Positions 1 through 64,000 of a DNA stretch of 64,000 bases are shown piece by piece. Below the pieces are notes generated by a model. It saw only the letters and a program-made list of their open reading frames with translations. It was not told where the DNA came from and did no database searches. The stretch comes from Arthrobacter sp. PM3 (lineage in GTDB: Bacteria; Actinomycetota; Actinomycetes; Actinomycetales; Micrococcaceae): contig NZ_CP022314.1 of NCBI RefSeq assembly GCF_003352915.1, positions 4,286,353 to 4,350,352 on the forward strand. Reading direction: 5' to 3'. The translations under genes were made by a program, and so were the position numbers. Each line of letters begins with the position of its first letter. The first letter of the stretch is position 1.

Positions 1-680
1 CGGATGTCTACGGCTTCTCCGTCCCGGCGCTGATGGGCATCACCCAGGCCCCCACGCGGGTGGACGACATGATCCTGCCGCCGGTCGCGCACGGGGTGAA
101 GGTGATCTCCATCGGCATGTTCGTCACCGGCAACCAGCCCGTGGCCTGGCGCGGGCCGATGCTGCACCGCGCGCTGGAGCAGTTCCTCACGGACGTCTAC
201 TTCGGCGACCTCGACGCCCTGTTCCTGGACCTGCCCCCGGGCACCGGCGACATCGCCATCTCCGTCGCCCAGCTGCTGCCCAAGGCGCAGATCCTTGTTG
301 TCACCACGCCCCAGGCGGCCGCCGCGGACGTGGCTGAGCGGGCCGGGGCTATCGCCGCCCAGACCGGCCAGACCGTGGCCGGCGTGGTGGAGAACATGTC
401 CTATCTTGAACTGCCCGACGGCGGCAGGATGGACCTGTTCGGCAGCGGCGGCGGCGCCGTGCTCGCCGAACGTCTCTCGGCCACCGTGGGTGAGGATGTT
501 CCCCTGCTCGGCCAGATCCCACTCGAGGTCCTGCTGCGTGAAGGCGGGGACGCCGGAATGCCGGTGGTGCTCGGACGCCCGGAGACCCCGGCCGCACTGG
601 CCCTCGCCGGGGTGGCCGGTAAACTCGCGGCGGTTCCGCGCGGCCTCAAGGGCATGCCGCTGGGCCTGCAGCCCCGCTGA
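1..680 (+). CDS. mrp: Mrp/NBP35-family P-loop ATPase, 5' end cut off by the window
   Basis: Cytosolic ATPase of the Mrp/ApbC family, which carries and delivers Fe-S clusters. The reading frame is open from base 3, so the N-terminal part with the Walker A P-loop lies outside the window. Visible are a Mrp-like D-V-Y-G-x-S-x-P stretch at the very start, the family signature LDLPPGTGD about 75 residues in, the ENMSY block and the LFGSGGG block. The CxxC pair that binds Fe-S in many Mrp proteins is absent between ENMSY and LFGSGGG (LPDGG stands there), which I recall as usual in Actinobacteria. It converges with tatB, as mrp and tatB are close neighbours in other Actinobacteria. Family assignment is firm; the cluster-carrier role is from family knowledge. 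Confidence 0.93.
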   Translation, partial: DVYGFSVPALMGITQAPTRVDDMILPPVAHGVKVISIGMFVTGNQPVAWRGPMLHRALEQFLTDVYFGDLDALFLDLPPGTGDIAISVAQLLPKAQILVVTTPQAAAADVAERAGAIAAQTGQTVAGVVENMSYLELPDGGRMDLFGSGGGAVLAERLSATVGEDVPLLGQIPLEVLLREGGDAGMPVVLGRPETPAALALAGVAGKLAAVPRGLKGMPLGLQPR

Positions 681-730
681 CCGCCCGGCAGCACGGCACG
701 CGCCGGGGCCCGGTCCTTCGTCGGTGCCGG

Positions 731-1054
731 TCAGGAAAAGGTTGCGAGGTTTACCGCCAGCACCGCGGCCGCTCCGGCGACGATCGTGGGCACGTTCCAG
801 GTCGTGACCACTCCACTGCCCATGGTTGCGGTCCCCGCGGCCCGGGCGTCACGCCATGCCGCGGCGATGGCATCCCGGCCCGTGGGCCGCCACTGGGACG
901 CGTAGACAACCCAGGAGGCAAGGTAAAGCCAGGGTGCTGCGCGCATCGCGGCGGTGGCGTCACCGGCCGCCAGGAGCCACCCGAGCGTGCCCGCCGCGAG
1001 AATCCATATGGCCGCAGCCAGCGGCCGGGCAGAAGTTGCGGGCAGCGGCGCCGC
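731..1054 (-). pseudogene. Two-helix membrane ORF without a standard start codon; possible decayed PH-like gene
   Basis: An open frame of 107 codons lies just downstream of tatB. It begins after a TGA at 1055-1057 and has no ATG, GTG or TTG before an ATG at 946, which would cut off the first hydrophobic segment. The translation shows two hydrophobic helices (around AAIWILAAGTLGWLLAAG and APWLYLASWVVYASQW), then a block TTWNVP and an end LAVNLATFS. This resembles the helix-helix-PH layout of the membrane protein at 32444, in which a VPW block follows the second helix, but the stretch in between does not align well. I infer either a decayed copy with an indel or a small unrelated membrane protein using an unusual start. 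No function is proposed. Confidence 0.35.
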
Positions 1055-1082
1055 TCAGCCGGTCGCAGAGACAGTGCGGGGC

Positions 1083-1478
1083 TTAGGTCGCCTCGGAGTC
1101 GAAGGGCGCCGGTTCGCCTTCGGGCAGCCGCTCAAAAACCCTGGCCGGGCGGTGCTCCGCGACGGCCGTGGCGGCCGCGGCCGTGGACACCGCCACGGGG
1201 GCACCGGGGCTCACCGGTTTGGTGTCGTCTTCAAGGAGCGCTTCCTTGATGATCCGGCGCGGATCGTACTGCCGGGGATCGTATTTCTTCCAGTCGACCT
1301 CATCGATATCGATGCCGACTTCTTCCTTGATCTGTTCCCGCGCGCCGGACGCCATCCGGCGCACTTCCTTGACGATGTTGGCAAGTTTCTGGGTGTATTC
1401 GGGCAGCCTGCTGGGACCAATCACCAGAAGGCCGATGATCAGCAGAAGTAAGAACTCCGGTCCATTGATTCCAAGCAC
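1083..1478 (-). CDS. tatB: Sec-independent protein translocase subunit TatB
   Basis: 131-residue subunit of the twin-arginine translocase, which moves folded proteins across the cytoplasmic membrane and, with TatC, recognises the substrate. It has a very short N-terminal part, one membrane helix at about residues 7-22 (FLLLLIIGLLVIGP), then the conserved G-P-x-x-L-P motif and an amphipathic helix (YTQKLANIVKEVRRMASGA). The C-terminal half is variable and acidic to Ala-rich, as usual. The start is GTG at 1478; there is no Shine-Dalgarno, but a TAATCT hexamer lies 7 bases upstream, suggesting a leaderless mRNA. It lies downstream of the sigE/anti-sigma pair on the same strand, as in Mycobacterium (sigE-rseA-htrA-tatB). 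Confidence 0.95.
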   Translation of the reverse strand: MLGINGPEFLLLLIIGLLVIGPSRLPEYTQKLANIVKEVRRMASGAREQIKEEVGIDIDEVDWKKYDPRQYDPRRIIKEALLEDDTKPVSPGAPVAVSTAAAATAVAEHRPARVFERLPEGEPAPFDSEAT

Positions 1479-1485
1479 TTTAGGA

Positions 1486-1491
1486 AGATTA
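1486..1491 (-). promoter_or_regulatory. -10 element TAATCT of tatB (leaderless)
   Basis: TAATCT ends 7 bases before the GTG start of tatB and there is no ribosome binding site, so transcription probably begins at or near the start codon. No convincing -35 is visible. See the shared pattern with nine other genes in the findings. Confidence 0.5.
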
Positions 1492-1559
1492 CCCTCTCGT
1501 TCGGGCTGACGACGATTTCACGAAGCCCGCACGCCGACGATGTCGGACCGGTTCCCGCA

Positions 1560-2702
1560 TCATGAGGCCAGGTGCCCCAATATCCGGGCCAGTCCGCGTT
1601 CTATCCGCTCCGGGATTCCCTCGTGTGCCGCCGCCTCCGGTACCGCGCCGCCCGCGCGGGCAAGGGCGGCAGCGCCGTCATCAGCCTGACCTGCCGGCAG
1701 GTCCGAAATGTAGGTGTAGGTGGCCGCGGAGGTCCGGTAGATGGCCCGGTACGGCGGGGCGTCGTTGACCCAGAGCGTGCCGTTCCCGGAGACGGGCGTG
1801 CCGGTTCCGGCTCCGGCCAGGGTGAAGCCGTCCGCCGCGGCGGTATGGCCGGTCAGCACATTGACCGGCGAACTGTCGGCCGGGGCGGGCGCCGGGGGCG
1901 TCCCCGGCGTCCGGGGCGAGGACGCGTGCTGTTCCACCACGGTGGCGAAGTGCTGCCCGTCCGTGAGGCGCAGCTCGACGACCTGGCTGCCGGACATGAC
2001 TCCGGCGCGGGCCCACATGAGGTGGAACCCGAGGTCGCGCAGCTCCGGGCATGTCCATCCCTGCGAGCGCAGCGCGGCAAGCTGCTCGGCGCTCAGGGCC
2101 CCGGCCGGGGTCAGGTCCGGTTCGCCGTTCAGGCCGAGCCCGGGCCGGGCCTCCTCCCCGGCACCGGAGACGTCTCCGATCGGGTCGGACGGCAGAGCTG
2201 CCGGCGGCGCGGCATTCAGCGGTGCGGGGGCACCGGAGCTGCTGGCCAGGACAACGGTGTCGTCGCCCATGACGTAGGCGGTGCCGGCCATGAGGGCCAG
2301 GGCGGCGAATGCGCCTCCGGCCGCCACGACCGGCAGCCGCAGGCCGCTCCGCCGGCCGCCCGGACGATACGCCGCCGGCGCCGGTCCAACGGGCCGCGCC
2401 CGGTCCGGTGAACCCGACGGCGCCGCGGCCGTCTTTTCGGCGTCTGCCCGTTCTGCGGCCAGCTGCTCGGTCCGCGCCAGGAGCCGTGCCGTCAGGTCCT
2501 GGCTGGCCTCCGGCACCGCGGCGCCGCGAAGTTTTTCAAGGTACTGGCGCTCACGCTGCTGCCGGGCCCGGCATTCGGCGCACTCTTCGACGTGGTCGTG
2601 GTGCCCGGCGGCCCGCTTCCGGGTGGCGCCGATCCGGCCGTGCCCGGCCCTGCCCGAGAACCTGCAGCCAGAGCTTCCCAATAGTCGATTCAGAAGACCC
2701 AT
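1560..2702 (-). CDS. rseA: Anti-sigma factor with zinc-finger domain, partner of SigE
   Basis: 380-residue membrane-anchored anti-sigma factor that presumably holds SigE inactive until envelope stress. The N-terminal zf-HC2-type motif is visible as H37-x3-C41-x2-C44, preceded by His34 and His35. A charged linker follows, then one membrane helix at roughly residues 122-147 (LPVVAAGGAFAALALMAG), then an extracytoplasmic part of about 230 residues with a repeated Ala/Pro-rich composition. The family usually ends soon after the membrane helix, so the long outer domain is unusual; I do not recognise its fold. It starts 8 bases after sigE ends, so the two are co-transcribed. The symbol rests on position next to sigE; the anti-sigma role is otherwise inferred from the motif. 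Confidence 0.85.
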   Translation of the reverse strand: MGLLNRLLGSSGCRFSGRAGHGRIGATRKRAAGHHDHVEECAECRARQQRERQYLEKLRGAAVPEASQDLTARLLARTEQLAAERADAEKTAAAPSGSPDRARPVGPAPAAYRPGGRRSGLRLPVVAAGGAFAALALMAGTAYVMGDDTVVLASSSGAPAPLNAAPPAALPSDPIGDVSGAGEEARPGLGLNGEPDLTPAGALSAEQLAALRSQGWTCPELRDLGFHLMWARAGVMSGSQVVELRLTDGQHFATVVEQHASSPRTPGTPPAPAPADSSPVNVLTGHTAAADGFTLAGAGTGTPVSGNGTLWVNDAPPYRAIYRTSAATYTYISDLPAGQADDGAAALARAGGAVPEAAAHEGIPERIERGLARILGHLAS

Positions 2703-2710
2703 TGACCGCT

Positions 2711-3364
2711 TTAGAGGAGGCCGGCGATGCGCGGCATCTTCAGCCGCGGCTTGAGGGACTGCTTGGCCTGCTGGGCCGGACGCGGATCGCGGTGCGCGAG
2801 CTTTTCGCGCAGCATCGTCCGGCCGCGGTGGATCCGGGACCTGACGGTGCCCAGTTTGATGTCCAGCGCGGCGGCAACCTCGTCATAGGACAGTCCTTCG
2901 AGGTCGCAGAGGACGACGGCGGCGCGGAAGTCCGGGGGAAGTTCTTCGAGCGCGGCCTGCACATCGACGTCGAGGTTGTTGAACTCGAAGCTCTGTTCCG
3001 GGCCCGGCTCCCGGCCGGGAATCCGGGACTCGGCATCCTCGGCCAGGGCGTCGAAACGGATCCGGCTCTTGCGCCGTGCCTGGTCCAGGAAGAGGTTGGT
3101 GGTGATCCGGTGCAGCCAGCCGTCCAGGGTGCCCGGCTTGAAGTTCTCCAGCGAACGGAAGACCCGGACAAACACCTCCTGGGTGAGGTCCTCGGCGTCG
3201 TACTTGTTCCCGGTCAGCCGGTATGCAAGGCGGTAGACCTTGGCGGAGTGGTTCGTCACCACTTCCTCCCAGGTGGGCCGCACCCAGTCGGCGTCCGCCG
3301 CGATCGGGGACGGGCCGGTGGGATCAGTTGATTCAGTTGCCGGGACAGGTGTCAGAACCGACAT
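2711..3364 (-). CDS. sigE: ECF sigma factor SigE (extracytoplasmic stress)
   Basis: 217-residue RNA polymerase sigma factor of the ECF class. Region 2 is seen from about residue 38 to 105 ([20 protein letters not shown] core, then [19 protein letters not shown]), and region 4 in the last 80 residues, with an [21 protein letters not shown] block and a helix-turn-helix ending in [11 protein letters not shown]. An acidic linker separates the two. The start ATG at 3364 is preceded by a clear GAGGGGAG ribosome binding site. The gene is followed by its anti-sigma factor and is divergent from an O-methyltransferase gene, the order known for sigE, rseA and Rv1220c in Mycobacterium. The regulon cannot be read from this window. 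Confidence 0.93.
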
Positions 3365-3647
3365 CGTCCGCTCCCCTCATGGATGGTCCCTACGCCTGAA
3401 TGGTGCCTGCTCGCACAGGTTCCTGCACCCTTCATTCGACGCCGATCACCACGCGGATGAGCGGATACCCATCATTTCAAAATAAGCTGGGAATTTCCTG
3501 ACGCACCGCGGCCTTCCGCCCAAGGCAGAACGCCGGCCGCCCGCGCCGCCGCTGCCAGGGCCACGGCGCGGTAGCCTGCCGGTCCCGTACCGCCCGACAC
3601 AGTACGCTGTAGGGAGAACTCCCCTGCCGCCCAGAAAGCGATTACCC

Positions 3648-4280
3648 ATGAGCGCCGATAAGTCCACGAGCTGGTCCTATGCAGAAGATCTGCCTGCCGA
3701 GGATGAGGTCCTGTTGCACGCGCGCGAACGGTCCTTCGAGCTTGGCGTGACCCCGATCAGCCCCGGCGTGGGCGCAGTGCTGACCGTGCTCGCGGCAGCG
3801 TCCAAGGCGCAGACCGCGGTGGAGATCGGCACCGGAGCCGGCGTGTCCGGGGTATGCATCCTGCGCGGGCTGGGCCCGCAGGCGGTCCTGACGACCATCG
3901 ACGTCGACGTCGAACACCTCAAAGCCGCGCGCGAGGCCTTCCAGGAAGCCGGGAGCCCGGCCAACCGCACCCGCACCATTTCGGGCCGGGCCGGCGATGT
4001 CCTGCCGCGCCTGACCGACGGGGCTTACGACCTCGTCTTCATCGACGCCGACAAGCCCAGCTACCCCGGTTACGTCGAACAGGCCGTGCGGCTGCTCAAG
4101 TCCGGCGGACTGCTGATCGTCAACGACGCCCTCGACAAGGACCGGGTGGCGAACCCGGCCGCCCGGGACGCCACCACGGTGGTTCTCCGCCAGATCGGCA
4201 AGTCCATCCGCGACGACGATCGTCTGGCCTCCGCGATGCTGCCCACCGGTGACGGCCTGCTGATCGCTGTCAAGAAGTAG
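3648..4280 (+). CDS. SAM-dependent O-methyltransferase (class I, COMT-like)
   Basis: 210-residue soluble methyltransferase of the O-methyltransferase-3 family. Motif I, which binds S-adenosylmethionine, is VEIGTGAGVSG at about residues 58-68; the metal/substrate acidic block LVFIDADK and the following YVEQAVRLLKSGG and VNDAL blocks are also present. The length is normal for the family, and the divergent position next to sigE is conserved in other Actinobacteria (Rv1220c in M. tuberculosis). The natural substrate is unknown. The 3' end is odd: the last codons and stop form the first unit of a three-copy 14-base tandem repeat (see 4269-4310). A perfect bidirectional terminator follows. Confidence 0.9.
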   Translation: MSADKSTSWSYAEDLPAEDEVLLHARERSFELGVTPISPGVGAVLTVLAAASKAQTAVEIGTGAGVSGVCILRGLGPQAVLTTIDVDVEHLKAAREAFQEAGSPANRTRTISGRAGDVLPRLTDGAYDLVFIDADKPSYPGYVEQAVRLLKSGGLLIVNDALDKDRVANPAARDATTVVLRQIGKSIRDDDRLASAMLPTGDGLLIAVKK

Positions 4281-4310
4281 CGGTCAAGAAGTAGCGGTGA
4301 AGAAGTAACG
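4269..4310 (+). repeat. Three-copy 14-base tandem repeat across the methyltransferase stop codon
   Basis: GTCAAGAAGTAGCG occurs at 4269-4282 and 4283-4296, and GTGAAGAAGTAACG at 4297-4310. Each unit carries a stop triplet, the first being the real TAG at 4278-4280. Because 14 is not a multiple of 3, the extra stops fall in different frames, which suggests slippage duplication rather than selected coding. Confidence 0.9.
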
Positions 4311-4344
4311 GCCGGAGGAACGGCGCAGGCCGGGGAGCACAGCG

Positions 4345-4386
4345 AAAAGGGCGGGGTCCCGGCCGTAGCCGGGACCCCGCCCTTTT
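4345..4386. terminator. Bidirectional intrinsic terminator
   Basis: Perfect 18-base-pair stem (arms 4345-4362 and 4369-4386) around a 6-base loop, with A-run and T-run at its ends. It lies between the convergent methyltransferase and DUF3117 genes and can serve both. Confidence 0.92.
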
Positions 4387-4406
4387 GCGAAGCTCTTGGT
4401 GTGAAG

Positions 4407-4574
4407 CTATTCGGTGACGCCCACGAGGCATTCCTTGAGGTTTGTCGCCTCAGCAGCATTGAGTTCGACCACGAGTCGCCCCCCGCCTTCGAGCGGAACA
4501 CGCATGATCAGGCTACGTCCCTCTTTCGTCACTTCCATAGGGCCGTCGCCGGTGCGTGGTTTCATTGCCGCCAT
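4407..4574 (-). CDS. DUF3117 small protein
   Basis: 55-residue protein of the DUF3117 family, almost invariant across Actinobacteria and of unknown function (Rv1211 in M. tuberculosis). The MAAMKPRTGDGPMEVTKEGR opening and the ending LKECLVGVTE match the family from first to last residue. A longer frame begins at 4637, but the ATG at 4574 is the right start: it gives the family length and has a GGAGGGG ribosome binding site. Its neighbour on the same strand upstream is the mannosyltransferase-like gene. Confidence 0.93.
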   Translation of the reverse strand: MAAMKPRTGDGPMEVTKEGRSLIMRVPLEGGGRLVVELNAAEATNLKECLVGVTE

Positions 4575-4681
4575 AAGGAATATCCCCTCCATTAGTCCTT
4601 GACATAGCAGCCCGGCGGGCTGCGTCCGCTTGGCCAATCAAGCCGCCGCGGCGGCACTCCGGGAGGCCGCCCTGACAGGTG

Positions 4682-4705
4682 AACGCACCAACAGATCAGT
4701 GCGTT
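4682..4705. promoter_or_regulatory. Inverted repeat upstream of the DUF3117 gene
   Basis: AACGCAC (4682-4688) and GTGCGTT (4699-4705) form a 7-base-pair dyad with a 10-base gap. It lies in the 265-base AT-richer gap between the DUF3117 start and the end of the mannosyltransferase gene. It could be an operator or a small hairpin; the sequence does not decide. Confidence 0.3.
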
Positions 4706-4839
4706 AAACCGCGTTTTTCTTGGTGCTTCTTGTCCTTGCTTATCCTCTATTATCGCGTAACAATGCGCCCGGAGCTAATCGTTGGACTTTCCAGCGCGCC
4801 CCGCAAAGCCGGGGCGGTGCCGCAAAATGGTGTCGCGCG

Positions 4840-6141
4840 TCACGGCGGGTAATCGCCTCCGCCCGGCAGCGGCGCCCATGCCCACAGCCATACAATCCAC
4901 ACGATCTGCAGCAGCACGAACATGACCACCACGGTGCCGCGGTAGGCGCGGGAGCGCGAGACGAGGGCGGCGCTGAGCGCCAGGGGGAACAGCGGCAGCA
5001 GCATCCGGAACGTACTGGTCTGGGGGTGCAGGAAGACCAGCAGGTAGCCCATGTAGCAGCAGCACCAGAGCCTCAGTTCGGTACCAAGCGCGACGACGGG
5101 CCGGGACATCATCAGCAGGGTGAACGCGGCAACGAGCACGAACGGGGCCAGCACGCCGAGCGTCGGACCGAAGAGCATGACGCCGGTGTCGAACCAGGGT
5201 TTGAAGGGCACCAGGTCATCGCCGCGCCACGCGGTTTCGGTCTTGGTGTAGGCGCCCGGATCACCGGTCGAGGCCCAGGCGATGGCCGGCCAGAGCAGAG
5301 CCCCGATTCCGCTGGCGGCCGTGAGGCCGGCGAGGGACCAAAGCTGCGCGTTGCTATGGATCCCCGGAACAGTCTCTCCCTGAACAGTCTTTCGCTGCGC
5401 TGTGACGCGCTGCCAGAGGCGGTAGAGGAACAGCAGGCCCATCGTCGCGGCCAATGGAACCCCGGTGGGTCGGGACAGGCACATCAGGAGTGCCACCGGC
5501 ATCGCCCACAGGTACCGGCGTTCCATGACCAGCAGCAGCGCGCCGCCCAGCAGCAGCAGATTGAGGGATTCGGCATAAGGTACCTGGAGCACCGGCGCCA
5601 CCGGGAAAGCAGCGAGGAACACCACCCCCCACAGCGCCGTGCGGTGCCCGGCCCGGTGCCGGAAGATCCGGTACGCCACGAGGACCGCTCCCAGCCCGGC
5701 GACCAGCGCGATGACCGTGAGCGACCACGCCGGGCCGGTGCCCGTGAGCCCCGAAAGGACCCTGCCCAGCATCGGAAACAGCGGGTAGAAGGCCCACGCG
5801 TTCTCCTGCACGATACCCTCGGCGCTGGTCGGCAGCAGTGCGGGGTAGCCGTGCTGCAGCGCTTCGGCGTACCAGCGGGCGTCCCAAATGTTGATGAAGT
5901 TCCAGTAGTCCGGCTTGGCGGGGAACCACGGATTTACGCCCTGGTGCAGGGCCGCGGCCATGAAGATGCAGGCACTGACCAGCCGGGCGGCGATATACAG
6001 TCCGGAAACCTGGACCCACCACGGCCACCGCGACATCCGGGCGCCGGCGGACGCGATCCGGGTCCATGCCGCGGCGTTCAGCCCCTGCGGGCCCCGGGGC
6101 CCGGGGGCCGCGGCGGTCTCCGGATTGTCCACGTGGTTCAC
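4840..6141 (-). CDS. Polytopic membrane mannosyltransferase-like protein (PIG-V/Gpi18 type)
   Basis: 433-residue integral membrane protein with about ten hydrophobic segments. It resembles GT-C glycosyltransferases of the PIG-V (mannosyltransferase) family: a first helix near residue 45, the WDARWY motif near residue 90 in the first outer loop, YPLFPMLGR near 119 and the YAES loop near 186. In such enzymes an acidic residue of the first loop acts in transfer from a polyprenyl-phosphate sugar; the D of WDARWY is the candidate. A role in lipoglycan or cell-wall glycan assembly is inference. The start ATG overlaps the stop of the DivIVA-like gene by 4 bases (ATGA), so the two are translationally coupled. 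Confidence 0.8.
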   Translation of the reverse strand: MNHVDNPETAAAPGPRGPQGLNAAAWTRIASAGARMSRWPWWVQVSGLYIAARLVSACIFMAAALHQGVNPWFPAKPDYWNFINIWDARWYAEALQHGYPALLPTSAEGIVQENAWAFYPLFPMLGRVLSGLTGTGPAWSLTVIALVAGLGAVLVAYRIFRHRAGHRTALWGVVFLAAFPVAPVLQVPYAESLNLLLLGGALLLVMERRYLWAMPVALLMCLSRPTGVPLAATMGLLFLYRLWQRVTAQRKTVQGETVPGIHSNAQLWSLAGLTAASGIGALLWPAIAWASTGDPGAYTKTETAWRGDDLVPFKPWFDTGVMLFGPTLGVLAPFVLVAAFTLLMMSRPVVALGTELRLWCCCYMGYLLVFLHPQTSTFRMLLPLFPLALSAALVSRSRAYRGTVVVMFVLLQIVWIVWLWAWAPLPGGGDYPP

Positions 6142-6491
6142 GGACGCGGCTCTGTCGGCGGCCGGAGGCGTTCCAGCTCCTCCCCGAGCGCCTGGATCCG
6201 CTGGTCCCTGGCCGTGATCTGCTCGCGCAGGTCATCCAGGACCTGGTCCACCTGGTCCATGCGGTAGCCGCGGAGGCCGACGCCGAAGCGGAGACGGTCG
6301 ATGTCCGCCGCGGCCGCGTGCTCGGGCAGCAGGACCGGCGGCAGCGAGGCGACCGGCTCGTCGAAGCCGTCGTCAAAGGAGGCGCGGCCGCCGGCCCGGC
6401 CACGGCGGGAGATTTTCGATGCCAGGCCATTGCCAACGAGGACGGCGACGCCGATCAGCGCAATCGCCAGGAAGACCAGGAAGAGACTCAC
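6138..6491 (-). CDS. DivIVA-domain membrane-anchored small protein
   Basis: 117-residue protein with one N-terminal membrane helix (residues 2-22, SLFLVFLAIALIGVAVLVG), a basic stretch, and a C-terminal DivIVA-like segment seen as FGVGLRGYRMDQVDQVLDDL followed by a coiled coil (REQITARDQRIQALGEEL). DivIVA domains bind curved or septal membrane and organise growth zones. A frame reaching further upstream exists, but the GTG at 6491 gives the helix right at the N-terminus. The gene lies 49 bases after the LOG-family gene and overlaps the next gene by 4 bases, so all three are probably one transcript. The same pairing occurs near Rv1209 in Mycobacterium, as I recall. Confidence 0.82.
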   Translation of the reverse strand: MSLFLVFLAIALIGVAVLVGNGLASKISRRGRAGGRASFDDGFDEPVASLPPVLLPEHAAAADIDRLRFGVGLRGYRMDQVDQVLDDLREQITARDQRIQALGEELERLRPPTEPRP

Positions 6492-6540
6492 TAGACCATC
6501 GTGCCAGACGACGGCGGCCGGAACCGCCAGCCGCGGCCCG

Positions 6541-7413
6541 TCAGCCCCTCGTTCCGTTGCCGTTCGGGGAACCGGGGGAGCCTCCGTTCGGGTTCCGGTG
6601 GCGGGCCGCGCCCTCGACGACGAGTTCGACCGCGAGCGCGGGGTCATCCACGACCTGCACGAGGTCCAGGTCCTCCTCGGAGACCATGCCCTCGGCAACA
6701 AGCGTGTCCCGGACCCAGTCGAGCATCGGAGTCCAGAAGGCCGTTCCGACCAGGACTATCGGAAACGACGTGACCTTGTGGGTCTGGACCAGGACCATGG
6801 CTTCGAAGAGCTCGTCCAGGGTGCCCAGGCCCCCGGGGAGCACGATGAAGCCCTGGGCGTACTTGACGAACATGGTCTTACGGGCGAAGAAGTACCGGAA
6901 GTTGATGCCCAGGTCCACCCACTGGTTCATGCCCTGCTCGAACGGCAGCTCGATCCCGAGCCCCACGGAGACGCCGTTGCCCTGCACGGCGCCTTTGTTC
7001 GCCGCCTCCATCGATCCGGGGCCGCCGCCGGTGATCACGGCCAGCCCGGCCTCGGCCAGCTTGCGTCCGACCTCGACGCCGAGCTCGTAGTTCAGGCTTC
7101 CGGGTAAGGTGCGGGCCGAACCGAAGACGCTGACGGCCGGGCCCAGATCGGCGAGGGCGCCGAATCCTTCCACGAACTCGCTCTGGATCCGCAGGACGCG
7201 CCACGGGTCGGTGTGAACGAACTGGCCGGGCCCCTTGGTGTCCAGAAGGGTCTGGTCCGACATCGTGACCTTGGCCGCCTTGCGGCGCAGCTCGAGCGGG
7301 CCCTTATGGCGGATGCCGTTGGGGGCCGGGGTACTGCGGACCTCGCGGGCCGGCTGCCCGGCGGGGTTCTGTTCGGAGTTCTGCTGGGGGCCAGGCTGCG
7401 GATCGGTACTCAT
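6541..7413 (-). CDS. LOG-family (TIGR00730) Rossmann-fold nucleotide hydrolase
   Basis: 290-residue cytosolic protein of the lysine-decarboxylase-like LOG family; characterised members release cytokinin bases from their nucleoside monophosphates. Diagnostic motifs are ITGGGPGSMEAANKGA around residue 138 and PGGLGTLDELFEA around residue 198. The first 55 residues are low-complexity. Two starts are possible; I choose ATG at 7413 because a TAGCCT hexamer lies exactly 6 bases upstream, the arrangement shared by other leaderless genes here, whereas the ATG at 7419 overlaps that spacer. The family usually neighbours dapE in Actinobacteria (Rv1205 and Rv1202), as it does here apart from the inserted glu operon. 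Confidence 0.88.
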   Translation of the reverse strand: MSTDPQPGPQQNSEQNPAGQPAREVRSTPAPNGIRHKGPLELRRKAAKVTMSDQTLLDTKGPGQFVHTDPWRVLRIQSEFVEGFGALADLGPAVSVFGSARTLPGSLNYELGVEVGRKLAEAGLAVITGGGPGSMEAANKGAVQGNGVSVGLGIELPFEQGMNQWVDLGINFRYFFARKTMFVKYAQGFIVLPGGLGTLDELFEAMVLVQTHKVTSFPIVLVGTAFWTPMLDWVRDTLVAEGMVSEEDLDLVQVVDDPALAVELVVEGAARHRNPNGGSPGSPNGNGTRG

Positions 7414-7419
7414 GCCCAT

Positions 7420-7425
7420 AGGCTA
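7420..7425 (-). promoter_or_regulatory. -10 element TAGCCT of the LOG-family gene (leaderless)
   Basis: TAGCCT followed by 6 bases and then ATG at 7413; no ribosome binding site. It decides the start of this gene. Confidence 0.55.
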
Positions 7426-7636
7426 GCGCGGAACATCGCCGGCACCGTTCCGGCGCGTCCGCGCCACACCCGCGCCACACCCGGGCCACACCCGGTCGGA
7501 GGCGGCGGCCGCGGTCCCGGCGCACCGGCCGGAATCCTACAGACAAACCCCGGCGCCGGCGCTGACGTGCAGGTATCTCTTGAGTCACGATCTTCAGCAA
7601 ACTGAGTGATTGAGGTCATATCGCGTCAAAATTCGC

Positions 7637-7642
7637 TAGATT
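7637..7642 (+). promoter_or_regulatory. -10 element TAGATT of the glu operon (leaderless gluA)
   Basis: TAGATT, then 6 bases, then ATG of gluA at 7649, without a Shine-Dalgarno. A TTGAGG at 7610-7615 is 21 bases from the hexamer, too far for a normal -35. Confidence 0.5.
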
Positions 7643-7648
7643 CGATGT

Positions 7649-8404
7649 ATGACTACTCAAGTGCCCGGCGATGCGCTCGTCTCCCTGAAGGCCGTGAACA
7701 AGCATTACGGCCAGTTGCACGTCTTGAAGGACATCAACCTGAATGTCCGCAAGGGTGAGGTTGTTGTTGTCATCGGCCCGTCGGGTTCCGGCAAGTCAAC
7801 GCTTTGCCGCGCCATCAACCGTCTCGAGACGATCGACGACGGCGAGATCCGGATCGATGGCAAGGAACTGCCCGCCGAGGGCAAGGAATTGGCCAAACTG
7901 CGCGCCGACGTCGGCATGGTCTTCCAGTCCTTCAACCTTTTCGCCCACAAGACCATCCTGGAAAACGTCACCCTGGGCCCCATCAAGGTCAAGGGCGTTG
8001 CCAAGGCCGAGGCCGACAAGGAGGCCATGGCACTGCTGGAGCGGGTGGGCGTGGGGCACCAGGCCCCGAAGCTCCCGGCCCAGCTTTCCGGCGGCCAGCA
8101 GCAGCGCGTGGCGATCGCGCGTGCCCTGGCCATGAAGCCCAAAGTCATGCTCTTCGATGAGCCCACCTCGGCCCTCGACCCGGAAATGATCAACGAGGTC
8201 CTGGACGTCATGGTCCAACTCGCCAAGGAGGGCATGACCATGATCGTGGTCACCCACGAGATGGGCTTCGCCCGCAAGGCCGCCGACCGGGTCGTGTTCA
8301 TGGCCGACGGCCAGATCGTCGAGGACGCGACCCCCGAGGAATTCTTCACCAATCCGAAGAGCAGCCGGGCCAAGGATTTCCTGTCCAAGCTGCTGACGCA
8401 CTAA
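7649..8404 (+). CDS. gluA: Glutamate-type amino acid ABC transporter, ATPase
   Basis: 251-residue cytosolic ATPase energising uptake of glutamate or a related polar amino acid. Walker [10 protein letters not shown] (about residues 40-48), Q-loop MVFQSFNLF, signature [15 protein letters not shown], Walker B VMLFDEP and the switch His in VVTHEMGF are all intact. It is the first gene of a four-gene operon (ATPase, lipoprotein, two permeases), the order of the Corynebacterium gluABCD system. The gene has no ribosome binding site and appears leaderless. Transport of an amino acid is firm from family and context; glutamate specificity is inferred from gene order. Confidence 0.92.
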
Positions 8405-8462
8405 GTCCTTACGAGTTCGCACCCTGGCCGCCGGAAGGCGGCCGTCCAATGAAAGGAATGTC

Positions 8463-9347
8463 ATGAAGGCATTTTTGACCCGAAGGAAATCCCTTCTGGT
8501 TGCCGCATCCGCAGCACTGGCGCTCAGCCTGAGCGCCTGTGGCGGCAGCTCCTCCACTACCACCAACCCGCCTGTAGCCGAGAAGCCGAGCTTTGCTGCC
8601 GATTCCACCATGGCCAAGCTTTCGAACGCAGGGAAGATCACCATCGGCACGAAGTTCGACCAGCCGCTGTTCGGCCAGAAGGGCCTCGACGGCAAGCCGG
8701 TCGGCTTCGACGTCGAAATCGGCAAGCTGATTGCCGCCAAGCTGGGCATCCCCGCCGACAAGATCGAGTGGGTTGAGACTGTCTCCGCCAACCGCGAGGA
8801 ATTCCTCAAGCAGGGCAAGGTGGACATGATCGTCGCCACCTACACCATCAACGACAAGCGGAAAACCCAGGTTGACTTCGCCGGCCCGTACTACGAAGCC
8901 GGCCAGGCCCTCATGGTGAACAAGGACAACAACTCCATCACCAAGCCCGAGGACGTCAAGGGCAAGAATGTCTGTTCCGTGACCGGGTCCACCCCCGCCG
9001 CGACGATCGTGGAGAAGTACCAAGCCGTCCTGGTGCCGGCGGCCACCTACTCCGCCTGCCTCGAGCCGCTGCGCAACAAGCAGGTCGAAGCGATCACCAC
9101 CGACAACGTGATCCTGGCCGGGTTCGTCTCCAAGGAACCGGACGCCTTCAAGCTGGCCTCGGACCAGACCTTCACGAAGGAGCCCTACGGCATCGGCCTG
9201 AAGAAGGACGACACCGCGTTCCGCATGTGGATCAACGACCAGCTGGAAGCGTTCGCCAAGGACGGGTCCTACAAGAAGGCGTGGGAAGACACTGCCGGCA
9301 CGGTCATCAAGACCGCTCCCGAGCTCCCCACGATCGACCGCTACTAG
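8463..9347 (+). CDS. gluB: Glutamate-type ABC transporter, substrate-binding lipoprotein
   Basis: 294-residue extracellular binding protein tethered by lipid. The signal peptide (residues 1-21) ends in a lipobox LSLSAC, placing the lipidated cysteine at about residue 22. The mature part is a type 3 solute-binding domain: VGFDVEIGKLIAAKLG, the NREEFLKQGKVDMIVATYTIND block and CSVTGSTPAATI are typical. It starts 58 bases after gluA with a GAAAGGAA ribosome binding site. A stable hairpin separates it from gluC, so more binding protein than permease is probably made. Confidence 0.92.
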   Translation: MKAFLTRRKSLLVAASAALALSLSACGGSSSTTTNPPVAEKPSFAADSTMAKLSNAGKITIGTKFDQPLFGQKGLDGKPVGFDVEIGKLIAAKLGIPADKIEWVETVSANREEFLKQGKVDMIVATYTINDKRKTQVDFAGPYYEAGQALMVNKDNNSITKPEDVKGKNVCSVTGSTPAATIVEKYQAVLVPAATYSACLEPLRNKQVEAITTDNVILAGFVSKEPDAFKLASDQTFTKEPYGIGLKKDDTAFRMWINDQLEAFAKDGSYKKAWEDTAGTVIKTAPELPTIDRY

Positions 9348-9355
9348 CCGGTCCT

Positions 9356-9399
9356 GGCGGTTGCCGGGCGCGGGGTTCCTCCGCGGCCCGGCAGCCGCC
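9356..9399 (+). terminator. Intra-operon hairpin between gluB and gluC
   Basis: GC-rich near-perfect stem (from GGCGG at 9356 to CCGCC at 9399) just after the gluB stop codon, without a clear T-run. It may act as a partial terminator or protect the gluAB mRNA 3' end. Confidence 0.55.
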
Positions 9400-9447
9400 A
9401 CTGCCGTCTAACGCCTGGATTCCCCCTAAACGCAGCTGAAGGAATAT

Positions 9448-10098
9448 ATGGACGTCATCATTGAAAACCTCCCCCAGTATTGGGACGGTTTTCTCAGAAC
9501 CCTTTTCCTGTCCTTGGTCTCGGGGATTATCGCCCTGGTCGTCGGCACCGTACTGGCCGCGGCCCGCGTCTCTCCCGTCGCCGCCCTGCGCGGCTTCAGC
9601 ATGGTGTACGTCGAGATTGTCCGGAACACTCCGCTGACCATCGCGTTCTTTTTCGCCGCCGTCGTCCTGCCCCGGGTCGGCATCACGTTCCAGCAGTTCG
9701 AGGTAGCCGCCATCATCGCCCTGAGCGCCTACACCTCGGCCTTCATCGCCGAGGCCGTGCGCTCGGGCGTCAACAGCGTCCCGGTGGGCCAGGCGGAGGC
9801 TGCGCGCAGCATCGGCATGAAGTTCAGCCAGGTGCTCTCCCTCATCGTCCTGCCGCAGGCACTGCGCACCGTCATCCCGCCGCTGATCAACATCCTGATC
9901 GCCCTGGTCAAGAACTCCTCCGTGGCCGGTGCCTTCTATGTACTGGAACTGTTCGGCTACGGCAAGCAGCTGGCCAACGCCAACGGTGACGCCGTCGTGT
10001 GGGTCCTGGTCGGCGTCGCCTTCTTCTACCTGCTGATAACCGTCCCGCTTGGCTTCCTCGCCAACTTCGTTGAACGAAAGGTGGCAATCGCGCGATGA
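9448..10098 (+). CDS. gluC: Glutamate-type ABC transporter, permease 1
   Basis: 216-residue inner-membrane permease of the His/Glu/Gln type with about five membrane helices. The N-terminal helix block (YWDGFLRTLFLSLVSGIIALVVG) and the ATPase-coupling EAA loop (ARSIGMKFSQVLSLIVLPQALR) are clear. A GAAGGAA ribosome binding site precedes the ATG. The stop overlaps the start of gluD by 4 bases (ATGA), so the two permease chains, which form a heterodimer in this family, are made together. Confidence 0.9.
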   Translation: MDVIIENLPQYWDGFLRTLFLSLVSGIIALVVGTVLAAARVSPVAALRGFSMVYVEIVRNTPLTIAFFFAAVVLPRVGITFQQFEVAAIIALSAYTSAFIAEAVRSGVNSVPVGQAEAARSIGMKFSQVLSLIVLPQALRTVIPPLINILIALVKNSSVAGAFYVLELFGYGKQLANANGDAVVWVLVGVAFFYLLITVPLGFLANFVERKVAIAR

Positions 10099-10928
10099 GC
10101 TCTGTTCTCTACGACGTCCCCGGCCCCAAAGCCCGCCGGATTTCGCTGATCGGCTCCATCATCGGCGTCATCGTGATCGGCGGCCTCCTCGTCCTGGCCG
10201 TCATGACGCTCGCCCAGCAGGGAATCTTCGACCCCAAACGCTGGGCTGTCTTCCAGATTCCCGATGTCTGGGTGCTGATCGCCAACGGCATCGGCGCGAC
10301 GCTCGCCGCGGCAGCCGTAGCGGCCGTCATTGCCTTCCCGCTGGGCCTGATCGTGTGCCTGCTGCGCATCTCCGACAACCCGTGGGTCCGGGTGCCCACC
10401 AGGGTCGTGCTGGAATTCCTGCGCGGCATGCCCGTGGTGCTCATGATGCTGTTCGTGCTCCTGGTCTTCGCCACGAGCTCGTTCGTCGCCGTCGTGGCCG
10501 GCCTGGTCCTGTACAACTCGGCGATCTTCGCCGAGATCATCCGCGCCGGCATCCAGTCGCTGCCCAAGGGCCAGCGGGAAGCCGGCCTGGCGATCGGGCT
10601 GACCAGTTTCCAGTCCCGGCTGACCATCGAGCTGCCGCAGGCCATCCGGCGCATGCTGCCCTCGCTCGTCGCTCAGCTCGTGGTGCTGCTCAAGGACACC
10701 TCGCTCGGCTACATCGTCGCCTACGGCGAACTGCTCCGGGCCGTACAGGTCATGGCCGACTTCCTCGGCCCGCAGTACCTGTTCCCGGTGTTCTTCGTGG
10801 CCGCCGCCATCTACATCGCGATCGACCTGGCGGTCTCCCGCCTGGCCATCTGGCTCGAACGCCGCGGCTCCAAGCGGGCCGCTGGCGGCGTCGCCCACGT
10901 CCCGGTCGCCGGGATCGCGGCCAAGTAG
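10095..10928 (+). CDS. gluD: Glutamate-type ABC transporter, permease 2
   Basis: 277-residue partner permease. A first helix near residues 18-38 precedes the conserved transport domain, whose EAA loop (REAGLAIGLTSFQSRLTIELPQ) is at about residues 158-180. The extra N-terminal helix and short basic tail are usual for GluD. Translationally coupled to gluC by ATGA. A strong terminator 32 bases downstream ends the operon. Confidence 0.9.
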   Translation: MSSVLYDVPGPKARRISLIGSIIGVIVIGGLLVLAVMTLAQQGIFDPKRWAVFQIPDVWVLIANGIGATLAAAAVAAVIAFPLGLIVCLLRISDNPWVRVPTRVVLEFLRGMPVVLMMLFVLLVFATSSFVAVVAGLVLYNSAIFAEIIRAGIQSLPKGQREAGLAIGLTSFQSRLTIELPQAIRRMLPSLVAQLVVLLKDTSLGYIVAYGELLRAVQVMADFLGPQYLFPVFFVAAAIYIAIDLAVSRLAIWLERRGSKRAAGGVAHVPVAGIAAK

Positions 10929-10960
10929 CGCCCCGGTAAGACTCGCCGCACAGGCGCACA

Positions 10961-10996
10961 AAAAGGTCCGGAACCCTTCGGGGTTCCGGACCTTTT
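10961..10996 (+). terminator. Intrinsic terminator of the glu operon
   Basis: Perfect 16-base-pair stem with a TTCG tetraloop (10977-10980), A-run before and T-run at the end. It can also stop transcription of dapE from the other side. Confidence 0.95.
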
Positions 10997-11022
10997 GCGT
11001 TTCGATACAGCGGGGCCGGTTT

Positions 11023-12186
11023 TCAGGCCCGGAGCCAAGTCCGCAGCGCCCGCAGGCACTCGCGGATCGCGTCCGCCTCGACGTGCTCATTGTCCTTGTG
11101 GGCCAGCAGCGCATCACCGGGGCCGAAGTTCACCGCGGGAATGCCCAGTTCACTGAAGCGGGCGACGTCGGTCCAGCCGTACTTGGGTTTCGGCTCCGCG
11201 CCGACGGCGGCCACGAACGACGCGGCGGCCGGGTGGTTCAGGCCGGGCCGCGCCCCCGCGGCGCTGTCGGTCCGGACGACGTCGAACCCGTCAAGCAGTT
11301 CCCGCACGACGGCTTCAGCCCCGTCCGGAGTCTTGTCCGGGGCGAACCGGTAGTTGATTTCCACCACACAGGCATCGGGGATGACGTTCCCGGCCGTGCC
11401 GCCCTGAATCCTGACGGCGTTGAGGCTTTCCCGGTAGTCGAGGCCGTCAACCGTCACGGTCTGCGGCTCGTACGCCGCCAGCCGGGCCAGGATCGGGGCC
11501 GCAGCATGGATGGCGTTGCTGCCCATCCACGCCCTGGCCGAGTGCGCCGCCTCGCCGCGCGTGGTCACTTCGAACCGGCTGGTGCCGTTGCAGCCGCCTT
11601 CCACCGTCCCGTCGGTGGGCTCGAGCAGGATCGCGAAATCCCCGCCGAGCAGCGCTCCGTGATTGCGCACCAGCCGGCCGAGGCCGCTCTTGACGGCCTC
11701 GACTTCCTCGTGGTCGTAGAAAACGAAGGTGACGTCCTTGTCCGGCTCCGCCCCGCCGTCGAACAAGGTGGCCGCCAGCGCCAACTGCACGGCGACGCCG
11801 CCTTTCATGTCGGTGGCGCCGCGGCCGTACAGGATGCCCTCCCCCGGCGCCCCGGAAGGCCAGTAGGCGGGAACGGTCCCGAGCGAGCCCTCCGTCAGGG
11901 GCAGCGGAACCGTGTCCAGATGCCCGGCGAGGATCACGCGTTCGGCGCGGCCGAGGTTGGTGCGGGCGATGATCGAATCGCCGTCGCGGACCAGCTCCAG
12001 CTGCGGCAGCGCCCGGAGGGCTTGCTCCACGGCGTCAGCCAGCGGCTTTTCGTTGCCGGACACGCTGTTGATGTCGATCAGGGCAGCCGTGAGCAGCGCG
12101 ACATCCTGCCGCAGGTCCAGGTGGACGGGCGGGTGGGCGGGGGGCTGGTTGGCGGCGCGGTCAGGGGTGCGGTTGCTGGTGGTCAC
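11023..12186 (-). CDS. dapE: Succinyl-diaminopimelate desuccinylase
   Basis: 387-residue M20-family metallohydrolase that removes succinate from N-succinyl-LL-diaminopimelate, giving LL-diaminopimelate for lysine and peptidoglycan. Metal ligands are recognisable in AGHLDTVPL, GRGATDMKGG and YDHEEVEAVKSGLGRL; a lid/dimer domain with TRGEAAHSARAWMG lies in the middle. The start is a GTG at 12186 with TACAGT 6 bases upstream and no ribosome binding site. It is divergent from dapD, two steps earlier in the same pathway, across an 82-base gap. The dapE-dapD divergence is conserved in Actinobacteria. Confidence 0.93.
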   Translation of the reverse strand: MTTSNRTPDRAANQPPAHPPVHLDLRQDVALLTAALIDINSVSGNEKPLADAVEQALRALPQLELVRDGDSIIARTNLGRAERVILAGHLDTVPLPLTEGSLGTVPAYWPSGAPGEGILYGRGATDMKGGVAVQLALAATLFDGGAEPDKDVTFVFYDHEEVEAVKSGLGRLVRNHGALLGGDFAILLEPTDGTVEGGCNGTSRFEVTTRGEAAHSARAWMGSNAIHAAAPILARLAAYEPQTVTVDGLDYRESLNAVRIQGGTAGNVIPDACVVEINYRFAPDKTPDGAEAVVRELLDGFDVVRTDSAAGARPGLNHPAAASFVAAVGAEPKPKYGWTDVARFSELGIPAVNFGPGDALLAHKDNEHVEADAIRECLRALRTWLRA

Positions 12187-12192
12187 CGTCCC

Positions 12193-12198
12193 ACTGTA
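12193..12198 (-). promoter_or_regulatory. -10 element TACAGT of dapE (leaderless)
   Basis: TACAGT, 6 bases, then the GTG start of dapE. No Shine-Dalgarno. Confidence 0.55.
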
Positions 12199-12256
12199 GC
12201 TGTCCTGCGGCCCACGTCCCGGGCTGTCATGTTTCAGCGCCCGGGAAGGCTCTCGT

Positions 12257-12262
12257 TAGACT
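12257..12262 (+). promoter_or_regulatory. -10 element TAGACT of dapD (leaderless)
   Basis: TAGACT, 6 bases, then ATG of dapD at 12269. Both sides of the 82-base dapE-dapD gap therefore carry the same arrangement. Confidence 0.6.
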
Positions 12263-12268
12263 TGGGAC

Positions 12269-13291
12269 ATGACTGAAACTGCTTCTTCCGCCGTGCCCGC
12301 CGACGCCCGTTCCGATGCCCGCTCTGCCTACGGCTATGGGGTCGCCACCGTTTCGACGCGCAACGGCGAGGCCACCGTCCTGGATGTCTGGTTTCCGGCG
12401 CCGGCGCTCGGGGTGGCGGCGGAGAGCCTCCGCGACGTGGACAACGCGGACCAGTCACTGATCGACATCGCCGCCCACGGCACCGACCCCGACCGGGGCA
12501 CGGAGCAGAAGGTGGTCTTTGCCCAGATCAACCTGGATGAAGCCCCGGCGGACACGGCCGACGCCTATCTGCGCCTGCACCTGCTCTCCCACCGGCTCGT
12601 CCAGCCCAACACGATCAACCTCGACGGCATCTTCGGCAAGCTCCCCAACGTGGTGTGGACCAACTTTGGCCCCGCGGCGGTGGAGGACTTCGAACTGACC
12701 CGTGCACGCCTGCGCAAGCGCGGAGCCGTCACCGTATTCGGCGTGGACAAGTTCCCCCGCATGGTGGACTACGTGATCCCCTCCGGTGTCCGGATCGCCG
12801 ACGCCGACCGTGTCCGGCTTGGCGCGCACCTGGCCGAAGGCACCACGGTTATGCACGAAGGCTTCGTGAACTTCAACGCGGGCACGCTGGGCACCTCCAT
12901 GGTCGAGGGCCGGATCTCGGCCGGTGTCGTCGCCGGTGACGGGTCCGACGTCGGCGGCGGTGCGTCCATCATGGGCACCCTCTCCGGCGGCGGCAAGGAA
13001 AAGATCGCCCTCGGCGAGCGGGTCCTGCTGGGCGCCAATTCGGGTGTGGGCATCAGCCTGGGCGACGACTCCGTGGTGGAGGCCGGGCTGTATGTCACGG
13101 CCGGCACCCGGGTGCGGGTCGTCAGCCCCCGGAACGCTGAGGGCGAGGACACCAGCCGGGTGGTCAAGGCTATCGAGCTTTCCGGCGTTCCGAACCTTCT
13201 CTTCCGCCGCAATTCCGCCACCGGCGCCGTCGAAGCGCTCCCCCGCAAGGGACAGACGGTGGAGCTGAACGCGGACCTGCACGCCAACTGA
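12269..13291 (+). CDS. dapD: Tetrahydrodipicolinate N-succinyltransferase
   Basis: 340-residue acyltransferase that succinylates tetrahydropyridine-2,6-dicarboxylate using succinyl-CoA, the branch step into the succinylase route to diaminopimelate. The middle and C-terminal parts show hexapeptide-repeat left-handed beta-helix sequence (for example [20 protein letters not shown] and [20 protein letters not shown]), and the [10 protein letters not shown] block is typical. It is the long actinobacterial type rather than the roughly 275-residue enterobacterial form. Expressed divergently from dapE; its mRNA looks leaderless. Confidence 0.93.
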
Positions 13292-13400
13292 CCGCACCGG
13301 CTGGTACGGTATGGCGGGCGGTGCAGACCGCCCGCCGGGTCCGACCCGGCATTAATGCAGCCGACGACGCAGCCCGCCAGGGCCTGAGGGAGTACGTTTC

Positions 13401-14252
13401 GTGGCACGACGAGGGAGCTGGCGGCGCCGGATCGTCCTTCTGCTGACCCTGGCAATGGTCGCAGGGGCGATCTACACCGCCGTGGCGTTTCTGCAGCGCT
13501 CGGAAACGCTCATCACCGAGCGCTGCACCGCGGCGGGCAGCGGCGGCGACGACCTCGCCACGGACCAGGCCGCGAACGCCTCCCTCATCACGGCCGTGGC
13601 GGTCCGGCGCGGGCTTCCGGCCCGCGCGGCCAGCATCGCCCTGGCCACCGCGATGCAGGAGTCCAAGTTGCGCAACATCGGCCACGGCGACCAGGCCGGT
13701 CCGGATTCGCGCGGCCTGTTCCAGCAGCGGCCCTCCCAGGGCTGGGGCACCGCGGCCCAGGTAATGGACCCGTACCACGCCAGCAACGCCTTCTACGATG
13801 CGCTCGTAGAGGTCTCCGGCTACGAGTCGATGGACATCACCGTCGCCGCCCAAAAGGTGCAGCGCTCAGCCTACCCGGGCGCCTACGCCCAGCATCAGGT
13901 GATGGCCCGCGCGTTTGCGTCCGCACTGAGCGGCCAGACGCCGGCCGGCCTGGACTGCTCACTGCGGTCCCCCGAGGCCGCCGGCGATCCGGCCGCCGTT
14001 GCGGATGAGCTGACAGCGGCCCTCGGCAATCTGCCCGTCTCCACCAGCGGCCGGACGCTGCTGGTCGACGCCGAGGGCACCGAGGCCTGGTCGGTGGCCC
14101 AGTGGGCCGTGGCCAACGCCAAGACGCTGGCTATCACCGGCGTCGAAGTGGACGGACACGCCTGGAACCGGCAGTCCCGTGACGGCTGGCAGCCCGCGCA
14201 GGTCCCGGCCGGGCAGGTGCGGATCACGGTCGCCGACACCCCGGCCGGCTAG
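13401..14252 (+). CDS. Membrane-anchored lysozyme-fold (SLT-like) protein
   Basis: 283-residue protein with a basic start and one membrane helix at about residues 9-29 (IVLLLTLAMVAGAIYTAVAFL), so the body is extracytoplasmic. Residues about 63-165 look like a lysozyme/transglycosylase fold: ASIALATAMQESKLRN carries the candidate catalytic Glu, followed by DSRGLFQQRPSQGWG and a YPGAYAQHQ stretch. The C-terminal 100 residues are an unassigned domain. Close relatives are often database-labelled heavy metal transporter, which the sequence does not support. A GTG start at 13401 follows a GAGGGAG ribosome binding site. A peptidoglycan-cleaving role is inferred. Confidence 0.7.
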   Translation: MARRGSWRRRIVLLLTLAMVAGAIYTAVAFLQRSETLITERCTAAGSGGDDLATDQAANASLITAVAVRRGLPARAASIALATAMQESKLRNIGHGDQAGPDSRGLFQQRPSQGWGTAAQVMDPYHASNAFYDALVEVSGYESMDITVAAQKVQRSAYPGAYAQHQVMARAFASALSGQTPAGLDCSLRSPEAAGDPAAVADELTAALGNLPVSTSGRTLLVDAEGTEAWSVAQWAVANAKTLAITGVEVDGHAWNRQSRDGWQPAQVPAGQVRITVADTPAG

Positions 14253-14277
14253 CGCCGGCGCAGCCGGCAGCCTTCGG

Positions 14278-14889
14278 TCAGACGAGGAGATCGACCACGG
14301 GCTGCACGTAGCTGCGGAACAGTTCCGGCTGCGACAACAACTCGTGGCTCATGATGATCTTGTCCGGCTCGAGGTACCAGGCGCGCGGCTCCGCGAGCGG
14401 GAGCTCGATGATCGTCAGGCTGAAGTCCTTCGCGGCACGGCCCACTTCCAGCAGGCGGTCCTCCACCATGTCGGCCAGGAGCTCATTGGCGCTATTGGCC
14501 TCGCGTTCGGCCTCCAGTGCGCCGTATTCCGCAAGCCGTTCCCGGGACCACGTGAGCGCGGCGCCGAAGTGCGCCTGCAGCACCCGCCGGAGCGCCGGCG
14601 AGTTGCTGAACGTGCCAAATCCCGGCGGGGAGAGCTCGGGCGACATCTCCGGATGGGCCTTCAGCAGCTGCTCCCACCAGGCCTCCCACTCCGTCTTGAG
14701 CGCCGCAGGGCCGCCGACTTCGGAGATCAGGTGCGCATGATCCGCGGCGCGGATCTTCGGTGCCACATGGCACAGCGCCGGATGCCCGGCTGTGTCCAGG
14801 CCGGCGGCGTCACGAACGTAAAGGGCAATGAGCATGGGACCCGAAGTATCCATGGTGATCCGCCAGCCAGGTCCGCCGGTGTGGTGCAT
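14278..14889 (-). CDS. Conserved hypothetical protein
   Basis: 203-residue soluble protein I do not recognise. It has no signal peptide or membrane helix and is acidic, with Trp-rich helical stretches (TEWEAWWEQLL near residue 67). The first 15-50 residues contain GGPGWRITMDTSG and VRDAAGLD segments that look like a short beta domain. The ATG at 14889 has an AAGGGAGG ribosome binding site. It converges with the lysozyme-fold gene and lies upstream of nothing obvious on its own strand; the TetR gene that follows on the same strand upstream is 58 bases away. Confidence 0.7.
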   Translation of the reverse strand: MHHTGGPGWRITMDTSGPMLIALYVRDAAGLDTAGHPALCHVAPKIRAADHAHLISEVGGPAALKTEWEAWWEQLLKAHPEMSPELSPPGFGTFSNSPALRRVLQAHFGAALTWSRERLAEYGALEAEREANSANELLADMVEDRLLEVGRAAKDFSLTIIELPLAEPRAWYLEPDKIIMSHELLSQPELFRSYVQPVVDLLV

Positions 14890-14947
14890 CCAATTGCCTC
14901 CCTTGGCAAGACGTACTATCTCAGTCTATTCCTGTTGTTAGTGCACG

Positions 14948-15637
14948 TTAACGGCTGGCTGCCCGGCTGATTGTACGGTCCGCCAGCCGGCGGTTCAGGC
15001 CCTCGAGATGGGATTCCAGCACATCCTTGCACATCCGGGCGGTCATCCATTCCGGCTGCAGGAGGGCGTGCATGGTCAGCCCGTCCAGGACCGCCAGGAG
15101 CAGCTCGGCCTCGGTGACGAGCACCTGCTGATCGATGCCGTCCGCCGACCCGTCGTCGCCGTCGTCAGTGCCGTCCGCGCCGCCGCCTGCCAGGCCCAGG
15201 ACGAGCCCGCCCACCACCGCTGCCACGGCGCGGTGGCTGCGGTCCGCTTCCGCGGCCAGGAACGGCCGCGTCCGGGCGGCATTCTTGAAGGCCATCCAGA
15301 CGCAGGCGTCCACCGCCCGCACCTCGTCCAGCGGAAGGAACTCACCCAGCAGGCCCAGGACCGCACCGTGGTGCTCCTCCGAGCCCGGCCGCAGCTCCCC
15401 CAGGCGCACGTCCGCGTCCGCGAGCCGTCCGACAATCCGGTCGATCACTGCCGCGAAAGCGTGGGAGAGCAGCTCGTCGCTGCTGGCGAAGTAGTGCCGC
15501 ACCGAGCCGACGGCCAGCTGCGCTTCATCCGCCACTTCGCGCAGGGATGCCCGTTCGAAGCCGTCGGCGGCGATGATTCTGAAAACCGCGTCTACTATTT
15601 CCTGGCGCCGGATGGCGGCGTCGACAAATTTAGGCAC
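14948..15637 (-). CDS. TetR-family transcriptional regulator
   Basis: 229-residue DNA-binding regulator. The N-terminal helix-turn-helix is typical of TetR proteins (IVDAVFRIIAADGFERASLREVADEAQLAVGSVRHYF, residues about 13-49), with BetI-like wording. The remainder is the variable ligand-binding domain, with an odd Gly/Asp-rich insert (GGGADGTDDGDDG) near residues 152-166. The start is a GTG at 15637. No neighbouring target gene is obvious: citrate synthase lies upstream on the same strand behind a strong terminator, and the hypothetical gene lies downstream. The ligand is unknown. Confidence 0.87.
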   Translation of the reverse strand: MPKFVDAAIRRQEIVDAVFRIIAADGFERASLREVADEAQLAVGSVRHYFASSDELLSHAFAAVIDRIVGRLADADVRLGELRPGSEEHHGAVLGLLGEFLPLDEVRAVDACVWMAFKNAARTRPFLAAEADRSHRAVAAVVGGLVLGLAGGGADGTDDGDDGSADGIDQQVLVTEAELLLAVLDGLTMHALLQPEWMTARMCKDVLESHLEGLNRRLADRTISRAASR

Positions 15638-15734
15638 TGGTCTTTTTTAGCACGTCTGTACGGCGGCCCCGGCAGGGCACACCGGCGCCCTGCGGCGTGT
15701 GGGGCGCGTCACAGCGGCGCGCACTGTCCGGAAA

Positions 15735-15780
15735 ACGACGCCGGCCGCGCACCCCTGCTGGGGTGCGCGGCCGGCGTCGT
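15735..15780 (-). terminator. Intrinsic terminator of citrate synthase
   Basis: Perfect 21-base-pair stem (15735-15755 with 15760-15780) around a 4-base loop, followed on the minus strand by TTTT. It lies 54 bases after the gltA stop. Confidence 0.93.
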
Positions 15781-15833
15781 CCATGCCGTGCGTTGTCCTC
15801 GCCGTGCGGCGGCTGCCGCGAACGGCGGACCCG

Positions 15834-17117
15834 CTACAGCGACGGGTAGTTGCGTTCCGGTTCCCCGACGTAGAGCTGGCGCGGACGGCCGATCTTGGTG
15901 TTGGGGTCGCTGATCATCTCGCGCCACTGGGCGATCCAGCCCGGCAGGCGCCCGATGGCGAACAGAACGGTGAACATCTTCTCGGGGAAGCCCATGGCCT
16001 TGTAGATCAGGCCGGTGTAGAAGTCCACGTTGGGGTAGAGCTTGCGCTGGATGAAGTAGTCGTCGCCGAGCGCCTTCTCTTCCAGGCGCATGGCAATGTC
16101 CAGGAGCTCGTCGTTGCCGCCGAGCTTGCTGAGGACCTCGTGGGCCGTGGCCTTGATGATCTTGGCGCGGGGATCGTAGTTCTTGTAGACGCGGTGCCCG
16201 AACCCCATGAGGCGGACGCCGTCTTCCTTATTCTTGACCTTCTCCATGTAGTCCTCGGGCTTGATGCCTTCGGCCTGGATCTGGCGCAGCATCTTCAGGA
16301 CGGCCTCATTGGCGCCGCCGTGGGCGGGGCCGAAGAGGGCGTTGATGCCGGCGGAGACGGACGCAAAGAGGTTCGCGTTCGAGGAACCGACCAGGCGGAC
16401 GGTGGAGGTCGAACAGTTCTGCTCGTGGTCGGCGTGCAGGATCAGGAGCAGGTCCAGGGCCTTGGCGATGACCGGGTCGATCTCGTACTGCTCGGCCGGC
16501 AGGCCGAAGCTGAGCCGCATGAAGTTCTCGACGAGGTTCATCGAGTTGTCCGGATACAGCATGGGCTGGCCGATCGACTTCTTGTGCGCGTAGGCGGCGA
16601 TGACCGGCATCTTGGCCATGAGGCGGATGGTGGAAACTTCCACCTGCTCGGCGTTGAACGGATCCAGCGAGTCCTGGTAGAACGTCGAGAGCGCGGACAC
16701 GGCCGAGGACAGCACCGGCATCGGGTGGGCGTCCCGGGGGAAACCGCTGAAGAAGCCCTTGAGCTCCTCGTGCAGCAGGGTGTGGTGGCGGATCCGCTGG
16801 TCGAAGGACTCCAGCTCGGCCGGCGTGGGGAGGTTGCCGTAGATCAGCAGGTAGGACACTTCCAGGAAGCTCGAGTGCTGGGCCAGCTGCTCGATCGGGT
16901 AGCCGCGGTAGCGCAGGATCCCGGCGTCACCGTCGATGTAGGTGATGGCCGACGTGGTCGCTGCGGTGTTCATGAATCCGGGGTCGAAGGCGACGGCTCC
17001 GGTCTGCTTCAGCAGCTTGGAAACGTCGTAGCCTTCGTTTCCTTCTACAACCTTGATGCGCGGGAGTTCGAGCTCGCCGCCGGCATGGCGCAGGGTTGCG
17101 CTGGTGGTTTCAGTCAT
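15834..17117 (-). CDS. gltA: Citrate synthase (type II)
   Basis: 427-residue enzyme condensing oxaloacetate and acetyl-CoA to citrate, entry to the TCA cycle. The length matches the hexameric type II enzymes of bacteria. Active-site blocks are present: the His of GPAHGGANEAVL near residue 262, the MGFGHRVYKNYDPRA block near residue 304, and an Asp in the VDFYTGLIYKAMG region near residue 361. N-terminal YRGYPIEQLAQHSSFLEV is also typical. A GAGGAG ribosome binding site precedes the ATG. It is monocistronic, bounded downstream by a perfect terminator. Confidence 0.96.
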   Translation of the reverse strand: MTETTSATLRHAGGELELPRIKVVEGNEGYDVSKLLKQTGAVAFDPGFMNTAATTSAITYIDGDAGILRYRGYPIEQLAQHSSFLEVSYLLIYGNLPTPAELESFDQRIRHHTLLHEELKGFFSGFPRDAHPMPVLSSAVSALSTFYQDSLDPFNAEQVEVSTIRLMAKMPVIAAYAHKKSIGQPMLYPDNSMNLVENFMRLSFGLPAEQYEIDPVIAKALDLLLILHADHEQNCSTSTVRLVGSSNANLFASVSAGINALFGPAHGGANEAVLKMLRQIQAEGIKPEDYMEKVKNKEDGVRLMGFGHRVYKNYDPRAKIIKATAHEVLSKLGGNDELLDIAMRLEEKALGDDYFIQRKLYPNVDFYTGLIYKAMGFPEKMFTVLFAIGRLPGWIAQWREMISDPNTKIGRPRQLYVGEPERNYPSL

Positions 17118-17345
17118 GGAGTCTCCTCATGAGGCGTCGGGGCCTCTGTCGAAAGCTGGTCCAACATCTGGTGAAGCTGCCCGCGGATCCTGTGCGGACA
17201 GGATTTCCAAAGGCTGCGCTGCCTTCTTGTGGAAAGCCACCATTGATCGTCAGTTAAAAAGTACCGTCACTTCGCGGGTGGCACTAATCCGCGAGGGCGC
17301 CAAACCGCCGAAAACACGCCACATGTGGCACGCGTCACAGCATTG

Positions 17346-18494
17346 TTACGCCCCCGTGGCCAGCCTCGCGACGGCGGCGTCGATCCTCTCGTCGCTGGCG
17401 GTCAGCGCCACCCGGATGAAGCCGTTGCCGGCGTCGCCGTAGAAAACCCCGGGGCCGACGACGATGCCGCGCTCCGCGAGCCTGCCCACCGTGTCCCATG
17501 TGGCTTCGCCGGCCGTGGACCACAGGTAGAGCCCGGCCCGGGACTCGTGGATGGTCAGCCCGAAGCTCTCCAGCGCCGGCACGAGCCGTTCCCGGCGTCC
17601 GCGGTAGAGGTCCTTCTGGGCCAGAACGTGGGCGTCGTCGCCCAGGGCGACCCGCATGGCTTCCTGGACCGGGTACGGAACGATCATGCCGGCGTGTTTG
17701 CGGCTGTTGACCAGGTTTGCCATGATCGCCGGGTCGCCGGCGACGAACGCGGCGCGGTAGCCGGCCACATTGGACTGCTTGCTCAGCGAATACACGGCCA
17801 GGAGGCCTTCATGCGAGCCGTCCGTGACCTGCGGGTCCAGGATGCTGGGGACGGGTGCGCCGCCGCGCTGGACATCCCACTCCCCCCAGCCAAGTTCGGC
17901 GTAACATTCGTCGGATGCGACCACCGCGCCGATCTCGCGGGCCTGGCGGACGATCCGCTGCAGCGATGCGATGTCCCGGACGCTGCCGGTGGGGTTGGCC
18001 GGGGAATTGACCCAGACCAGGCGCACCCGGGAGCGGGTGCCGGCGTCGAGCTCGTCAAGATCATCAGCCGCGACCTGCTCCGCACCGGCAAACGTCGCAC
18101 CGATGTCGTAGGTGGGGTACGCCACCGTTGGGCGGACCACAACGTCGCCCGGCTTCAGGCCGAGCAGGAACGGCAGCCATGCGACGAGCTCCTTCGATCC
18201 CACGGTCGGCATGACGTTCTGCGGATCCAGCCCGGGCACACCGCGCCGGCGCTCAAACCAGCCGGCAATAGCTTCCCGGAGCGCCGCTGTCCCGTGGACA
18301 GTGGGGTAGCCCGGGGCATCCGCTGCAGCGCGCAGCGCGTCCTGGATCAGTGCCGGCGTCGGATCCACCGGAGTGCCGATCGACAGGTTCACGGCTCCCG
18401 CCTCGTGCCGGGAGGCCGTGGCAAGATACGGCGCCATCGCCTCCCAAGGGTAGTCGGGCAGGCTCAAGCCGAAAGTGCGCACCGCGGATGTCAC
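17346..18494 (-). CDS. dapC: Succinyldiaminopimelate transaminase
   Basis: 382-residue PLP-dependent class I aminotransferase that converts N-succinyl-2-amino-6-ketopimelate to N-succinyl-LL-diaminopimelate with glutamate, the step between dapD and dapE. PLP-binding features are visible: NSPANPTG near residue 166, SDECYAEL near 197 and the Schiff-base lysine in SLSKQSNVAGYR near residue 240. The start is GTG at 18494, 12 bases after fdxA ends, so the two are co-transcribed. The dapC-ferredoxin pair is conserved in Actinobacteria (Rv1178 and Rv1177), which supports the specific DapC assignment over generic aspartate transaminase. Confidence 0.92.
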   Translation of the reverse strand: MTSAVRTFGLSLPDYPWEAMAPYLATASRHEAGAVNLSIGTPVDPTPALIQDALRAAADAPGYPTVHGTAALREAIAGWFERRRGVPGLDPQNVMPTVGSKELVAWLPFLLGLKPGDVVVRPTVAYPTYDIGATFAGAEQVAADDLDELDAGTRSRVRLVWVNSPANPTGSVRDIASLQRIVRQAREIGAVVASDECYAELGWGEWDVQRGGAPVPSILDPQVTDGSHEGLLAVYSLSKQSNVAGYRAAFVAGDPAIMANLVNSRKHAGMIVPYPVQEAMRVALGDDAHVLAQKDLYRGRRERLVPALESFGLTIHESRAGLYLWSTAGEATWDTVGRLAERGIVVGPGVFYGDAGNGFIRVALTASDERIDAAVARLATGA

Positions 18495-18506
18495 CCTTGT
18501 GCCGTC

Positions 18507-18833
18507 CTAGTGGTCTTGGTTCTGCGGCGGCAGGGCGGCGATCATGGGGTGGTCCGTGTGGGTGTTCCCGATCTTCGCGGCGCCGCCCGGGGAACCGAGC
18601 TCGTCGAAGAACTCAACATTGGCCTTGTAGTAGTCGGCCCACTCCTCGGGGGTGTCGTCCTCGTAGTAGATCGCTTCGACGGGGCAGACCGGCTCGCAGG
18701 CGCCACAGTCCACGCACTCGTCGGGGTGGATGTACAGGGAACGCTCACCCTCGTAAATGCAGTCGACCGGGCACTCTTCAATACATGCCTTGTCCTTAAC
18801 ATCTACACACGGCTGCGCGATTACGTACGTCAC
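18507..18833 (-). CDS. fdxA: Seven-iron ferredoxin (3Fe-4S/4Fe-4S)
   Basis: 108-residue electron carrier. Cluster-binding cysteines are C9-x7-C17-x3-C21-P and C40-x2-C43-x2-C46-x3-C50-P, with an additional C25; this spacing fits the 7Fe type found in Actinobacteria. The C-terminal half, beginning YYEDDTPEEWADYY, is the family's conserved tail. The GTG start at 18833 has a GAGGCCAGGG ribosome binding site. It is the first gene of the fdxA-dapC pair. Confidence 0.95.
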   Translation of the reverse strand: MTYVIAQPCVDVKDKACIEECPVDCIYEGERSLYIHPDECVDCGACEPVCPVEAIYYEDDTPEEWADYYKANVEFFDELGSPGGAAKIGNTHTDHPMIAALPPQNQDH

Positions 18834-18972
18834 GTCCCTGGCCTCTCCACGTTGGTTCCGGCGACCGGCCGGATGATTTTCCAGGCCCTGAGCCGGGCTG
18901 CTGACTTCTGAGCCTATTATCTCCCAGCCTGTTCCCGCGAACCTAGCCGGACGTCACACTCGGTCCGCGTCT

Positions 18973-18978
18973 TACTAT
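18973..18978 (+). promoter_or_regulatory. -10 element TACTAT of the small gene at 18985 (leaderless)
   Basis: TACTAT, 6 bases, then ATG at 18985, with no ribosome binding site. It supports that the small frame is a real gene. Confidence 0.5.
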
Positions 18979-18984
18979 GATCTG

Positions 18985-19233
18985 ATGAGCTCGCCTTTGC
19001 CCCTGCCCCAGCAGTTCCTCTCCGGCGCCCCGCTGGGCACGCGCGTCGTGGTCCGGTACCGGATCGACGGCGGCCTGACGGACGCGCTAGGCGAGCTCGT
19101 GGCCCGCGGCCAGGGCGACTGCACCGTCCGCACCCGCCGGGCCGACGTCGTCATCGCGCTCCCCCTCGTCGTCGCAGCCAAGGAAGTCCCCCCGGCCCCA
19201 CCCCGCCGCGGCCCCCGGGTCCCCGCTCCCTGA
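18985..19233 (+). CDS. Small stand-alone domain like the N-terminus of an actinobacterial acetyltransferase
   Basis: 82-residue basic protein. Its core LGTRVVVRYRIDGGLTDALGELVARGQGDCTVRTRRADVV and the ending AAKEVPPAPPRR resemble the SH3-like N-terminal domain that precedes the GNAT domain in proteins such as Rv0428c. No acetyltransferase domain follows here; the frame stops at 19233 and the DNA beyond is repeat-rich and non-coding. It is divergent from fdxA and has a leaderless-type promoter. Whether it is a functional single-domain protein or a truncated relic is open; the intact promoter favours function. Confidence 0.65.
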   Translation: MSSPLPLPQQFLSGAPLGTRVVVRYRIDGGLTDALGELVARGQGDCTVRTRRADVVIALPLVVAAKEVPPAPPRRGPRVPAP

Positions 19234-19369
19234 CGGGCACGGCCGGCACGGGTGCGGCAGGGATGGGATCGGGTCGGGGGCTTGGATCGGGTCGGATTCG
19301 TAAGGGCTAGTTCGTGGGGGCTGGGGCGGGTTCGTGAGGGCTAGAGGCTCCCACCTTGCCCACCCCACC

Positions 19370-19757
19370 ACTGGACATGCTCTCCTCGCACCCCTCCGGC
19401 CGGACATGCTCTCCCCACCACCCCGGCGCCACTGTACATGCCCTCCTGCCACTCCACCGGACGGACATGCCCTCCCCGCCACCCCGGGGCCACCGGACAT
19501 GCTCCCCTCCCGCCCCTCCGGCCGGACATGCTCTCCGCACCACTGGACATGTCCTCCTGCCGCTCCATCGGACGGGCATGTGCTCCCCCTGGCCTCCCTC
19601 CCAGTGAGCATGCTCTTTTGCGGCCCGGAGAAATGGGCATAGGCCCACTATGTCCATCCGGTGAAGCCAGCGGAGGACATGTCCAATGGTGGATCGAGCA
19701 ACCGCAGGACATGCCCAATGGTGAATCCACGGACCGCGGGACGCGTCCAGTGGCGGC
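19370..19757. repeat. GGACATG-box array 1 (61-base tandem units, 29/32 spacing)
   Basis: Fourteen related boxes of the form (G/A)G(A/G)CATG. The C of the core falls at 19376, 19405, 19437, 19466, 19498, 19527, 19548, 19577, 19609, 19638, 19649 (ctATGTCC), 19678, 19710 and 19742 (GGACGCGTCC). Intervals are 29, 32, 29, 32, 29, 21, 29, 32, 29, 11, 29, 32, 32. The first part is a tandem 61-base repeat made of a 29-base and a 32-base half; later boxes keep the spacing while the DNA between diverges. Some boxes are complete palindromes (GGACATGTCC). The whole gap 19234-19918 carries no credible gene: the spacing breaks every reading frame. Confidence 0.9.
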
Positions 19758-19762
19758 GCCAG

Positions 19763-19888
19763 AAGTCTCGTCGTGAGTGGACAAGCCTCGGTGAGTCGGC
19801 GCGCTGTGGTGGTTTGGCATGTCGCGGTGGTTTGGCGCGCTGTGGTGGTTTAGCATGCCGCGACGGTTGCGCCGGCGGCGATGGTTCA
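19763..19888. repeat. 18-base tandem repeat, five clear and two weaker units
   Basis: Clear units of 18 bases at 19799, 19817, 19835, 19853 and 19871, for example GCGCGCTGTGGTGGTTTG and GCATGTCGCGGTGGTTTG alternating, with two weaker units before them from 19763. On the minus strand they would encode hexapeptides of the NHHSAP/NHRDMP type, but in a frame other than that of the neighbouring gene and without their own start. The block lies between GGACATG array 1 and the 3' end of the DUF559 pseudogene. Confidence 0.85.
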
Positions 19889-19918
19889 AGAAGTTGCGGG
19901 ACGAAGGCCGTCCCGTCC

Positions 19919-20729
19919 CTAGGCTGCGGCCGTGAGCCTGTTCAGGGTCTCCTTGACCATGGCGATGAACTCCTGCGGGTGATCCCTCAGCAACTGGTAG
20001 CTCACGACAAGTGTCGGGATGCCGCGGCGCGTGGTGACATTCCACCGCCGTCGGTCCTCCTCAAAGCTCGCCTTGTCCATGTGGTAGGCAGCCCCATCCG
20101 TCTCGATCCCGAGCCGGCCGTCGACCATGAGGTCCAGATGACCCAAACCGGGCACATTGACCTGAGATTCGACATGGAACCCGGCCCGCCGGAGAAGATA
20201 TCGCGCCAGGCACTCGATCACGGACTGCGATTGAGGCACGATCCCGGACACGATCCGACGCTCCCGGACGTCGTTTCGACCGTCGAGCCGCTGGCGCAGA
20301 GCACTGATCTGGAGTCCTTTGAGCACGACGGCAGACTCGGCAACGACGAGGCCGTCAGGTTCGGGCAAGCAACGCAGGCTTTGGATGACGACATCCAGTA
20401 GCTTCAGCGGCGCGGAGGACCTGTGGCACACGTAGCCCGGGTAACTTCGGCTGTGCGTGATTGCCACGTGTGGTTCGTTGGGGGGCGTCAAGTACCCACA
20501 GCCCGCCCAGGAGGGCCGCGGTGACGCAGGCGGGCTCGGCGGGCAGCGAGCGGATGGCGATGAGCTGCGGGTCGGCTCCGGGAACTGCATAAACGCCGTA
20601 GGCAACCCTCAACACGGCACCACTGGCCATTGCGGTCTTGAGCTGGAAATCGGATACGCCGGCGGCGGCAATGTGTTTGGCGCGCGCGACGCCGTCGTAC
20701 TTGGTGAGTACCTCGATGATGTTGGCCAT
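19919..20729 (-). pseudogene. Frameshifted AbiEi-like/DUF559 gene (one extra base in a run of six G)
   Basis: The gene would encode about 269 residues. The N-terminal 80 residues (MANIIEVLTKYDGVARAKHI onward, ATG at 20729) are a winged-helix antitoxin-like domain as in AbiEi-related proteins; the C-terminal half, with IETDGAAYHMDKASFEEDRR and VVSYQLL, is a DUF559 domain of the Vsr/restriction-endonuclease-like fold. The two halves are in different frames. The switch lies at a run of six G on the plus strand (20480-20485): with five, the protein reads smoothly GLWVLDAPNEPHVAITHS. The span of 811 bases is one more than a multiple of three, as this predicts. It may be a true mutation, a phase-variable run or a sequencing error. 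GGACATG arrays flank it on both sides. Confidence 0.85.
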
Positions 20730-20835
20730 GGACCCATCGTGCAGTCGCGGACGGTGCGTGAGTAGTCGGGGCCGGGCTATGTGGACAACCCGGTGCAGCG
20801 CTCCTGGACCGCGGGTCGGCCCGCCAAGCCAACGG

Positions 20836-20969
20836 TGGACATGCTCCGCGTTGCTGGACCGCGTGGGGCATGTCCGGTGGCCAGGAACGGGCATGTCCAG
20901 TGGGTGCGCCGGGGAACGGGCATGATGCCACGATGCCCACCAGCAGGCCCAAAAATGAGCATGTCCCGC
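20836..20969. repeat. GGACATG-box array 2
   Basis: Five boxes with the core C at 20840, 20869, 20892, 20921 and 20960 (GGACATGCTCC, GGGCATGTCCGG, GGGCATGTCCAG, GGGCATGATGCC, GAGCATGTCCC). Intervals 29, 23, 29, 39. It lies upstream of the frameshifted DUF559 gene; the 289 bases from 20730 to 21018 hold no credible gene, only this array, a G-rich repeat and presumably the gene's promoter. Confidence 0.8.
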
Positions 20970-20974
20970 CGGTT

Positions 20975-21018
20975 GGGGCGGGACGGGGCGGGACGGTGCG
21001 GGACGGGTGGGGGCGGGG
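20975..21018. repeat. G-rich 10-base tandem repeat
   Basis: GGGGCGGGAC at 20975-20984 and 20985-20994, GGTGCGGGAC at 20995-21004, then a further G-run region to the stop codon of the next gene. Several G-runs of three or more on one strand make a G-quadruplex possible. Confidence 0.75.
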
Positions 21019-21396
21019 TCAGCCGGCGGGCTGCCTGTACCGCCGGCACCACAGCAGCATGGCGATGGTGGTCACCGCAATGCCGAAGACCCAGACGTTG
21101 CCCGCGGTGTCGCCGATGATGAGCCGCTTGCCCGCTTCCAGGGTTGACCACCAACCTGTCAGCGCGTAACAGAGCACTCCGCACACCGCCGCGGGGATGA
21201 CAGAGCGGAACGCCGCACCGAGCCACACCTGGGCCGAGCCCAGCAGGACCAGGGCCGCGGCTGCTCCCCAGGGAACCTGGAGGCCCGCCAGGACCAGGTC
21301 GTGCCGGTGCAGGGCCGTACCGGCCAGGGCCACAAAAAGGGCTGCCGGCACGGCGGCGGCAATGCCGCCTGCCGTACCGGCAACCCTCTTAGTCAT
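21019..21396 (-). CDS. Small polytopic membrane protein of unknown function
   Basis: 125-residue protein with four hydrophobic helices: about residues 7-27, 37-58, 64-82 and 101-116, ending in a basic tail RRYRQP. A WSTLEAGKRLIIGDTAGN loop lies between helices 3 and 4. I do not recognise a family. It starts 27 bases after typA ends, on the same strand, so it is probably the second gene of a typA transcript; no ribosome binding site is obvious before the ATG. Confidence 0.7.
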   Translation of the reverse strand: MTKRVAGTAGGIAAAVPAALFVALAGTALHRHDLVLAGLQVPWGAAAALVLLGSAQVWLGAAFRSVIPAAVCGVLCYALTGWWSTLEAGKRLIIGDTAGNVWVFGIAVTTIAMLLWCRRYRQPAG

Positions 21397-21423
21397 GGTG
21401 CAGCCGCAGCCCGGGGACCGGGA

Positions 21424-23352
<1,929 letters not shown>

Positions 23353-23657
23353 GCGTTATTGCTCGATTCAGTGGTGAAGTCAGCTGTGGTATCGCGACAT
23401 TTCCAACCGGAACGCACGACGGATACGCCCCTCGACACAGGGCACCTGTTAATAGTCTAAGGGGTAGGCCATTTATTGGCCCAAATCGCGCATCCGCCCG
23501 CGCGCATGACAGCGCTCACAGTGGGCGCCGGCCCGCCGTCGCCGCCCCCGGGACGACACCCGAAAAAGTATTATTACTTGTGGGTAAAGTCACTGGATTT
23601 TCACCCGTGCATGGCCCATTATGGCTCTGAAAGCAGCAAGCAAGCCCGGAGACATTC
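23353..23657. other. Divergent promoter region between typA and the SGNH hydrolase
   Basis: 305 bases without a credible gene. It contains an AT-rich stretch with TATTAT at 23569-23574 that could be the -10 of the hydrolase gene, and a TTAATAGTC stretch near 23450 that may belong to the typA promoter. No -35 partners or operators stand out. Confidence 0.4.
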
Positions 23658-24581
23658 ATGCGAAACGCATCGGCTCTGTCCCGCTTTGTCGCAACGATGA
23701 TCGCCGTAGGCGTAGTTCTTGGCGGCTGCGGGCAGGCAACTTTTTCACCCGCGCGGGACGCGGGCACCTCCGGCGCGCCCGCGGCCGCCGGCCAGGCCGG
23801 AATCGGCAACGGTACGGCAACCGGGGCCGGCAGCGCGGCGGCCAACGGCCCCGGAGCGCCGGTTGCGGCGGGGACCGCGGCCAAGACACGGATCGGCGCC
23901 ACCGTCGATCCCGCCAGCCTGCCGGGCGGTGCGGTCTACCGCAATCCCGCCAACGGCCGCAGCGAGGTGATCATCAAGGACACCGCCAACATCGCAGTGC
24001 TCATTGGCGACTCACAATCGGAACCGGCCTATGGCTGGCCCCGGCAGGGACTGGCCGCGGCCGGGTACAAGGTCTTCTTCTGCGGCCGCGGCGGCACCGG
24101 CTATGTGGCCTCGAACGGCAAGACCGGCAACTACATTGATGCGCTTCAGCGCGGCGACTGGAAACTGCCGTACGGCACCCCGCCGCTTGTGGTGATCGAA
24201 GGAGGCGGAAACGACGCCGCCCGCGGCGCCTCCGATGCGCAGATCGTCGCCAACGCCGACCGGCTGATCACGAGCATCCAGCAGCGCTACCCCGCGGCAC
24301 GGCTGCTCATGGTCGGCACGCTCGCGCGCGGAGCCCACTATGGCGGCGGCCGACGGAGCGCCGTTGACGCTCTTCTGGGCACCGTGGCGAGCCGGCACGG
24401 GCTGCCGTTCGTCAGCGCCGGCGACTGGCTCACCCGGTACAACCTCACCGGCTCGATGGCGGACGGGGTGCACCTGAACCGGCATGGCCATGCTGCCCTC
24501 GGCGCCGTTTTCGGCCAGCGGCTGGAAGCGATGGGGCTCGACTATGCGGACCCCGGCATGCTGGCCGGACTGATCCGCTGA
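23658..24581 (+). CDS. Secreted SGNH-fold hydrolase lipoprotein
   Basis: 307-residue exported protein. The signal peptide ends at a lipobox VLGGC (Cys 24), followed by an Ala/Gly-rich tether to about residue 85. The SGNH blocks are then in order: GDSQSEP (block I nucleophile Ser, with Gln where Leu or Tyr is usual), CGRGGTGY (block II Gly), GGGNDA (block III Asn) and DGVHLNRHGH (block V Asp/His). Such enzymes deacylate or hydrolyse esters of glycans or lipids at the cell surface; the substrate is unknown. A CGGAG ribosome binding site precedes the ATG. It stands alone, ending at a bidirectional terminator. Confidence 0.85.
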   Translation: MRNASALSRFVATMIAVGVVLGGCGQATFSPARDAGTSGAPAAAGQAGIGNGTATGAGSAAANGPGAPVAAGTAAKTRIGATVDPASLPGGAVYRNPANGRSEVIIKDTANIAVLIGDSQSEPAYGWPRQGLAAAGYKVFFCGRGGTGYVASNGKTGNYIDALQRGDWKLPYGTPPLVVIEGGGNDAARGASDAQIVANADRLITSIQQRYPAARLLMVGTLARGAHYGGGRRSAVDALLGTVASRHGLPFVSAGDWLTRYNLTGSMADGVHLNRHGHAALGAVFGQRLEAMGLDYADPGMLAGLIR

Positions 24582-24637
24582 CACCGGCCCCGGCACCAGA
24601 AAAAACGGCACCGGAAATCGGCACCGGGAAACGACAA

Positions 24638-24678
24638 AGGAGCCGGTGGCCGCCCCCACGGGCGGTCACCGGCTCCTT
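24638..24678. terminator. Bidirectional terminator between SGNH hydrolase and oligopeptide operon 1
   Basis: 18-base-pair stem with a single G-T wobble (arms 24638-24655 and 24661-24678) and a 5-base loop, AA at one foot and TT at the other, between convergent genes. Confidence 0.85.
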
Positions 24679-24733
24679 GCCGTTGCCTGCGTATTAGCTG
24701 CCACACAGTGTTAGCAGCGACAGGACTTTAGGA

Positions 24734-26449
24734 TCAGGCCACTTCGGGCGGCAGCATGAGGCCGGCGCCGGGGATGGCGTTGAGGAGGGCCTTGGTGTAC
24801 TCCTGCCGCGGCGCCTCGAAGACGTCGTCCGTGGACCCGGTCTCCACCAGCTTGCCCTTTTCCATGACGCAGACGTGGTCGGCGATCTGCCGGACCACGG
24901 CGAGGTCGTGGGTGATGAACAGGTAGGTCAGGCCGAGCCGGGACTGCAGTTCGGCGAGCAGGTTCAGCACCTGCGCCTGGACCAGCACGTCCAGCGCCGA
25001 GACCGCTTCGTCGCAGATGATCACTTCGGGGTCCAGGGCCAGGGCGCGGGCGATCGCGACGCGCTGGCGCTGGCCGCCGGAGAGCTCGTTCGGATACCGC
25101 TGCATGGTGGACTGCGGCAGCGCCACCTGATCCAGCAGTTCCCGGACCTTCTTCTCGCGGCTGGCTTTGTCCCCGATCTTGTGGGTCCGCAGCGGTTCCT
25201 CGATGGTCCTGAAGATGTTGTACATCGGGTCGAGCGAACCGTACGGGTCTTGGAAGATCGGCTGCACACGGCGCCTGAAGGCGAAGATCTCCTTGCTGTT
25301 CAGCGTGGAGGTGTCCACGCCGTCGAAGATGATCTTTCCGGAGGTCGGCGTGAGGAGGTTCAGGACCATCTGCGCCACCGTGGACTTACCGGACCCCGAC
25401 TCCCCCACGATCGCCGTCGTGGTTCCGCGCTTGACGTTGAAGGAGACGTCGTCGACGGCGGTGAAGTCACTGGACTTGCCCAGGCCGGAGCGGAGCTTGA
25501 AGACCTTCCGGAGGTTCTGGATCTGCAGGACGTCGTCGGTCTTGGCCGGCTCCACCACACCGGTTTCGGTGGGTGCGAGCATGTCGTCGGTTTCCACGCC
25601 GAGTTCCTTGGCGGCCTGGATACGCCGGGACGCCAGCGACGGCGCGGAGGCCACCAGCCGCTGCGTGTACGGGTGCTGCGGGTTCTGCAGCAGCTCCAGC
25701 GACGGTCCGGACTCGACGACCTGGCCGCGGTACATGACCACCACCTGGTCGGCCCGCTCGGCGGCGAGGCCGAGATCGTGCGTGATCAGCAGGACCGCGG
25801 TGCCCAGTTGTGTGGTCATCTTGTCCAGGTGATCGAGGATCTGCCGCTGCACCGTGACATCCAGCGCCGAGGTGGGCTCGTCGGCGATGAGCAGCCGCGG
25901 CTGGCAGGACAGCCCGATCGCGATCAGCGCCCGCTGGCGCATGCCGCCGGAAAACTCGTGCGGGTACTGCCTGGCCCGGCTGGCGGCGTCCGGCAGCCCG
26001 GCCTGGGACAGGACCTTCGCGACGTCGTCCGGGCCGTTGGGCAGCCCGTTGGCCTTCAGCGTCTCGCGGACCTGGTCACCGATCTTCCACACCGGGTTCA
26101 GGTTGGACATGGGGTCCTGCGGGACCATGCCGATGCTGTTGCCGCGCAGTTCGATCATGCGGTTTTCGCCGGCGTTGGCGATGTCCTCGCCGTCGAACAG
26201 GATCTGGCCTGCCGTGACGCGGCCGTTGCCCGGGAGGAGGCCGATGGCGGCCAGCGCGGTGGTGGACTTGCCGGAGCCCGACTCGCCCACGATCGCGACG
26301 GTTTCGCCCGGCATGATGGTCAGGCGGGCGTTGCGGACGGCATTGACCTCACCGTTGCCGGTGGTGAAGCCGATGGCGAGGTCCTTGATTTCAAGCAGCG
26401 GGCGCTCTGCGGCGTCACTGGCTTCCTGGAAATCAACAGAGGCGCTCAT
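24734..26449 (-). CDS. Oligopeptide ABC transporter 1, fused double ATPase (DppD-DppF)
   Basis: About 571 residues: two complete ABC ATPases in one chain. The N-terminal half has [16 protein letters not shown]-like FSGGMRQRALIAIGL and [12 protein letters not shown]; the C-terminal half, from about residue 315, has a second [24 protein letters not shown] and VIICDEAVSALD. In the last motif the catalytic Glu is kept (DEA). Each half carries the family's C-terminal oligopeptide extension. I choose ATG at 26449, preceded by AAAGGGG, over the ATG at 26464 that overlaps the permease stop. It is the last gene of an operon with two permeases and a binding lipoprotein. Confidence 0.9.
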   Translation of the reverse strand: MSASVDFQEASDAAERPLLEIKDLAIGFTTGNGEVNAVRNARLTIMPGETVAIVGESGSGKSTTALAAIGLLPGNGRVTAGQILFDGEDIANAGENRMIELRGNSIGMVPQDPMSNLNPVWKIGDQVRETLKANGLPNGPDDVAKVLSQAGLPDAASRARQYPHEFSGGMRQRALIAIGLSCQPRLLIADEPTSALDVTVQRQILDHLDKMTTQLGTAVLLITHDLGLAAERADQVVVMYRGQVVESGPSLELLQNPQHPYTQRLVASAPSLASRRIQAAKELGVETDDMLAPTETGVVEPAKTDDVLQIQNLRKVFKLRSGLGKSSDFTAVDDVSFNVKRGTTTAIVGESGSGKSTVAQMVLNLLTPTSGKIIFDGVDTSTLNSKEIFAFRRRVQPIFQDPYGSLDPMYNIFRTIEEPLRTHKIGDKASREKKVRELLDQVALPQSTMQRYPNELSGGQRQRVAIARALALDPEVIICDEAVSALDVLVQAQVLNLLAELQSRLGLTYLFITHDLAVVRQIADHVCVMEKGKLVETGSTDDVFEAPRQEYTKALLNAIPGAGLMLPPEVA

Positions 26450-26460
26450 GGTGTCCCCTT

Positions 26461-27453
26461 TCATCGCTTGCGGGCTTTGGGATCGAGCGCATCACGCAGG
26501 GCGTCGCCCAGCATGATGAAGCTCAGGACGGTGATGGACAGCGCGATGGCCGGGTAGAGCAGCGGCATCGGGTTGGACCGGAGGGAGGCCTGCGCCGCCT
26601 GGATGTCGTTGCCCCAGGACATGACGCTGGGCGGCAGCCCGATGCCCAGGAAGGACAGCGTGGATTCGGCCACGATGAACGTGCCCAGCGAAATGGTGGC
26701 CACGACGATGATCGGGGCCAGCGAGTTCGGCAGGACGTGGCGCATGAGGGCACTGAACTTCGACACGCCAAGTGACCGGGCGGCCTTGACGAAGTCGGCG
26801 TTCCGGACCTCGATGACCGCGCCGCGGGTGATGCGGGCGATCTGCGGCCAGCCGAAGACCACCAGGATGAGCACCAGCGTCCAGACCGTCCGGTTGGTCC
26901 GGAACATCGGCAGCTGCATGAGCACGATCGCACCCAGGATCAGGGGCAGGGCGAAGAAGATGTCGTTGATGCGGGCCAGGACCGAGTCGATCCAGCCGCC
27001 GTAGTACCCGGCCACGGCACCCAAGATGCCACCGATCAGGAGCACGCCGAGGGTGGTGAACAGGCCCACCGTCACGGAGGAGCGGGTGCCGAAGATGACG
27101 CGGGCATAGACGTCGCAGCCCTGCTGGGTGAAGCCCAGCGGGTGGCCGGCGGCCGGGCCGGCGTCGGAGTTGGCCAGCTGGCACGCTTCCGACGTCGGGT
27201 CGATCGGCGAGAACAGCCCGGGGAAGACGGAGACCGCCACGACCACGAGGATCAGGAAGGCGGAGATGAGGAACAGCGGCTGCTTGCGCAGGTTCTTCCA
27301 GGCCTCGCCCCACAGGCTCAGCGGCGCGGCCTCGTCCTTGACCCGGTCCGTCGCCTGGAGCGGGGTCTCGGAGACGTCGGCCACGAAGTGCTCGATCCGG
27401 CGGCCCGGACGGAGGGACACGGCGTGCCGTGCGGTGGTGTTCTCAGGAGTCAT
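26461..27453 (-). CDS. Oligopeptide ABC transporter 1, permease DppC type
   Basis: 330-residue membrane permease. A cytosolic N-terminus of about 70 residues precedes the first helix (LFLISAFLILVVVAVSVF), an outer loop containing GHPLGFTQQGCDVYARV, then five more helices with the EAA loop KAARSLGVSKFSALMRHVLPN. It pairs with the DppB-type subunit encoded just upstream. The ATG at 27453 overlaps the end of that gene by 11 bases. A longer frame opens at 27492 but lies wholly inside the upstream gene. Confidence 0.9.
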   Translation of the reverse strand: MTPENTTARHAVSLRPGRRIEHFVADVSETPLQATDRVKDEAAPLSLWGEAWKNLRKQPLFLISAFLILVVVAVSVFPGLFSPIDPTSEACQLANSDAGPAAGHPLGFTQQGCDVYARVIFGTRSSVTVGLFTTLGVLLIGGILGAVAGYYGGWIDSVLARINDIFFALPLILGAIVLMQLPMFRTNRTVWTLVLILVVFGWPQIARITRGAVIEVRNADFVKAARSLGVSKFSALMRHVLPNSLAPIIVVATISLGTFIVAESTLSFLGIGLPPSVMSWGNDIQAAQASLRSNPMPLLYPAIALSITVLSFIMLGDALRDALDPKARKR

Positions 27454-28372
27454 AGCGGATCCTCGGGTCAAGCCAGGCGTAAAGCAGGTCAACGAGCAGG
27501 TTGGACAGGCAGTAGATCAGCACCAGGACGGTGACGATCGAGACCACGGTGGGTCCCTCGCCCGACAGCACGGCCCGGTAGAGCCGGTTGCCCACGCCCG
27601 GGACGTTGAAGATGCCTTCGGTGACGATCGCGCCGCCCATCAGGGCGCCGAGGTCGGCGCCCAGGAACGTGATGACCGGAATCAGGGAGTTGCGCAGGAT
27701 GTGGACCCGGACCACCTTGAACCGGGACAGGCCCTTGGCGGTGGCGGTGCGCACGTAGTCGGCGTTCATGTTTTCGATGACGCTGGTACGGGTCAGGCGC
27801 AGGACGTAGGCGAAGGATCCCAGCCCCAGCACGATCGCCGGCAGGATCAGGTCCGGGATGGTCGCGGCGGAACTGACGGTGGGCTTGGCCCAGCCGAGCT
27901 GGACACCGATGGTGAACTGCAGCAGGAAGCCCAGGACGAAGATCGGGATGCCGATCACGATCAGGGATGCGACCAGGACGGTGGCGTCGAAGAGCTTGCC
28001 CTTGCGCAGGCCTGCGATGAGGCCGAACAGGATGCCGAAGAAGCCTTCGAAGATCAGCGCCATGATGGCCAGCCGGGCCGTGACGGGGAAGACCTCGCCG
28101 AGCACCGCGGCGATGGGGCGCCCGGAGAAGTCCTGGCCGAGGTCGAAGGTGAAGATGCTCTTGAGGTAGAGGAGGTATTGCATCCAGAACGGCTGGTCCA
28201 GGTTGTACTGCGCACGCAGCTTGGCCGCGACGGCCTCGTTGACCGGCTTGTCGCCGAACAGTGCCACGATGGGGTCGCCGGGGAGGCTGAAGACCAGGAA
28301 GTAGACCAGCAGTGTGGCGCCCAGGAACACGGGAATCAGTTGCAGGAAACGCTTGAGGATGTAGGTCGACAT
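27443..28372 (-). CDS. Oligopeptide ABC transporter 1, permease DppB type
   Basis: 309-residue membrane permease with six helices, first at residues about 9-30 (FLQLIPVFLGATLLVYFLVF) followed by the family motif PGDPIVALFG. The EAA loop is TATAKGLSRFKVVRVHILRN. Length is normal for DppB, in contrast to the enlarged homologue at 34240. The frame is open further upstream to 28474, but ATG at 28372 gives the standard N-terminus (MSTYILKRF) and has a GAGGG upstream. Confidence 0.9.
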   Translation of the reverse strand: MSTYILKRFLQLIPVFLGATLLVYFLVFSLPGDPIVALFGDKPVNEAVAAKLRAQYNLDQPFWMQYLLYLKSIFTFDLGQDFSGRPIAAVLGEVFPVTARLAIMALIFEGFFGILFGLIAGLRKGKLFDATVLVASLIVIGIPIFVLGFLLQFTIGVQLGWAKPTVSSAATIPDLILPAIVLGLGSFAYVLRLTRTSVIENMNADYVRTATAKGLSRFKVVRVHILRNSLIPVITFLGADLGALMGGAIVTEGIFNVPGVGNRLYRAVLSGEGPTVVSIVTVLVLIYCLSNLLVDLLYAWLDPRIRYDS

Positions 28373-28542
28373 CAGCGAGTCACACCCTCGTTGGAAGGCA
28401 TCCTGTCCAGGGATGCGGCGGAGTTGTTCATCAAAGAACCTTTTCACTATGGCTGCAGGCCGGCGCCGGTTCACTCACGGCGGCAGGGCTGCGAAAAGTT
28501 CGCCCGGAGAGCCGGGCATTTAGAAATGAAAGCGGGGGAAAC

Positions 28543-28589
28543 ACGACGACGGCGGAGGCCCCAGTGTGGGCGGCCCCCGCCGTCGTCGT
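28543..28589 (-). terminator. Hairpin between binding-protein gene and permeases of operon 1
   Basis: Long GC stem starting ACGACGACGGCGG at 28543 and closing at 28589, followed on the minus strand by GTTT. It lies 6 bases after the lipoprotein stop codon. As the permeases follow downstream, it is probably a partial terminator that sets a high ratio of binding protein to permease. Confidence 0.75.
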
Positions 28590-28594
28590 TTTAT

Positions 28595-30235
28595 TTACTT
28601 GCCGGTGACGTTGTAGTACAGCGGGACGCCGTCCCAGCCGTAGTCAACGTTGGCGACCTTGTCGCTCCAGCCGCCCTGGGCAACCTGGTACCACAGGGGG
28701 ATGGCCGGCAGGTCGGTCAGGAGGGTTTCCTGGGCCTTGTTCATGGCCTTGTTGCCGTCGGCAACGGACGAGGCGTTCAGGCCGTCGGAGATGGCCTTGT
28801 CGAACGCCGGGTTGGCGTAGTTGGCGTCGTTGGAGCCGGCACCGGTCTTGTAGATCGGGCCGAGGAAGTTGTACAGCGACGGGTAGTCTGCCTGCCAGCC
28901 GGCGCGGATGGAGCCGGTGAGGGTCTTGGCGGTGGCGTCGTTGCGGGCTTCCTTGAAGGTGGCGTACGGCTTGCCTTCAACCTTGATGCCGAGCGTGTTC
29001 TTGAGCTGGTTGACCACAGCTTCAACCCAGGCCTTGTGTCCGCCCTTGTCGGCGTTGTAGGCAATGGTGAACGTCTTGTTGGCGTCCCACTTCTGGATGG
29101 CGTCGGCCTTGGCCCAGGCTTCCTTGGCCTTGTCGGCGTTGAACGTCAGGTTCTCGGCACCCGGGATCGAGTCGCTGTAGCCGTCAAGCACCGGAGCGGT
29201 GAAGTCCTTGGCGGGCTGGCGTGCGCCGCTGAAGATCACCTTCGTGATCTCGTCCCGGTTGATCGCCATGGAGATCGCCTGGCGGCGGAGCTTACCGGCC
29301 TCGCCGCTCCATTCCGGCAGGTATTCCGGGATGGCGATGGTCTGGTTGCCGGCGTACGGCTTGTTGATGGTGCGGTCGCCGAGGTCGGACTTGTAGTTCT
29401 TCAGCGCGCTGGTCGGGATGACCTGGAGGATGTCCAGGTTGTTGGCCAGCAGGTCCTGGTAGGCGGCGTCGTCGTTCTGGTAGATCTTGAACGTCACGCC
29501 GGCGTTCTTGGCCTTGCGGGGGCCGTTGTAGTCCGGGTTCGGAACGAGCTGGATCTGCACGTTGTGCTGCCAGCCGCCGTCCGCGAGCTTGTAGGGGCCG
29601 TTGCCGACCGGCTTCTCGCCGAAGCCCTTCGGGTCCTTCAGGGCGCCGGAGGGAACCGGAACGAATGCGGTGTAGCCCAGGCGGAGCGGCCAGTCGGATT
29701 CCGGCTGCTTCAGTTCGACCGTGAAGGTCTGGTCGTCAACGACCTTCAGGCCGGACATGGTCTCGACCGTGGAGCCTTCCGCGCTGGCCTCGTCGTAGCC
29801 CTTGATGCTTTCGAAGAAACCGCCGCTGAGCTGTGCGTTCTTGGCTGCGGCGCCGAAGTTCCAGGAATCGACGAAGGTCTTGGCCGTGATGGCCTCGCCG
29901 TTGGTGAACTTCTGGTCCTTCTTGATCTTGATCGTGAAGTGCTGGCCGTCCTTGCCCTCGATGGACTCGGCGAGTTCGTTGACCGGCTTGCCGTTGGCGT
30001 CGTAGCTGACCAGGCCCGCGAAGATCATGTCGATGACCTTGCCGCCGCCAACTTCATTGGTGTCGGCGGGCATCAGGGGACGCTGGGGTTCGGAGCCGTC
30101 GGCGATGATCACTTTGCTGGTGTTGCCGCCGGTACTGCCGCTACCGTTTGCGGCGCCGCTGGCGCCGCATCCGGTCAGGGCAAGGGCGGCGATAGCCACC
30201 ATGCCCAGTGCTTTGGAAGTGCGCGAAAAACGCAT
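28595..30235 (-). CDS. Oligopeptide ABC transporter 1, substrate-binding lipoprotein
   Basis: 546-residue family 5 extracellular solute-binding protein. The signal peptide ends at lipobox LALTGC (Cys 23). The mature part has typical blocks: EPQRPLMPADTNEVGG near residue 49, the FTNGEAITAKTFVDSW block near 112, and the RRQAISMAINRDEI block near 318. Peptides are the usual ligands of this family, though other oligomers and nickel are also bound by members. A strong AGGAGG ribosome binding site precedes the ATG. A 19-base palindrome lies about 60 bases upstream. Confidence 0.92.
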   Translation of the reverse strand: MRFSRTSKALGMVAIAALALTGCGASGAANGSGSTGGNTSKVIIADGSEPQRPLMPADTNEVGGGKVIDMIFAGLVSYDANGKPVNELAESIEGKDGQHFTIKIKKDQKFTNGEAITAKTFVDSWNFGAAAKNAQLSGGFFESIKGYDEASAEGSTVETMSGLKVVDDQTFTVELKQPESDWPLRLGYTAFVPVPSGALKDPKGFGEKPVGNGPYKLADGGWQHNVQIQLVPNPDYNGPRKAKNAGVTFKIYQNDDAAYQDLLANNLDILQVIPTSALKNYKSDLGDRTINKPYAGNQTIAIPEYLPEWSGEAGKLRRQAISMAINRDEITKVIFSGARQPAKDFTAPVLDGYSDSIPGAENLTFNADKAKEAWAKADAIQKWDANKTFTIAYNADKGGHKAWVEAVVNQLKNTLGIKVEGKPYATFKEARNDATAKTLTGSIRAGWQADYPSLYNFLGPIYKTGAGSNDANYANPAFDKAISDGLNASSVADGNKAMNKAQETLLTDLPAIPLWYQVAQGGWSDKVANVDYGWDGVPLYYNVTGK

Positions 30236-30537
30236 TCCGCCTCCTATGAGTTGTGGGAGTTCTGAGGGAAAAACTTATGCTTCCCCGTAAGCAGGCACAG
30301 GGGTATCCCCTGTGACGTGGCCTACATAAGGAAGTAGCCTAGCCCCATAATGTCCAAATGTTGGAACTCCGTTGCCAAACCGTGATCCGACAACCTCATG
30401 ACGGTTAACGTCAAGCGGAAAGCATTTCAAGTCACACGCTACTGGCTGGTAGGATACGCCTTTCCTGTGATCCGGGTTACAGCAAATTAACCCAAATCCG
30501 GCCCGAATCCGGCTGTGAGCCCCCTCCCGGCGGGCCC
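30236..30537. other. Regulatory region upstream of oligopeptide operon 1
   Basis: 302 bases without a gene, between the start of the first lipoprotein gene and the end of the second double ATPase. It holds the palindrome at 30296-30314, an AT-rich stretch near 30330-30360 that may hold the operon promoter, and the tail of the ATPase transcript. No terminator is obvious for the ATPase gene. Confidence 0.5.
30296..30314. promoter_or_regulatory. Perfect palindrome upstream of oligopeptide operon 1
   Basis: CACAGGGG at 30296-30303, spacer TAT, CCCCTGTG at 30307-30314. An 8-base-pair dyad with a 3-base centre lies about 60 bases before the lipoprotein start, in the right place for an operator. 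The regulator is unknown. Confidence 0.6.
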
Positions 30538-32364
30538 TCAGCTCGCCCCCGAGAGAAGCTGCGCGCGCAGTTCACGCCGCTCGCGCTGCTTGTCCGGATC
30601 CGGCAGCGGAACGGCCGCCAGAAGCCGCTGGGTGTAGGGTTCCTGGGGGTTGCGCAGGATCTGGTCCCGGGTCCCCTGTTCCACGATCCTGCCGCGCTGC
30701 ATGACGCAGATCCGGTCCGCGAGGACATCCACCACCGCGAGGTCGTGGGTGACGAAGAGGCAGGCGAAGCCGAGCTCCTTCTGCAGGTTCTGGAAGAGGT
30801 CCAGCACCTTGGCCTGGACGGACACGTCCAGGGCTGAGGTGGGTTCGTCCGCGACCATCAGCTTGGGTTTGAGCGAGAGGGCACGCGCGATGCCCACGCG
30901 CTGCTTCTGGCCGCCGGAGAGTTCGTGCGGGTAGCGGTTGCGGTAGTCGCGCGGGAGCTCCACCTGGTCCAGGAGCGCCTCGATCCGGTGCTGCAGCTCG
31001 GCGCCTTTCGCGACGCCCGCCAGGAACATCGGCTCGCCGATGCTCTCGCCGATGGGCAGCCGCGGGTTCAGGGACGAGGACGGATCCTGGAACACCATGC
31101 CGACATGCCGGCGCATCTCGTGCAGCTGCCGGCCGTTCTTCTTGGCCGCGGAAATGTCCTGCCCGACCACCCGCATGGTGCCCGCCGCGACCGGCAGCAG
31201 GCCGACGGCGGCCCGGCCGATCGTGGTCTTGCCGGAGCCGGACTCGCCCACGAGGCCGACCACCTGTCCGGGATAGATCACCAGGTTGGCGCCTTCCACG
31301 GCCCGGAACGCCGGCACGCGGCCCTGCTTGGGGTATTCGATGGCGACGTCGCTGAGCTCCAGGACCGGGTCGCCCTTCGGTTTGGCGGCCTCGGCCGCGG
31401 CCAGGGCGGCCGCGTTCTCCCGCTCCCGGCGGATCAGCTCGGACTCGGGGACGGACTGCAGTTCGGCGTGGGTGGCCGCGGCAAGGGCGGCCGTGACATC
31501 GACGTCCTCCCCGGAATCCGCGCCGCCCTGGCCCAGGTGCGGAACCGCGGCCAGCAGCGCCCGGGTGTAGTCGTGCTGCGGATTGTGGAAGATCTGCCCG
31601 GCTGTCCCGGTCTCCACGATGAGCCCCTTGCGCATCACGGCGATGCGGTCGGCGAGGTCGGCCACCACGCCCATGTCGTGGGTGATGAGCACAATGGCGC
31701 TGTCCAGCTTGTTGCGCAGGTTGCGCATGAGGTCCAGGATTTCGGCCTGGACGGTCACGTCCAGGGCCGTGGTGGGCTCGTCCGCAATGAGCAGTTTGGG
31801 GTCGCAGGAGAGCGACTGCGCGATCATGGCGCGCTGGCGCTGTCCGCCGGAGAGCTGGTGCGGGTAGGACCGGAAGGCCTTCTCCGGGTCGGGCAGTTCG
31901 ACCAGTTCCAGCATGCGCAGGGCGCGGAGCCTGGCTTCCTCCGGGGAGACCTCGTTGTGCAGCCGGACCGTCTCCACGATCTGCGCGCCGACGGTGTAGA
32001 CCGGGTTCAGGGCCGTCATGGGCTCCTGGAAGATCACCGCGACGTCCTTGCCGCGGACGGCCCGGATGTTGCTCGCATCGCTTCCCAGCAGTTCCCGTCC
32101 GCCGAGCTTGACGCTGCCGCTCACACGGCTGTTGCTGGGCAGCAGGCCCAGCAGGGCCATGGAACTGGCGCTCTTCCCGGACCCGGACTCCCCCACGATG
32201 GCGAGCACTTCACCGGCGCGCACCTCGTAGTTCAGGCCGATCGCGGCCGGGACCCACTTCTTGTCCACGCCGAAATCCACGCTGAGGTTCCGGACCTCCA
32301 GGACGGGTTCCCCGTTGCCCGGGGCGGGTGCTGCCGGCGGGTCGAGGGTGATGAAGTCAGTCAT
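30538..32364 (-). CDS. Oligopeptide ABC transporter 2, fused double ATPase (DppD-DppF)
   Basis: 608-residue chain with two complete ATPases: first half GESGSGKSA (Ala in place of Thr/Ser at the last position of Walker A), LSGGQRQRAMIAQSL, LLIADEPTTALD; second half [37 protein letters not shown] linker of about 60 residues rich in Ala and Glu joins them. The ATG at 32364 has GAAGGA upstream. It serves the second oligopeptide system but is separated from its permease genes by an opposite-strand membrane-protein gene, so it needs its own promoter or read-through across 32444-33073. Confidence 0.9.
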   Translation of the reverse strand: MTDFITLDPPAAPAPGNGEPVLEVRNLSVDFGVDKKWVPAAIGLNYEVRAGEVLAIVGESGSGKSASSMALLGLLPSNSRVSGSVKLGGRELLGSDASNIRAVRGKDVAVIFQEPMTALNPVYTVGAQIVETVRLHNEVSPEEARLRALRMLELVELPDPEKAFRSYPHQLSGGQRQRAMIAQSLSCDPKLLIADEPTTALDVTVQAEILDLMRNLRNKLDSAIVLITHDMGVVADLADRIAVMRKGLIVETGTAGQIFHNPQHDYTRALLAAVPHLGQGGADSGEDVDVTAALAAATHAELQSVPESELIRRERENAAALAAAEAAKPKGDPVLELSDVAIEYPKQGRVPAFRAVEGANLVIYPGQVVGLVGESGSGKTTIGRAAVGLLPVAAGTMRVVGQDISAAKKNGRQLHEMRRHVGMVFQDPSSSLNPRLPIGESIGEPMFLAGVAKGAELQHRIEALLDQVELPRDYRNRYPHELSGGQKQRVGIARALSLKPKLMVADEPTSALDVSVQAKVLDLFQNLQKELGFACLFVTHDLAVVDVLADRICVMQRGRIVEQGTRDQILRNPQEPYTQRLLAAVPLPDPDKQRERRELRAQLLSGAS

Positions 32365-32443
32365 GATGGTGCCATCCTTCCGCCCGGACCGCCGGTGCAC
32401 CGGAAATTAGTGCTGCGGGCCGGAATACTGAATTATTAGGGGC

Positions 32444-33073
32444 ATGAGCTCTGCGCCGCACGCCGGAAACGTTGAAGTCTTCAAAGCAAGAACGAACAAG
32501 TGGTTCGCGTGGCTGTCTTGGGCGGTGGCCGCGTTCGGTGTCGCGGTCACGGTGCTCATGGCAGGTCCCGGGGGCCTGGCGGGCATCGCTCCGCTGGCGC
32601 TGATCGCCTACCTGGGCTGGCAGCTGTTCTGGATGCCGTCCGTGGTGGTGCACGACGCCGGCGTGACCCTGGAAAATCCGTTCCGCTCGGTCGAGGTCCC
32701 GTGGGCGGCGCTGGTGCATGTGGACACCCGCTATGCGCTGACCCTGGTCACTGCCGCGAAGAGCTATACGTCCTGGGCCGCGCCCGCCCCCGGAATCTGG
32801 GGCGGCCGCAATGCCCGGCCGGAGGACCTCCACGGCCTGCCGGCCACCAGTTACGGGCCCGGCAAGTCGGTGCGTCCCGGGGACCTGAAAACCACGGATT
32901 CGGGCCAGGCGGCCATGCTGGTGCGGGCACGCTGGCAGGCGCTTGTGGAGAGCGGGCAGCTCGCCGCCGGCGACGCCGACACCACCGCAGTGACCGTCAC
33001 GGTCCGCTGGGCGGCGATCGGCGCCGTCGTACTGCTTGTGGCGGCGAGCTGGCTGGCGGTGACCGCCGGCTAG
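32444..33073 (+). CDS. PH-domain-like two-helix membrane protein
   Basis: 209-residue membrane protein with two N-terminal helices (about residues 22-40 and 43-62), then a PH-like segment (MPSVVVHDAGVTLENPFRSVEVPWAALVHVDTRYALTL) and a third helix near the C-terminus (AAIGAVVLLVAASWLAVTAG). Similar proteins are common in Actinobacteria and uncharacterised; a role in sensing or organising the membrane is only suggested by the fold. It lies on the opposite strand inside the second oligopeptide transporter cluster. No ribosome binding site is clear; TATTAG lies just before the ATG. Confidence 0.78.
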   Translation: MSSAPHAGNVEVFKARTNKWFAWLSWAVAAFGVAVTVLMAGPGGLAGIAPLALIAYLGWQLFWMPSVVVHDAGVTLENPFRSVEVPWAALVHVDTRYALTLVTAAKSYTSWAAPAPGIWGGRNARPEDLHGLPATSYGPGKSVRPGDLKTTDSGQAAMLVRARWQALVESGQLAAGDADTTAVTVTVRWAAIGAVVLLVAASWLAVTAG

Positions 33074-33097
33074 CACGCAATTGCAGGGCCGGGGCAT

Positions 33098-34243
33098 TTA
33101 CTTGCCTTGTGTTCCGTCTGCAGGTCCGTCGTGGGGCGCCTCGGGCGCCGGGGCGCCGAGGGCGGTGACGGCGCCGGCCTGCCCCGCCGTCGTGCCCTGC
33201 TCGGTGGCCTTTTTGGCGTTGAACTTCTTCTGCCGCGGGTCAAAGGCGTCCCGGAGTCCGTCGCCGATGAAGTTGATGCTGAGGCAGATGAGCACGATGA
33301 ACAGCCCCGGGTACCAGAAGAGCCAGGGCCGGGTGGCGAAGGCCTGCTGGTTCTGCGAGATGAGCAGGCCCAGGGAGGTGTCCGGTGCCTTGACGCCCAC
33401 GCCCAGGTAGCTTAGCGCCGTCTCGGTGAGGATTGCCGCGGACATGGTCAGGGTGACGTTGACGATCAGCACGCCGACGGCGTTGGGCAGGATGTGCTTG
33501 AAGATGATCCGCGCGTTGCTGGCGCCGGATATCCGGGCCGCATCCACGAACTCACGTTCGCGCAGGGACAGGAACTCGCCGCGCATGAGTCGGGCGAGGG
33601 CGACCCAGCTGATCAGGCCCAGGAAGATGCCGAGGGCCAGGACGCCGTTGGTGCTGGCAAAGGACGCGAACCAGCTCCCCTGGTCCCGGCGGCCGGCGAG
33701 CTGTGCCATGACCGCGGCAAGGAGCAGTGCGGGAATAATGATGATGACGTCGGTCAGGCGCATCAGGACGGCCTCGGCCCAGCCGCGGAAGTAACCGGAG
33801 ATCGCACCGACCACCACGCCGATCAGGCCGGCGATCAGCCCGATGACGATCATGATGGTGATCGACTGCTGCGCGCCGCGCATGGTCATGGCGAAGAGGT
33901 CGCGGCCGATCCGGTCCTGGCCGAACGGATGTTCGCCCCAGGCCAGGGGCCACAGCGAGGACGTCGGCGCGCCGTCGTTGACCAGGGGCGAGACTTCCGT
34001 GTGGCTGTACTTCCACCAGCCGGGGATGCCCAGGTACCCCACGGAGGTGAAGGCCATGATGAAAATGGCGGCGAAGACCACGAGGCCGGCGATGGCACCG
34101 GAGTGGCCGAGGAACCGCTTGCGGACGATCTGGCCCTGGCTGAGGCCCTTGGCCTCGAGGACCGGCTCGATGCCGGCTGCATCCGACGGCCGTGACGAGG
34201 CGTCTTCTGCCATGATTTCTTCCTGCTGACTTGGCTGGCTCAT
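33098..34243 (-). CDS. Oligopeptide ABC transporter 2, permease DppC type
   Basis: 381-residue membrane permease with six helices, an outer loop HPFGQDRIGRDLFAMTMRGA after the first, and the EAA loop DAARISGASNARIIFKHILPN. It has an extra C-terminal tail of about 45 residues rich in Ala, Pro and Gly (TEQGTTAGQAGAVTALGAPA), longer than usual, and an acidic N-terminal cytosolic stretch. The start overlaps the stop of the upstream permease by 4 bases (ATGA). Confidence 0.9.
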   Translation of the reverse strand: MSQPSQQEEIMAEDASSRPSDAAGIEPVLEAKGLSQGQIVRKRFLGHSGAIAGLVVFAAIFIMAFTSVGYLGIPGWWKYSHTEVSPLVNDGAPTSSLWPLAWGEHPFGQDRIGRDLFAMTMRGAQQSITIMIVIGLIAGLIGVVVGAISGYFRGWAEAVLMRLTDVIIIIPALLLAAVMAQLAGRRDQGSWFASFASTNGVLALGIFLGLISWVALARLMRGEFLSLREREFVDAARISGASNARIIFKHILPNAVGVLIVNVTLTMSAAILTETALSYLGVGVKAPDTSLGLLISQNQQAFATRPWLFWYPGLFIVLICLSINFIGDGLRDAFDPRQKKFNAKKATEQGTTAGQAGAVTALGAPAPEAPHDGPADGTQGK

Positions 34244-35781
34244 GCTTTTACCCTTACGCGCGGATCCAGTGCGGAGTAGGCGAGGTCCGCAATGAGGTTG
34301 AAGACCATGGCCGTGATGGCGACACAGATGAAGACCCCCATGACCGGGTTGGGATCGACGTGCGCGATCCCGTCCAGGAAGAGGAAGCCCATGCCGCGGA
34401 CCGAGAAGACGGTTTCGGTGATGACGGCGCCGCCGATCAGGGCTCCGATGTCGAAGGCCACGATGGTGGCGATCGGGATCAGGGCGTTGCGGAACGCATG
34501 GCGCATGACGACGGTCCGCTCGCTCAGGCCCTTGGCACGGGCCGTGCGGATGTAGTCCATGTTCATGATTTCCAGCATCGAGGCCCGGGTGAACCGGGTG
34601 TAGCTGGCCAACGAAATGAGGATCAGGGCAAGGGTGGGCAGGATCAGGTGGGTGAAGGAGTCCAGGCCCAGGACCCAGAAGTCGCCCTCGATGTTCGGCG
34701 TGCTCGCCCCGATCGTGGCGATGGGCCGGCCGCGGACACGGCTGTTGTTGAAGTAGCTGGGCCAGGCCTGCATGAAGCGGTCCAGGACAATCAGGAAGCC
34801 GACCAGGAACGAGGTGATGGCCGCCGCCCGCATGGACTGCCCGCGGTCATAACCGCCCATCAGGTAGCCGATGCCGACCCCGATCAGGACGAAGGCGACC
34901 GCCAGCAGCACGATCATCAGGAACGTGGCCTCGTTGAGCAGCGGCTGAAGGACGAAATACAGCACGACCCCGACTCCGACGGCGATCAGGGCCGACTGCA
35001 GGGCCCTGCGGTTCTTCAGTCCGGCGGACAGCAGGGTGACGGCGAAGGCGATTCCGGCACCGGCGATGGCGATGACCACCGGGCCCAGGCCCGGCGTCTT
35101 GAACCATTCGGTGGCGGAGAAGTAGATGAGCACCGCGGTAACGAACACAAAGACGACGCCGCCGGCCAGCAGCCGGCGCTTCATGGCCCCGCCGGCCGCG
35201 ACGGCCGTCACGGCGCCGAGGACCACGCCGATGCCCAGGGAAACGGACAGCGGCACCTCAGGGTTTCGCAGGAAGTTGTTGAAGCCGATGGCGCCGAATT
35301 CCTTAAGCAGGACGGCGACCCAGAAGATCGGCAGGGAGAAGAACAGGAAGGCCATGAACGTCACGCCGTAGTCCAGCGTGCTGTACTGCCGCAGGGCGGT
35401 GATGATGCCCAGGGTGATGCCGATCAGGATGGCGAGCACGGTGGCCCCGGTGACGAGGGTCAGGGTCTGGATCAGCGCGAACCCGAGTGCCTCGGTGACG
35501 GGCTGGCCGGCGATGTTTTTCCCGAGGTCACAGGAGTTGGCAAAGGGAACAAGGCACTGGGCGGCCCCGCCGAGCCATTTGAAATACCGCAGCGGGGCGG
35601 GGGTGTCCAGCTGCAGGAGCTCGGTCCTCGCGTCCATGAGCTGCTGCTTTTGCGGAGAGTTGCTGGCGCGGAATTCCTCCAGGGGATCGCCGGACGCCGC
35701 TGTCAGGAGATACACGAAGAAGGATGCGCCGAGAAGGATGAGGGCGGCAGTCACAAGCCGCCGGAAGATGTAGGTCACCAT
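34240..35781 (-). CDS. Oligopeptide ABC transporter 2, enlarged DppB-type permease
   Basis: 513-residue permease, about 180 longer than a normal DppB. The first 165 residues and the last 165 match the family (start YIFRRLVTAALILLGASFFV, PLEEF after the first helix, EAA loop RTARAKGLSERTVVMRHAFRN near residue 410). Between them, about residues 172-345, lies an insert with five or six further hydrophobic helices (such as PLSVSLGIGVVLGAVTAVAA and FLMIVLLAVAFVLIGVGIG). The frame is unbroken, so this looks like a true domain insertion. Its role is unknown; a change in complex size or a regulatory contact is possible. Confidence 0.88.
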   Translation of the reverse strand: MVTYIFRRLVTAALILLGASFFVYLLTAASGDPLEEFRASNSPQKQQLMDARTELLQLDTPAPLRYFKWLGGAAQCLVPFANSCDLGKNIAGQPVTEALGFALIQTLTLVTGATVLAILIGITLGIITALRQYSTLDYGVTFMAFLFFSLPIFWVAVLLKEFGAIGFNNFLRNPEVPLSVSLGIGVVLGAVTAVAAGGAMKRRLLAGGVVFVFVTAVLIYFSATEWFKTPGLGPVVIAIAGAGIAFAVTLLSAGLKNRRALQSALIAVGVGVVLYFVLQPLLNEATFLMIVLLAVAFVLIGVGIGYLMGGYDRGQSMRAAAITSFLVGFLIVLDRFMQAWPSYFNNSRVRGRPIATIGASTPNIEGDFWVLGLDSFTHLILPTLALILISLASYTRFTRASMLEIMNMDYIRTARAKGLSERTVVMRHAFRNALIPIATIVAFDIGALIGGAVITETVFSVRGMGFLFLDGIAHVDPNPVMGVFICVAITAMVFNLIADLAYSALDPRVRVKA

Positions 35782-35894
35782 TGGAGTAGAACCTCGGAAT
35801 TCGGGTCCGGGGATTGCCCGGACCGGTCGCGGAGTTTGGCCGGTTCCCGCCGATGTGGCGTCAGGACCACGGCCTCGCCAGGGATGTCACCAGA

Positions 35895-35935
35895 AAGGCG
35901 TCGGGACCGGAAAATCTGTGGTCCCGACGCCTTTC
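35895..35935 (-). terminator. Hairpin between binding-protein gene and permeases of operon 2
   Basis: Perfect 15-base-pair stem AAAGGCGTCGGGACC (35895-35909) with its complement (35921-35935), loop of 11 bases, ending in T residues on both strands. It lies 26 bases after the lipoprotein stop and before the permeases, the same place as in operon 1. Confidence 0.85.
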
Positions 35936-35960
35936 CAGCAGTGTTACTCGAGGTCGCGGG

Positions 35961-37742
35961 CTACTTCTGTGCCCATTCCCAGAAGTTCCACCAAACACCG
36001 GTCTGGTTCGGCATGTACTTCACGCCGGTGATGCGGTCGCTGTAGGCGTCCACGCCAACGGACTGGAACAGGGGCAGGCCGTAGGCCGAGTCCCAGATCT
36101 TCTTGTCGATCTGCGTCACGAGGTCGTCCTGCTTGCTCTTGTCGGTGGTGACGATCAGTTCATCCATCAGCTTGTCGGCTTCCGGGTCGGTGAACTGGTT
36201 GAAGTTCGAGTCGTTGCCCGACTTGAAGATCTGCGGGACACCGGACACGCCGACACCGGAGTTGCTCCAGCCGAAGATGGTGGCGTCGTAGCTGCCGTTA
36301 CCGAGGGCCTTGCCCCAGTCGGACTTGCCGAGGCCGCCGTCGACGATCTTGAAGCCGGCCTTGGTGGCGGATTCGCTGATCAGGGTGTAGGCGTCGACAC
36401 GGTTGGGGTTGTCCTTGTTGTACATGATGCGTACTTCAGGGGTGGCACCGTTGAGGAGCTTCTTGGCGCCTTCGATGTCGACGTTCTGGTAGGCGGAGGA
36501 GCCGTTGTTCTTCACGGAGTCGGCGTACGGGGCCTGGTCCGGGACGAAGAGCTGGGAGTCAAGCGGCGCGGCCTTCGGGTCAAGCTTCTTGACGATCTTG
36601 TCAACAATGTCCGTACGCGGAACGACCTTCATGAACGCCTCGCGGACGTTCTTGTCGGCAAACGGGCCCGAGTAGTTCAGGTCGATGTGGTCGTACGCGA
36701 GCTGGTTTCCGACGTCGACCGTCACGCCCTGACTCTCAAGCGCCTTCAGCTGCTCTACCGTGTCGGCGGAAGCCTGCGGGGCGATGATGTCGGCTTCGCC
36801 GTTCTTCAGTGCCTGCACCTGGGCGGGTGCCTCACCGATGTAGCGGACGGTGATTTCGTCCAGGTTGGCGGTGGGGCCCCAGTTGTAGTCCTTGTTCTTG
36901 ACCATGGTCAGGGACTGGTCCTGGTTGACGCTCTTGACGATAAACGGGCCGTTGGAGAGGTACAGGCTCGGGTCCGCCGGCAGGGTCTTGGTGTCAAAGC
37001 CGGTGTTCCACATGTCCGCCATGGCCTTCAGCTGCGCGTTCGCCGGCTTGGGGGCCTTGGAGTCGCCGCGCGGCATGCCCTTGAGCAGGTCGACGAACGC
37101 CTTGGTGTCCGCCAGGCCGGCCTTCTTGGCCAGTACGTGCGCCGGGATGTCGATGCCGGGGCCGCCGAGGGCGATTTCCCAGTCGGCGAAGGGCTTGGAG
37201 TACTTCAGCGTCATGGAGCGGCCGTCGTCACTGAGTTCCGGGAAGTCGGTGAGGGCGATGCCGGTCGGGTCTCCCGCGTAGGAGAAGTACGACGTGCCGG
37301 TCTTGGCCTCAGCATCGGCGTCGTTGTAGTAGCCCGAGAACGCGGCCCACTGCAACAGCAGGTCGGCGGAGGTGACAGGCGTCCCGTCCGACCACTTCAC
37401 GCCGTCATTGATGGTGTACTTGACTGTCAGCGGATCGTCCGAGACCTTTTCCATCTTGCCGAACTTCTCGTTGCGGACAACGTTGAGCTTGTTGTCGATG
37501 TAGAAGAAGCCCGAGTGCGTGGCGTAACTGATCTTCGAGTTGATGTCAGTGTTGCCGTCAGCCGTGTTCGGGTTGAACGTGTTGAACGCGTTGACCTCGA
37601 CTACGGTTGCCGATCCGCCTTGCTTGCTTGCTGCGGCCGCGGTGGTCGGGGTTGTCCCGCCACTGTTGCCCGCGCAGGCGCTGAGGGCGATGGCAGCCGC
37701 TGCTGCCACGCCCACTGCTTTGGAAATACGACCCAAGCGCAT
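35961..37742 (-). CDS. Oligopeptide ABC transporter 2, substrate-binding lipoprotein
   Basis: 593-residue family 5 solute-binding protein. The start ATG at 37742 follows AAGGAGGCGG; the frame opens earlier but without signal-peptide sense. The signal peptide ends at lipobox IALSAC (Cys 24). Domain blocks include KWSDGTPVTSADLLLQWAAF near residue 117 and NVREAFMKVVPRTDIVDKI near residue 365. It is more distant from the first lipoprotein than a recent duplication would be, so the two transporters probably bind different ligands. It is the first gene of operon 2. Confidence 0.92.
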   Translation of the reverse strand: MRLGRISKAVGVAAAAAIALSACAGNSGGTTPTTAAAASKQGGSATVVEVNAFNTFNPNTADGNTDINSKISYATHSGFFYIDNKLNVVRNEKFGKMEKVSDDPLTVKYTINDGVKWSDGTPVTSADLLLQWAAFSGYYNDADAEAKTGTSYFSYAGDPTGIALTDFPELSDDGRSMTLKYSKPFADWEIALGGPGIDIPAHVLAKKAGLADTKAFVDLLKGMPRGDSKAPKPANAQLKAMADMWNTGFDTKTLPADPSLYLSNGPFIVKSVNQDQSLTMVKNKDYNWGPTANLDEITVRYIGEAPAQVQALKNGEADIIAPQASADTVEQLKALESQGVTVDVGNQLAYDHIDLNYSGPFADKNVREAFMKVVPRTDIVDKIVKKLDPKAAPLDSQLFVPDQAPYADSVKNNGSSAYQNVDIEGAKKLLNGATPEVRIMYNKDNPNRVDAYTLISESATKAGFKIVDGGLGKSDWGKALGNGSYDATIFGWSNSGVGVSGVPQIFKSGNDSNFNQFTDPEADKLMDELIVTTDKSKQDDLVTQIDKKIWDSAYGLPLFQSVGVDAYSDRITGVKYMPNQTGVWWNFWEWAQK

Positions 37743-38049
37743 TCCGCCTCCTTGTTTCTGTGGTGTGGGTGAGACCGGCGCCGAGAGCACCGGACAGACG
37801 CCCACACTCCCCCAGCGGCAGTGTGGGACGTCTCACATGGCATGAAGCGTAAACCCCAAATGCTGCTGCGAGCCACCAAAGTTGACTCACCGTAAAGTTC
37901 GTTACAGAGCTGCAACATTGGCCGGGTTCCGCCGGTCACAACATCGCAGAGAAACATTGACGGCGGGGAAACAAGAGGCTAAAAGCCCCACTCCCATGAA
38001 AAGCCCCGATCCGCGAACCATTGCGCCCCTACGTGCCTAAACTATTGAC
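37743..38049. other. Divergent regulatory region between oligopeptide operon 2 and the DUF3090 gene
   Basis: 307 bases without a gene. It contains CCCACACT (37801-37808) and AGTGTGGG (37820-37827), an 8-base-pair dyad with an 11-base gap about 60 bases before the lipoprotein start, the same distance as the palindrome in operon 1 though different in sequence. The -10 of the DUF3090 gene lies at the far end. Confidence 0.5.
38038..38043 (+). promoter_or_regulatory. -10 element TAAACT of the DUF3090 gene (leaderless)
   Basis: TAAACT, 6 bases, then ATG at 38050; no ribosome binding site. Confidence 0.55.
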
Positions 38050-38601
38050 ATGTCTGCCCGTGTTCACGAGTTTTCCTGGCCCGATCGGGTCGTCGTTGGC
38101 ACCATCGGCGTTCCGGGGGCGCGAACGTTCTACCTGCAGGTGCGCGCAGGGATGCAGATCGTGAGTATTGCCCTGGAGAAGCAGCAGTCGGCTCAGCTTG
38201 CCGAGAAGATCGACGAGGTCCTCGACCAGCTCAGCACCGTCGAGGGCAATCCCTTCAGCGTGCCCACGATCACGCCGATTGAACTTGTCGACAACGACCA
38301 GCTGGAGGCCGTCCAGGAGCAGTTTCGTGCTGGCGCCATGACCCTGGGGTGGGACCCGACCACGGCCCAGATCGTCATCGAGGTTTACCCGATTACCGAC
38401 AGCGACGCCGACGACGACGACGACCCGTTCGACGACGACGCTTCCGACCGCGAAATGCTGCTGGTGCGCATGCCGGTGGGAACCGCACGAGCCTTCGCCA
38501 AGCGCACCCGGGAGATCGTGGGCGCGGGGCGTCCGACGTGCCCGCTGTGCGGTTACCCCATGGACCCCGACGGGCACACCTGCAACGTTCCCGGGGCCTG
38601 A
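38050..38601 (+). CDS. DUF3090 family protein
   Basis: 183-residue actinobacterial protein of unknown function. The opening HEFSWPDRVVVGTIGVPGARTFYLQ is the family hallmark. The C-terminal part has an Asp-rich stretch (SDADDDDDPFDDDASD) and a Cys motif C-P-L-C-G-Y-P-M-D-P-D-G-H-x-C that looks like a zinc-binding knuckle. Relatives usually sit in a cluster with a histidine phosphatase and an SCO1664-type kinase-like gene; neither is adjacent here. The mRNA looks leaderless. Confidence 0.88.
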   Translation: MSARVHEFSWPDRVVVGTIGVPGARTFYLQVRAGMQIVSIALEKQQSAQLAEKIDEVLDQLSTVEGNPFSVPTITPIELVDNDQLEAVQEQFRAGAMTLGWDPTTAQIVIEVYPITDSDADDDDDPFDDDASDREMLLVRMPVGTARAFAKRTREIVGAGRPTCPLCGYPMDPDGHTCNVPGA

Positions 38602-38650
38602 TTCCGGCGCCGGGCCACGTGTTCGATCGGCTGGTTGAGTCCGGCTGGTG

Positions 38651-39304
38651 CTAGAAGGCGGTGCTGGGCAGGTCTTTCTCGCCGTCGACGATCGCGGTGA
38701 CAATCCGCGCCGCAACCAGGTCCGGGTCCAGGGCCGCGCCGAATCGCGGCGCTTCGCCGGCGATCGGATGCTCGGATAGGGCGGTGCCGGTGTGGCCCGG
38801 CCGGGCGTCGATGATGCGGATACCCGCGCGCCGGTACTCGCGGCCCGCCGCGACAACAAACGCCGCAAGTGCGGCCTTCGACGCCGAGTAGGCGGCCAGT
38901 CCAGCGACGGGTGCCTCAGCGACGACACCGCTCAGAGTGACCACGAAGGGCTCCCGACTTTCACGGGCCGAGGCCGCGAGGTAGGGCCGGCTCTGGGCGA
39001 TGAGCTGGATCGCGCTAGTGGTGTTCACGGCGAAGAGTTCGTCCACCGTGGCAGGTTCCAGGTCCGTCACGGCGCCGAAGGCGACAACCCCGGACGCAAC
39101 CACCAGCCCGTCAAGTCGTCCGTGCTGCGCCGTTGTACCCTCCAGCACCTCCCGGATGACCGAGGGAGTGCGCAGATCGTGTCCGCCGGACCTTGATGAG
39201 CGGGCGACGATGGCGCCCTTGCCCTCCAACTGGTTTGCGATACGCGACCCGAGCCCGCCGGTCGCGCCGACTACAAGAACAACCGCACCCTCAAGTGTCG
39301 TCAT
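38651..39304 (-). CDS. Short-chain dehydrogenase/reductase
   Basis: 217-residue NAD(P)-dependent oxidoreductase of the SDR family. The cofactor motif is VVGATGGLGSRIA (G-x-x-x-G-x-G, residues 12-24), and the catalytic residues are Ser in TLSGVV near residue 128 and Tyr-x3-Lys in AYSASKAALAAF near residue 143. It is shorter than most SDRs by 25-30 residues because the segment after the cofactor site is reduced. Substrate unknown. It lies on the same strand as, and 63 bases from, the WYL regulator upstream. Confidence 0.88.
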   Translation of the reverse strand: MTTLEGAVVLVVGATGGLGSRIANQLEGKGAIVARSSRSGGHDLRTPSVIREVLEGTTAQHGRLDGLVVASGVVAFGAVTDLEPATVDELFAVNTTSAIQLIAQSRPYLAASARESREPFVVTLSGVVAEAPVAGLAAYSASKAALAAFVVAAGREYRRAGIRIIDARPGHTGTALSEHPIAGEAPRFGAALDPDLVAARIVTAIVDGEKDLPSTAF

Positions 39305-39367
39305 GGATCGATCCTAGGTCAGGTGCGGCGGCCACCAGCAAGGCCTAAGCCACCCCGGAGTCATACA

Positions 39368-40063
39368 TCAATCGTCAACGTGCACTGACCTGGACGTTGC
39401 TGGCGGGACTCCGATCTCCTTAGCGCCGTGGGTGCCGCAGGCTTCCTGTGTCACGGTGGCGTGCTCGATGCGGCTCACGCGAAACCAGCGCATTTCGTTG
39501 CGCAGCCGGCACCAGCCAATCAGGTACCAGCTTCCGTTCGTTGAGGCGAAGATTACCGGCTCCACATCCCGGGTGGTCTTACTGCCCTGCTGTGCGATGT
39601 AGCGGATACGAACTACCCGCTGCTCGGACATCGCTTCCTCCAGCGCCGACCTGACGGCCCGTGTTCCAGGCTCATCCGTATTCACCCAGATGCGGCGTGC
39701 CAGTTCATCGACCTTTACCCGGGTCCGAGGATCGAGCACGTCCACGATCTTCCTGATGGCGACCGAGGCGAGATCAGCGTACGGCGCATCAGGGGCAGCT
39801 GAAACCGCCGCGAGAAGAGCCACCGCTTGAGCCGGCGTCAGGCGCACAGGCGGGAGGTCAGCTTGGGTCGCCAGACCGTATCCGCCGCGAGGTCCCGGAC
39901 GGGACCAGATCGGAGCCCCGCTGTTCTCAAGCGCATCGATGTCTCTCTTGACCGTGCGGACAGAGACACCGAACTCGTTGGCCAGACGGTCGGCCGTGCA
40001 GCCCCGGGACCCGCTGCGGCGCAACATCTCCGACATAGCGTGGAGCCGCTCCACTCTTTTCAT
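39368..40063 (-). CDS. WYL-domain transcriptional regulator (YafY type)
   Basis: 231-residue DNA-binding regulator. An N-terminal DeoR-type helix-turn-helix (TADRLANEFGVSVRTVKRDIDAL, residues about 23-45) is followed by the GGYGLA wing and a WYL domain containing GSWYLIGWCRLRNEMRWFRVSRI near residue 177. WYL domains sense nucleic acid or other ligands. The start is placed at ATG 40063 (MKRVERLHAM); an ATG at 40072 is also in frame. It is divergent from the alpha/beta hydrolase gene across 74 bases and upstream of the SDR gene; it probably controls one or both. Confidence 0.85.
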   Translation of the reverse strand: MKRVERLHAMSEMLRRSGSRGCTADRLANEFGVSVRTVKRDIDALENSGAPIWSRPGPRGGYGLATQADLPPVRLTPAQAVALLAAVSAAPDAPYADLASVAIRKIVDVLDPRTRVKVDELARRIWVNTDEPGTRAVRSALEEAMSEQRVVRIRYIAQQGSKTTRDVEPVIFASTNGSWYLIGWCRLRNEMRWFRVSRIEHATVTQEACGTHGAKEIGVPPATSRSVHVDD

Positions 40064-40084
40064 CTCTCCCACCCATCACGAAAC

Positions 40085-40140
40085 CATGCCACAAATAGTG
40101 CCATACCGTTGTCCAAGAGGCGGGTGAGGATGGTGGCATG
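40085..40140. promoter_or_regulatory. Inverted repeat in the regulator/hydrolase gap
   Basis: CATGCCAC (40085-40092) and GTGGCATG (40133-40140) are exact inverted copies at the two ends of the short divergent gap, the second covering the hydrolase start codon. This is a plausible binding site pair for the WYL regulator. Confidence 0.4.
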
Positions 40141-40863
40141 ACAACCGACACAAGCGATTCGACGATCCTTCTCATCCCCGGCCACTGGCTGGGAGCCTGG
40201 GCATGGGACGCAGTCCTGGAGCACCTGACGTCCTTGGGCCACCGGGCGATCCCCCTGACGCTGCCCGGACTCGACGAAACAGATACCGACCGGATGACCC
40301 GGACGCTGGACGAGCAGGCCGCGGCCATCGAACGGGCCGCCAGGGCCAACTCGGGTCCGGTGGTCGTCGTGGCCCATAGCGGAGCCAATGCACCGGTGAG
40401 TCTTGTGCTAAATCAGCACCCCGGGCTGATCAATCGAGTGATTTGGGTTGACAGCGGGCCGGCAACGCCAGGGATCGCGTTCGCGCCCGATTTTCCACAG
40501 GAGGCGGAGGGGCTCTCGCTGCCGCCCTTCGAGATGCTCGGGGAGCAAGCCAGCCTTGAGGGCCTGAACGCCGATCAACTGCAGCGGTTCCGCGAACGTG
40601 CGGTGTCCGAGCCCGGACCCGTGCTTCGTCAGATCGTGCACGTCACCAATGACGCCCGCTTCGACGTACCCACCACCTTCGTTTGCTGCTCAATGACGAG
40701 CTCCCAGATCACGGAACTGACCAAGGCCGGTCATCCCATGTTCGCCGAGGTTGCCAATCTCAAGAGCGTTCACTACGTCGACCTTCCGACGGGCCACTGG
40801 CCGATGTGGAGTCGCCCATCCGACCTCGCCCGCATAATCGCCGCGGAAGCCTTAAACAACTGA
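40138..40863 (+). CDS. Alpha/beta-hydrolase (esterase-like)
   Basis: 241-residue soluble hydrolase. The oxyanion region is LIPGHWLGAWAWD (residues 12-24), the nucleophile elbow VVAHSGAN places Ser near residue 85 (AHSGA instead of GxSxG), and the catalytic His is in TGHWPMWS near residue 219. It resembles EstC-like small-ester hydrolases. Divergent from the WYL regulator and closed by a perfect terminator 6 bases after the stop. Substrate unknown. Confidence 0.87.
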   Translation: MTTDTSDSTILLIPGHWLGAWAWDAVLEHLTSLGHRAIPLTLPGLDETDTDRMTRTLDEQAAAIERAARANSGPVVVVAHSGANAPVSLVLNQHPGLINRVIWVDSGPATPGIAFAPDFPQEAEGLSLPPFEMLGEQASLEGLNADQLQRFRERAVSEPGPVLRQIVHVTNDARFDVPTTFVCCSMTSSQITELTKAGHPMFAEVANLKSVHYVDLPTGHWPMWSRPSDLARIIAAEALNN

Positions 40864-40869
40864 CAAGAC

Positions 40870-40907
40870 GAGGGGCCGCTAAGAACAGATGTTCTTAGCG
40901 GCCCCTC
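40870..40907 (+). terminator. Intrinsic terminator of the hydrolase gene
   Basis: Perfect 17-base-pair stem (40870-40886 with 40891-40907) and a 4-base loop AGAT. Confidence 0.9.
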
Positions 40908-40943
40908 GCACGTCCCAGGGTTCAGGTTAAAGCGGAACCGTTG

Positions 40944-41468
40944 TCAACCGATCATGCAGGCGAATCCCCGCCCGTCCGAGGCCACCGCGTGGACGAAGCC
41001 TCTGGCTCTATGCAGGGACGCGGTGGCATAGGCCAACTCGGACTCCAACAACTGACCAGACGAGCAGGACCCGCTCAGGCCGGCCTTGATGTCGGCGTCG
41101 TTGATCGATTCAAGGTCCCGGGCGATCAGTGCGACGTCGCGAGGCGGAAGCGCGCGCACCCATGGGCGCCACGTAAAACCATCGTCGGCGTATGTCACCT
41201 CCCCTTCGAACATTCGGTAGGCCGCTCTGGCCGCCGCATCCGAAGAACGCGGAGCAGTGAGCCGCTGGAGGTACGGCCATGCCTTGTCGAGGTAGAGGAG
41301 GTCGCGTTCCGGCAGGGATTGCCGGAAGTCTGTGACGCCCTGAGTGAAGCCGGGTTCGAGGCCACACGCGTCCGCGAGCGGGTCGGAGCCGATCACGGTG
41401 AGGGGGTCAGCAAGTGCTTTCTCGGTCTGATCGCTCTCAAACGCGTATGCGTAGTATCTGATTCCCAT
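40944..41468 (-). CDS. DUF1877-like hypothetical protein
   Basis: 174-residue soluble protein. The opening MGIRYYAYAF, then LYLDKAWPYLQRLT near residue 60 and the region FEGEVTYADDGFTWRPWVRALPPRDVALIARDL near 90 resemble YfbM/DUF1877-type proteins, which begin MGI and carry a LDKAW block; the match is only partial. No catalytic motif is evident. I choose ATG at 41468; an upstream in-frame ATG at 41492 adds eight unlike residues. A CAAGAT hexamer 6 bases before the ATG could be a weak leaderless-type -10. GGACATG array 3 lies upstream of it. Confidence 0.7.
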   Translation of the reverse strand: MGIRYYAYAFESDQTEKALADPLTVIGSDPLADACGLEPGFTQGVTDFRQSLPERDLLYLDKAWPYLQRLTAPRSSDAAARAAYRMFEGEVTYADDGFTWRPWVRALPPRDVALIARDLESINDADIKAGLSGSCSSGQLLESELAYATASLHRARGFVHAVASDGRGFACMIG

Positions 41469-41663
41469 ACAACGATCTTGATGGGACTGCATGCTGCCCG
41501 GGCCAGAATCCTGCCATATGTGGACAACTTGAGGCCACGGACCAACGGTCGCCAGACATTGAGCCGTAAGGCATTAGAGAGGAGATCTCACGGGATGCAT
41601 CACCGGATCGCGCCGTCCGGCCTACGTGGTTCCTTCGCAGCCGCAGTTTGGGGCCACTTCCTG

Positions 41664-41912
41664 CGGACATGCCACTCACCCGCCCGATCCACTGGACATG
41701 CTCATTCTTACCGCCCCTCATCTGAGGATATGTCCAGTCGTAAACCGTCCAGGAGGACATGCCCGCTCTTACCCTCTTTCCGAGTGGGACATGCTCATTT
41801 GTCGACGTTGCCGGCGGACATCTGGACATTCTGTCTCGGCCTGCCCACCAAGAAAGGACATGCCCAATCGTGGCGAGGCGGCGCCAGCCCCCAGGCCCGG
41901 ACGTGTCCAGTC
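41664..41912. repeat. GGACATG-box array 3 (29/32 spacing)
   Basis: Nine boxes with the core C (or its replacement) at 41668, 41697, 41729 (GGATATGTCC), 41758, 41790, 41819 (GGACATCTGG), 41827 (GGACATTCTG), 41859 and 41902 (GGACGTGTCC). Intervals 29, 32, 29, 32, 29, 8, 32, 43. The first six intervals repeat the alternation of array 1 exactly, although the DNA between boxes is unlike array 1. Typical boxes are GGACATGCTCATT and GGACATGCCCAATCG. Confidence 0.88.
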
Positions 41913-41982
41913 CGGGCACGGCTGAGGGCATCTCCCTTCGACAAGGGCGCCACGCTTCCCGCCCGGCAGGGTCAGACCAAGA

Positions 41983-42014
41983 CGCCGCCCGGTACTCGAA
42001 AGTACCGGGCGGCG
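41983..42014 (-). terminator. Hairpin downstream of ychF
   Basis: Perfect 14-base-pair stem CGCCGCCCGGTACT (41983-41996) with 42001-42014, loop CGAA, 24 bases after the ychF stop. The T-run is weak (GTCTTGG). Confidence 0.75.
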
Positions 42015-42038
42015 CTCTGACAGAATGAGCGTCAGGCC

Positions 42039-43124
42039 CTAAACGTTGAAGCGGAACTCCACCACGTCGCCGTCGGCCATGACGTAATCCTTGCCTTCGA
42101 TCCGGACCTTGCCGCGGGCCTTTGCCTCGGCCATGGAGCCGGCCTCGATGAGGTCATCGAAGGAGACGACTTCGGCCTTGATGAAGCCGCGCTGGAAATC
42201 GGAGTGGATCACGCCGGCCGCCTGCGGGGCGGTGTCGCCCTGCCGGATAGTCCAGGCACGGGTTTCCTTCGGGCCGGCAGTGAGGTAGGTCTGGAGCCCG
42301 AGGGTGTGGAAACCGACGCGAGCCAGCTGGTCCAGGCCGGATTCGTCCTGGCCGTTCATCTCCAGCATCTCGCGGGCCTCCGCCTCGTCGAGCTCCACGA
42401 GGTCAGACTCCAGCTTGGCGTCCAGGAAGACAGCGTCTGCCGGGGCCACGAGGGCACGCAGTTCCGCCTGCTTCTCCGGGCTGCCCAGGATGCCTTCGTC
42501 GGAGTTGAACACGTAGATGAAGGGCTTGGCGGTCAGCAGGCCGAGTTCCTTGAGGTGCTCCATCTCGAGTTTGTCGCTCTTGATCGAGGAGAAGATGGTG
42601 TCGCCGCGCTCCAGCACCGCCTGGGCGGCCTTGACGGCGGCCAGTTCGGCGGCCTCGCGCTTCTTGATCTTGACTTCTTTTTCGATCCTGGGGATCGCCT
42701 TTTCGATCGTCTGCAGATCGGCCAGGATCAGCTCGGTGTTGATGGTCTCCATGTCGGAGCGGGGATCGACCTTGCCGTCGACGTGGATGACATCCGGGTC
42801 GTCGAACACGCGCACGACCTGGGCGATCGCCTCGGCCTCGCGGATGTTGGCGAGGAACTGGTTGCCCAGGCCTTCACCCTCGGACGCGCCCTTGACGATG
42901 CCGGCGATGTCCACGAACGACACGGCGGCCGGCAGGAGGCGCTGGGAGCCGAAGATGCCGGCCAGCTTTTCAAGCCGGGCATCCGGCAGGTTCACGACGC
43001 CGACGTTGGGCTCGATCGTGGCGAACGGGTAGTTCGCCGCGAGGACCTGGTTGCGGGTCAGTGCGTTGAAAAGGGTTGATTTGCCGACGTTGGGCAGTCC
43101 GACGATGCCAATAGTAAGAGCCAC
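42039..43124 (-). CDS. ychF: Ribosome-binding ATPase/GTPase YchF
   Basis: 361-residue Obg-like P-loop NTPase that binds ribosomes and prefers ATP in characterised homologues. G1 [15 protein letters not shown] at residues 8-22, switch II region with [16 protein letters not shown] near 66, G4 replaced by the family's NxxE-type FNSDEG near 203, and a C-terminal TGS-like domain ending [14 protein letters not shown] place the start at GTG 43124 (VALTIGIVG), the usual N-terminus and length, rather than the ATG at 43130 or 43145. TAGAAT lies 8 bases upstream, so it may be another leaderless gene. Confidence 0.95.
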
Positions 43125-43252
43125 GAGCATATATTCTACCCGCACCGGCGGCGGACCGCCGCGCGGCCGGAGCGGGCCCGTCCCGGGGCGGGATCGGGGT
43201 TGCTCCGGGTGGCGCGGCGGAAACTGTCACAGGGGCATGCCACAGTGAAGCC

Positions 43253-44485
43253 ATGGATGCTTTTGCACTGATTCTCGCCCTGTTCATGCTGCTCGCCGGT
43301 GCCGTTGCCGGCGCCGCCGTCGTCTATGTCCTGCTCCGCCGGCGCTACCTTGCCGTGGAGCAGGATTTCGACGGCGTATCGGCCCGCCTTTCCGACGTCA
43401 GCGCCCAATTCGCCGCGGCCGACGCCGAACGGCGCCTGCTCGCGGCCCAGAACAAGGAACTGGGCGAATCCCGGAGCCAGGACGGCAGTGTCCTGCGGGC
43501 TCTGGCGCCGGTGGCGGAGAAGCTCACGGCCGTGCAGCAGCAGGTGTCCCTGCTGGAACGGGACCGGCTGGAGCAGTACGGACAGCTCGCCCAGCAGCTG
43601 CAGGAGGCCCGGCTGTCCGATGAGCAGCTGCTGCGCTCGACGCATGCGCTGGAGTCGGCTTTGCGTTCCAACAGCGCCCGCGGCCAGTGGGGTGAAGTCC
43701 AGCTGCGCCGGGTGGTTGAGGCGGCCGGCATGCTGCGGCACGTGGATTTCCACGAGCAGGTCCACAGCGGCCAGGCCCCCGGCGGCACGGACGGCAGCCT
43801 CCGGCCGGACCTTGTGGTGCAGCTGCCCGGCGGCAAGCAGCTCGTCGTCGACGCGAAGGTGCCCCTGGCGTCGTATCTGGCCGCCCAGGACCTCGGCGCC
43901 TCGCAGCCGGGCCGGGAGGCCCCGCAGCCCGGCGGCCAGCAGGCCCACCTCGCCGCCCATGCCAAGGCCCTGAAAGCCCATGTGGACGCGCTGGGCAACA
44001 AGAAGTACTGGGACATTCCCGGCAACTCGCCGGAGCTGGTGGTTTGCTTCCTTCCGGCGGAGTCCATCCTGGCCGCGGCACTCGCGGCGGACCCGGCGCT
44101 GCTGGACCACGCGCTGTCCAAGAACGTCGTCCTGGCCTCGCCCGGGACCCTGCTGGCGGTACTGAAGTCCGTGGCGTTCACGTGGCGGCAGGACGTGCTG
44201 ACGGACAGCGCCCGGGAACTCTTCGAACTCGCCCGGCAGCTCTACGACCGCATGGGCACCCTTGGGGAGAACGTCGCGAAGCTCGGGTCCTCGCTGAAGA
44301 CCTCTGTGGAACGGTACAACTCGATGGTCGGGACCCTCGAGGCGCGGGTGCTGCCGACGGCCCGGAAACTGAATGCCCTCGAGACCGCCGGTCTGGCCAC
44401 TCCGCCGGCCGTCGAGGTCACTCCACGCGCGGTCGCTGCCCCGGAACTGCAGCCGCGCGATACGTCGGAAGAGTCCGCGGCTTAG
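43253..44485 (+). CDS. rmuC: DNA recombination protein RmuC family
   Basis: 410-residue protein with an N-terminal membrane helix (residues 2-24), a coiled coil to about residue 140, and the RmuC nuclease-like domain: RGQWGEVQLRRVVEAAGM near residue 144, the acidic-Lys motif VDAKVPLASYLAA near 200, and KKYWDIPGNSPELVVCFLP near 250. RmuC limits inversions at short repeats in E. coli; the domain has the PD-(D/E)XK endonuclease fold. Divergent from ychF across 128 bases. CACAGT lies exactly 6 bases before the ATG. Confidence 0.9.
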   Translation: MDAFALILALFMLLAGAVAGAAVVYVLLRRRYLAVEQDFDGVSARLSDVSAQFAAADAERRLLAAQNKELGESRSQDGSVLRALAPVAEKLTAVQQQVSLLERDRLEQYGQLAQQLQEARLSDEQLLRSTHALESALRSNSARGQWGEVQLRRVVEAAGMLRHVDFHEQVHSGQAPGGTDGSLRPDLVVQLPGGKQLVVDAKVPLASYLAAQDLGASQPGREAPQPGGQQAHLAAHAKALKAHVDALGNKKYWDIPGNSPELVVCFLPAESILAAALAADPALLDHALSKNVVLASPGTLLAVLKSVAFTWRQDVLTDSARELFELARQLYDRMGTLGENVAKLGSSLKTSVERYNSMVGTLEARVLPTARKLNALETAGLATPPAVEVTPRAVAAPELQPRDTSEESAA

Positions 44486-44492
44486 ACCTCCG

Positions 44493-44527
44493 GTTCAGGT
44501 CTCCGGCCCATGCCCGGAGACCTGAAC
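44493..44527. terminator. Hairpin between rmuC and ispH
   Basis: 14-base-pair stem GTTCAGGTCTCCGG (44493-44506) with 44514-44527 between convergent genes. The sequence around it repeats GGAGACC-type words, so alternative pairings exist. No clear T-run. Confidence 0.6.
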
Positions 44528-44547
44528 TGGAGACCCGAACTGGAGAC

Positions 44548-45636
<1,089 letters not shown>

Positions 45637-45642
45637 GCACCC

Positions 45643-45648
45643 ATGCTA
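45643..45648 (-). promoter_or_regulatory. -10 element TAGCAT of ispH (leaderless)
   Basis: TAGCAT, 6 bases, then ATG of ispH. It overlaps the end of the upstream membrane-protein gene at 45646, so ispH has its own promoter despite the 9-base gap. Confidence 0.55.
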
Positions 45649-46539
45649 CCGGTGCTCGGTGTTCACCCGTTTGCGCCCTCCGGCGGCGCGGACGGCGAGT
45701 CCCGTGACCAGCAGGGCCGCTCCGGCCACGGCGGCGGCGATGATCCACTGATCGAAACCGGCCGAACTTGCCGCGACAAACTCGTTCTTGAACGCCTCTG
45801 CCACGGCGGTGCCGCTCGTGGTCCCGAGGACGGCGCTTCCGGCGGCGTCACTAGCCAGTTTCCAGATCCCGGCGAGCACCAGCGTCCCGGTGCCGATGCC
45901 GGCCAGCACGGCCCACCGGCGCCGCGCCGCGACAAACGCCAGGGCGAACGCGATACCGGCACCCACGGCGACGGCATACCCCATCGGGGCGTAGGCGGTG
46001 ACGCGTTCGATCAGCTGGCGCTGGTTGGACTGGCCGATGTGGATCATCACCTGCCCGGGCGCCTCCAGCGGCAGGCCGGCGGCGTCCGAAACCTGCTTGG
46101 TCACGAGCCCCGCCAATGGCGCGACATCCAGGGTGAGTGACGACGTCGCGTCGGCTTCCGGCGGCAGCGTCGACGGGTCGGCGAACGTGAGGCGGTGGCT
46201 CCTGCGCAAAGTTTCCGCCCAGGCGTCGGAGTAGCCGGGCAGGCCGGTGAGCGACTGTGCGGCGTTCTCGAGGACCGGGCGGGCCAGTTCGATGAGGGGC
46301 TCAGGTATGCGCCCGCCGGACACGAGGCTGTCGACGGCGGCCGTGGCCAGCCGCTGCTGGAACGCCGGATCCTTGCCCAGCGGCGCGGTCAGGGCCACGA
46401 AGCCGTCCTCCTGGACGATGTTTCGGTCCACCCACATGGCCGGAACGGCGACTGCCGTCATCAGGAGCCCGATCAGTACAGCGGCGGCGGAGACAAAAGT
46501 GCGCAAGGAATTCCTAGGAGTCGTTGGGATGCTTCCCAT
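45646..46539 (-). CDS. Hypothetical membrane protein, extracytoplasmic domain between helices
   Basis: 297-residue protein: one N-terminal helix (about residues 13-34), an outer domain of about 150 residues (start WVDRNIVQEDGFVALTAPLG), then three C-terminal helices (about 189-206, 211-228 and 262-285) and a basic tail. The outer part resembles a conserved actinobacterial family in which a VxxEDGFVxLxxPLxxDPxFQxxL stretch follows the first helix; I do not know its function. It precedes ispH by 9 bases and is divergent from xseA. Confidence 0.75.
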   Translation of the reverse strand: MGSIPTTPRNSLRTFVSAAAVLIGLLMTAVAVPAMWVDRNIVQEDGFVALTAPLGKDPAFQQRLATAAVDSLVSGGRIPEPLIELARPVLENAAQSLTGLPGYSDAWAETLRRSHRLTFADPSTLPPEADATSSLTLDVAPLAGLVTKQVSDAAGLPLEAPGQVMIHIGQSNQRQLIERVTAYAPMGYAVAVGAGIAFALAFVAARRRWAVLAGIGTGTLVLAGIWKLASDAAGSAVLGTTSGTAVAEAFKNEFVAASSAGFDQWIIAAAVAGAALLVTGLAVRAAGGRKRVNTEHR

Positions 46540-46748
46540 CCTATGGCGGGTCCGGCATGGCCATAAAGTCGGGCCCCGGTGGTAGAGCTATGGATAGAGT
46601 TGCAAGAGACAATTTCCGGCTGCCGGCCGGCCTTCCCTGCCCCGGGAAGCGCCGGCGGCGGTCCCGCCACGGCAAAGGACACGCACGCAAATGCACCAGG
46701 CCTTCCATCAGGCACTCCGGCAGACACCCTCCGCCACGGAGCCCGCGC

Positions 46749-48050
46749 ATGCCTGAGGACGTACAGGCGGCCACCACGCTGCCGGCGACCGCGGCCCAGA
46801 CGAGCCCGGACAACCCCTGGCCCCTGCAGCTGCTGTCCCAGAAGCTGAAGATGCATATCGACCGTGCGCCCTCGGCGTGGGTCGAGGGGCAGGTCATCGA
46901 GCTGAACCGGCGGGGCAGCAATGCCTACCTGACACTGCGGGACATCGACGCCGAAATTTCGTTGCCGGCGTCGGTCTGGACCACGGTGCTGGACCGGCAG
47001 GACGCTCCGCTGGAACGCGGTTCCCGGGTCGTGGCCCTGCTCAAGGCCGAGTTCTGGCTCAAGACGGGGCGGCTGAGCATGTCCGTGAAGGACATCCGGC
47101 CCGTGGGCCTCGGCGACCTCCTCGCCCGGATCGAGCGGCTGCGCCAGGCCCTGGCCGCAGAGGGCCTCTTCGCCGACGCCCGCAAGAAGCGGCTGCCGCT
47201 GCTCCCGCACCGGATCGGCCTGATCACCGGCCGCGACTCCGACGCCAAGAAGGATGTGCTGCGCAATGCGGCCCTGCGCTGGCCGGCCGTGGAGTTCGAG
47301 GTCCGCGAAGTCGCAGTCCAGGGCAACACCGCCGTCGCCCAGGTGATCGCGGCACTGCGGGAACTCGATGCCCGCCCCGAGGTCGACGTCATTGTCATCG
47401 CCCGCGGCGGCGGTTCCCTGGAGGACCTGCTGCCGTTCAGCAACGAGGAGCTCATCCGGGCCGTGGCCGGCGCCGCAACGCCCGTGGTGAGCGCCATCGG
47501 GCACGAGGCCGACCGGCCGATCCTGGACGACGTCGCCGATCTCAGGGCCTCCACCCCCACCGACGCCGCCAAGCGGATAGTTCCCGACGTCGCCGAGGAG
47601 CTCGCCCGGGTCCGGCAGGCACGCGACCACCTCCGGCGCGGGGTCACTCGGCTGGTCGAACGCGAGGTCGACCGGCTCGCCGCGCTGCGCTCCCGGCCGG
47701 TGCTGCTCTCCCCGGACGTCATGATCACCCAGCGCCACGACGACGTCGAACGGCTCAAGGTCCGCTCGCACTCGGCCGTCAGCACCGCCGTCGTGCGGGC
47801 CGCCGACCAACTGGTCCACCTCAAGGCCCAGGTGCGGGCGCTTTCCCCGCAGAAGACGCTGGACCGCGGCTACGCGGTGGTCCAGCTCGCCGTCGCCGGC
47901 GCCGCCCCGGGCACCCGCCGGGACGTGGTGCGGGACCCCGCGCAGGCCCCCGCCGGCACGGACCTGACGGTCCGGGTGGCTGGCGGCCGGTTCAGCGCCC
48001 AATCCACCGGCAGCGAGTCCACCGGCAGCCAGGAACCCGCCGGGGACTGA
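46749..48050 (+). CDS. xseA: Exodeoxyribonuclease VII large subunit
   Basis: 433-residue large subunit of exonuclease VII, which degrades single-stranded DNA with XseB. An N-terminal OB-fold domain ([22 protein letters not shown] near residue 40) is followed by the catalytic domain with [18 protein letters not shown] near 157, [18 protein letters not shown] near 218 and [26 protein letters not shown] near 253, then a coiled coil. The frame opens at 46524, but its first 75 codons are Arg/Pro-rich and unlike the family; the ATG at 46749 gives the normal N-terminus. xseB follows after 49 bases. Confidence 0.94.
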
Positions 48051-48099
48051 CCCGGCGGATATCAACCATCAGACCCAGCAACAGCCAAGGAGCACCCGC

Positions 48100-48333
48100 A
48101 TGGCAGCAGAACCCACCCCCAACGCCGACATCGAGGCACTGAGCTACGAGGACGCGCGCGAACAGCTGGTCGGCGTGGTCGGCAAACTGGAGGCCGGCGG
48201 CGCCAGCCTGGAGGAATCACTCGCGCTGTGGGAGCGCGGCGAGGCCCTGGCCAAGCGCTGCGAGGAATGGCTGGAGGGCGCCCGCAAGCGGCTCGCCGCG
48301 GCACGCGAACAGGCGGCCGAGGAGGGCCAGTAA
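48100..48333 (+). CDS. xseB: Exodeoxyribonuclease VII small subunit
   Basis: 77-residue small subunit of exonuclease VII. The [45 protein letters not shown] core is the family signature, predicted as a helical hairpin that packs on XseA. AAGGAG lies before the ATG. Co-transcribed with xseA. Confidence 0.95.
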
Positions 48334-48395
48334 ACGGCCCGTGAGGGGCTACCCGCCAAACACGATCCGTCGGGACTATAGGGCGGGACAGCGGC

Positions 48396-49250
48396 TCAGG
48401 ACCGCTGCACCAGCTCGCGTTCCATGTCGACGTCGAGGTCCGGAACCGGCCACTGCAGCTTCAGGCTTTCGAGCGCTTCCAGGAGCAGCTGCTGCACCAC
48501 GATACGTGCATACCACTTCTTGTTGGCCGGGACCACGTACCACGGCGCCTGCTCGGTACTGGTCTTGTCGAAGGCCTTCTGGTAGGCGTCCATGTAGTCG
48601 GCCCAGAAGGCCCGCTCCTTGAGGTCCGTGCTGCTGTACTTCCAGAGCTTGGCGGGATCGTCCAGCCGGGCCACAAGTCGCTGCTTCTGCTCGTCGCGGC
48701 TGATGTGCAGCATCACTTTGACGATCTTGGTCCCGGCCCCCGTCTGCCGGGCCTCAAACTCGTTGATGGCACGGTAGCGGCGCTCCAGCTCCTCGGGGCT
48801 GGCCCAGCGGTGGACGCGGTGGATCAGGACGTCCTCGTAGTGGGAGCGGTCGAAGACGCCCACCATGCCGGCCGCCGGCACTTCCTTCTCGATCCGCCAC
48901 AGGAAGTCGTACGACTTCTCTTCCGCAGTGGGTGCCTTGAAGGCCTTCAGCTGGACACCGTGAGGATTCATGGCGCCCATGACGTGCGTGACAATGCCGC
49001 CCTTGCCGGCGGTGTCCATGGCCTGGAGGATCAGCAGGATCCGTTTGGTGCCGCCAAACCGGGACTCGGCGAAGAGCTGCTCCTGGAGCCGGGCGAGCTT
49101 GTCGTCCATCTTGTCCAGCAGTTCCTCGCCGTCGGGCTTCTCGCCGTCGTAACCGGGGGTCGAATCGGGGTCCAGCGCTTTGAGGCTGAACCCCTTCCCG
49201 ACCTTCAGGAGTTTCGAGGGGTGTTCATCGAATGTCGTGGAGCCTGCCAT
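48396..49250 (-). CDS. Polyphosphate kinase 2 family protein
   Basis: 284-residue PPK2-family kinase that transfers phosphate between polyphosphate and nucleotides. Walker A is LQAMDTAGKGGIV near residue 78, Walker B/lid region is GVFDRSHYEDVLIHRVHRW near 130, and the ARLDDPAKLWKYSSTDLKERAFW block is that of the PPK2 class using polyphosphate to phosphorylate AMP or nucleoside diphosphates; which class cannot be decided by eye. GGAAAGGG 6 bases before ATG 49250 selects this start over the ATG at 49256. Confidence 0.9.
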   Translation of the reverse strand: MAGSTTFDEHPSKLLKVGKGFSLKALDPDSTPGYDGEKPDGEELLDKMDDKLARLQEQLFAESRFGGTKRILLILQAMDTAGKGGIVTHVMGAMNPHGVQLKAFKAPTAEEKSYDFLWRIEKEVPAAGMVGVFDRSHYEDVLIHRVHRWASPEELERRYRAINEFEARQTGAGTKIVKVMLHISRDEQKQRLVARLDDPAKLWKYSSTDLKERAFWADYMDAYQKAFDKTSTEQAPWYVVPANKKWYARIVVQQLLLEALESLKLQWPVPDLDVDMERELVQRS

Positions 49251-49319
49251 CAGCATCCCTTTCCGGTCGACGCAGCCCGGGCCGCGGGGCGAAAGCCCCT
49301 TTGCGCTGCTGACCGAAGC

Positions 49320-50540
49320 CTAGTTCCCCTTGTACCGGCTCAGGAAGTCCGCCATCCGGTTGATCGCTTCCTCAAGGTCCTTGACGTTGGGCAGCGTCAC
49401 CATCCGGAAGTGATCCGGCCGCACCCAGTTGAACGCCCTGCCGTGGGAGAGGAGGATCTTCTGCTCCCTGAGCAGGTCCAGGACGAATTTCTCGTCGTCG
49501 CGGATGTGATAGACCTCCGGGTCCAGCCGCGGGAACAGGTACATGGCCCCGCGGGCCTGCTGCGTGCTGACGCCGGGGATGGCGTTGAGCATGTCGTAGG
49601 CCTTGTTCCGCTGCTCCAGAAGGCGTCCGCCGGGCAGGATGAGGTCGTTGATGCTCTGGTAGCCGCCGAGGGCGGTCTGGATGGCGTGCTGGGCCGGCAC
49701 ATTGGCGCAGAGGCGCATGTTGGCGAGCAGGTTGATGCCTTCGAGGTAATCCGCGGCAGCCTTCTTCGGCCCGGAGATGGCCATCCAGCCGGCCCGGAAT
49801 CCGCAGACCCGGTACGCCTTGGAGAGCCCGCTGAAGGTCAGGCACAGGACGTCGTCGCCCGTGAGCCCGGCGAGGTTCACGTGGACCGCGTCTTCGTACA
49901 GGATCTTCTCGTAGATTTCATCGGCGAAGATCACCAGGCCGTGTTTCTCGGCCAGGGCGACGATCTTCTTCAGCGTCGCCTCCGGGTAGACGGCACCGGT
50001 GGGGTTGTTCGGATTGATGACCACGATGCCCCGGGTGCGCGGGGTGATCTTCGCTTCCATGTCCTCCAGGTCCGGCTGCCAGCCGGTCTCCTCGTCGCAG
50101 AGGTAGTGCACCGGCCGGCCGCCGGCCAGCGCCACCGAGGCAGTCCACAGCGGGTAGTCCGGGGTGGGGATGAGGACCTCGTCGCCGCCGTCGAGCAGGG
50201 CCATCAGCGACATCGTAATGAGTTCACTGACACCGTTGCCCAGGTAAATGTCATCGACGTGGATGTTCTGGATGCCGCGGGTCTGGTAGTACTGCGAGAC
50301 GGCGGTCCGGGCGGAGAAAATGCCGCGGGAGTCGCTGTAGCCCTGGGCGTGCGGCAGGTGGCGGATCATGTCCACCAGGATCGCGTCCGGCGCTTCAAAG
50401 CCAAACGGGGCCGGGTTTCCGATGTTCAGTTTGAGGATCCGGTGACCCTCCGCCTCCATCTGCTGGGCGGCCTGAAGAATCGGTCCACGGATGTCGTAAA
50501 GGACATTATGAAGCTTGGTGGACTGCTTGAATTCTGCCAT
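49320..50540 (-). CDS. PLP-dependent class I aminotransferase (alanine aminotransferase AlaA-like)
   Basis: 406-residue transaminase. PLP-site features are NPNNPTGAVYPEATL near residue 184, FADEIYEKILYEDA near 210 and the Schiff-base Lys in TFSGLSKAYRVCGFRAGW near 245. The opening HNVLYDIRGPILQAAQQMEAEGHRILKLNIGNPAPFGF is diagnostic of the AlaA/YfbQ-type that makes alanine from pyruvate and glutamate. No ribosome binding site; CATATT lies 6 bases before the ATG. Monocistronic by layout. Confidence 0.9.
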   Translation of the reverse strand: MAEFKQSTKLHNVLYDIRGPILQAAQQMEAEGHRILKLNIGNPAPFGFEAPDAILVDMIRHLPHAQGYSDSRGIFSARTAVSQYYQTRGIQNIHVDDIYLGNGVSELITMSLMALLDGGDEVLIPTPDYPLWTASVALAGGRPVHYLCDEETGWQPDLEDMEAKITPRTRGIVVINPNNPTGAVYPEATLKKIVALAEKHGLVIFADEIYEKILYEDAVHVNLAGLTGDDVLCLTFSGLSKAYRVCGFRAGWMAISGPKKAAADYLEGINLLANMRLCANVPAQHAIQTALGGYQSINDLILPGGRLLEQRNKAYDMLNAIPGVSTQQARGAMYLFPRLDPEVYHIRDDEKFVLDLLREQKILLSHGRAFNWVRPDHFRMVTLPNVKDLEEAINRMADFLSRYKGN

Positions 50541-50609
50541 TCATCAAATATGCCATATGGCGGATGTACTTCCGCTGAGACATGACTCACAGGCCGACCC
50601 GGCAGTAAC

Positions 50610-50655
50610 AACGGCACCGGCGGCCCGGCACGCGTGCCCGGCCGCCGTCGCCGTT
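50610..50655 (-). terminator. Hairpin downstream of the osmoprotectant operon
   Basis: Imperfect long stem AACGGC...GGCC (from 50610) with GGCCGCCG...GCCGTT (to 50655), containing an inner GGCACGCGTGCC palindrome. It starts 5 bases after the last gene of the operon stops. Confidence 0.7.
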
Positions 50656-50659
50656 CCGG

Positions 50660-51625
50660 CTACTGCTTGACGATCCCCTTCTCCTTCAGCCAGGCGTCCG
50701 CGGCATCCTTCGGGTTCTGCTTCTGGCTGCCGCTGACCGCACGGTTGAGGTTGATCAGGTCCTCGGTCGTGAGGACCTTGGACACGCCGTTCAGGGCTTC
50801 CTTCGCCTTGTCCGTCATTTTGGCCGTGTTGTACAGCGGCAGGACCTGCTGGGCGATGAAGTTGTTCTTCGGGTCCTCCAGCACGACGAGGTCGTTGTCC
50901 GGGATGGACGGGGTGGTGGTGTAGATGTCCGCCACCTGGACCTGGTCCGAGAGCAGGGCCTTGAGCGTGACGGCGCCGCCGCCGTCGCTGAACGGCTCAA
51001 GCTTCTTGGGCACGCAGTTGTAGTTCTTAGCCAGGCCGGGCAGCCCGTACGCCCGCTCGGCGAACGTCGCCGGCGCGCCGATGACGAGATCGCCGCAGAC
51101 CTTCGCCATGTCTTCGATGGACTTCAGCTGGTACTTCTCGGCCGTGGCCTTGGTGACCACCATGGCGTCCTTGTCCTCGGCCTTGGCGGCGTCCAGCACG
51201 GCCAGGCCCTGCGGCAGCTTGGTCGGGAGGGCCTTGGCGATGTCCTCGGCGGAGACCTCAGTGGCGTCCTTGTTCACGTGCAGCAGCAGGTTGCCGCTGT
51301 AGTCGGGCACAACATCCACCGACCCGTCCTGGACGGCCTTGAAGTAGACCTCGCGTGAGCCGATGTTCGGCTTGGTGCTGGCCGTGATGCCGGCGGCGTT
51401 CAGGGCACCGGCATAGACCTCGGCCAGGATCTGGCTCTCCGGGAAATCAGCGGAGCCGATCACCATCGCTCCGCCTGACCCGGACGCCGCGCCGCTGCTG
51501 GCCGGGGCCGTACTCAGCGGGTTGGACGAACCGGCACAGGCGGACAGTGCCATGGCCAGGCCCACGCCGACGGCCAGGCCGCCGAATGCGCGCCGGCCGA
51601 GGGCTCGTTGACGGGATTCCTTCAT
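50660..51625 (-). CDS. Osmoprotectant-type ABC transporter, substrate-binding lipoprotein (OpuBC/ProX)
   Basis: 321-residue lipoprotein binding glycine betaine, choline or related compounds in this family. The signal peptide ends at lipobox LALSAC near residue 30 (sequence AMALSACAGSS). Mature-domain blocks are VIGSADFPESQILAEVYAGAL near 52 and GSREVYFKAVQDGSVDVVPDYSGNLL near 87. The ATG overlaps the stop of the upstream permease by 4 bases. It is the last gene of the operon, the reverse of the two peptide systems where the binding protein comes first. Confidence 0.9.
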   Translation of the reverse strand: MKESRQRALGRRAFGGLAVGVGLAMALSACAGSSNPLSTAPASSGAASGSGGAMVIGSADFPESQILAEVYAGALNAAGITASTKPNIGSREVYFKAVQDGSVDVVPDYSGNLLLHVNKDATEVSAEDIAKALPTKLPQGLAVLDAAKAEDKDAMVVTKATAEKYQLKSIEDMAKVCGDLVIGAPATFAERAYGLPGLAKNYNCVPKKLEPFSDGGGAVTLKALLSDQVQVADIYTTTPSIPDNDLVVLEDPKNNFIAQQVLPLYNTAKMTDKAKEALNGVSKVLTTEDLINLNRAVSGSQKQNPKDAADAWLKEKGIVKQ

Positions 51626-52368
51626 GTCGTACCTCCTTGAACAGCAGTCCCCGGGAGTGCGGGGTCTGTGAGATCAACCGCAGCCTGCTGGCTGCGGTTC
51701 GGCTGGGAAGAGGCGCCCCGTGGAAGGAACAGCCTCTGAATCAGGGCAAGGACAAGGTCGACCGTGATCGCCAGGACCGCGATCAGCAGGGAACCGCCGA
51801 GCATCTGCGGGAAGTCGGAGAGCACCAGCCCGTCAAACAGGTACCGGCCCAGACCGCCCAGGTTGATGTAGGCCACCACCGAGACGGTGGCGATGACCTG
51901 CAGGACCCCGGTGCGGAACCCGCCGTACATGACCGGCAGCGCGTTGGGGAACTCCGCACGGAACAGCACCTGCATTTCGGTCATGCCCATGGCGCGGGCG
52001 GCGTCCACCACGTTGGCGTCCACGCTGGCGATCCCGGCGTAGGTGCCGGCCAGCAGGGGCGGGACGGTCAGGATCACAAGCGCCCAGATCGGCGGCATCA
52101 GCCCGATGCCGGCCAGGAGGACGAAGAGGGTGAGCAGGCCCAGCGTGGGCAGCGCGCGCAGGGCGCCGGCGGCGGCCACAATCACCACCCGGCCGCGGCC
52201 CGTGTGCCCCACGAACAGTCCCACCGGCACGGCGATCGCTATTGCGATCAGCATCACCAGGCCGGTGTAGAACAGATGCTCGACCAGCCGCACCGGAATC
52301 CCGGCGCTGCCGGACCAGTTCGCGGGATCGGTCAGCCACGCGACGGTGCCCGTGACGACGTCGTTCAT
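51622..52368 (-). CDS. Osmoprotectant-type ABC transporter, permease
   Basis: 248-residue membrane permease with six helices and the EAA loop DAARAMGMTEMQVLFRAEFPNALPVM near residue 126; the GLGRYLFDGL block after it is typical of OpuB/ProW. ATG at 52368 is coupled to the preceding permease stop by ATGA; a longer frame upstream lies inside that gene. A Pro/Ala-rich C-terminal tail of about 30 residues follows the last helix. Confidence 0.9.
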   Translation of the reverse strand: MNDVVTGTVAWLTDPANWSGSAGIPVRLVEHLFYTGLVMLIAIAIAVPVGLFVGHTGRGRVVIVAAAGALRALPTLGLLTLFVLLAGIGLMPPIWALVILTVPPLLAGTYAGIASVDANVVDAARAMGMTEMQVLFRAEFPNALPVMYGGFRTGVLQVIATVSVVAYINLGGLGRYLFDGLVLSDFPQMLGGSLLIAVLAITVDLVLALIQRLFLPRGASSQPNRSQQAAVDLTDPALPGTAVQGGTT

Positions 52369-53096
52369 GCGTTGCCCCCTCCGCTCTCGGGATGCGCCAG
52401 CCGCAGGGCCGCCGCGGCGCCCGTGCTGGTCTTCGCCGGGCCGGCGCCTGCACCCGGGACCGCCGCCGCGCGGGCCCAAGGGGTCAGCAGCCGTTCGAGC
52501 ACGACCAGGACGGTGTCCATCAGCAGGGCGAGGATCAGGATGGCCACGATGCCCACCACCACTTCGGTGACGAAATCACGTTGCAGGCCGGCGGTGAACA
52601 GCATGCCGAGATTGCCGATCCCCAGCAGGGCCGCGACACTGACCAGCGAGATGTTGCTGACGGAAACCACGCGCAGGCCGGCGAAGAGCACCGGCAGGGA
52701 CAACGGGAGGTCAATCTGCAGGAACCGGGCCAACGGTTTGAAGCCCATGGCGACGGCGGCCTGCCGCAGGTCCTCGTCCACCGAGTCGAAAGCATCCAGC
52801 GCGGCGCGCACCAGCAGGGCCACCGCATAGATCGTCAGTGCGACCACCACGTTGAGCGGATCAAGGATCCGGGTGCCGAGGATCGTGGGCAGGATGATGA
52901 ACAGCGCCAGCGAGGGGATCGTGTACAGCAGCGAGGACCCCGTCAGCACCACCGACCGGACCCCCCGCTTCTGCCGGGCCAGCTGGGCCAGCGGGACGGC
53001 GATGATCACCCCGAAGATCATCGGCAGGATGGCCAGGACGAGGTGCTGGGCGGCGAGGCCGAACACCTCCGCGCTGTTGGCCAGGAACCACTGCAT
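52365..53096 (-). CDS. Osmoprotectant-type ABC transporter, second permease
   Basis: 243-residue permease, homologous to the previous one, with the short N-terminal segment MQWFLANSAEVFGLAAQHL, six helices and the EAA loop QAAVAMGFKPLARFLQIDLPLSLPVL near residue 120. The GIGNLGMLFTAGL block marks the OpuB family. Its ATG shares one base with the stop codon of the ATPase gene (TGATG). Confidence 0.9.
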   Translation of the reverse strand: MQWFLANSAEVFGLAAQHLVLAILPMIFGVIIAVPLAQLARQKRGVRSVVLTGSSLLYTIPSLALFIILPTILGTRILDPLNVVVALTIYAVALLVRAALDAFDSVDEDLRQAAVAMGFKPLARFLQIDLPLSLPVLFAGLRVVSVSNISLVSVAALLGIGNLGMLFTAGLQRDFVTEVVVGIVAILILALLMDTVLVVLERLLTPWARAAAVPGAGAGPAKTSTGAAAALRLAHPESGGGNA

Positions 53097-54217
53097 CAGA
53101 GCACTCCGTGCCGGGCGTTACGGTCCGACTCAATCACCGCGAGGACTTCGGCGGCGACGATAACCCCGGCCGCCCGGCCGTCGTCATCGACCGCCACCCC
53201 GAGGCCCGACGGCGAGGACAGCGCCGCGTCCAGGGCACGGCGGAGGGTATCGCCCTTGCGGAAGAGGGAGCCGCCGGGAACAATCGCCGGGCCCGCTCCG
53301 GCGGAGGACCCGGAGCCGGCACCGGCACCGGGCGCGGCCCAGCCCAGGGGGCGGAGCCCGTCGTCGACCACCAGCTGCCAGTCCCCGGCGCCGCCTTCCT
53401 GCCGGAGCTGTTCGGGCGTGACGGAACGGACGGGGTGGATGGTGACGCCGTCGGACGGGCTGAAGGCCAGGTGCCGGAACCCCCGGTCACGGCCCACGAA
53501 GGCCGCGACGAACTCGCTCGCAGGAGCGCGCAGGATCTCCTCCGGGGCGGCGTACTGCGCCAGCTTGCCGCCGGCGCCGAAGACGGCCACCTTGTCCCCC
53601 AGGACGGTGGCCTCGTCGATGTCGTGGGTGACGAAGACGATCGTCTTGGCCAGGTCGTGCTGGAGCCGGAGCAACTCCTTCTGGAGTTCATCGCGAACCA
53701 CGGGGTCCACGGCACTGAAGGGTTCGTCCATGAGCAGCACGGGAGGATCGGCCGCGAGCGCCCGCGCCACACCGACCCGCTGCTGCTGCCCGCCGGACAG
53801 CTGGGACGGGTACCGTTTGGCAAGCGAGGAGGCCAGCCCCACGACGTCGAGCAGTTCCTGCGCCCGCGTGCGGGCCTCGGCTTTGGACACCCCGTTGAGC
53901 CGGGGGACGGTGGCGATGTTGTCCAGAACGGTGCGGTGCGGCATCAGCCCGGAGGACTGCATGACGTAGCCCATGGAGCGCCGCAGCTGGGGCGCCGGCA
54001 CGGAGGCGATGTCGGCCCCATCCACCGTAATGACGCCGGATGTGGGCTCCACCATGCGGTTGATCATCCGCAGGGACGTCGTCTTTCCGCAGCCGGACGG
54101 CCCGACAAAGACCGTGATGGCGCCTTTGTCGATGGCCATGGTCAGCCCGTCAACGGCGGCCTGGCCGCCCTGGTACTGCTTTGTGACGTCTTGGAACTCG
54201 ATCATGGCTTCGGCCAT
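53096..54217 (-). CDS. Osmoprotectant-type ABC transporter, ATPase with degenerate CBS-like tail
   Basis: 373-residue ATPase. Walker A GPSGCGKTTSLRM near residue 38, signature [16 protein letters not shown] near 140, Walker B VLLMDEPFSAVD, switch His in FVTHDIDEA. After about residue 245 follows a region corresponding to the two CBS domains that sense ionic strength or c-di-AMP in OpuA/OpuC, but it is short and interrupted by a Gly/Ala-rich stretch (PGAGAGSGSSAGAGP). Sensing may therefore be reduced. First gene of the operon. Confidence 0.88.
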   Translation of the reverse strand: MAEAMIEFQDVTKQYQGGQAAVDGLTMAIDKGAITVFVGPSGCGKTTSLRMINRMVEPTSGVITVDGADIASVPAPQLRRSMGYVMQSSGLMPHRTVLDNIATVPRLNGVSKAEARTRAQELLDVVGLASSLAKRYPSQLSGGQQQRVGVARALAADPPVLLMDEPFSAVDPVVRDELQKELLRLQHDLAKTIVFVTHDIDEATVLGDKVAVFGAGGKLAQYAAPEEILRAPASEFVAAFVGRDRGFRHLAFSPSDGVTIHPVRSVTPEQLRQEGGAGDWQLVVDDGLRPLGWAAPGAGAGSGSSAGAGPAIVPGGSLFRKGDTLRRALDAALSSPSGLGVAVDDDGRAAGVIVAAEVLAVIESDRNARHGVL

Positions 54218-54296
54218 TTCCGGGCTTACCTAACTGTTGGGGCAACATCGAACTGACCAGCCTACTGTTCCTCAGTGTGCTGGCCATAAAGCAGCT

Positions 54297-54319
54297 AGCA
54301 CTTAGACTAACCAGCACTT
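54297..54319. promoter_or_regulatory. Direct repeat upstream of the osmoprotectant operon
   Basis: AGCACTT occurs at 54297-54303 and 54313-54319, 16 bases apart start to start, about 80 bases before the ATPase start. A TAGGCT on the minus strand near 54260 could be the -10. It may be an operator; nothing identifies the regulator. Confidence 0.35.
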
Positions 54320-54455
54320 GTGCCAAAGTCATGGAAATGCGGACAGCGGAGCCGCTGCTTCCCCAGGGCTTCGGAAGCACGGCGGTGCGGGATGGGTGGC
54401 GCACCGGAACCTTCCGGCGCGCCGCCTGTCCCGTAGCGGAAAGGGGGGCGGCCGA

Positions 54456-55676
54456 TCAGCGCGGACGCCGCCGGCTGTCCTTGCCCCCGCCCCTGCCGCC
54501 ACGGCCGCCCGGGTTTTCGTGCCGGTCCCGGTCGGCCGACCGCTGGCTCTTGCCCGCCACCGCGATCTTCTGGTGCCATTCGCGCTGGTACGCGCGCCGG
54601 GCAGCCGCGTCGTGCCGGCGCGCCAGGGCTGCAAGCTCGCGCTGCAGCTTCTCGTAGCTGGCCCAGCGCCGGCTGTCGAGGACGCCGTCGGCCAGCGCCG
54701 CCCGGACCGCGCAACCGGGCTCCCGGTCGTGCGCGCAGTCGGAGAAGCGGCATTGTCCGAAGAGTTCCTCGAGGTCTCCGAACATCTCCTCCATGCCGTC
54801 CTCGGCGTCGAAAAGGCCAAAGCCCCGCACTCCGGGAGTGTCCATCAGCACCGATCCGCCGGGCAGCGGCACCAGTTCCCGGGAGGTGGTGGTGTGCCGC
54901 CCCTTGCCGTCGCCGGCCCTGACCGCTCCCGTTTCCTGGGCCTCGAACCCGACGAGGGCGTTGATCAGCGTGGACTTCCCGGCGCCCGAGGGGCCCAGCA
55001 GCACCAGGGTGCCGCCGGGCGGCAGATGCGCAAGCAGCGCATCGAGGCCGTCGCCGTGCTCGGCCGACGTGGTGACGACGTCGACGCCGGCGGCCTGGCG
55101 CACGACGGTCCCGACGACGTCGTCCGCCACATTCGCGAGGTCCGCCTTCGTGATGATCACCAGCGGGACGGCACCGGAGTCCCAGGCCGCGACGAGGGTA
55201 CGTTCCAGGCGGTTGTGCGTGAGCGGACGGTCCACCGGAACAACGATCCCGACGACGTCCATGTTGGCGCCGAGCACCTGCGCTTCCGAGGACGCCTCGA
55301 AGGCGCGCTTGCGGCTCAGTACCGACCGGCGCGGCAGGACGCCCGCGATCGCCGGTTCCCCCGCCGTGTTCCGGCCGATCCAGACCCAGTCCCCGGTGGC
55401 CGGCAGTTCCCCGCCGAAAGGGTAGGGCAGGTGCGCGGTCCCGCCGCCGTCGGCGACCAGGACGCGGTTGCGGTCCACACGGATGACGCGGCCGGGGCGG
55501 CTGCCTCCCGGCACGGGATGGGCAGCGAAACGCTCCGCGACGGCCGCCGTGTAGCCATACCGGACGGGACCGGCCGGGGTGCCGGCAGGCGCGCCGGCGG
55601 TAGTGGTGTCAGTAGTGGTGTCGTGAGTGATGTCGTGGGCGCTGCGGGCGCCCGGAATTGCGGCATGATTGGTCAA
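54456..55676 (-). CDS. rsgA: Ribosome small-subunit GTPase RsgA (YjeQ)
   Basis: 406-residue circularly permuted GTPase that checks 30S maturation. It has an N-terminal OB-fold (RVIRVDRNRVLVADGG near residue 62), G4 TKAD near 178 before G1 GPSGAGKSTLIN near residue 230, G3 DTPG near 278 (order G4-G1-G3, as the permutation requires), and a C-terminal zinc motif with FSDCAHDREPGCAV near 314. It starts with TTG at 55676 after AAAGGG. The first 40 residues are Thr/Ala-rich and may not be part of the native protein; a later start is possible. Confidence 0.93.
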   Translation of the reverse strand: MTNHAAIPGARSAHDITHDTTTDTTTAGAPAGTPAGPVRYGYTAAVAERFAAHPVPGGSRPGRVIRVDRNRVLVADGGGTAHLPYPFGGELPATGDWVWIGRNTAGEPAIAGVLPRRSVLSRKRAFEASSEAQVLGANMDVVGIVVPVDRPLTHNRLERTLVAAWDSGAVPLVIITKADLANVADDVVGTVVRQAAGVDVVTTSAEHGDGLDALLAHLPPGGTLVLLGPSGAGKSTLINALVGFEAQETGAVRAGDGKGRHTTTSRELVPLPGGSVLMDTPGVRGFGLFDAEDGMEEMFGDLEELFGQCRFSDCAHDREPGCAVRAALADGVLDSRRWASYEKLQRELAALARRHDAAARRAYQREWHQKIAVAGKSQRSADRDRHENPGGRGGRGGGKDSRRRPR

Positions 55677-55765
55677 CGGAAACCCTTTGATGGGGCCCCG
55701 TGCTGCGGCGCCTGTGCGCGGTTGCGGCGGACGTGCCGCCCGAGCGGGAAGACCGGCCCTGGAGG

Positions 55766-55858
55766 CTAGCCGGCGCCGTGGGACGGGGCAGGAGAAACAT
55801 GGCTGGTGTCGGTGCGCTCAGTGCTCAAAAACACGGCGCTCAGAAATATCGCATTCAT
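55766..55858 (-). CDS. Candidate small ORF upstream of rsgA
   Basis: 30-residue frame MNAIFLSAVFLSTERTDTSH onward, with a very strong GGGGAGGTGG sequence 5-6 bases before its ATG, better than most ribosome binding sites in this window. It ends 90 bases before rsgA on the same strand, so it could be a leader peptide for rsgA or a small protein; the hydrophobic first half suggests membrane contact. The rest of the 333-base gap 55677-56009 holds no recognisable gene. No homologue is known to me. Confidence 0.4.
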   Translation of the reverse strand: MNAIFLSAVFLSTERTDTSHVSPAPSHGAG

Positions 55859-56009
55859 TGCTTCCACCTCCCCGTCGTGGACCGGTTGCCGCGGCCGGAA
55901 CCGCATGCCCCGCCTGATACCCCGCCTGTTGCCCTGCCTGTTACCGTGCCTGCGGGCTGCTCCCGGCGGTGCGTCCAGAATAGCCAAGGGGCGCCCGGCT
56001 GGCTAGGAA

Positions 56010-56465
56010 CTAGCCGGAAAGTTTTCCGTTCAGCGGCCGCTCGCGGTACAGGCGCAGTCCGGCGTCCACGAGCGAAACCCGGTTCAGTCCGGCCACGGCG
56101 TCCAGCGGGATCCAGGCCGCGTGGGTGGTGCTCCCGTTGACCTCGTGGCGCAGGTCCCCGCCCGTGATCGTGGCTTCGTAGACGAGCCGCAGCGACTGGA
56201 AGTCCCGTTCGCCGCCGTCGAGCCGGACCTCGGAGGGCCAGTGACCGACGTCGATCCCCAGCATGGCGCCGATCTCGGCGTCGTAGCCGGTTTCCTCCTC
56301 AATCTCCCGGCGGCACCCGTCCACGGGGTGCTCGGCCAGGTCCAGGCCGCCGCCGGGCAGCGTCCAGCCCTCGCGTCCGTCCTGCTTCCAATACGCCAGG
56401 AGGATCTCGGCGTCGCGGATGATCACCGCATAGGCGGCGGGCCTGGTGTCGAATTGCATGCCCAT
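56010..56465 (-). CDS. NUDIX hydrolase
   Basis: 151-residue pyrophosphohydrolase. The Nudix box reads GGLDLAEHPVDGCRREIEEETGYDAEIG (residues about 38-65), with the G-x5-E-x7-REIEEETG core complete except that the first E position follows LA. Substrates of the family are nucleoside diphosphates linked to another group. It begins 3 bases after the sugar-kinase gene ends, so the two are co-transcribed; ATG at 56459 is an alternative start. Confidence 0.9.
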   Translation of the reverse strand: MGMQFDTRPAAYAVIIRDAEILLAYWKQDGREGWTLPGGGLDLAEHPVDGCRREIEEETGYDAEIGAMLGIDVGHWPSEVRLDGGERDFQSLRLVYEATITGGDLRHEVNGSTTHAAWIPLDAVAGLNRVSLVDAGLRLYRERPLNGKLSG

Positions 56466-56468
56466 CCC

Positions 56469-57395
56469 CTACGCCTGCTCCGCCACCAGCTGGGGCACCC
56501 CGAACACGGGTTCCTGTGCCAGGATCCGGACGTCGGTGATCCCGGCGCCGGCCAGCGCCGCCCGGAAGGATTCCTGCAGCCGCGGCACGTTCATGCCGAG
56601 CCCGCTGCCCAGGATGACGGGGCCGTCGATGCCGAGCTGCCTGACGGTCTGCTCCGCCAGGGCGGCGAGGTCGCGTCCGGCCTGCTCCACGAGGGCCTGG
56701 CTCGGTGCATGGCCGGCGTCGGCGGCTTCGACCACGAGCCGGGCCTGCTGGGCCCAGAAGCGGCGCCCGGTTGCGGGCGAGTGGAACAGGGCGATCAGCT
56801 TGTTCGGGTGGTCCACCCCGCAGGACGCCAGCAGGGCCGTGGTGAGTTCGTCCGGCGCATGGCCCTGGTTCATCCGGCGCAGGCTGTGGCGGACGGCCTC
56901 CCGGCCCAGCCAGTAGCCGCTGCCCTCGTCCCCCAGCAGGTAGCCCCAGCCTCCGGCGCGGGCTTCCTCGCCGCGGCCGTTCCTACCCCACGCGGCGGAG
57001 CCGGTGCCGGCGATCACGGCGACGCCGGTGCTTGCGCCGCCGGCCGCGAGCAGCAGCCGGGAGTCGTGGACTACGGTAATCCGGGCGCCGGGCACGTGCG
57101 GGGCGATCAGCGCGGCGAGTGCCGCGGCGTCGTCGTCGGTGTCGATCCCCCCGGCGCCGGCGTAGACCCGGGTGACGTCTCCCCCGCCGATGCGCGCGAA
57201 GAGCTCCGCAAGGTTGCGGGCCGCTTCTTCGGCGCTGACGTTCTGGACGTTGGAGCTCCCCACCGACTCGTCGGCCACGGGCACGCCGCCCTCGAACCGC
57301 ACGCCGCGGGTCTTGGTGCCGCCGATGTCCAGCCCGATTACGGTGGTGGAAGATGGAACAGAGTCCGCCGCCGGCGGGTTGTCAGTGGTAGTCAC
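56469..57395 (-). CDS. N-acetylglucosamine kinase-like protein (BadF/BadG family)
   Basis: 308-residue sugar kinase with the actin-like ATPase fold. Phosphate 1 motif GLDIGGTKTRGVRF at residues 20-33, the catalytic Asp region VVHDSRLLLAAG near 108, phosphate 2 VIAGTGSAAWGRN near 126, and the GGWGYLLGDEGSGYWLGREA block near 145, which is specific to GlcNAc kinase-type members; adenosine motif GSGLGMN near 263. It probably phosphorylates GlcNAc recycled from cell wall. GTG start with TAATCT 6 bases upstream. Followed by the NUDIX gene. Confidence 0.87.
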   Translation of the reverse strand: MTTTDNPPAADSVPSSTTVIGLDIGGTKTRGVRFEGGVPVADESVGSSNVQNVSAEEAARNLAELFARIGGGDVTRVYAGAGGIDTDDDAAALAALIAPHVPGARITVVHDSRLLLAAGGASTGVAVIAGTGSAAWGRNGRGEEARAGGWGYLLGDEGSGYWLGREAVRHSLRRMNQGHAPDELTTALLASCGVDHPNKLIALFHSPATGRRFWAQQARLVVEAADAGHAPSQALVEQAGRDLAALAEQTVRQLGIDGPVILGSGLGMNVPRLQESFRAALAGAGITDVRILAQEPVFGVPQLVAEQA

Positions 57396-57401
57396 CCGAA
57401 C

Positions 57402-57407
57402 AGATTA
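57402..57407 (-). promoter_or_regulatory. -10 element TAATCT of the sugar-kinase gene (leaderless)
   Basis: TAATCT, 6 bases, then GTG at 57395; no ribosome binding site. It decides the start. Confidence 0.55.
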
Positions 57408-57477
57408 CTGAATCGCCGCACGTTACTGAATTGCCGCTGATTTGCCGCCCGTTACCGAAACGCCACAGGAGCCAGCA

Positions 57478-58521
57478 ATGCCGCACGACCTCTTCGGCAC
57501 CGCCGTGATCGCCGCGCCCATGGCGGGCGGGACGTCCACGCCCGCGTTCGTCGGGGCCGTCCACCGGGCCGGCGGGCTTGGGTTCCTGGCCGCCGGCTAC
57601 AAGAGCGTGGCAGCGATGCAGGCGGAGATCCGCGCCGCACGGGACGCCGGCACCCGGTTCGGCATGAATGTGTTTGTCCCGGATCCGGCCCAGCTGGCAC
57701 CCTCCGCGGCGTTGCTGGCCGAGCTTGCCGAGTACCGCCGGCAGTTGGGCCCGGATGCCCTGCGGTACGGTGCGGAGCTCCCCGCGTTCCGGCTGGACGA
57801 CGACGACCAGTGGCAGGGCAAGATCGATGCCCTGCTTGAAGATCCCGTCGAGCTGGTCAGTTTCGCTTTCGGGCTGCCGGGCCCGGACGTCGTGCGGTCC
57901 CTGCAGCGGGCGGGATCCGCGGTGCTGGCCACCGTCACCACTGCGGCCGAGGCCCGGCAGGCGGCCGGACAAGGCGTGGATGCCCTGGTGGTGCAGCATG
58001 CCAGCGCCGGCGGACACAGCGCGGCGTTCCTGCCTGCCCCCGCGCCCTTCTCCGCCGCCTCGATCCGGCAAGACGGCACGACGGCGGAGCTGCTCGCGGA
58101 GGTCCGGTCCGCCGTCGGCCTTCCGCTTGTGGCCGCCGGCGGGGTGATGGACGCCGCCGGGCTGGGCGCCGTACTGCGGGCGGGGGCAGCGGCAGCCCAG
58201 CTGGGCACCGCGTTTCTGCGCACCGACGAAAGCGGTGCCCGGCAGCTGCACAAAGATGCCCTGGCCGACCCGCATTTCACCCGGACCCGGCTGACCCGCG
58301 CATTCACCGGCCGGCAGGCCCGGGCCCTTGAGAACGACTTTGTACGGCACCACCCCGGAGCGCCGGAGGCCTATCCGGCGATCCACCACCTGACGGCCCC
58401 GCTCCGGGCAGCCGCAGCCGCGGCCGGGGACCCGGAACGGCTGAACCTGTGGGCGGGGACGGGCTGGCGGCAGGCACAGCCCGGTCCCGTGGCCGGCGTC
58501 GTTGCGCGCCTGCTCGGCTGA
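57478..58521 (+). CDS. Nitronate monooxygenase (2-nitropropane dioxygenase family)
   Basis: 347-residue FMN enzyme that oxidises alkyl nitronates, probably to detoxify propionate-3-nitronate. TIM-barrel motifs seen: IAAPMAGGTSTP at residue 9, MNVFVPDP near 63, VVQHASAGGHSAAF near 171 (catalytic His region) and the FMN phosphate loop AAGGVMDAAGLGAVLRAGAAAAQLGTAFL near 220. AGGAG 6 bases before ATG 57478 selects this start over the ATG at 57442. Divergent from the sugar kinase. Confidence 0.88.
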   Translation: MPHDLFGTAVIAAPMAGGTSTPAFVGAVHRAGGLGFLAAGYKSVAAMQAEIRAARDAGTRFGMNVFVPDPAQLAPSAALLAELAEYRRQLGPDALRYGAELPAFRLDDDDQWQGKIDALLEDPVELVSFAFGLPGPDVVRSLQRAGSAVLATVTTAAEARQAAGQGVDALVVQHASAGGHSAAFLPAPAPFSAASIRQDGTTAELLAEVRSAVGLPLVAAGGVMDAAGLGAVLRAGAAAAQLGTAFLRTDESGARQLHKDALADPHFTRTRLTRAFTGRQARALENDFVRHHPGAPEAYPAIHHLTAPLRAAAAAAGDPERLNLWAGTGWRQAQPGPVAGVVARLLG

Positions 58522-58617
58522 CCCGGCGTCGACTTCGCCGGAACGTCCCGAAGTCGCCGTTAGTTCCCTGCGACTCGGAAAGCGTCCGGCTACTTCGGCG
58601 GGCCGGGGTACCCGGGC

Positions 58618-59634
58618 TCAACTGCCCGAGCGTCCGCGCACGAACCCGGCCAGGAGCTCCGGCCCGTCGCGGAGCACGAGTTCGCGGAACAACCGCACAG
58701 GCTCGGGTTCGGCATCGGGCCCGCCGTGCCGGGACGCCGGTACACGCCAGGCGAGCCCGATCTCGCGGAATGCCAGCGCCGAATCCAGGGGAATCTCCAC
58801 CCACCCGGGGATGCCCTCGTCACCGGCTGCCGGACCCGGTTCCGCCGCCGGTTGGTGCCGGCCCGGTGCGGCGCCGCCGGGCGGCAGGATGCTGACGCCG
58901 AGACCGGCCGAAACGAGGCCGCGCACGGTGTGCGAGTCCTGGCTCTCGAAGGCAATCCGGGGACGGAATCCTGCTTCCCGGAACAGCGCTTCGGTCAGCG
59001 AGCGCATGCCGTAACCGGTTCCCATCGCCACGAAGGGCTCCTGCCGGATGTCGGCGACCCGGGCCCGACGGCGGCCGGCCAGCGGATGCCGGTGCGGGAC
59101 CACCAGGCGGAGCGGCTCCCGGTAGAGCGCTGCCGAGCCGATGCTCCGGCCCGGCGCGGCAACCGGCGCCGTGAGCGCGAGGTCCGCGGAGCCGGCGGCG
59201 AGTTCAGCGAGGCACCAGTCCCGGGCCCCCTGGCTGAGGTCAAAGGACGTCTGCGGATGCCTGCTGCGGAACGCGCTGATCAGCAGGGGCAGCATCGCCT
59301 CGCCAAAGGTGTGCTGAAAGGTCACGGCGATCCTGCCGCGGACCACTTCCGATTCGTGCCGGACAAGGTCCAGACCCGCCTGGAACTCCTGAAGCGCGGC
59401 ATCGATGTGGGGCAAAAGGGCCTTCGCGGCGGGAGTCAGCCGCACGCCGCGGCCGTCCCTGACCAGCAAGTCCGTTCCCACGATGGCGCCGGCACGCGCC
59501 ACCGCCCGGCTGACCGTCGACTGCGGCACGCCCAGGATCTCCGCCGTCCCGGTGATGTGCTCCGTCCGCCCGAGTTCTGCCAGCAGCGGCAGGAGCGGCA
59601 GCAGCTGCACCAACTGTTTGTGCTCTATGTCCAT
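58618..59634 (-). CDS. LysR-family transcriptional regulator
   Basis: 338-residue regulator with an N-terminal winged helix-turn-helix (TAEILGVPQSTVSRAVARAGAIVG, residues about 28-51) and a periplasmic-binding-protein-like effector domain from about residue 95 (VRGRIAVTFQHTFGEAMLPLL). An inserted Gly/Pro/Ala-rich segment (PPGGAAPGRHQPAAEPGPAAG) near residue 250 is unusual for the family. GAGG lies before the ATG. Divergent from an MFS transporter gene, which is its likely target, with a LysR-type box in between. Confidence 0.9.
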   Translation of the reverse strand: MDIEHKQLVQLLPLLPLLAELGRTEHITGTAEILGVPQSTVSRAVARAGAIVGTDLLVRDGRGVRLTPAAKALLPHIDAALQEFQAGLDLVRHESEVVRGRIAVTFQHTFGEAMLPLLISAFRSRHPQTSFDLSQGARDWCLAELAAGSADLALTAPVAAPGRSIGSAALYREPLRLVVPHRHPLAGRRRARVADIRQEPFVAMGTGYGMRSLTEALFREAGFRPRIAFESQDSHTVRGLVSAGLGVSILPPGGAAPGRHQPAAEPGPAAGDEGIPGWVEIPLDSALAFREIGLAWRVPASRHGGPDAEPEPVRLFRELVLRDGPELLAGFVRGRSGS

Positions 59635-59702
59635 GTCCGCCTCACCCCTGGCCCGTCACCCACCGAAACCGTTCCATATTTGCTTTCTATCCTATGAAAA
59701 TC

Positions 59703-59717
59703 ATGCATTGGAAGCAT
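59703..59717. promoter_or_regulatory. LysR-type box ATGC-N7-GCAT
   Basis: ATGCATTGGAAGCAT contains a T-N11-A dyad as expected for a LysR protein site. It lies 69 bases from the regulator start and 28 bases before the MFS start, overlapping where a -35 for the MFS promoter would be. Confidence 0.6.
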
Positions 59718-59732
59718 CCATTACCGGGGTTC

Positions 59733-59738
59733 TAGGCT
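59733..59738 (+). promoter_or_regulatory. -10 element TAGGCT of the MFS gene (leaderless)
   Basis: TAGGCT, 6 bases, then ATG at 59745; no ribosome binding site. Confidence 0.55.
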
Positions 59739-59744
59739 GAGATC

Positions 59745-61067
59745 ATGCCACGTCTCTCCACGCCCCGCGGCGCCGGTCCCACCCCCAGTCCCAGCCCCGG
59801 TCCCGGTCCGGCGCTCCGAACTGCAGCCGGGGCTGCTGCGTGGGCGGGCCACCCGAAGGGGTCCGTGGCCTACCGACGGATCCTCGCCGGACTCGCGTTT
59901 GCCGGCGTCGCAACCTTCGCCCAGCTCTACTCCACCCAGGCGGTGCTGCCCATCCTCGCCGCGGATCTGGAGGTCTCGGCCGCCGAGGCCGCGCTGACGA
60001 TCTCGCTCGCGACGGTGGGACTGGCCGTAACGGTCCTCCCCTGGTCCTTCCTCGCCGACCGGATCGGCCGCGTCCGGGCCATGATGTGGGGTATCAGCGC
60101 CGCGACGGTCCTGGGCCTGATCGTCCCCCTGGCCTCCAGCTTCCCGATGCTGCTGGGACTGCGGATGCTGGAGGGAATGGCTCTGGGCGGCATCCCGGCC
60201 ATTGCGATCGCGTACCTCAATGAGGAGGTCAGCAAGGCCCACGCCGCACTGGCCGCCGGAAGCTATGTTGCCGGTACAACTCTGGGCGGATTGGCTGGCA
60301 GGCTTGTGGCCGGACCGGCCGGCGAACTGTGGGGCTGGCGGGCCGCGGCCCTGGCCGTCTCCATCCTGGCCACGGCGGCAGCCGTCCTGTTCCTCGTACT
60401 CGTGCCGCGCGCGCAGGGGTTCGCGGCCGCGGCGGCAGGCGGCTTCCGCGGTGCCGTGCGGACGCTGGCCGGCCACGGCCGGAATCCGCGGCTGCTGGCC
60501 CTGTACGTCCAGGCGTTCCTGCTGATGGGCGGCTTCGTGGCCGTCTACAACTACCTCGGGTTCCGGCTCTCGGGGGCGCCGTTCAGCCTCCCGGCCACCG
60601 CGATCAGCCTGATCTTCCTGGCCTACCTGTCCGGAACCGCCTCGGCCCGCTGGGCGGCCGGGCTGACGGTGCGGTTCGGCCGGCGCAGTGTGCTGATCGC
60701 CGGGACGGCGCTCATGGCCGGCGGCCTGGCCCTGACGCTCACGCAGTTGCTGGTCCCGATCCTCGTCGGGCTCCTGGTTTTCACCGGCGGCTTCTTCGCC
60801 GCGCACAGCATCGGCTCCGGCTGGACCGGCGTGATCGCCACGGCGGGCCGGGCGCAGGCCGCCTCGCTGTACAACCTGGCCTACTACCTCGGCTCCAGCG
60901 TGCTCGGCTGGGCCGGCGGACTGGTGTTCCAGCAGCTCGGCTGGACGGCCCTTGCCCTGACCGTCATCGGGCTGGCCGGCGCGACGGCGGTCATGACCGC
61001 CGTCGCGCATCCGGCGCCCGCGCCCGCCGGCCCGGCGCCGGCGGGCCGCGGACTGCCTACCGCGTAG
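59745..61067 (+). CDS. MFS transporter (drug/metabolite exporter type)
   Basis: 440-residue membrane transporter with about 12 helices after a 40-residue Pro-rich cytosolic start. The motif A loop between helices 2 and 3 is FLADRIGRVRAMMWG near residue 103, and the second-half counterpart RFGRRSVLIAG lies near 310. It resembles YnfM-type exporters, whose substrates include arabinose and drugs. The substrate is unknown. It is divergent from its probable LysR regulator. Its end overlaps the convergent PLP-enzyme gene by 11 bases. Confidence 0.87.
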   Translation: MPRLSTPRGAGPTPSPSPGPGPALRTAAGAAAWAGHPKGSVAYRRILAGLAFAGVATFAQLYSTQAVLPILAADLEVSAAEAALTISLATVGLAVTVLPWSFLADRIGRVRAMMWGISAATVLGLIVPLASSFPMLLGLRMLEGMALGGIPAIAIAYLNEEVSKAHAALAAGSYVAGTTLGGLAGRLVAGPAGELWGWRAAALAVSILATAAAVLFLVLVPRAQGFAAAAAGGFRGAVRTLAGHGRNPRLLALYVQAFLLMGGFVAVYNYLGFRLSGAPFSLPATAISLIFLAYLSGTASARWAAGLTVRFGRRSVLIAGTALMAGGLALTLTQLLVPILVGLLVFTGGFFAAHSIGSGWTGVIATAGRAQAASLYNLAYYLGSSVLGWAGGLVFQQLGWTALALTVIGLAGATAVMTAVAHPAPAPAGPAPAGRGLPTA

Positions 61068-62220
61068 TCTCGATCGCCTGCACGAGATCGGCCACGATGT
61101 CCGCCGGATCCTCCAGCCCCACCGAGAGCCGCAACAGGCTGGCGTGCGGCTTGGCGGCGGCCTCCACCGGCCGGTGGGTGAGGCCGGCCGGGTGCTGGAT
61201 GAGGGTGTCGATGCCGCCGAGCGAAACGGCATGGGTGATCATGCCGACGGCCGCCGGGATCCGTTCGGCATGCTCGGCGCCGGCGAGCTCGAAGGCCATA
61301 AGCGATCCCGGGCCGGCCATCTGGGTGCCGATGATCCCGGCCGGGTCGCATTCGGCCAGGCCCGGATAGTACACGCGTTTGACGAGCCCGTGGCCGGCCA
61401 GGGCAAGGGCGACCTTTTCCGCGCCGGCCTGCTGGGCGCGGACCCGGACAGGAAGCGTCGCCAGCCCGCGGTGCAGCAGGTAGGCCGGCCACGGGGTCAG
61501 GATGCCGCCGGTCACCGCCCGGATCCGGCGCAGCCGGGCGGCCCACCCGGCATCCGCTGCCACCACGCCGCCCATGGCGTCGCCGTGGCCGCCCAGGAAC
61601 TTCGTGGCACTGTGCAGCACCAGGGCGGCACCGTGCGCGAACGGCTGCTGCAGCACCGGGCTGGCGAAGGTGTTGTCCACGAGCACAGGAACGCCGTCCG
61701 CAGCGGCGGCCACCCGGGCGATGTCAACGAGTTCGAGCGTGGGGTTCGCCGGCGTCTCCAGGATCACCAGGCCGGTGTCCGGCCGCAGGGCCGCGCGGAC
61801 GCCCTCCGGCGTCGTAAACGTGACCTCGTTGCCGAGGACGCCGGAAGCGAGCAGGTGGTCGCTGCCGCCGTAAAGCGGCCGCACGGCCACAACGTGCTTC
61901 TTGCCTGCCGCCACCGCGGCAAGCAGCACCGCGCTCAGCGCCGCCATGCCTGAGGCAAAGGCCACGGCTTCGGGCGTGCCTTCCAGGACGGCGACGCCGG
62001 CCTCGAAGCGGGCGACCGTGGGGTTCCACAGCCGCTGGTAGACCGTGCTTTGTCCCGCCGTGTGCGAACCGCCGGTGGCCATGTGCTCATAGGCCAGCCC
62101 GCCGTCGTGCACCGAGCCCAGGGGCGCCGTGGTGGACAGGTCGATGGGCACCGCGTGCACCCCCTGCTCCGTGAGCCAGTCCCGGCCTGCGTGAACCGCC
62201 ATTGAATCTTGAGAGAGCAC
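61057..62220 (-). CDS. Trans-sulfuration PLP enzyme (cystathionine gamma-synthase/lyase type)
   Basis: 387-residue member of the Cys/Met metabolism PLP family. Typical blocks: YQRLWNPTVARFEAGVAVLEGTPEAVAFASGMAA near residue 62, PLYGGSDHL near 113, ETPANPTLELVDI near 153, VDNTFASPVLQQP near 180 and the Schiff-base Lys in LHSATKFLGGHGDAMGG near 202. Gamma-synthase, gamma-lyase or methionine gamma-lyase cannot be separated by eye. AAGGAG before the GTG at 62220 supports this start, with ATG at 62202 as alternative. It is divergent from an Lrp-type regulator, which suggests amino-acid control. Confidence 0.87.
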   Translation of the reverse strand: MLSQDSMAVHAGRDWLTEQGVHAVPIDLSTTAPLGSVHDGGLAYEHMATGGSHTAGQSTVYQRLWNPTVARFEAGVAVLEGTPEAVAFASGMAALSAVLLAAVAAGKKHVVAVRPLYGGSDHLLASGVLGNEVTFTTPEGVRAALRPDTGLVILETPANPTLELVDIARVAAAADGVPVLVDNTFASPVLQQPFAHGAALVLHSATKFLGGHGDAMGGVVAADAGWAARLRRIRAVTGGILTPWPAYLLHRGLATLPVRVRAQQAGAEKVALALAGHGLVKRVYYPGLAECDPAGIIGTQMAGPGSLMAFELAGAEHAERIPAAVGMITHAVSLGGIDTLIQHPAGLTHRPVEAAAKPHASLLRLSVGLEDPADIVADLVQAIETTR

Positions 62221-62232
62221 CCTTACTCCTTA

Positions 62233-62242
62233 CGAATATTCG
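62233..62242. promoter_or_regulatory. Palindrome in the lyase/Lrp gap
   Basis: CGAATATTCG, a perfect 10-base palindrome in an AT-rich stretch 13 bases before the PLP-enzyme start and about 110 before the regulator start. Lrp-type proteins bind AT-centred dyads, so this is a candidate operator. Confidence 0.5.
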
Positions 62243-62353
62243 CCATTGAATTCCGCAAGTATCTGGCAATAATTCGTGGTTTTGTAGAGGTTCTGAATGG
62301 AACTGCTGGATTCCGCCGATTATGATGAACGCATAACACTTCAAGGAGGCCCC

Positions 62354-62851
62354 GTGAACAGCAGTGCGAAGAATGTTCGGCCCGGCGCCGGCGAGCCGCT
62401 GGACGCGGTCGACGAGCGACTGCTCGCCGCCCTCGTCGCGGATGCCCGGATCTCGAACAAGCAACTGGCGGAGCTCGTGGGGATCGCGCCGTCGACGGCC
62501 CTGATGCGCACCCGCGCCCTGTCCGAGCGCGGCATCATCGAGGGCTTCGAGGCCAAGCTGAGCCTCTCGGCGATCGGGCGCTCCGTCCAGGCCCTCATTG
62601 CCGTCCGGCTGCGCGCCCACGACCGCGAGCAGATTGACCGTTTCACCTCGCGGGTGCCCAAGCTCCCGGCCGTGCTCTCGACGTTCCATACGTCCGGCTC
62701 AGTGGACTACCTGCTGCACATTGCCGTGGCCACCACGGAGGACCTGCGGGACTGGGTTCTGGACAACCTGGCCACGGACCCCGTGGTGGGCCACACCGAA
62801 ACCACGTTGGTGTTCGACCACATCCAGGGCAATCACGGCCCGCTGCCCTAG
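62354..62851 (+). CDS. Lrp/AsnC-family transcriptional regulator
   Basis: 165-residue regulator. The N-terminal helix-turn-helix (LLAALVADARISNKQLAELVGIAPSTALMRTRAL) spans residues about 24-58, and the RAM effector domain follows (VQALIAVRLRAH onward). The GTG at 62354 has AAGGAGG 4 bases upstream, which selects this start over an upstream in-frame ATG at 62297. Divergent from the PLP enzyme it probably controls. The IS element begins right after its stop codon. Confidence 0.92.
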   Translation: MNSSAKNVRPGAGEPLDAVDERLLAALVADARISNKQLAELVGIAPSTALMRTRALSERGIIEGFEAKLSLSAIGRSVQALIAVRLRAHDREQIDRFTSRVPKLPAVLSTFHTSGSVDYLLHIAVATTEDLRDWVLDNLATDPVVGHTETTLVFDHIQGNHGPLP

Positions 62852-64000
62852 GAGACTGCTGAATTAGTCGCGGGGCGGGCGTGTCCGCTGGACTGGTGGG
62901 CCTGGTGGTTAAGACTGGTCTTATGCAGGGACGCGAGGACGCGCAACGCGGGTATTTGGACGTGGAGGCGCTGGCCGGGGAGTTGTTGGCTCCGGGCAGC
63001 GTCTTCGCGTTTCTGCCCAGTCATCGGGGGCGGTTGTTTCCGGATTCAATGATGGAGGACCTCTTCCCGTCGCGGAGGGGCCGGCCTTCGGTTCCGGCGC
63101 CGGTGATCGGGTCGGTGCTGGTGCTGCAGGCGTTGCAGGGCCTTTCAGACCGGGAGACCGCGGAGGCGTTGACCTATGATCTGCGCTGGAAGGCCGCGTG
63201 CGGGTACGGGCTGACCGACACGGCGTTCCATCCGAGCACGCTGACGTATTGGCGGCGCCGTCTAGCCGGATCGGGAAATCCGCACCGGATCATGGAGGCC
63301 ATCGCGGAGGTCGTTGCCGAGACCGGAGTCCTGAAGGGCAAGCGGCCGCGGGCGGTGGACTCCACGGTCCTGGACGACGCGGTGGCCAGGCAGGACACCA
63401 TCACGCAGCTGATCGCCGCGGTCCGCCGCTTCGGCCGGGACGTTCCCGGCGGCCAGGACCTGGTCAGCGTCCACGCGAAGGGGTATGACTACACCCGCAC
63501 CGGCAAACCGGACATCGCCTGGGATGACCCGGACGCCAAAGACGGACTGATCTGCGTGCTGGTGACCGATGCGTTGGCGCTGCTGGCGGTGGTCGATCCC
63601 GAAACCCTGGAGGGCAAGGCCGCTGATGCGTATGCGCTGCTGGCCCTGGTCGCCGGGCAGGATGTCGAACCGGCCGAGGATTCGGACGGCACGGACGGGC
63701 GGTGGCGGATCGCCCGGAAGGTCGCCCCGGACCGGGTCATCTCCACGGTGGACCCGGATACCCGGCACGCGCATAAGACCCAGTCCCGCCAGCAGGACGG
63801 CTACAAAGCCCACATCGTGATCGAGCCCGACACCGGGCTGATCACCGCCGCGGAACTGACCAAGGCCTCCGGGCCGGAGAACAGCGACGGGACCGTCGGC
63901 GCCCGGCTCCTGACCAAGGATCCAACGATCAGCGGGACCGGTGTCCAGGTCCTGGCCGACTCGGCGTACGGGTCCGGGGACATGCTCGCCGCTCTCGCCT
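62852..64000 (+). mobile_element. IS1182-like insertion sequence, left part
   Basis: The element is inferred from its transposase gene. The left end must lie between the Lrp stop at 62851 and the transposase start at 62923; GACTGCTGAATTAGTC at 62854-62869 is a likely terminal inverted-repeat region with internal symmetry. The right end and target duplication lie beyond the window, so the exact boundaries and family group cannot be settled. Confidence 0.75.
62923..64000 (+). CDS. IS1182-family DDE transposase, 3' end cut off by the window
   Basis: At least 359 residues, open to the last base. The N-terminal domain has FLPSHRGRLFPDSMMEDLFP near residue 30 and the pattern VLVLQALQGLSDRETAEALTYDLRWKAACGY near 65, with HPSTLTYWRRRL near 102. 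The DDE core begins with RAVDSTVLDDAVARQDT near 144 (first Asp); the conserved HKTQSRQQDGYKAHI block lies near 285, and the second Asp is in VLADSAYGSGDML near 347. The catalytic Glu should lie outside the window. Frame intact so far, so the element may be active. Confidence 0.9.
   Translation, partial: MQGREDAQRGYLDVEALAGELLAPGSVFAFLPSHRGRLFPDSMMEDLFPSRRGRPSVPAPVIGSVLVLQALQGLSDRETAEALTYDLRWKAACGYGLTDTAFHPSTLTYWRRRLAGSGNPHRIMEAIAEVVAETGVLKGKRPRAVDSTVLDDAVARQDTITQLIAAVRRFGRDVPGGQDLVSVHAKGYDYTRTGKPDIAWDDPDAKDGLICVLVTDALALLAVVDPETLEGKAADAYALLALVAGQDVEPAEDSDGTDGRWRIARKVAPDRVISTVDPDTRHAHKTQSRQQDGYKAHIVIEPDTGLITAAELTKASGPENSDGTVGARLLTKDPTISGTGVQVLADSAYGSGDMLAALA

Follow-up and report, generated by a model that had tools for sequence, protein, structure and literature searches.

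A putative AbiEi-like/Vsr-like partner gene beside typA and the dispersed GGACATG box arrays that flank it in Arthrobacter

The window analysed here is the terminal 64 kb of the 4.35-Mb single-contig genome of Arthrobacter sp. PM3, and it carries a strikingly regular series of GGACATG boxes (array 1) that raises the question of what such a series is for and what reads it. The window holds 34 copies of GGACATG, whereas 100 dinucleotide-preserving shuffles gave a mean of 9.6 (sd 2.9, maximum 19). Every one of the 14 boxes claimed by the first-pass annotation was found in the sequence, and so were its 13 spacings. The boxes start at 19373, 19402, 19434, 19463, 19495, 19524, 19545, 19574, 19606, 19635, 19646, 19675, 19707 and ~19739, with exact steps of 29, 32, 29, 32, 29, 21, 29, 32, 29, 11, 29, 32 and 32 bp. 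The left side of the array (19373..19615, plus strand) has nine boxes with 29/32 steps and one step of 21, and the right side (19675..19757) has the boxes at 19675 and 19707 and a degenerate last box near 19739, 32 bp apart.

The boxes do not all run in one direction. The box strand switches between 19635 and 19646, and the 29-11-29 steps therefore form an imperfect inverted-repeat core (19606..19684) with outer box starts 69 bp apart. Its outer boxes are at 19606 and 19675, and its inner boxes are at 19635 (GGGCATA) and, on the opposite strand, in a 10-mer from 19646 (TATGTCC). The steps of 21 and 11 had been read as exceptions differing by a helical turn, a reading that is not supported, as 11 is the centre of this palindrome. 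At 10.5 bp per turn, 29, 32 and 61 bp correspond to ~2.8, 3.05 and 5.8 turns, so successive boxes do not lie on one helix face, and the suggestion of a protein following a single face of the DNA was abandoned. Array 2 (41665..41865), with boxes at 41665, 41694, 41755, 41787 and 41856, likewise has a 69-bp core (41787-41865), with degenerate inner boxes. The search for tRNA/tmRNA genes in the window gave none. Between array 1 and the adjacent gene there are ~three 18-bp repeats of GGTGGTTTGGCATGCCGC (19808-19862).

The pattern GGACATG-22..25-GGACATG matched 90 times genome-wide versus once for a reversed-pattern control, and GGACATG pairs 29-32 bp apart form ~32 clusters across the chromosome, the spacers varying from cluster to cluster. 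Thirty regions were fetched for box pairs and not for cores, with the 69-bp step playing no part in the choice. Most of them repeat the geometry of array 1 with different spacers; in these regions and the window, the boxes point inward (F...F-69-R...R), and 69 recurs as a step beside 29 and 32. A total of 48 cores were identified in the 31 array regions of this genome; when inner boxes were required as well, 46 of them remained, in 29 of the 31 regions. The core is a ~79-bp imperfect inverted repeat (outer box, 29, inner, 11, inner, 29, outer), and in the clearest cases steps of 32, 29, 32, 29 lead outward from it, that is, 61-bp (32+29) units. The core was also present, with different spacers, in 37 named loci from other strains, all of them titled Arthrobacter or Pseudarthrobacter among the at least 119 loci of a GTDB-wide scan. 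Over 198 genomes of the genus, box-pair counts are very uneven, with dozens in some and control level in many. No match to the consensus core was found in plasmid and phage collections, and none to array 1 in the plasmid collection.

Based on a simple gene caller, the arrays lie among genes in tandem, convergent or divergent orientation. Their neighbours look ordinary (a crp-like regulator, chaperonin, permease, glycine C-acetyltransferase and others), and no common function was seen among them, any one Pfam family being found in at most 3 of 61 neighbours. Three families have 3 members, and two of these (rve_2 and rve_3) represent an IS3 element. The longest run of cores seen is in another strain, where seven follow each other within ~0.9 kb (L205 of G123, 5193-6065).

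Whether boxes are kept better than spacers in relatives had been set beforehand as a check, and boxes and spacing were indeed kept while spacers changed. At a locus behind a crp-like gene (8 rows from 8 species, adjacent genes ~81-94% identical), 67% of the box columns are invariant versus 14% of the spacer columns, and at a second orthologous locus (5 rows from 5 species) the values are 67% versus 31%; a box column was one with a box match in half of the rows, a definition that favours boxes. These values bear out the earlier view that constraint acts on boxes and spacing rather than on coding. In relatives with the same gene neighbours, the 69-bp step was found in 7 of the 8 loci listed (L107 has 29+40), and units flank the core in varying numbers. 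The crp-side place is short and empty in other relatives, including the array-bearing G012 and G022, which indicates that array sites come and go.

These comparisons bear on two readings of the arrays. That they are a functionless, decaying local minisatellite is hardly credible: local copies are alike (including those at L167, L170 and L174), but the same geometry with different spacers recurs in most of the 30 other regions of this genome and in the 37 named loci elsewhere, and the boxes are kept at orthologous loci. The other reading, a structured RNA, had been proposed as one of two explanations, next to a protein. In 45 aligned cores the arms mirror each other (69.8% of cells pair, versus 33-43% when slid), and the same cores gave no arm covariation (69.8% paired versus a mean of 71.2% with the 3' letters reshuffled) and no excess of double changes, each arm following the consensus independently of the other, as a protein that binds with two-fold symmetry would lead one to expect. 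Because the arms are symmetric yet do not covary, they suit a protein dyad better than an RNA; binding by a protein, for which a candidate was found, is the preferred reading, and a structured RNA is not supported as a general explanation. It is very improbable that a structured RNA or a REP-like DNA hairpin is the selected entity, even with an inverted-repeat core. RNA folding of eight hand-picked cores gave z from +1.1 to -10.5, with z <= -2.5 in 6 of the 8, and the other two (+1.1 and -1.1) were no better than shuffles. Compensated changes in the core centre were observed at the second orthologous locus (only one orthologous locus), and in a second array family, described below, the arms show some agreement close to the box (p 0.003 for positions 7-12, but 0.23 over all positions). 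These points favour RNA or a hairpin, against which stand the lack of covariation over 45 cores, the two cores that fold like shuffles and the absence of matches to Rfam models at gathering scores over the window.

The candidate protein is encoded beside array 1 on the minus strand; like the strand flip and the genome-wide family, this flanking gene is an addition to the first-pass annotation. Its nuclease half is a 228-aa ORF (19919..20605) with a weak match to the MTES_1575 nuclease domain, and the winged-helix half (20470..20729, minus strand) is in a different frame, starting from an ATG at 20729 within the ORF 20355-20894. The gene is apparently split by a frameshift at ~20470-20480 in this genome's assembly, possibly through a sequencing error, and the arrays remain. 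On its 5' side (20837..20966) are boxes at 20837 and 20866 and a second core (20889-20966) whose outer boxes are 68 bp apart, not 69. A short tandem repeat, GGGGCGGGAC, comes right after these 5'-side boxes (20975-21018). The typA/BipA GTPase gene (21424..23352, minus strand) is a constant neighbour, at a distance of 0.8-2.7 kb in 32 of 32 genomes.

Intact orthologs have ~269 aa and combine an AbiEi-antitoxin-like winged helix with a Vsr/I-Bth0305I-like nuclease. The protein has AbiEi_4 and MTES_1575 domains, and PF13338 scored 26.5 bits (cut-off 25) in one ortholog and 25.1 in another. The protein model matches AbiEi (6y8q, the top Foldseek match) and I-Bth0305I (3r3p), in a match list that also includes Holliday junction resolvases and numerous winged-helix chains; no match for the protein came from searching solved structures with a sequence profile. 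E172, D199, E209, D211 and D225 are invariant in 39 rows and H216 is present in 97%, residues for which a catalytic role is predicted at most. Arrays flank the orthologs on both sides. Boxes were found on both sides of the gene in all 30 loci read, our own included: every locus has one box or more on the 5' side (two or more in 23) and a minimum of two on the 3' side. In three named array loci orthologs are near boxes, two of them framed on both sides.

Gene and arrays were surveyed in 121 genomes of the genus. Close orthologs (62-100% identity) are encoded in 32 of them, and the next homologs have only 48-52% identity. A core model using sequence only had matches in 37 genomes and none in 84; there were at least 26 matches in 35 of the 37, and 4 and 2 in the other two, numbers that are lower bounds as the model scored ~36 candidates per genome with both strands counted. 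All 32 genomes with the gene are within the 37 with arrays, and none is among the 84 (Fisher p 2e-24, relatedness ignored). Five array genomes (G018, G065, G067, G094 and G131) have no close ortholog. When mapped on a 57-row typA tree, the rows with both gene and arrays, many of them only about one third filled, need 6 changes, at least 3 of them forced by well-supported branches, so gene and arrays do not trace to one clade event.

The more distant, ~50% homologs (48-52% identity) occupy the same place beside typA (13 loci, and two more with the gene in pieces), and their flanks carry another palindrome, about TGCGCAGGGAC-N-GTCCCTGCGCA. With at most 5 mismatches, this palindrome is on both sides of the ~50% allele in 11 of the 13 loci, where the two matches are 934-939 bp apart, and on a single side in the other 2; as background at this threshold, 400 kb of G001 and 184 kb of our own array loci gave one match each. 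With at most 3 mismatches, it was detected in all 14 of the 121 genomes that have the ~50% allele, in all 4 in which the copy is broken or a remnant and in 8 of 103 others, and the reversed control never matched over the 121 genomes. Matches away from typA were found in 14 of 14 genomes with the ~50% allele versus 11 of 107 others. Taking the loci of both alleles, allele and palindrome therefore go together. The copy number is high for the GGACATG sites, and the second palindrome has 1-5 matches per genome. A k-mer scan of 400 kb of G001 revealed no third dialect; the palindrome of that genome surfaced from the gene flanks, and the k-mers merely hinted at it. Broken or remnant ~50% alleles beside typA were seen at L330 (G114), L331 (G021), L353 (G090) and L365 (G016), and in G090 and G016 palindrome matches persist at both ends of the remnant.

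We propose that the arrays may be the dispersed sites of one chromosomal AbiEi-like/Vsr-EDxHD fusion protein encoded between its own sites, for which we infer binding, cutting and spreading. The AbiEi-type heads would bind box pairs cooperatively, in the way AbiEi binds inverted repeats, and the DNA would be bent or looped, with the Vsr-like tails positioned near the dyad. The nuclease could then nick or cut within cores or close to them, and repair templated by a further copy would spread cores between intergenic spaces and add or remove 61-bp units. On this view, an enzyme unrelated to RAYT would underlie a partnership of the REP/RAYT kind. An excerpt of PMC7319586 describes cooperative or tandem binding of 23-bp inverted repeats and DNA bending by AbiEi-family proteins, and one of PMC3943268 describes I-Bth0305I as a dimer on a target of nearly 60 bp. 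The protein is probably the partner of the arrays and works roughly in this way, and spreading of the sites driven by the nuclease is a more tentative part of the proposal. What we call 'site-homing', in which the fusion would keep its own gene in place and multiply its site arrays, with two alleles and two box dialects, is conceivable at somewhat less than even chances. It might, with the same reserve, be a non-HUH counterpart of RAYT/REP that turned an antitoxin-like autoregulatory operator into a genome-wide repeat.

Alternatively, the protein might be a regulator or chromosome-structuring factor with many operators, its nuclease domain inactive or otherwise used; the arrays would grow by ordinary slippage or recombination, and the boxes would be kept for the host (insulation, looping, transcription). 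We consider this unlikely. Three points speak against a regulator: there are sites on the 3' side of the gene as well, none of the 39 rows departs from the nuclease residues E172, D199, E209 and D211, among others, and the arrays occupy tandem, convergent and divergent settings as called by the simple gene caller. The AbiEi-type winged helix, whose relatives autoregulate through inverted repeats (as an excerpt of PMC7319586 reports), the low-copy palindromes of the second allele, which resemble a small regulon plus autoregulation, and the maintenance of orthologous sites across several species speak for a regulator. Less likely again, and by our estimate quite improbable, is that gene and arrays have only their phylogenetic history in common and that another protein reads the arrays. 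A second array family without such a gene nearby and array-bearing genomes without the gene (G065 and G067) would agree with this, but all 30 loci have boxes on both sides of the gene, gene and arrays are not one clade on the typA tree (many rows ~1/3 filled), and two alleles have two palindromes.

The partner protein and its putative sites share features with several known systems. REP/BIME repeats with RAYT (TnpA-REP) are also dispersed intergenic palindromic repeats, clustered and regularly spaced, a repeat type is paired with a gene type, and the cognate gene is flanked by its repeats, as on both sides in 30 of 30 loci here and in 11 of 13 for the second allele. In contrast to REP/RAYT, the protein here is AbiEi-like plus Vsr-like, there is no covarying hairpin, and the 61-bp units have a strict 29/32/11 geometry; the Y1 (IS200/IS605-type) transposase PF01797 was found in none of 25 genomes of the genus, our own included, and in 1 of 14 genomes of other genera. 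Insertion sequences aiming at repeats are known for REPs (PMC1525189, in excerpt). The AbiE type IV toxin-antitoxin systems (AbiEi, Rv2827c) share the AbiEi-type winged helix and inverted repeats at the gene, an excerpt of PMC7319586 describing tandem inverted-repeat pairs with gaps one turn apart (3 and 13 bp), whereas here a nuclease domain is fused and sites are also 3' of the gene and in dozens of places. EDxHD/Vsr-like homing endonucleases (I-Bth0305I) share the nuclease fold, with the acids E172, D199, E209, D211 and D225 kept; unlike in I-Bth0305I, the DNA-binding part is AbiEi-like, and the gene would stay beside typA while its sites multiply.

A search of the literature in one PMC library found neither these arrays nor a gene-repeat link of this kind described; a passage of PMC12306157 lists numbers for an Arthrobacter. 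We rate the gene-array system as new as a system and its function as putative, with a REP/RAYT-like working yet without two tested features that define REP/RAYT. REP/RAYT is the best-studied case of small repeats multiplied via one resident gene, and if dispersed sites were also linked to another, unrelated class of protein, this life style would have arisen more than once. Such a link would also point to a role for one branch or more of the proteins annotated in databases as 'AbiEi family antitoxin domain-containing'. The two natural alleles with two box dialects are a direct testbed for binding, cutting and spreading, and even if the protein were only a regulator, dozens of long nucleoprotein sites would be an unusual chromosome architecture in a free-living bacterium.

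A second array family, with ACGCTCT/AGAGCGT boxes 32 bp apart (ACGCTCTCTCACTT / AAGTGAGAGAGCGT) and an A/T-only tract of ~4 bp between boxes in which the letters are free, was found in many genomes without GGACATG arrays (L194, L200, L201, L231 and L372-L391, from G013, G015, G021, G079, G098, G142 and others). Its boxes stand head to head, the inner ones being separated by 30 or 41 bp. At least 10 matches were detected in 40 of the 121 genomes, none of them among the 37 with GGACATG arrays; a few of the 37 have small numbers (5 in G031, 3 in G032), and the family coexists with the ~50% allele in several genomes. As for its partner, no DUF559-like or AbiEi gene was found in 20 gene, 20 array and 15 further gene loci, and the family had a single weak match in the plasmid collection and none among phages. 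Only L251 among 30 unselected second-family loci adjoins the same gene as first-family arrays (L180 and L060), and the overlap of the two families at the crp locus shows little because this locus was hand-picked.

An IS3-family element (ends TGAAGTGGTCCCCG ... CGGGGACCAGTTCA) is present in this genome (G000) in seven copies or fragments, mostly internally shortened, at 2374622-2375350, 4033157-4033909, 1696873-1697601, 3812604-3812937, 2800101-2801668, 988460-988758 and 2815553-2815607. Array boxes or a core were found in the flank(s) read of 6 of the 7, and three copies have a 3-bp target duplication within a 29-32 bp interval; the seventh is a 55-bp fragment, 56 bp past a listed box. On an Arthrobacter plasmid, a relative is outside arrays as far as its annotated surroundings show. 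The element sits inside array units, as REP-inserting IS elements (such as ISPpu9) do in REPs, and its ends are unlike the boxes; it parasitises the arrays and is not their source. IS1397 and ISKpn1 are further IS elements that insert into REPs.

Boxes resembling a mixture of the first and second families (GGACATGAGAGAGCG), 32 bp apart where repeated, were seen in G097 (C1:947343-947445, 3869401-3869439 and 4009406-4009444).
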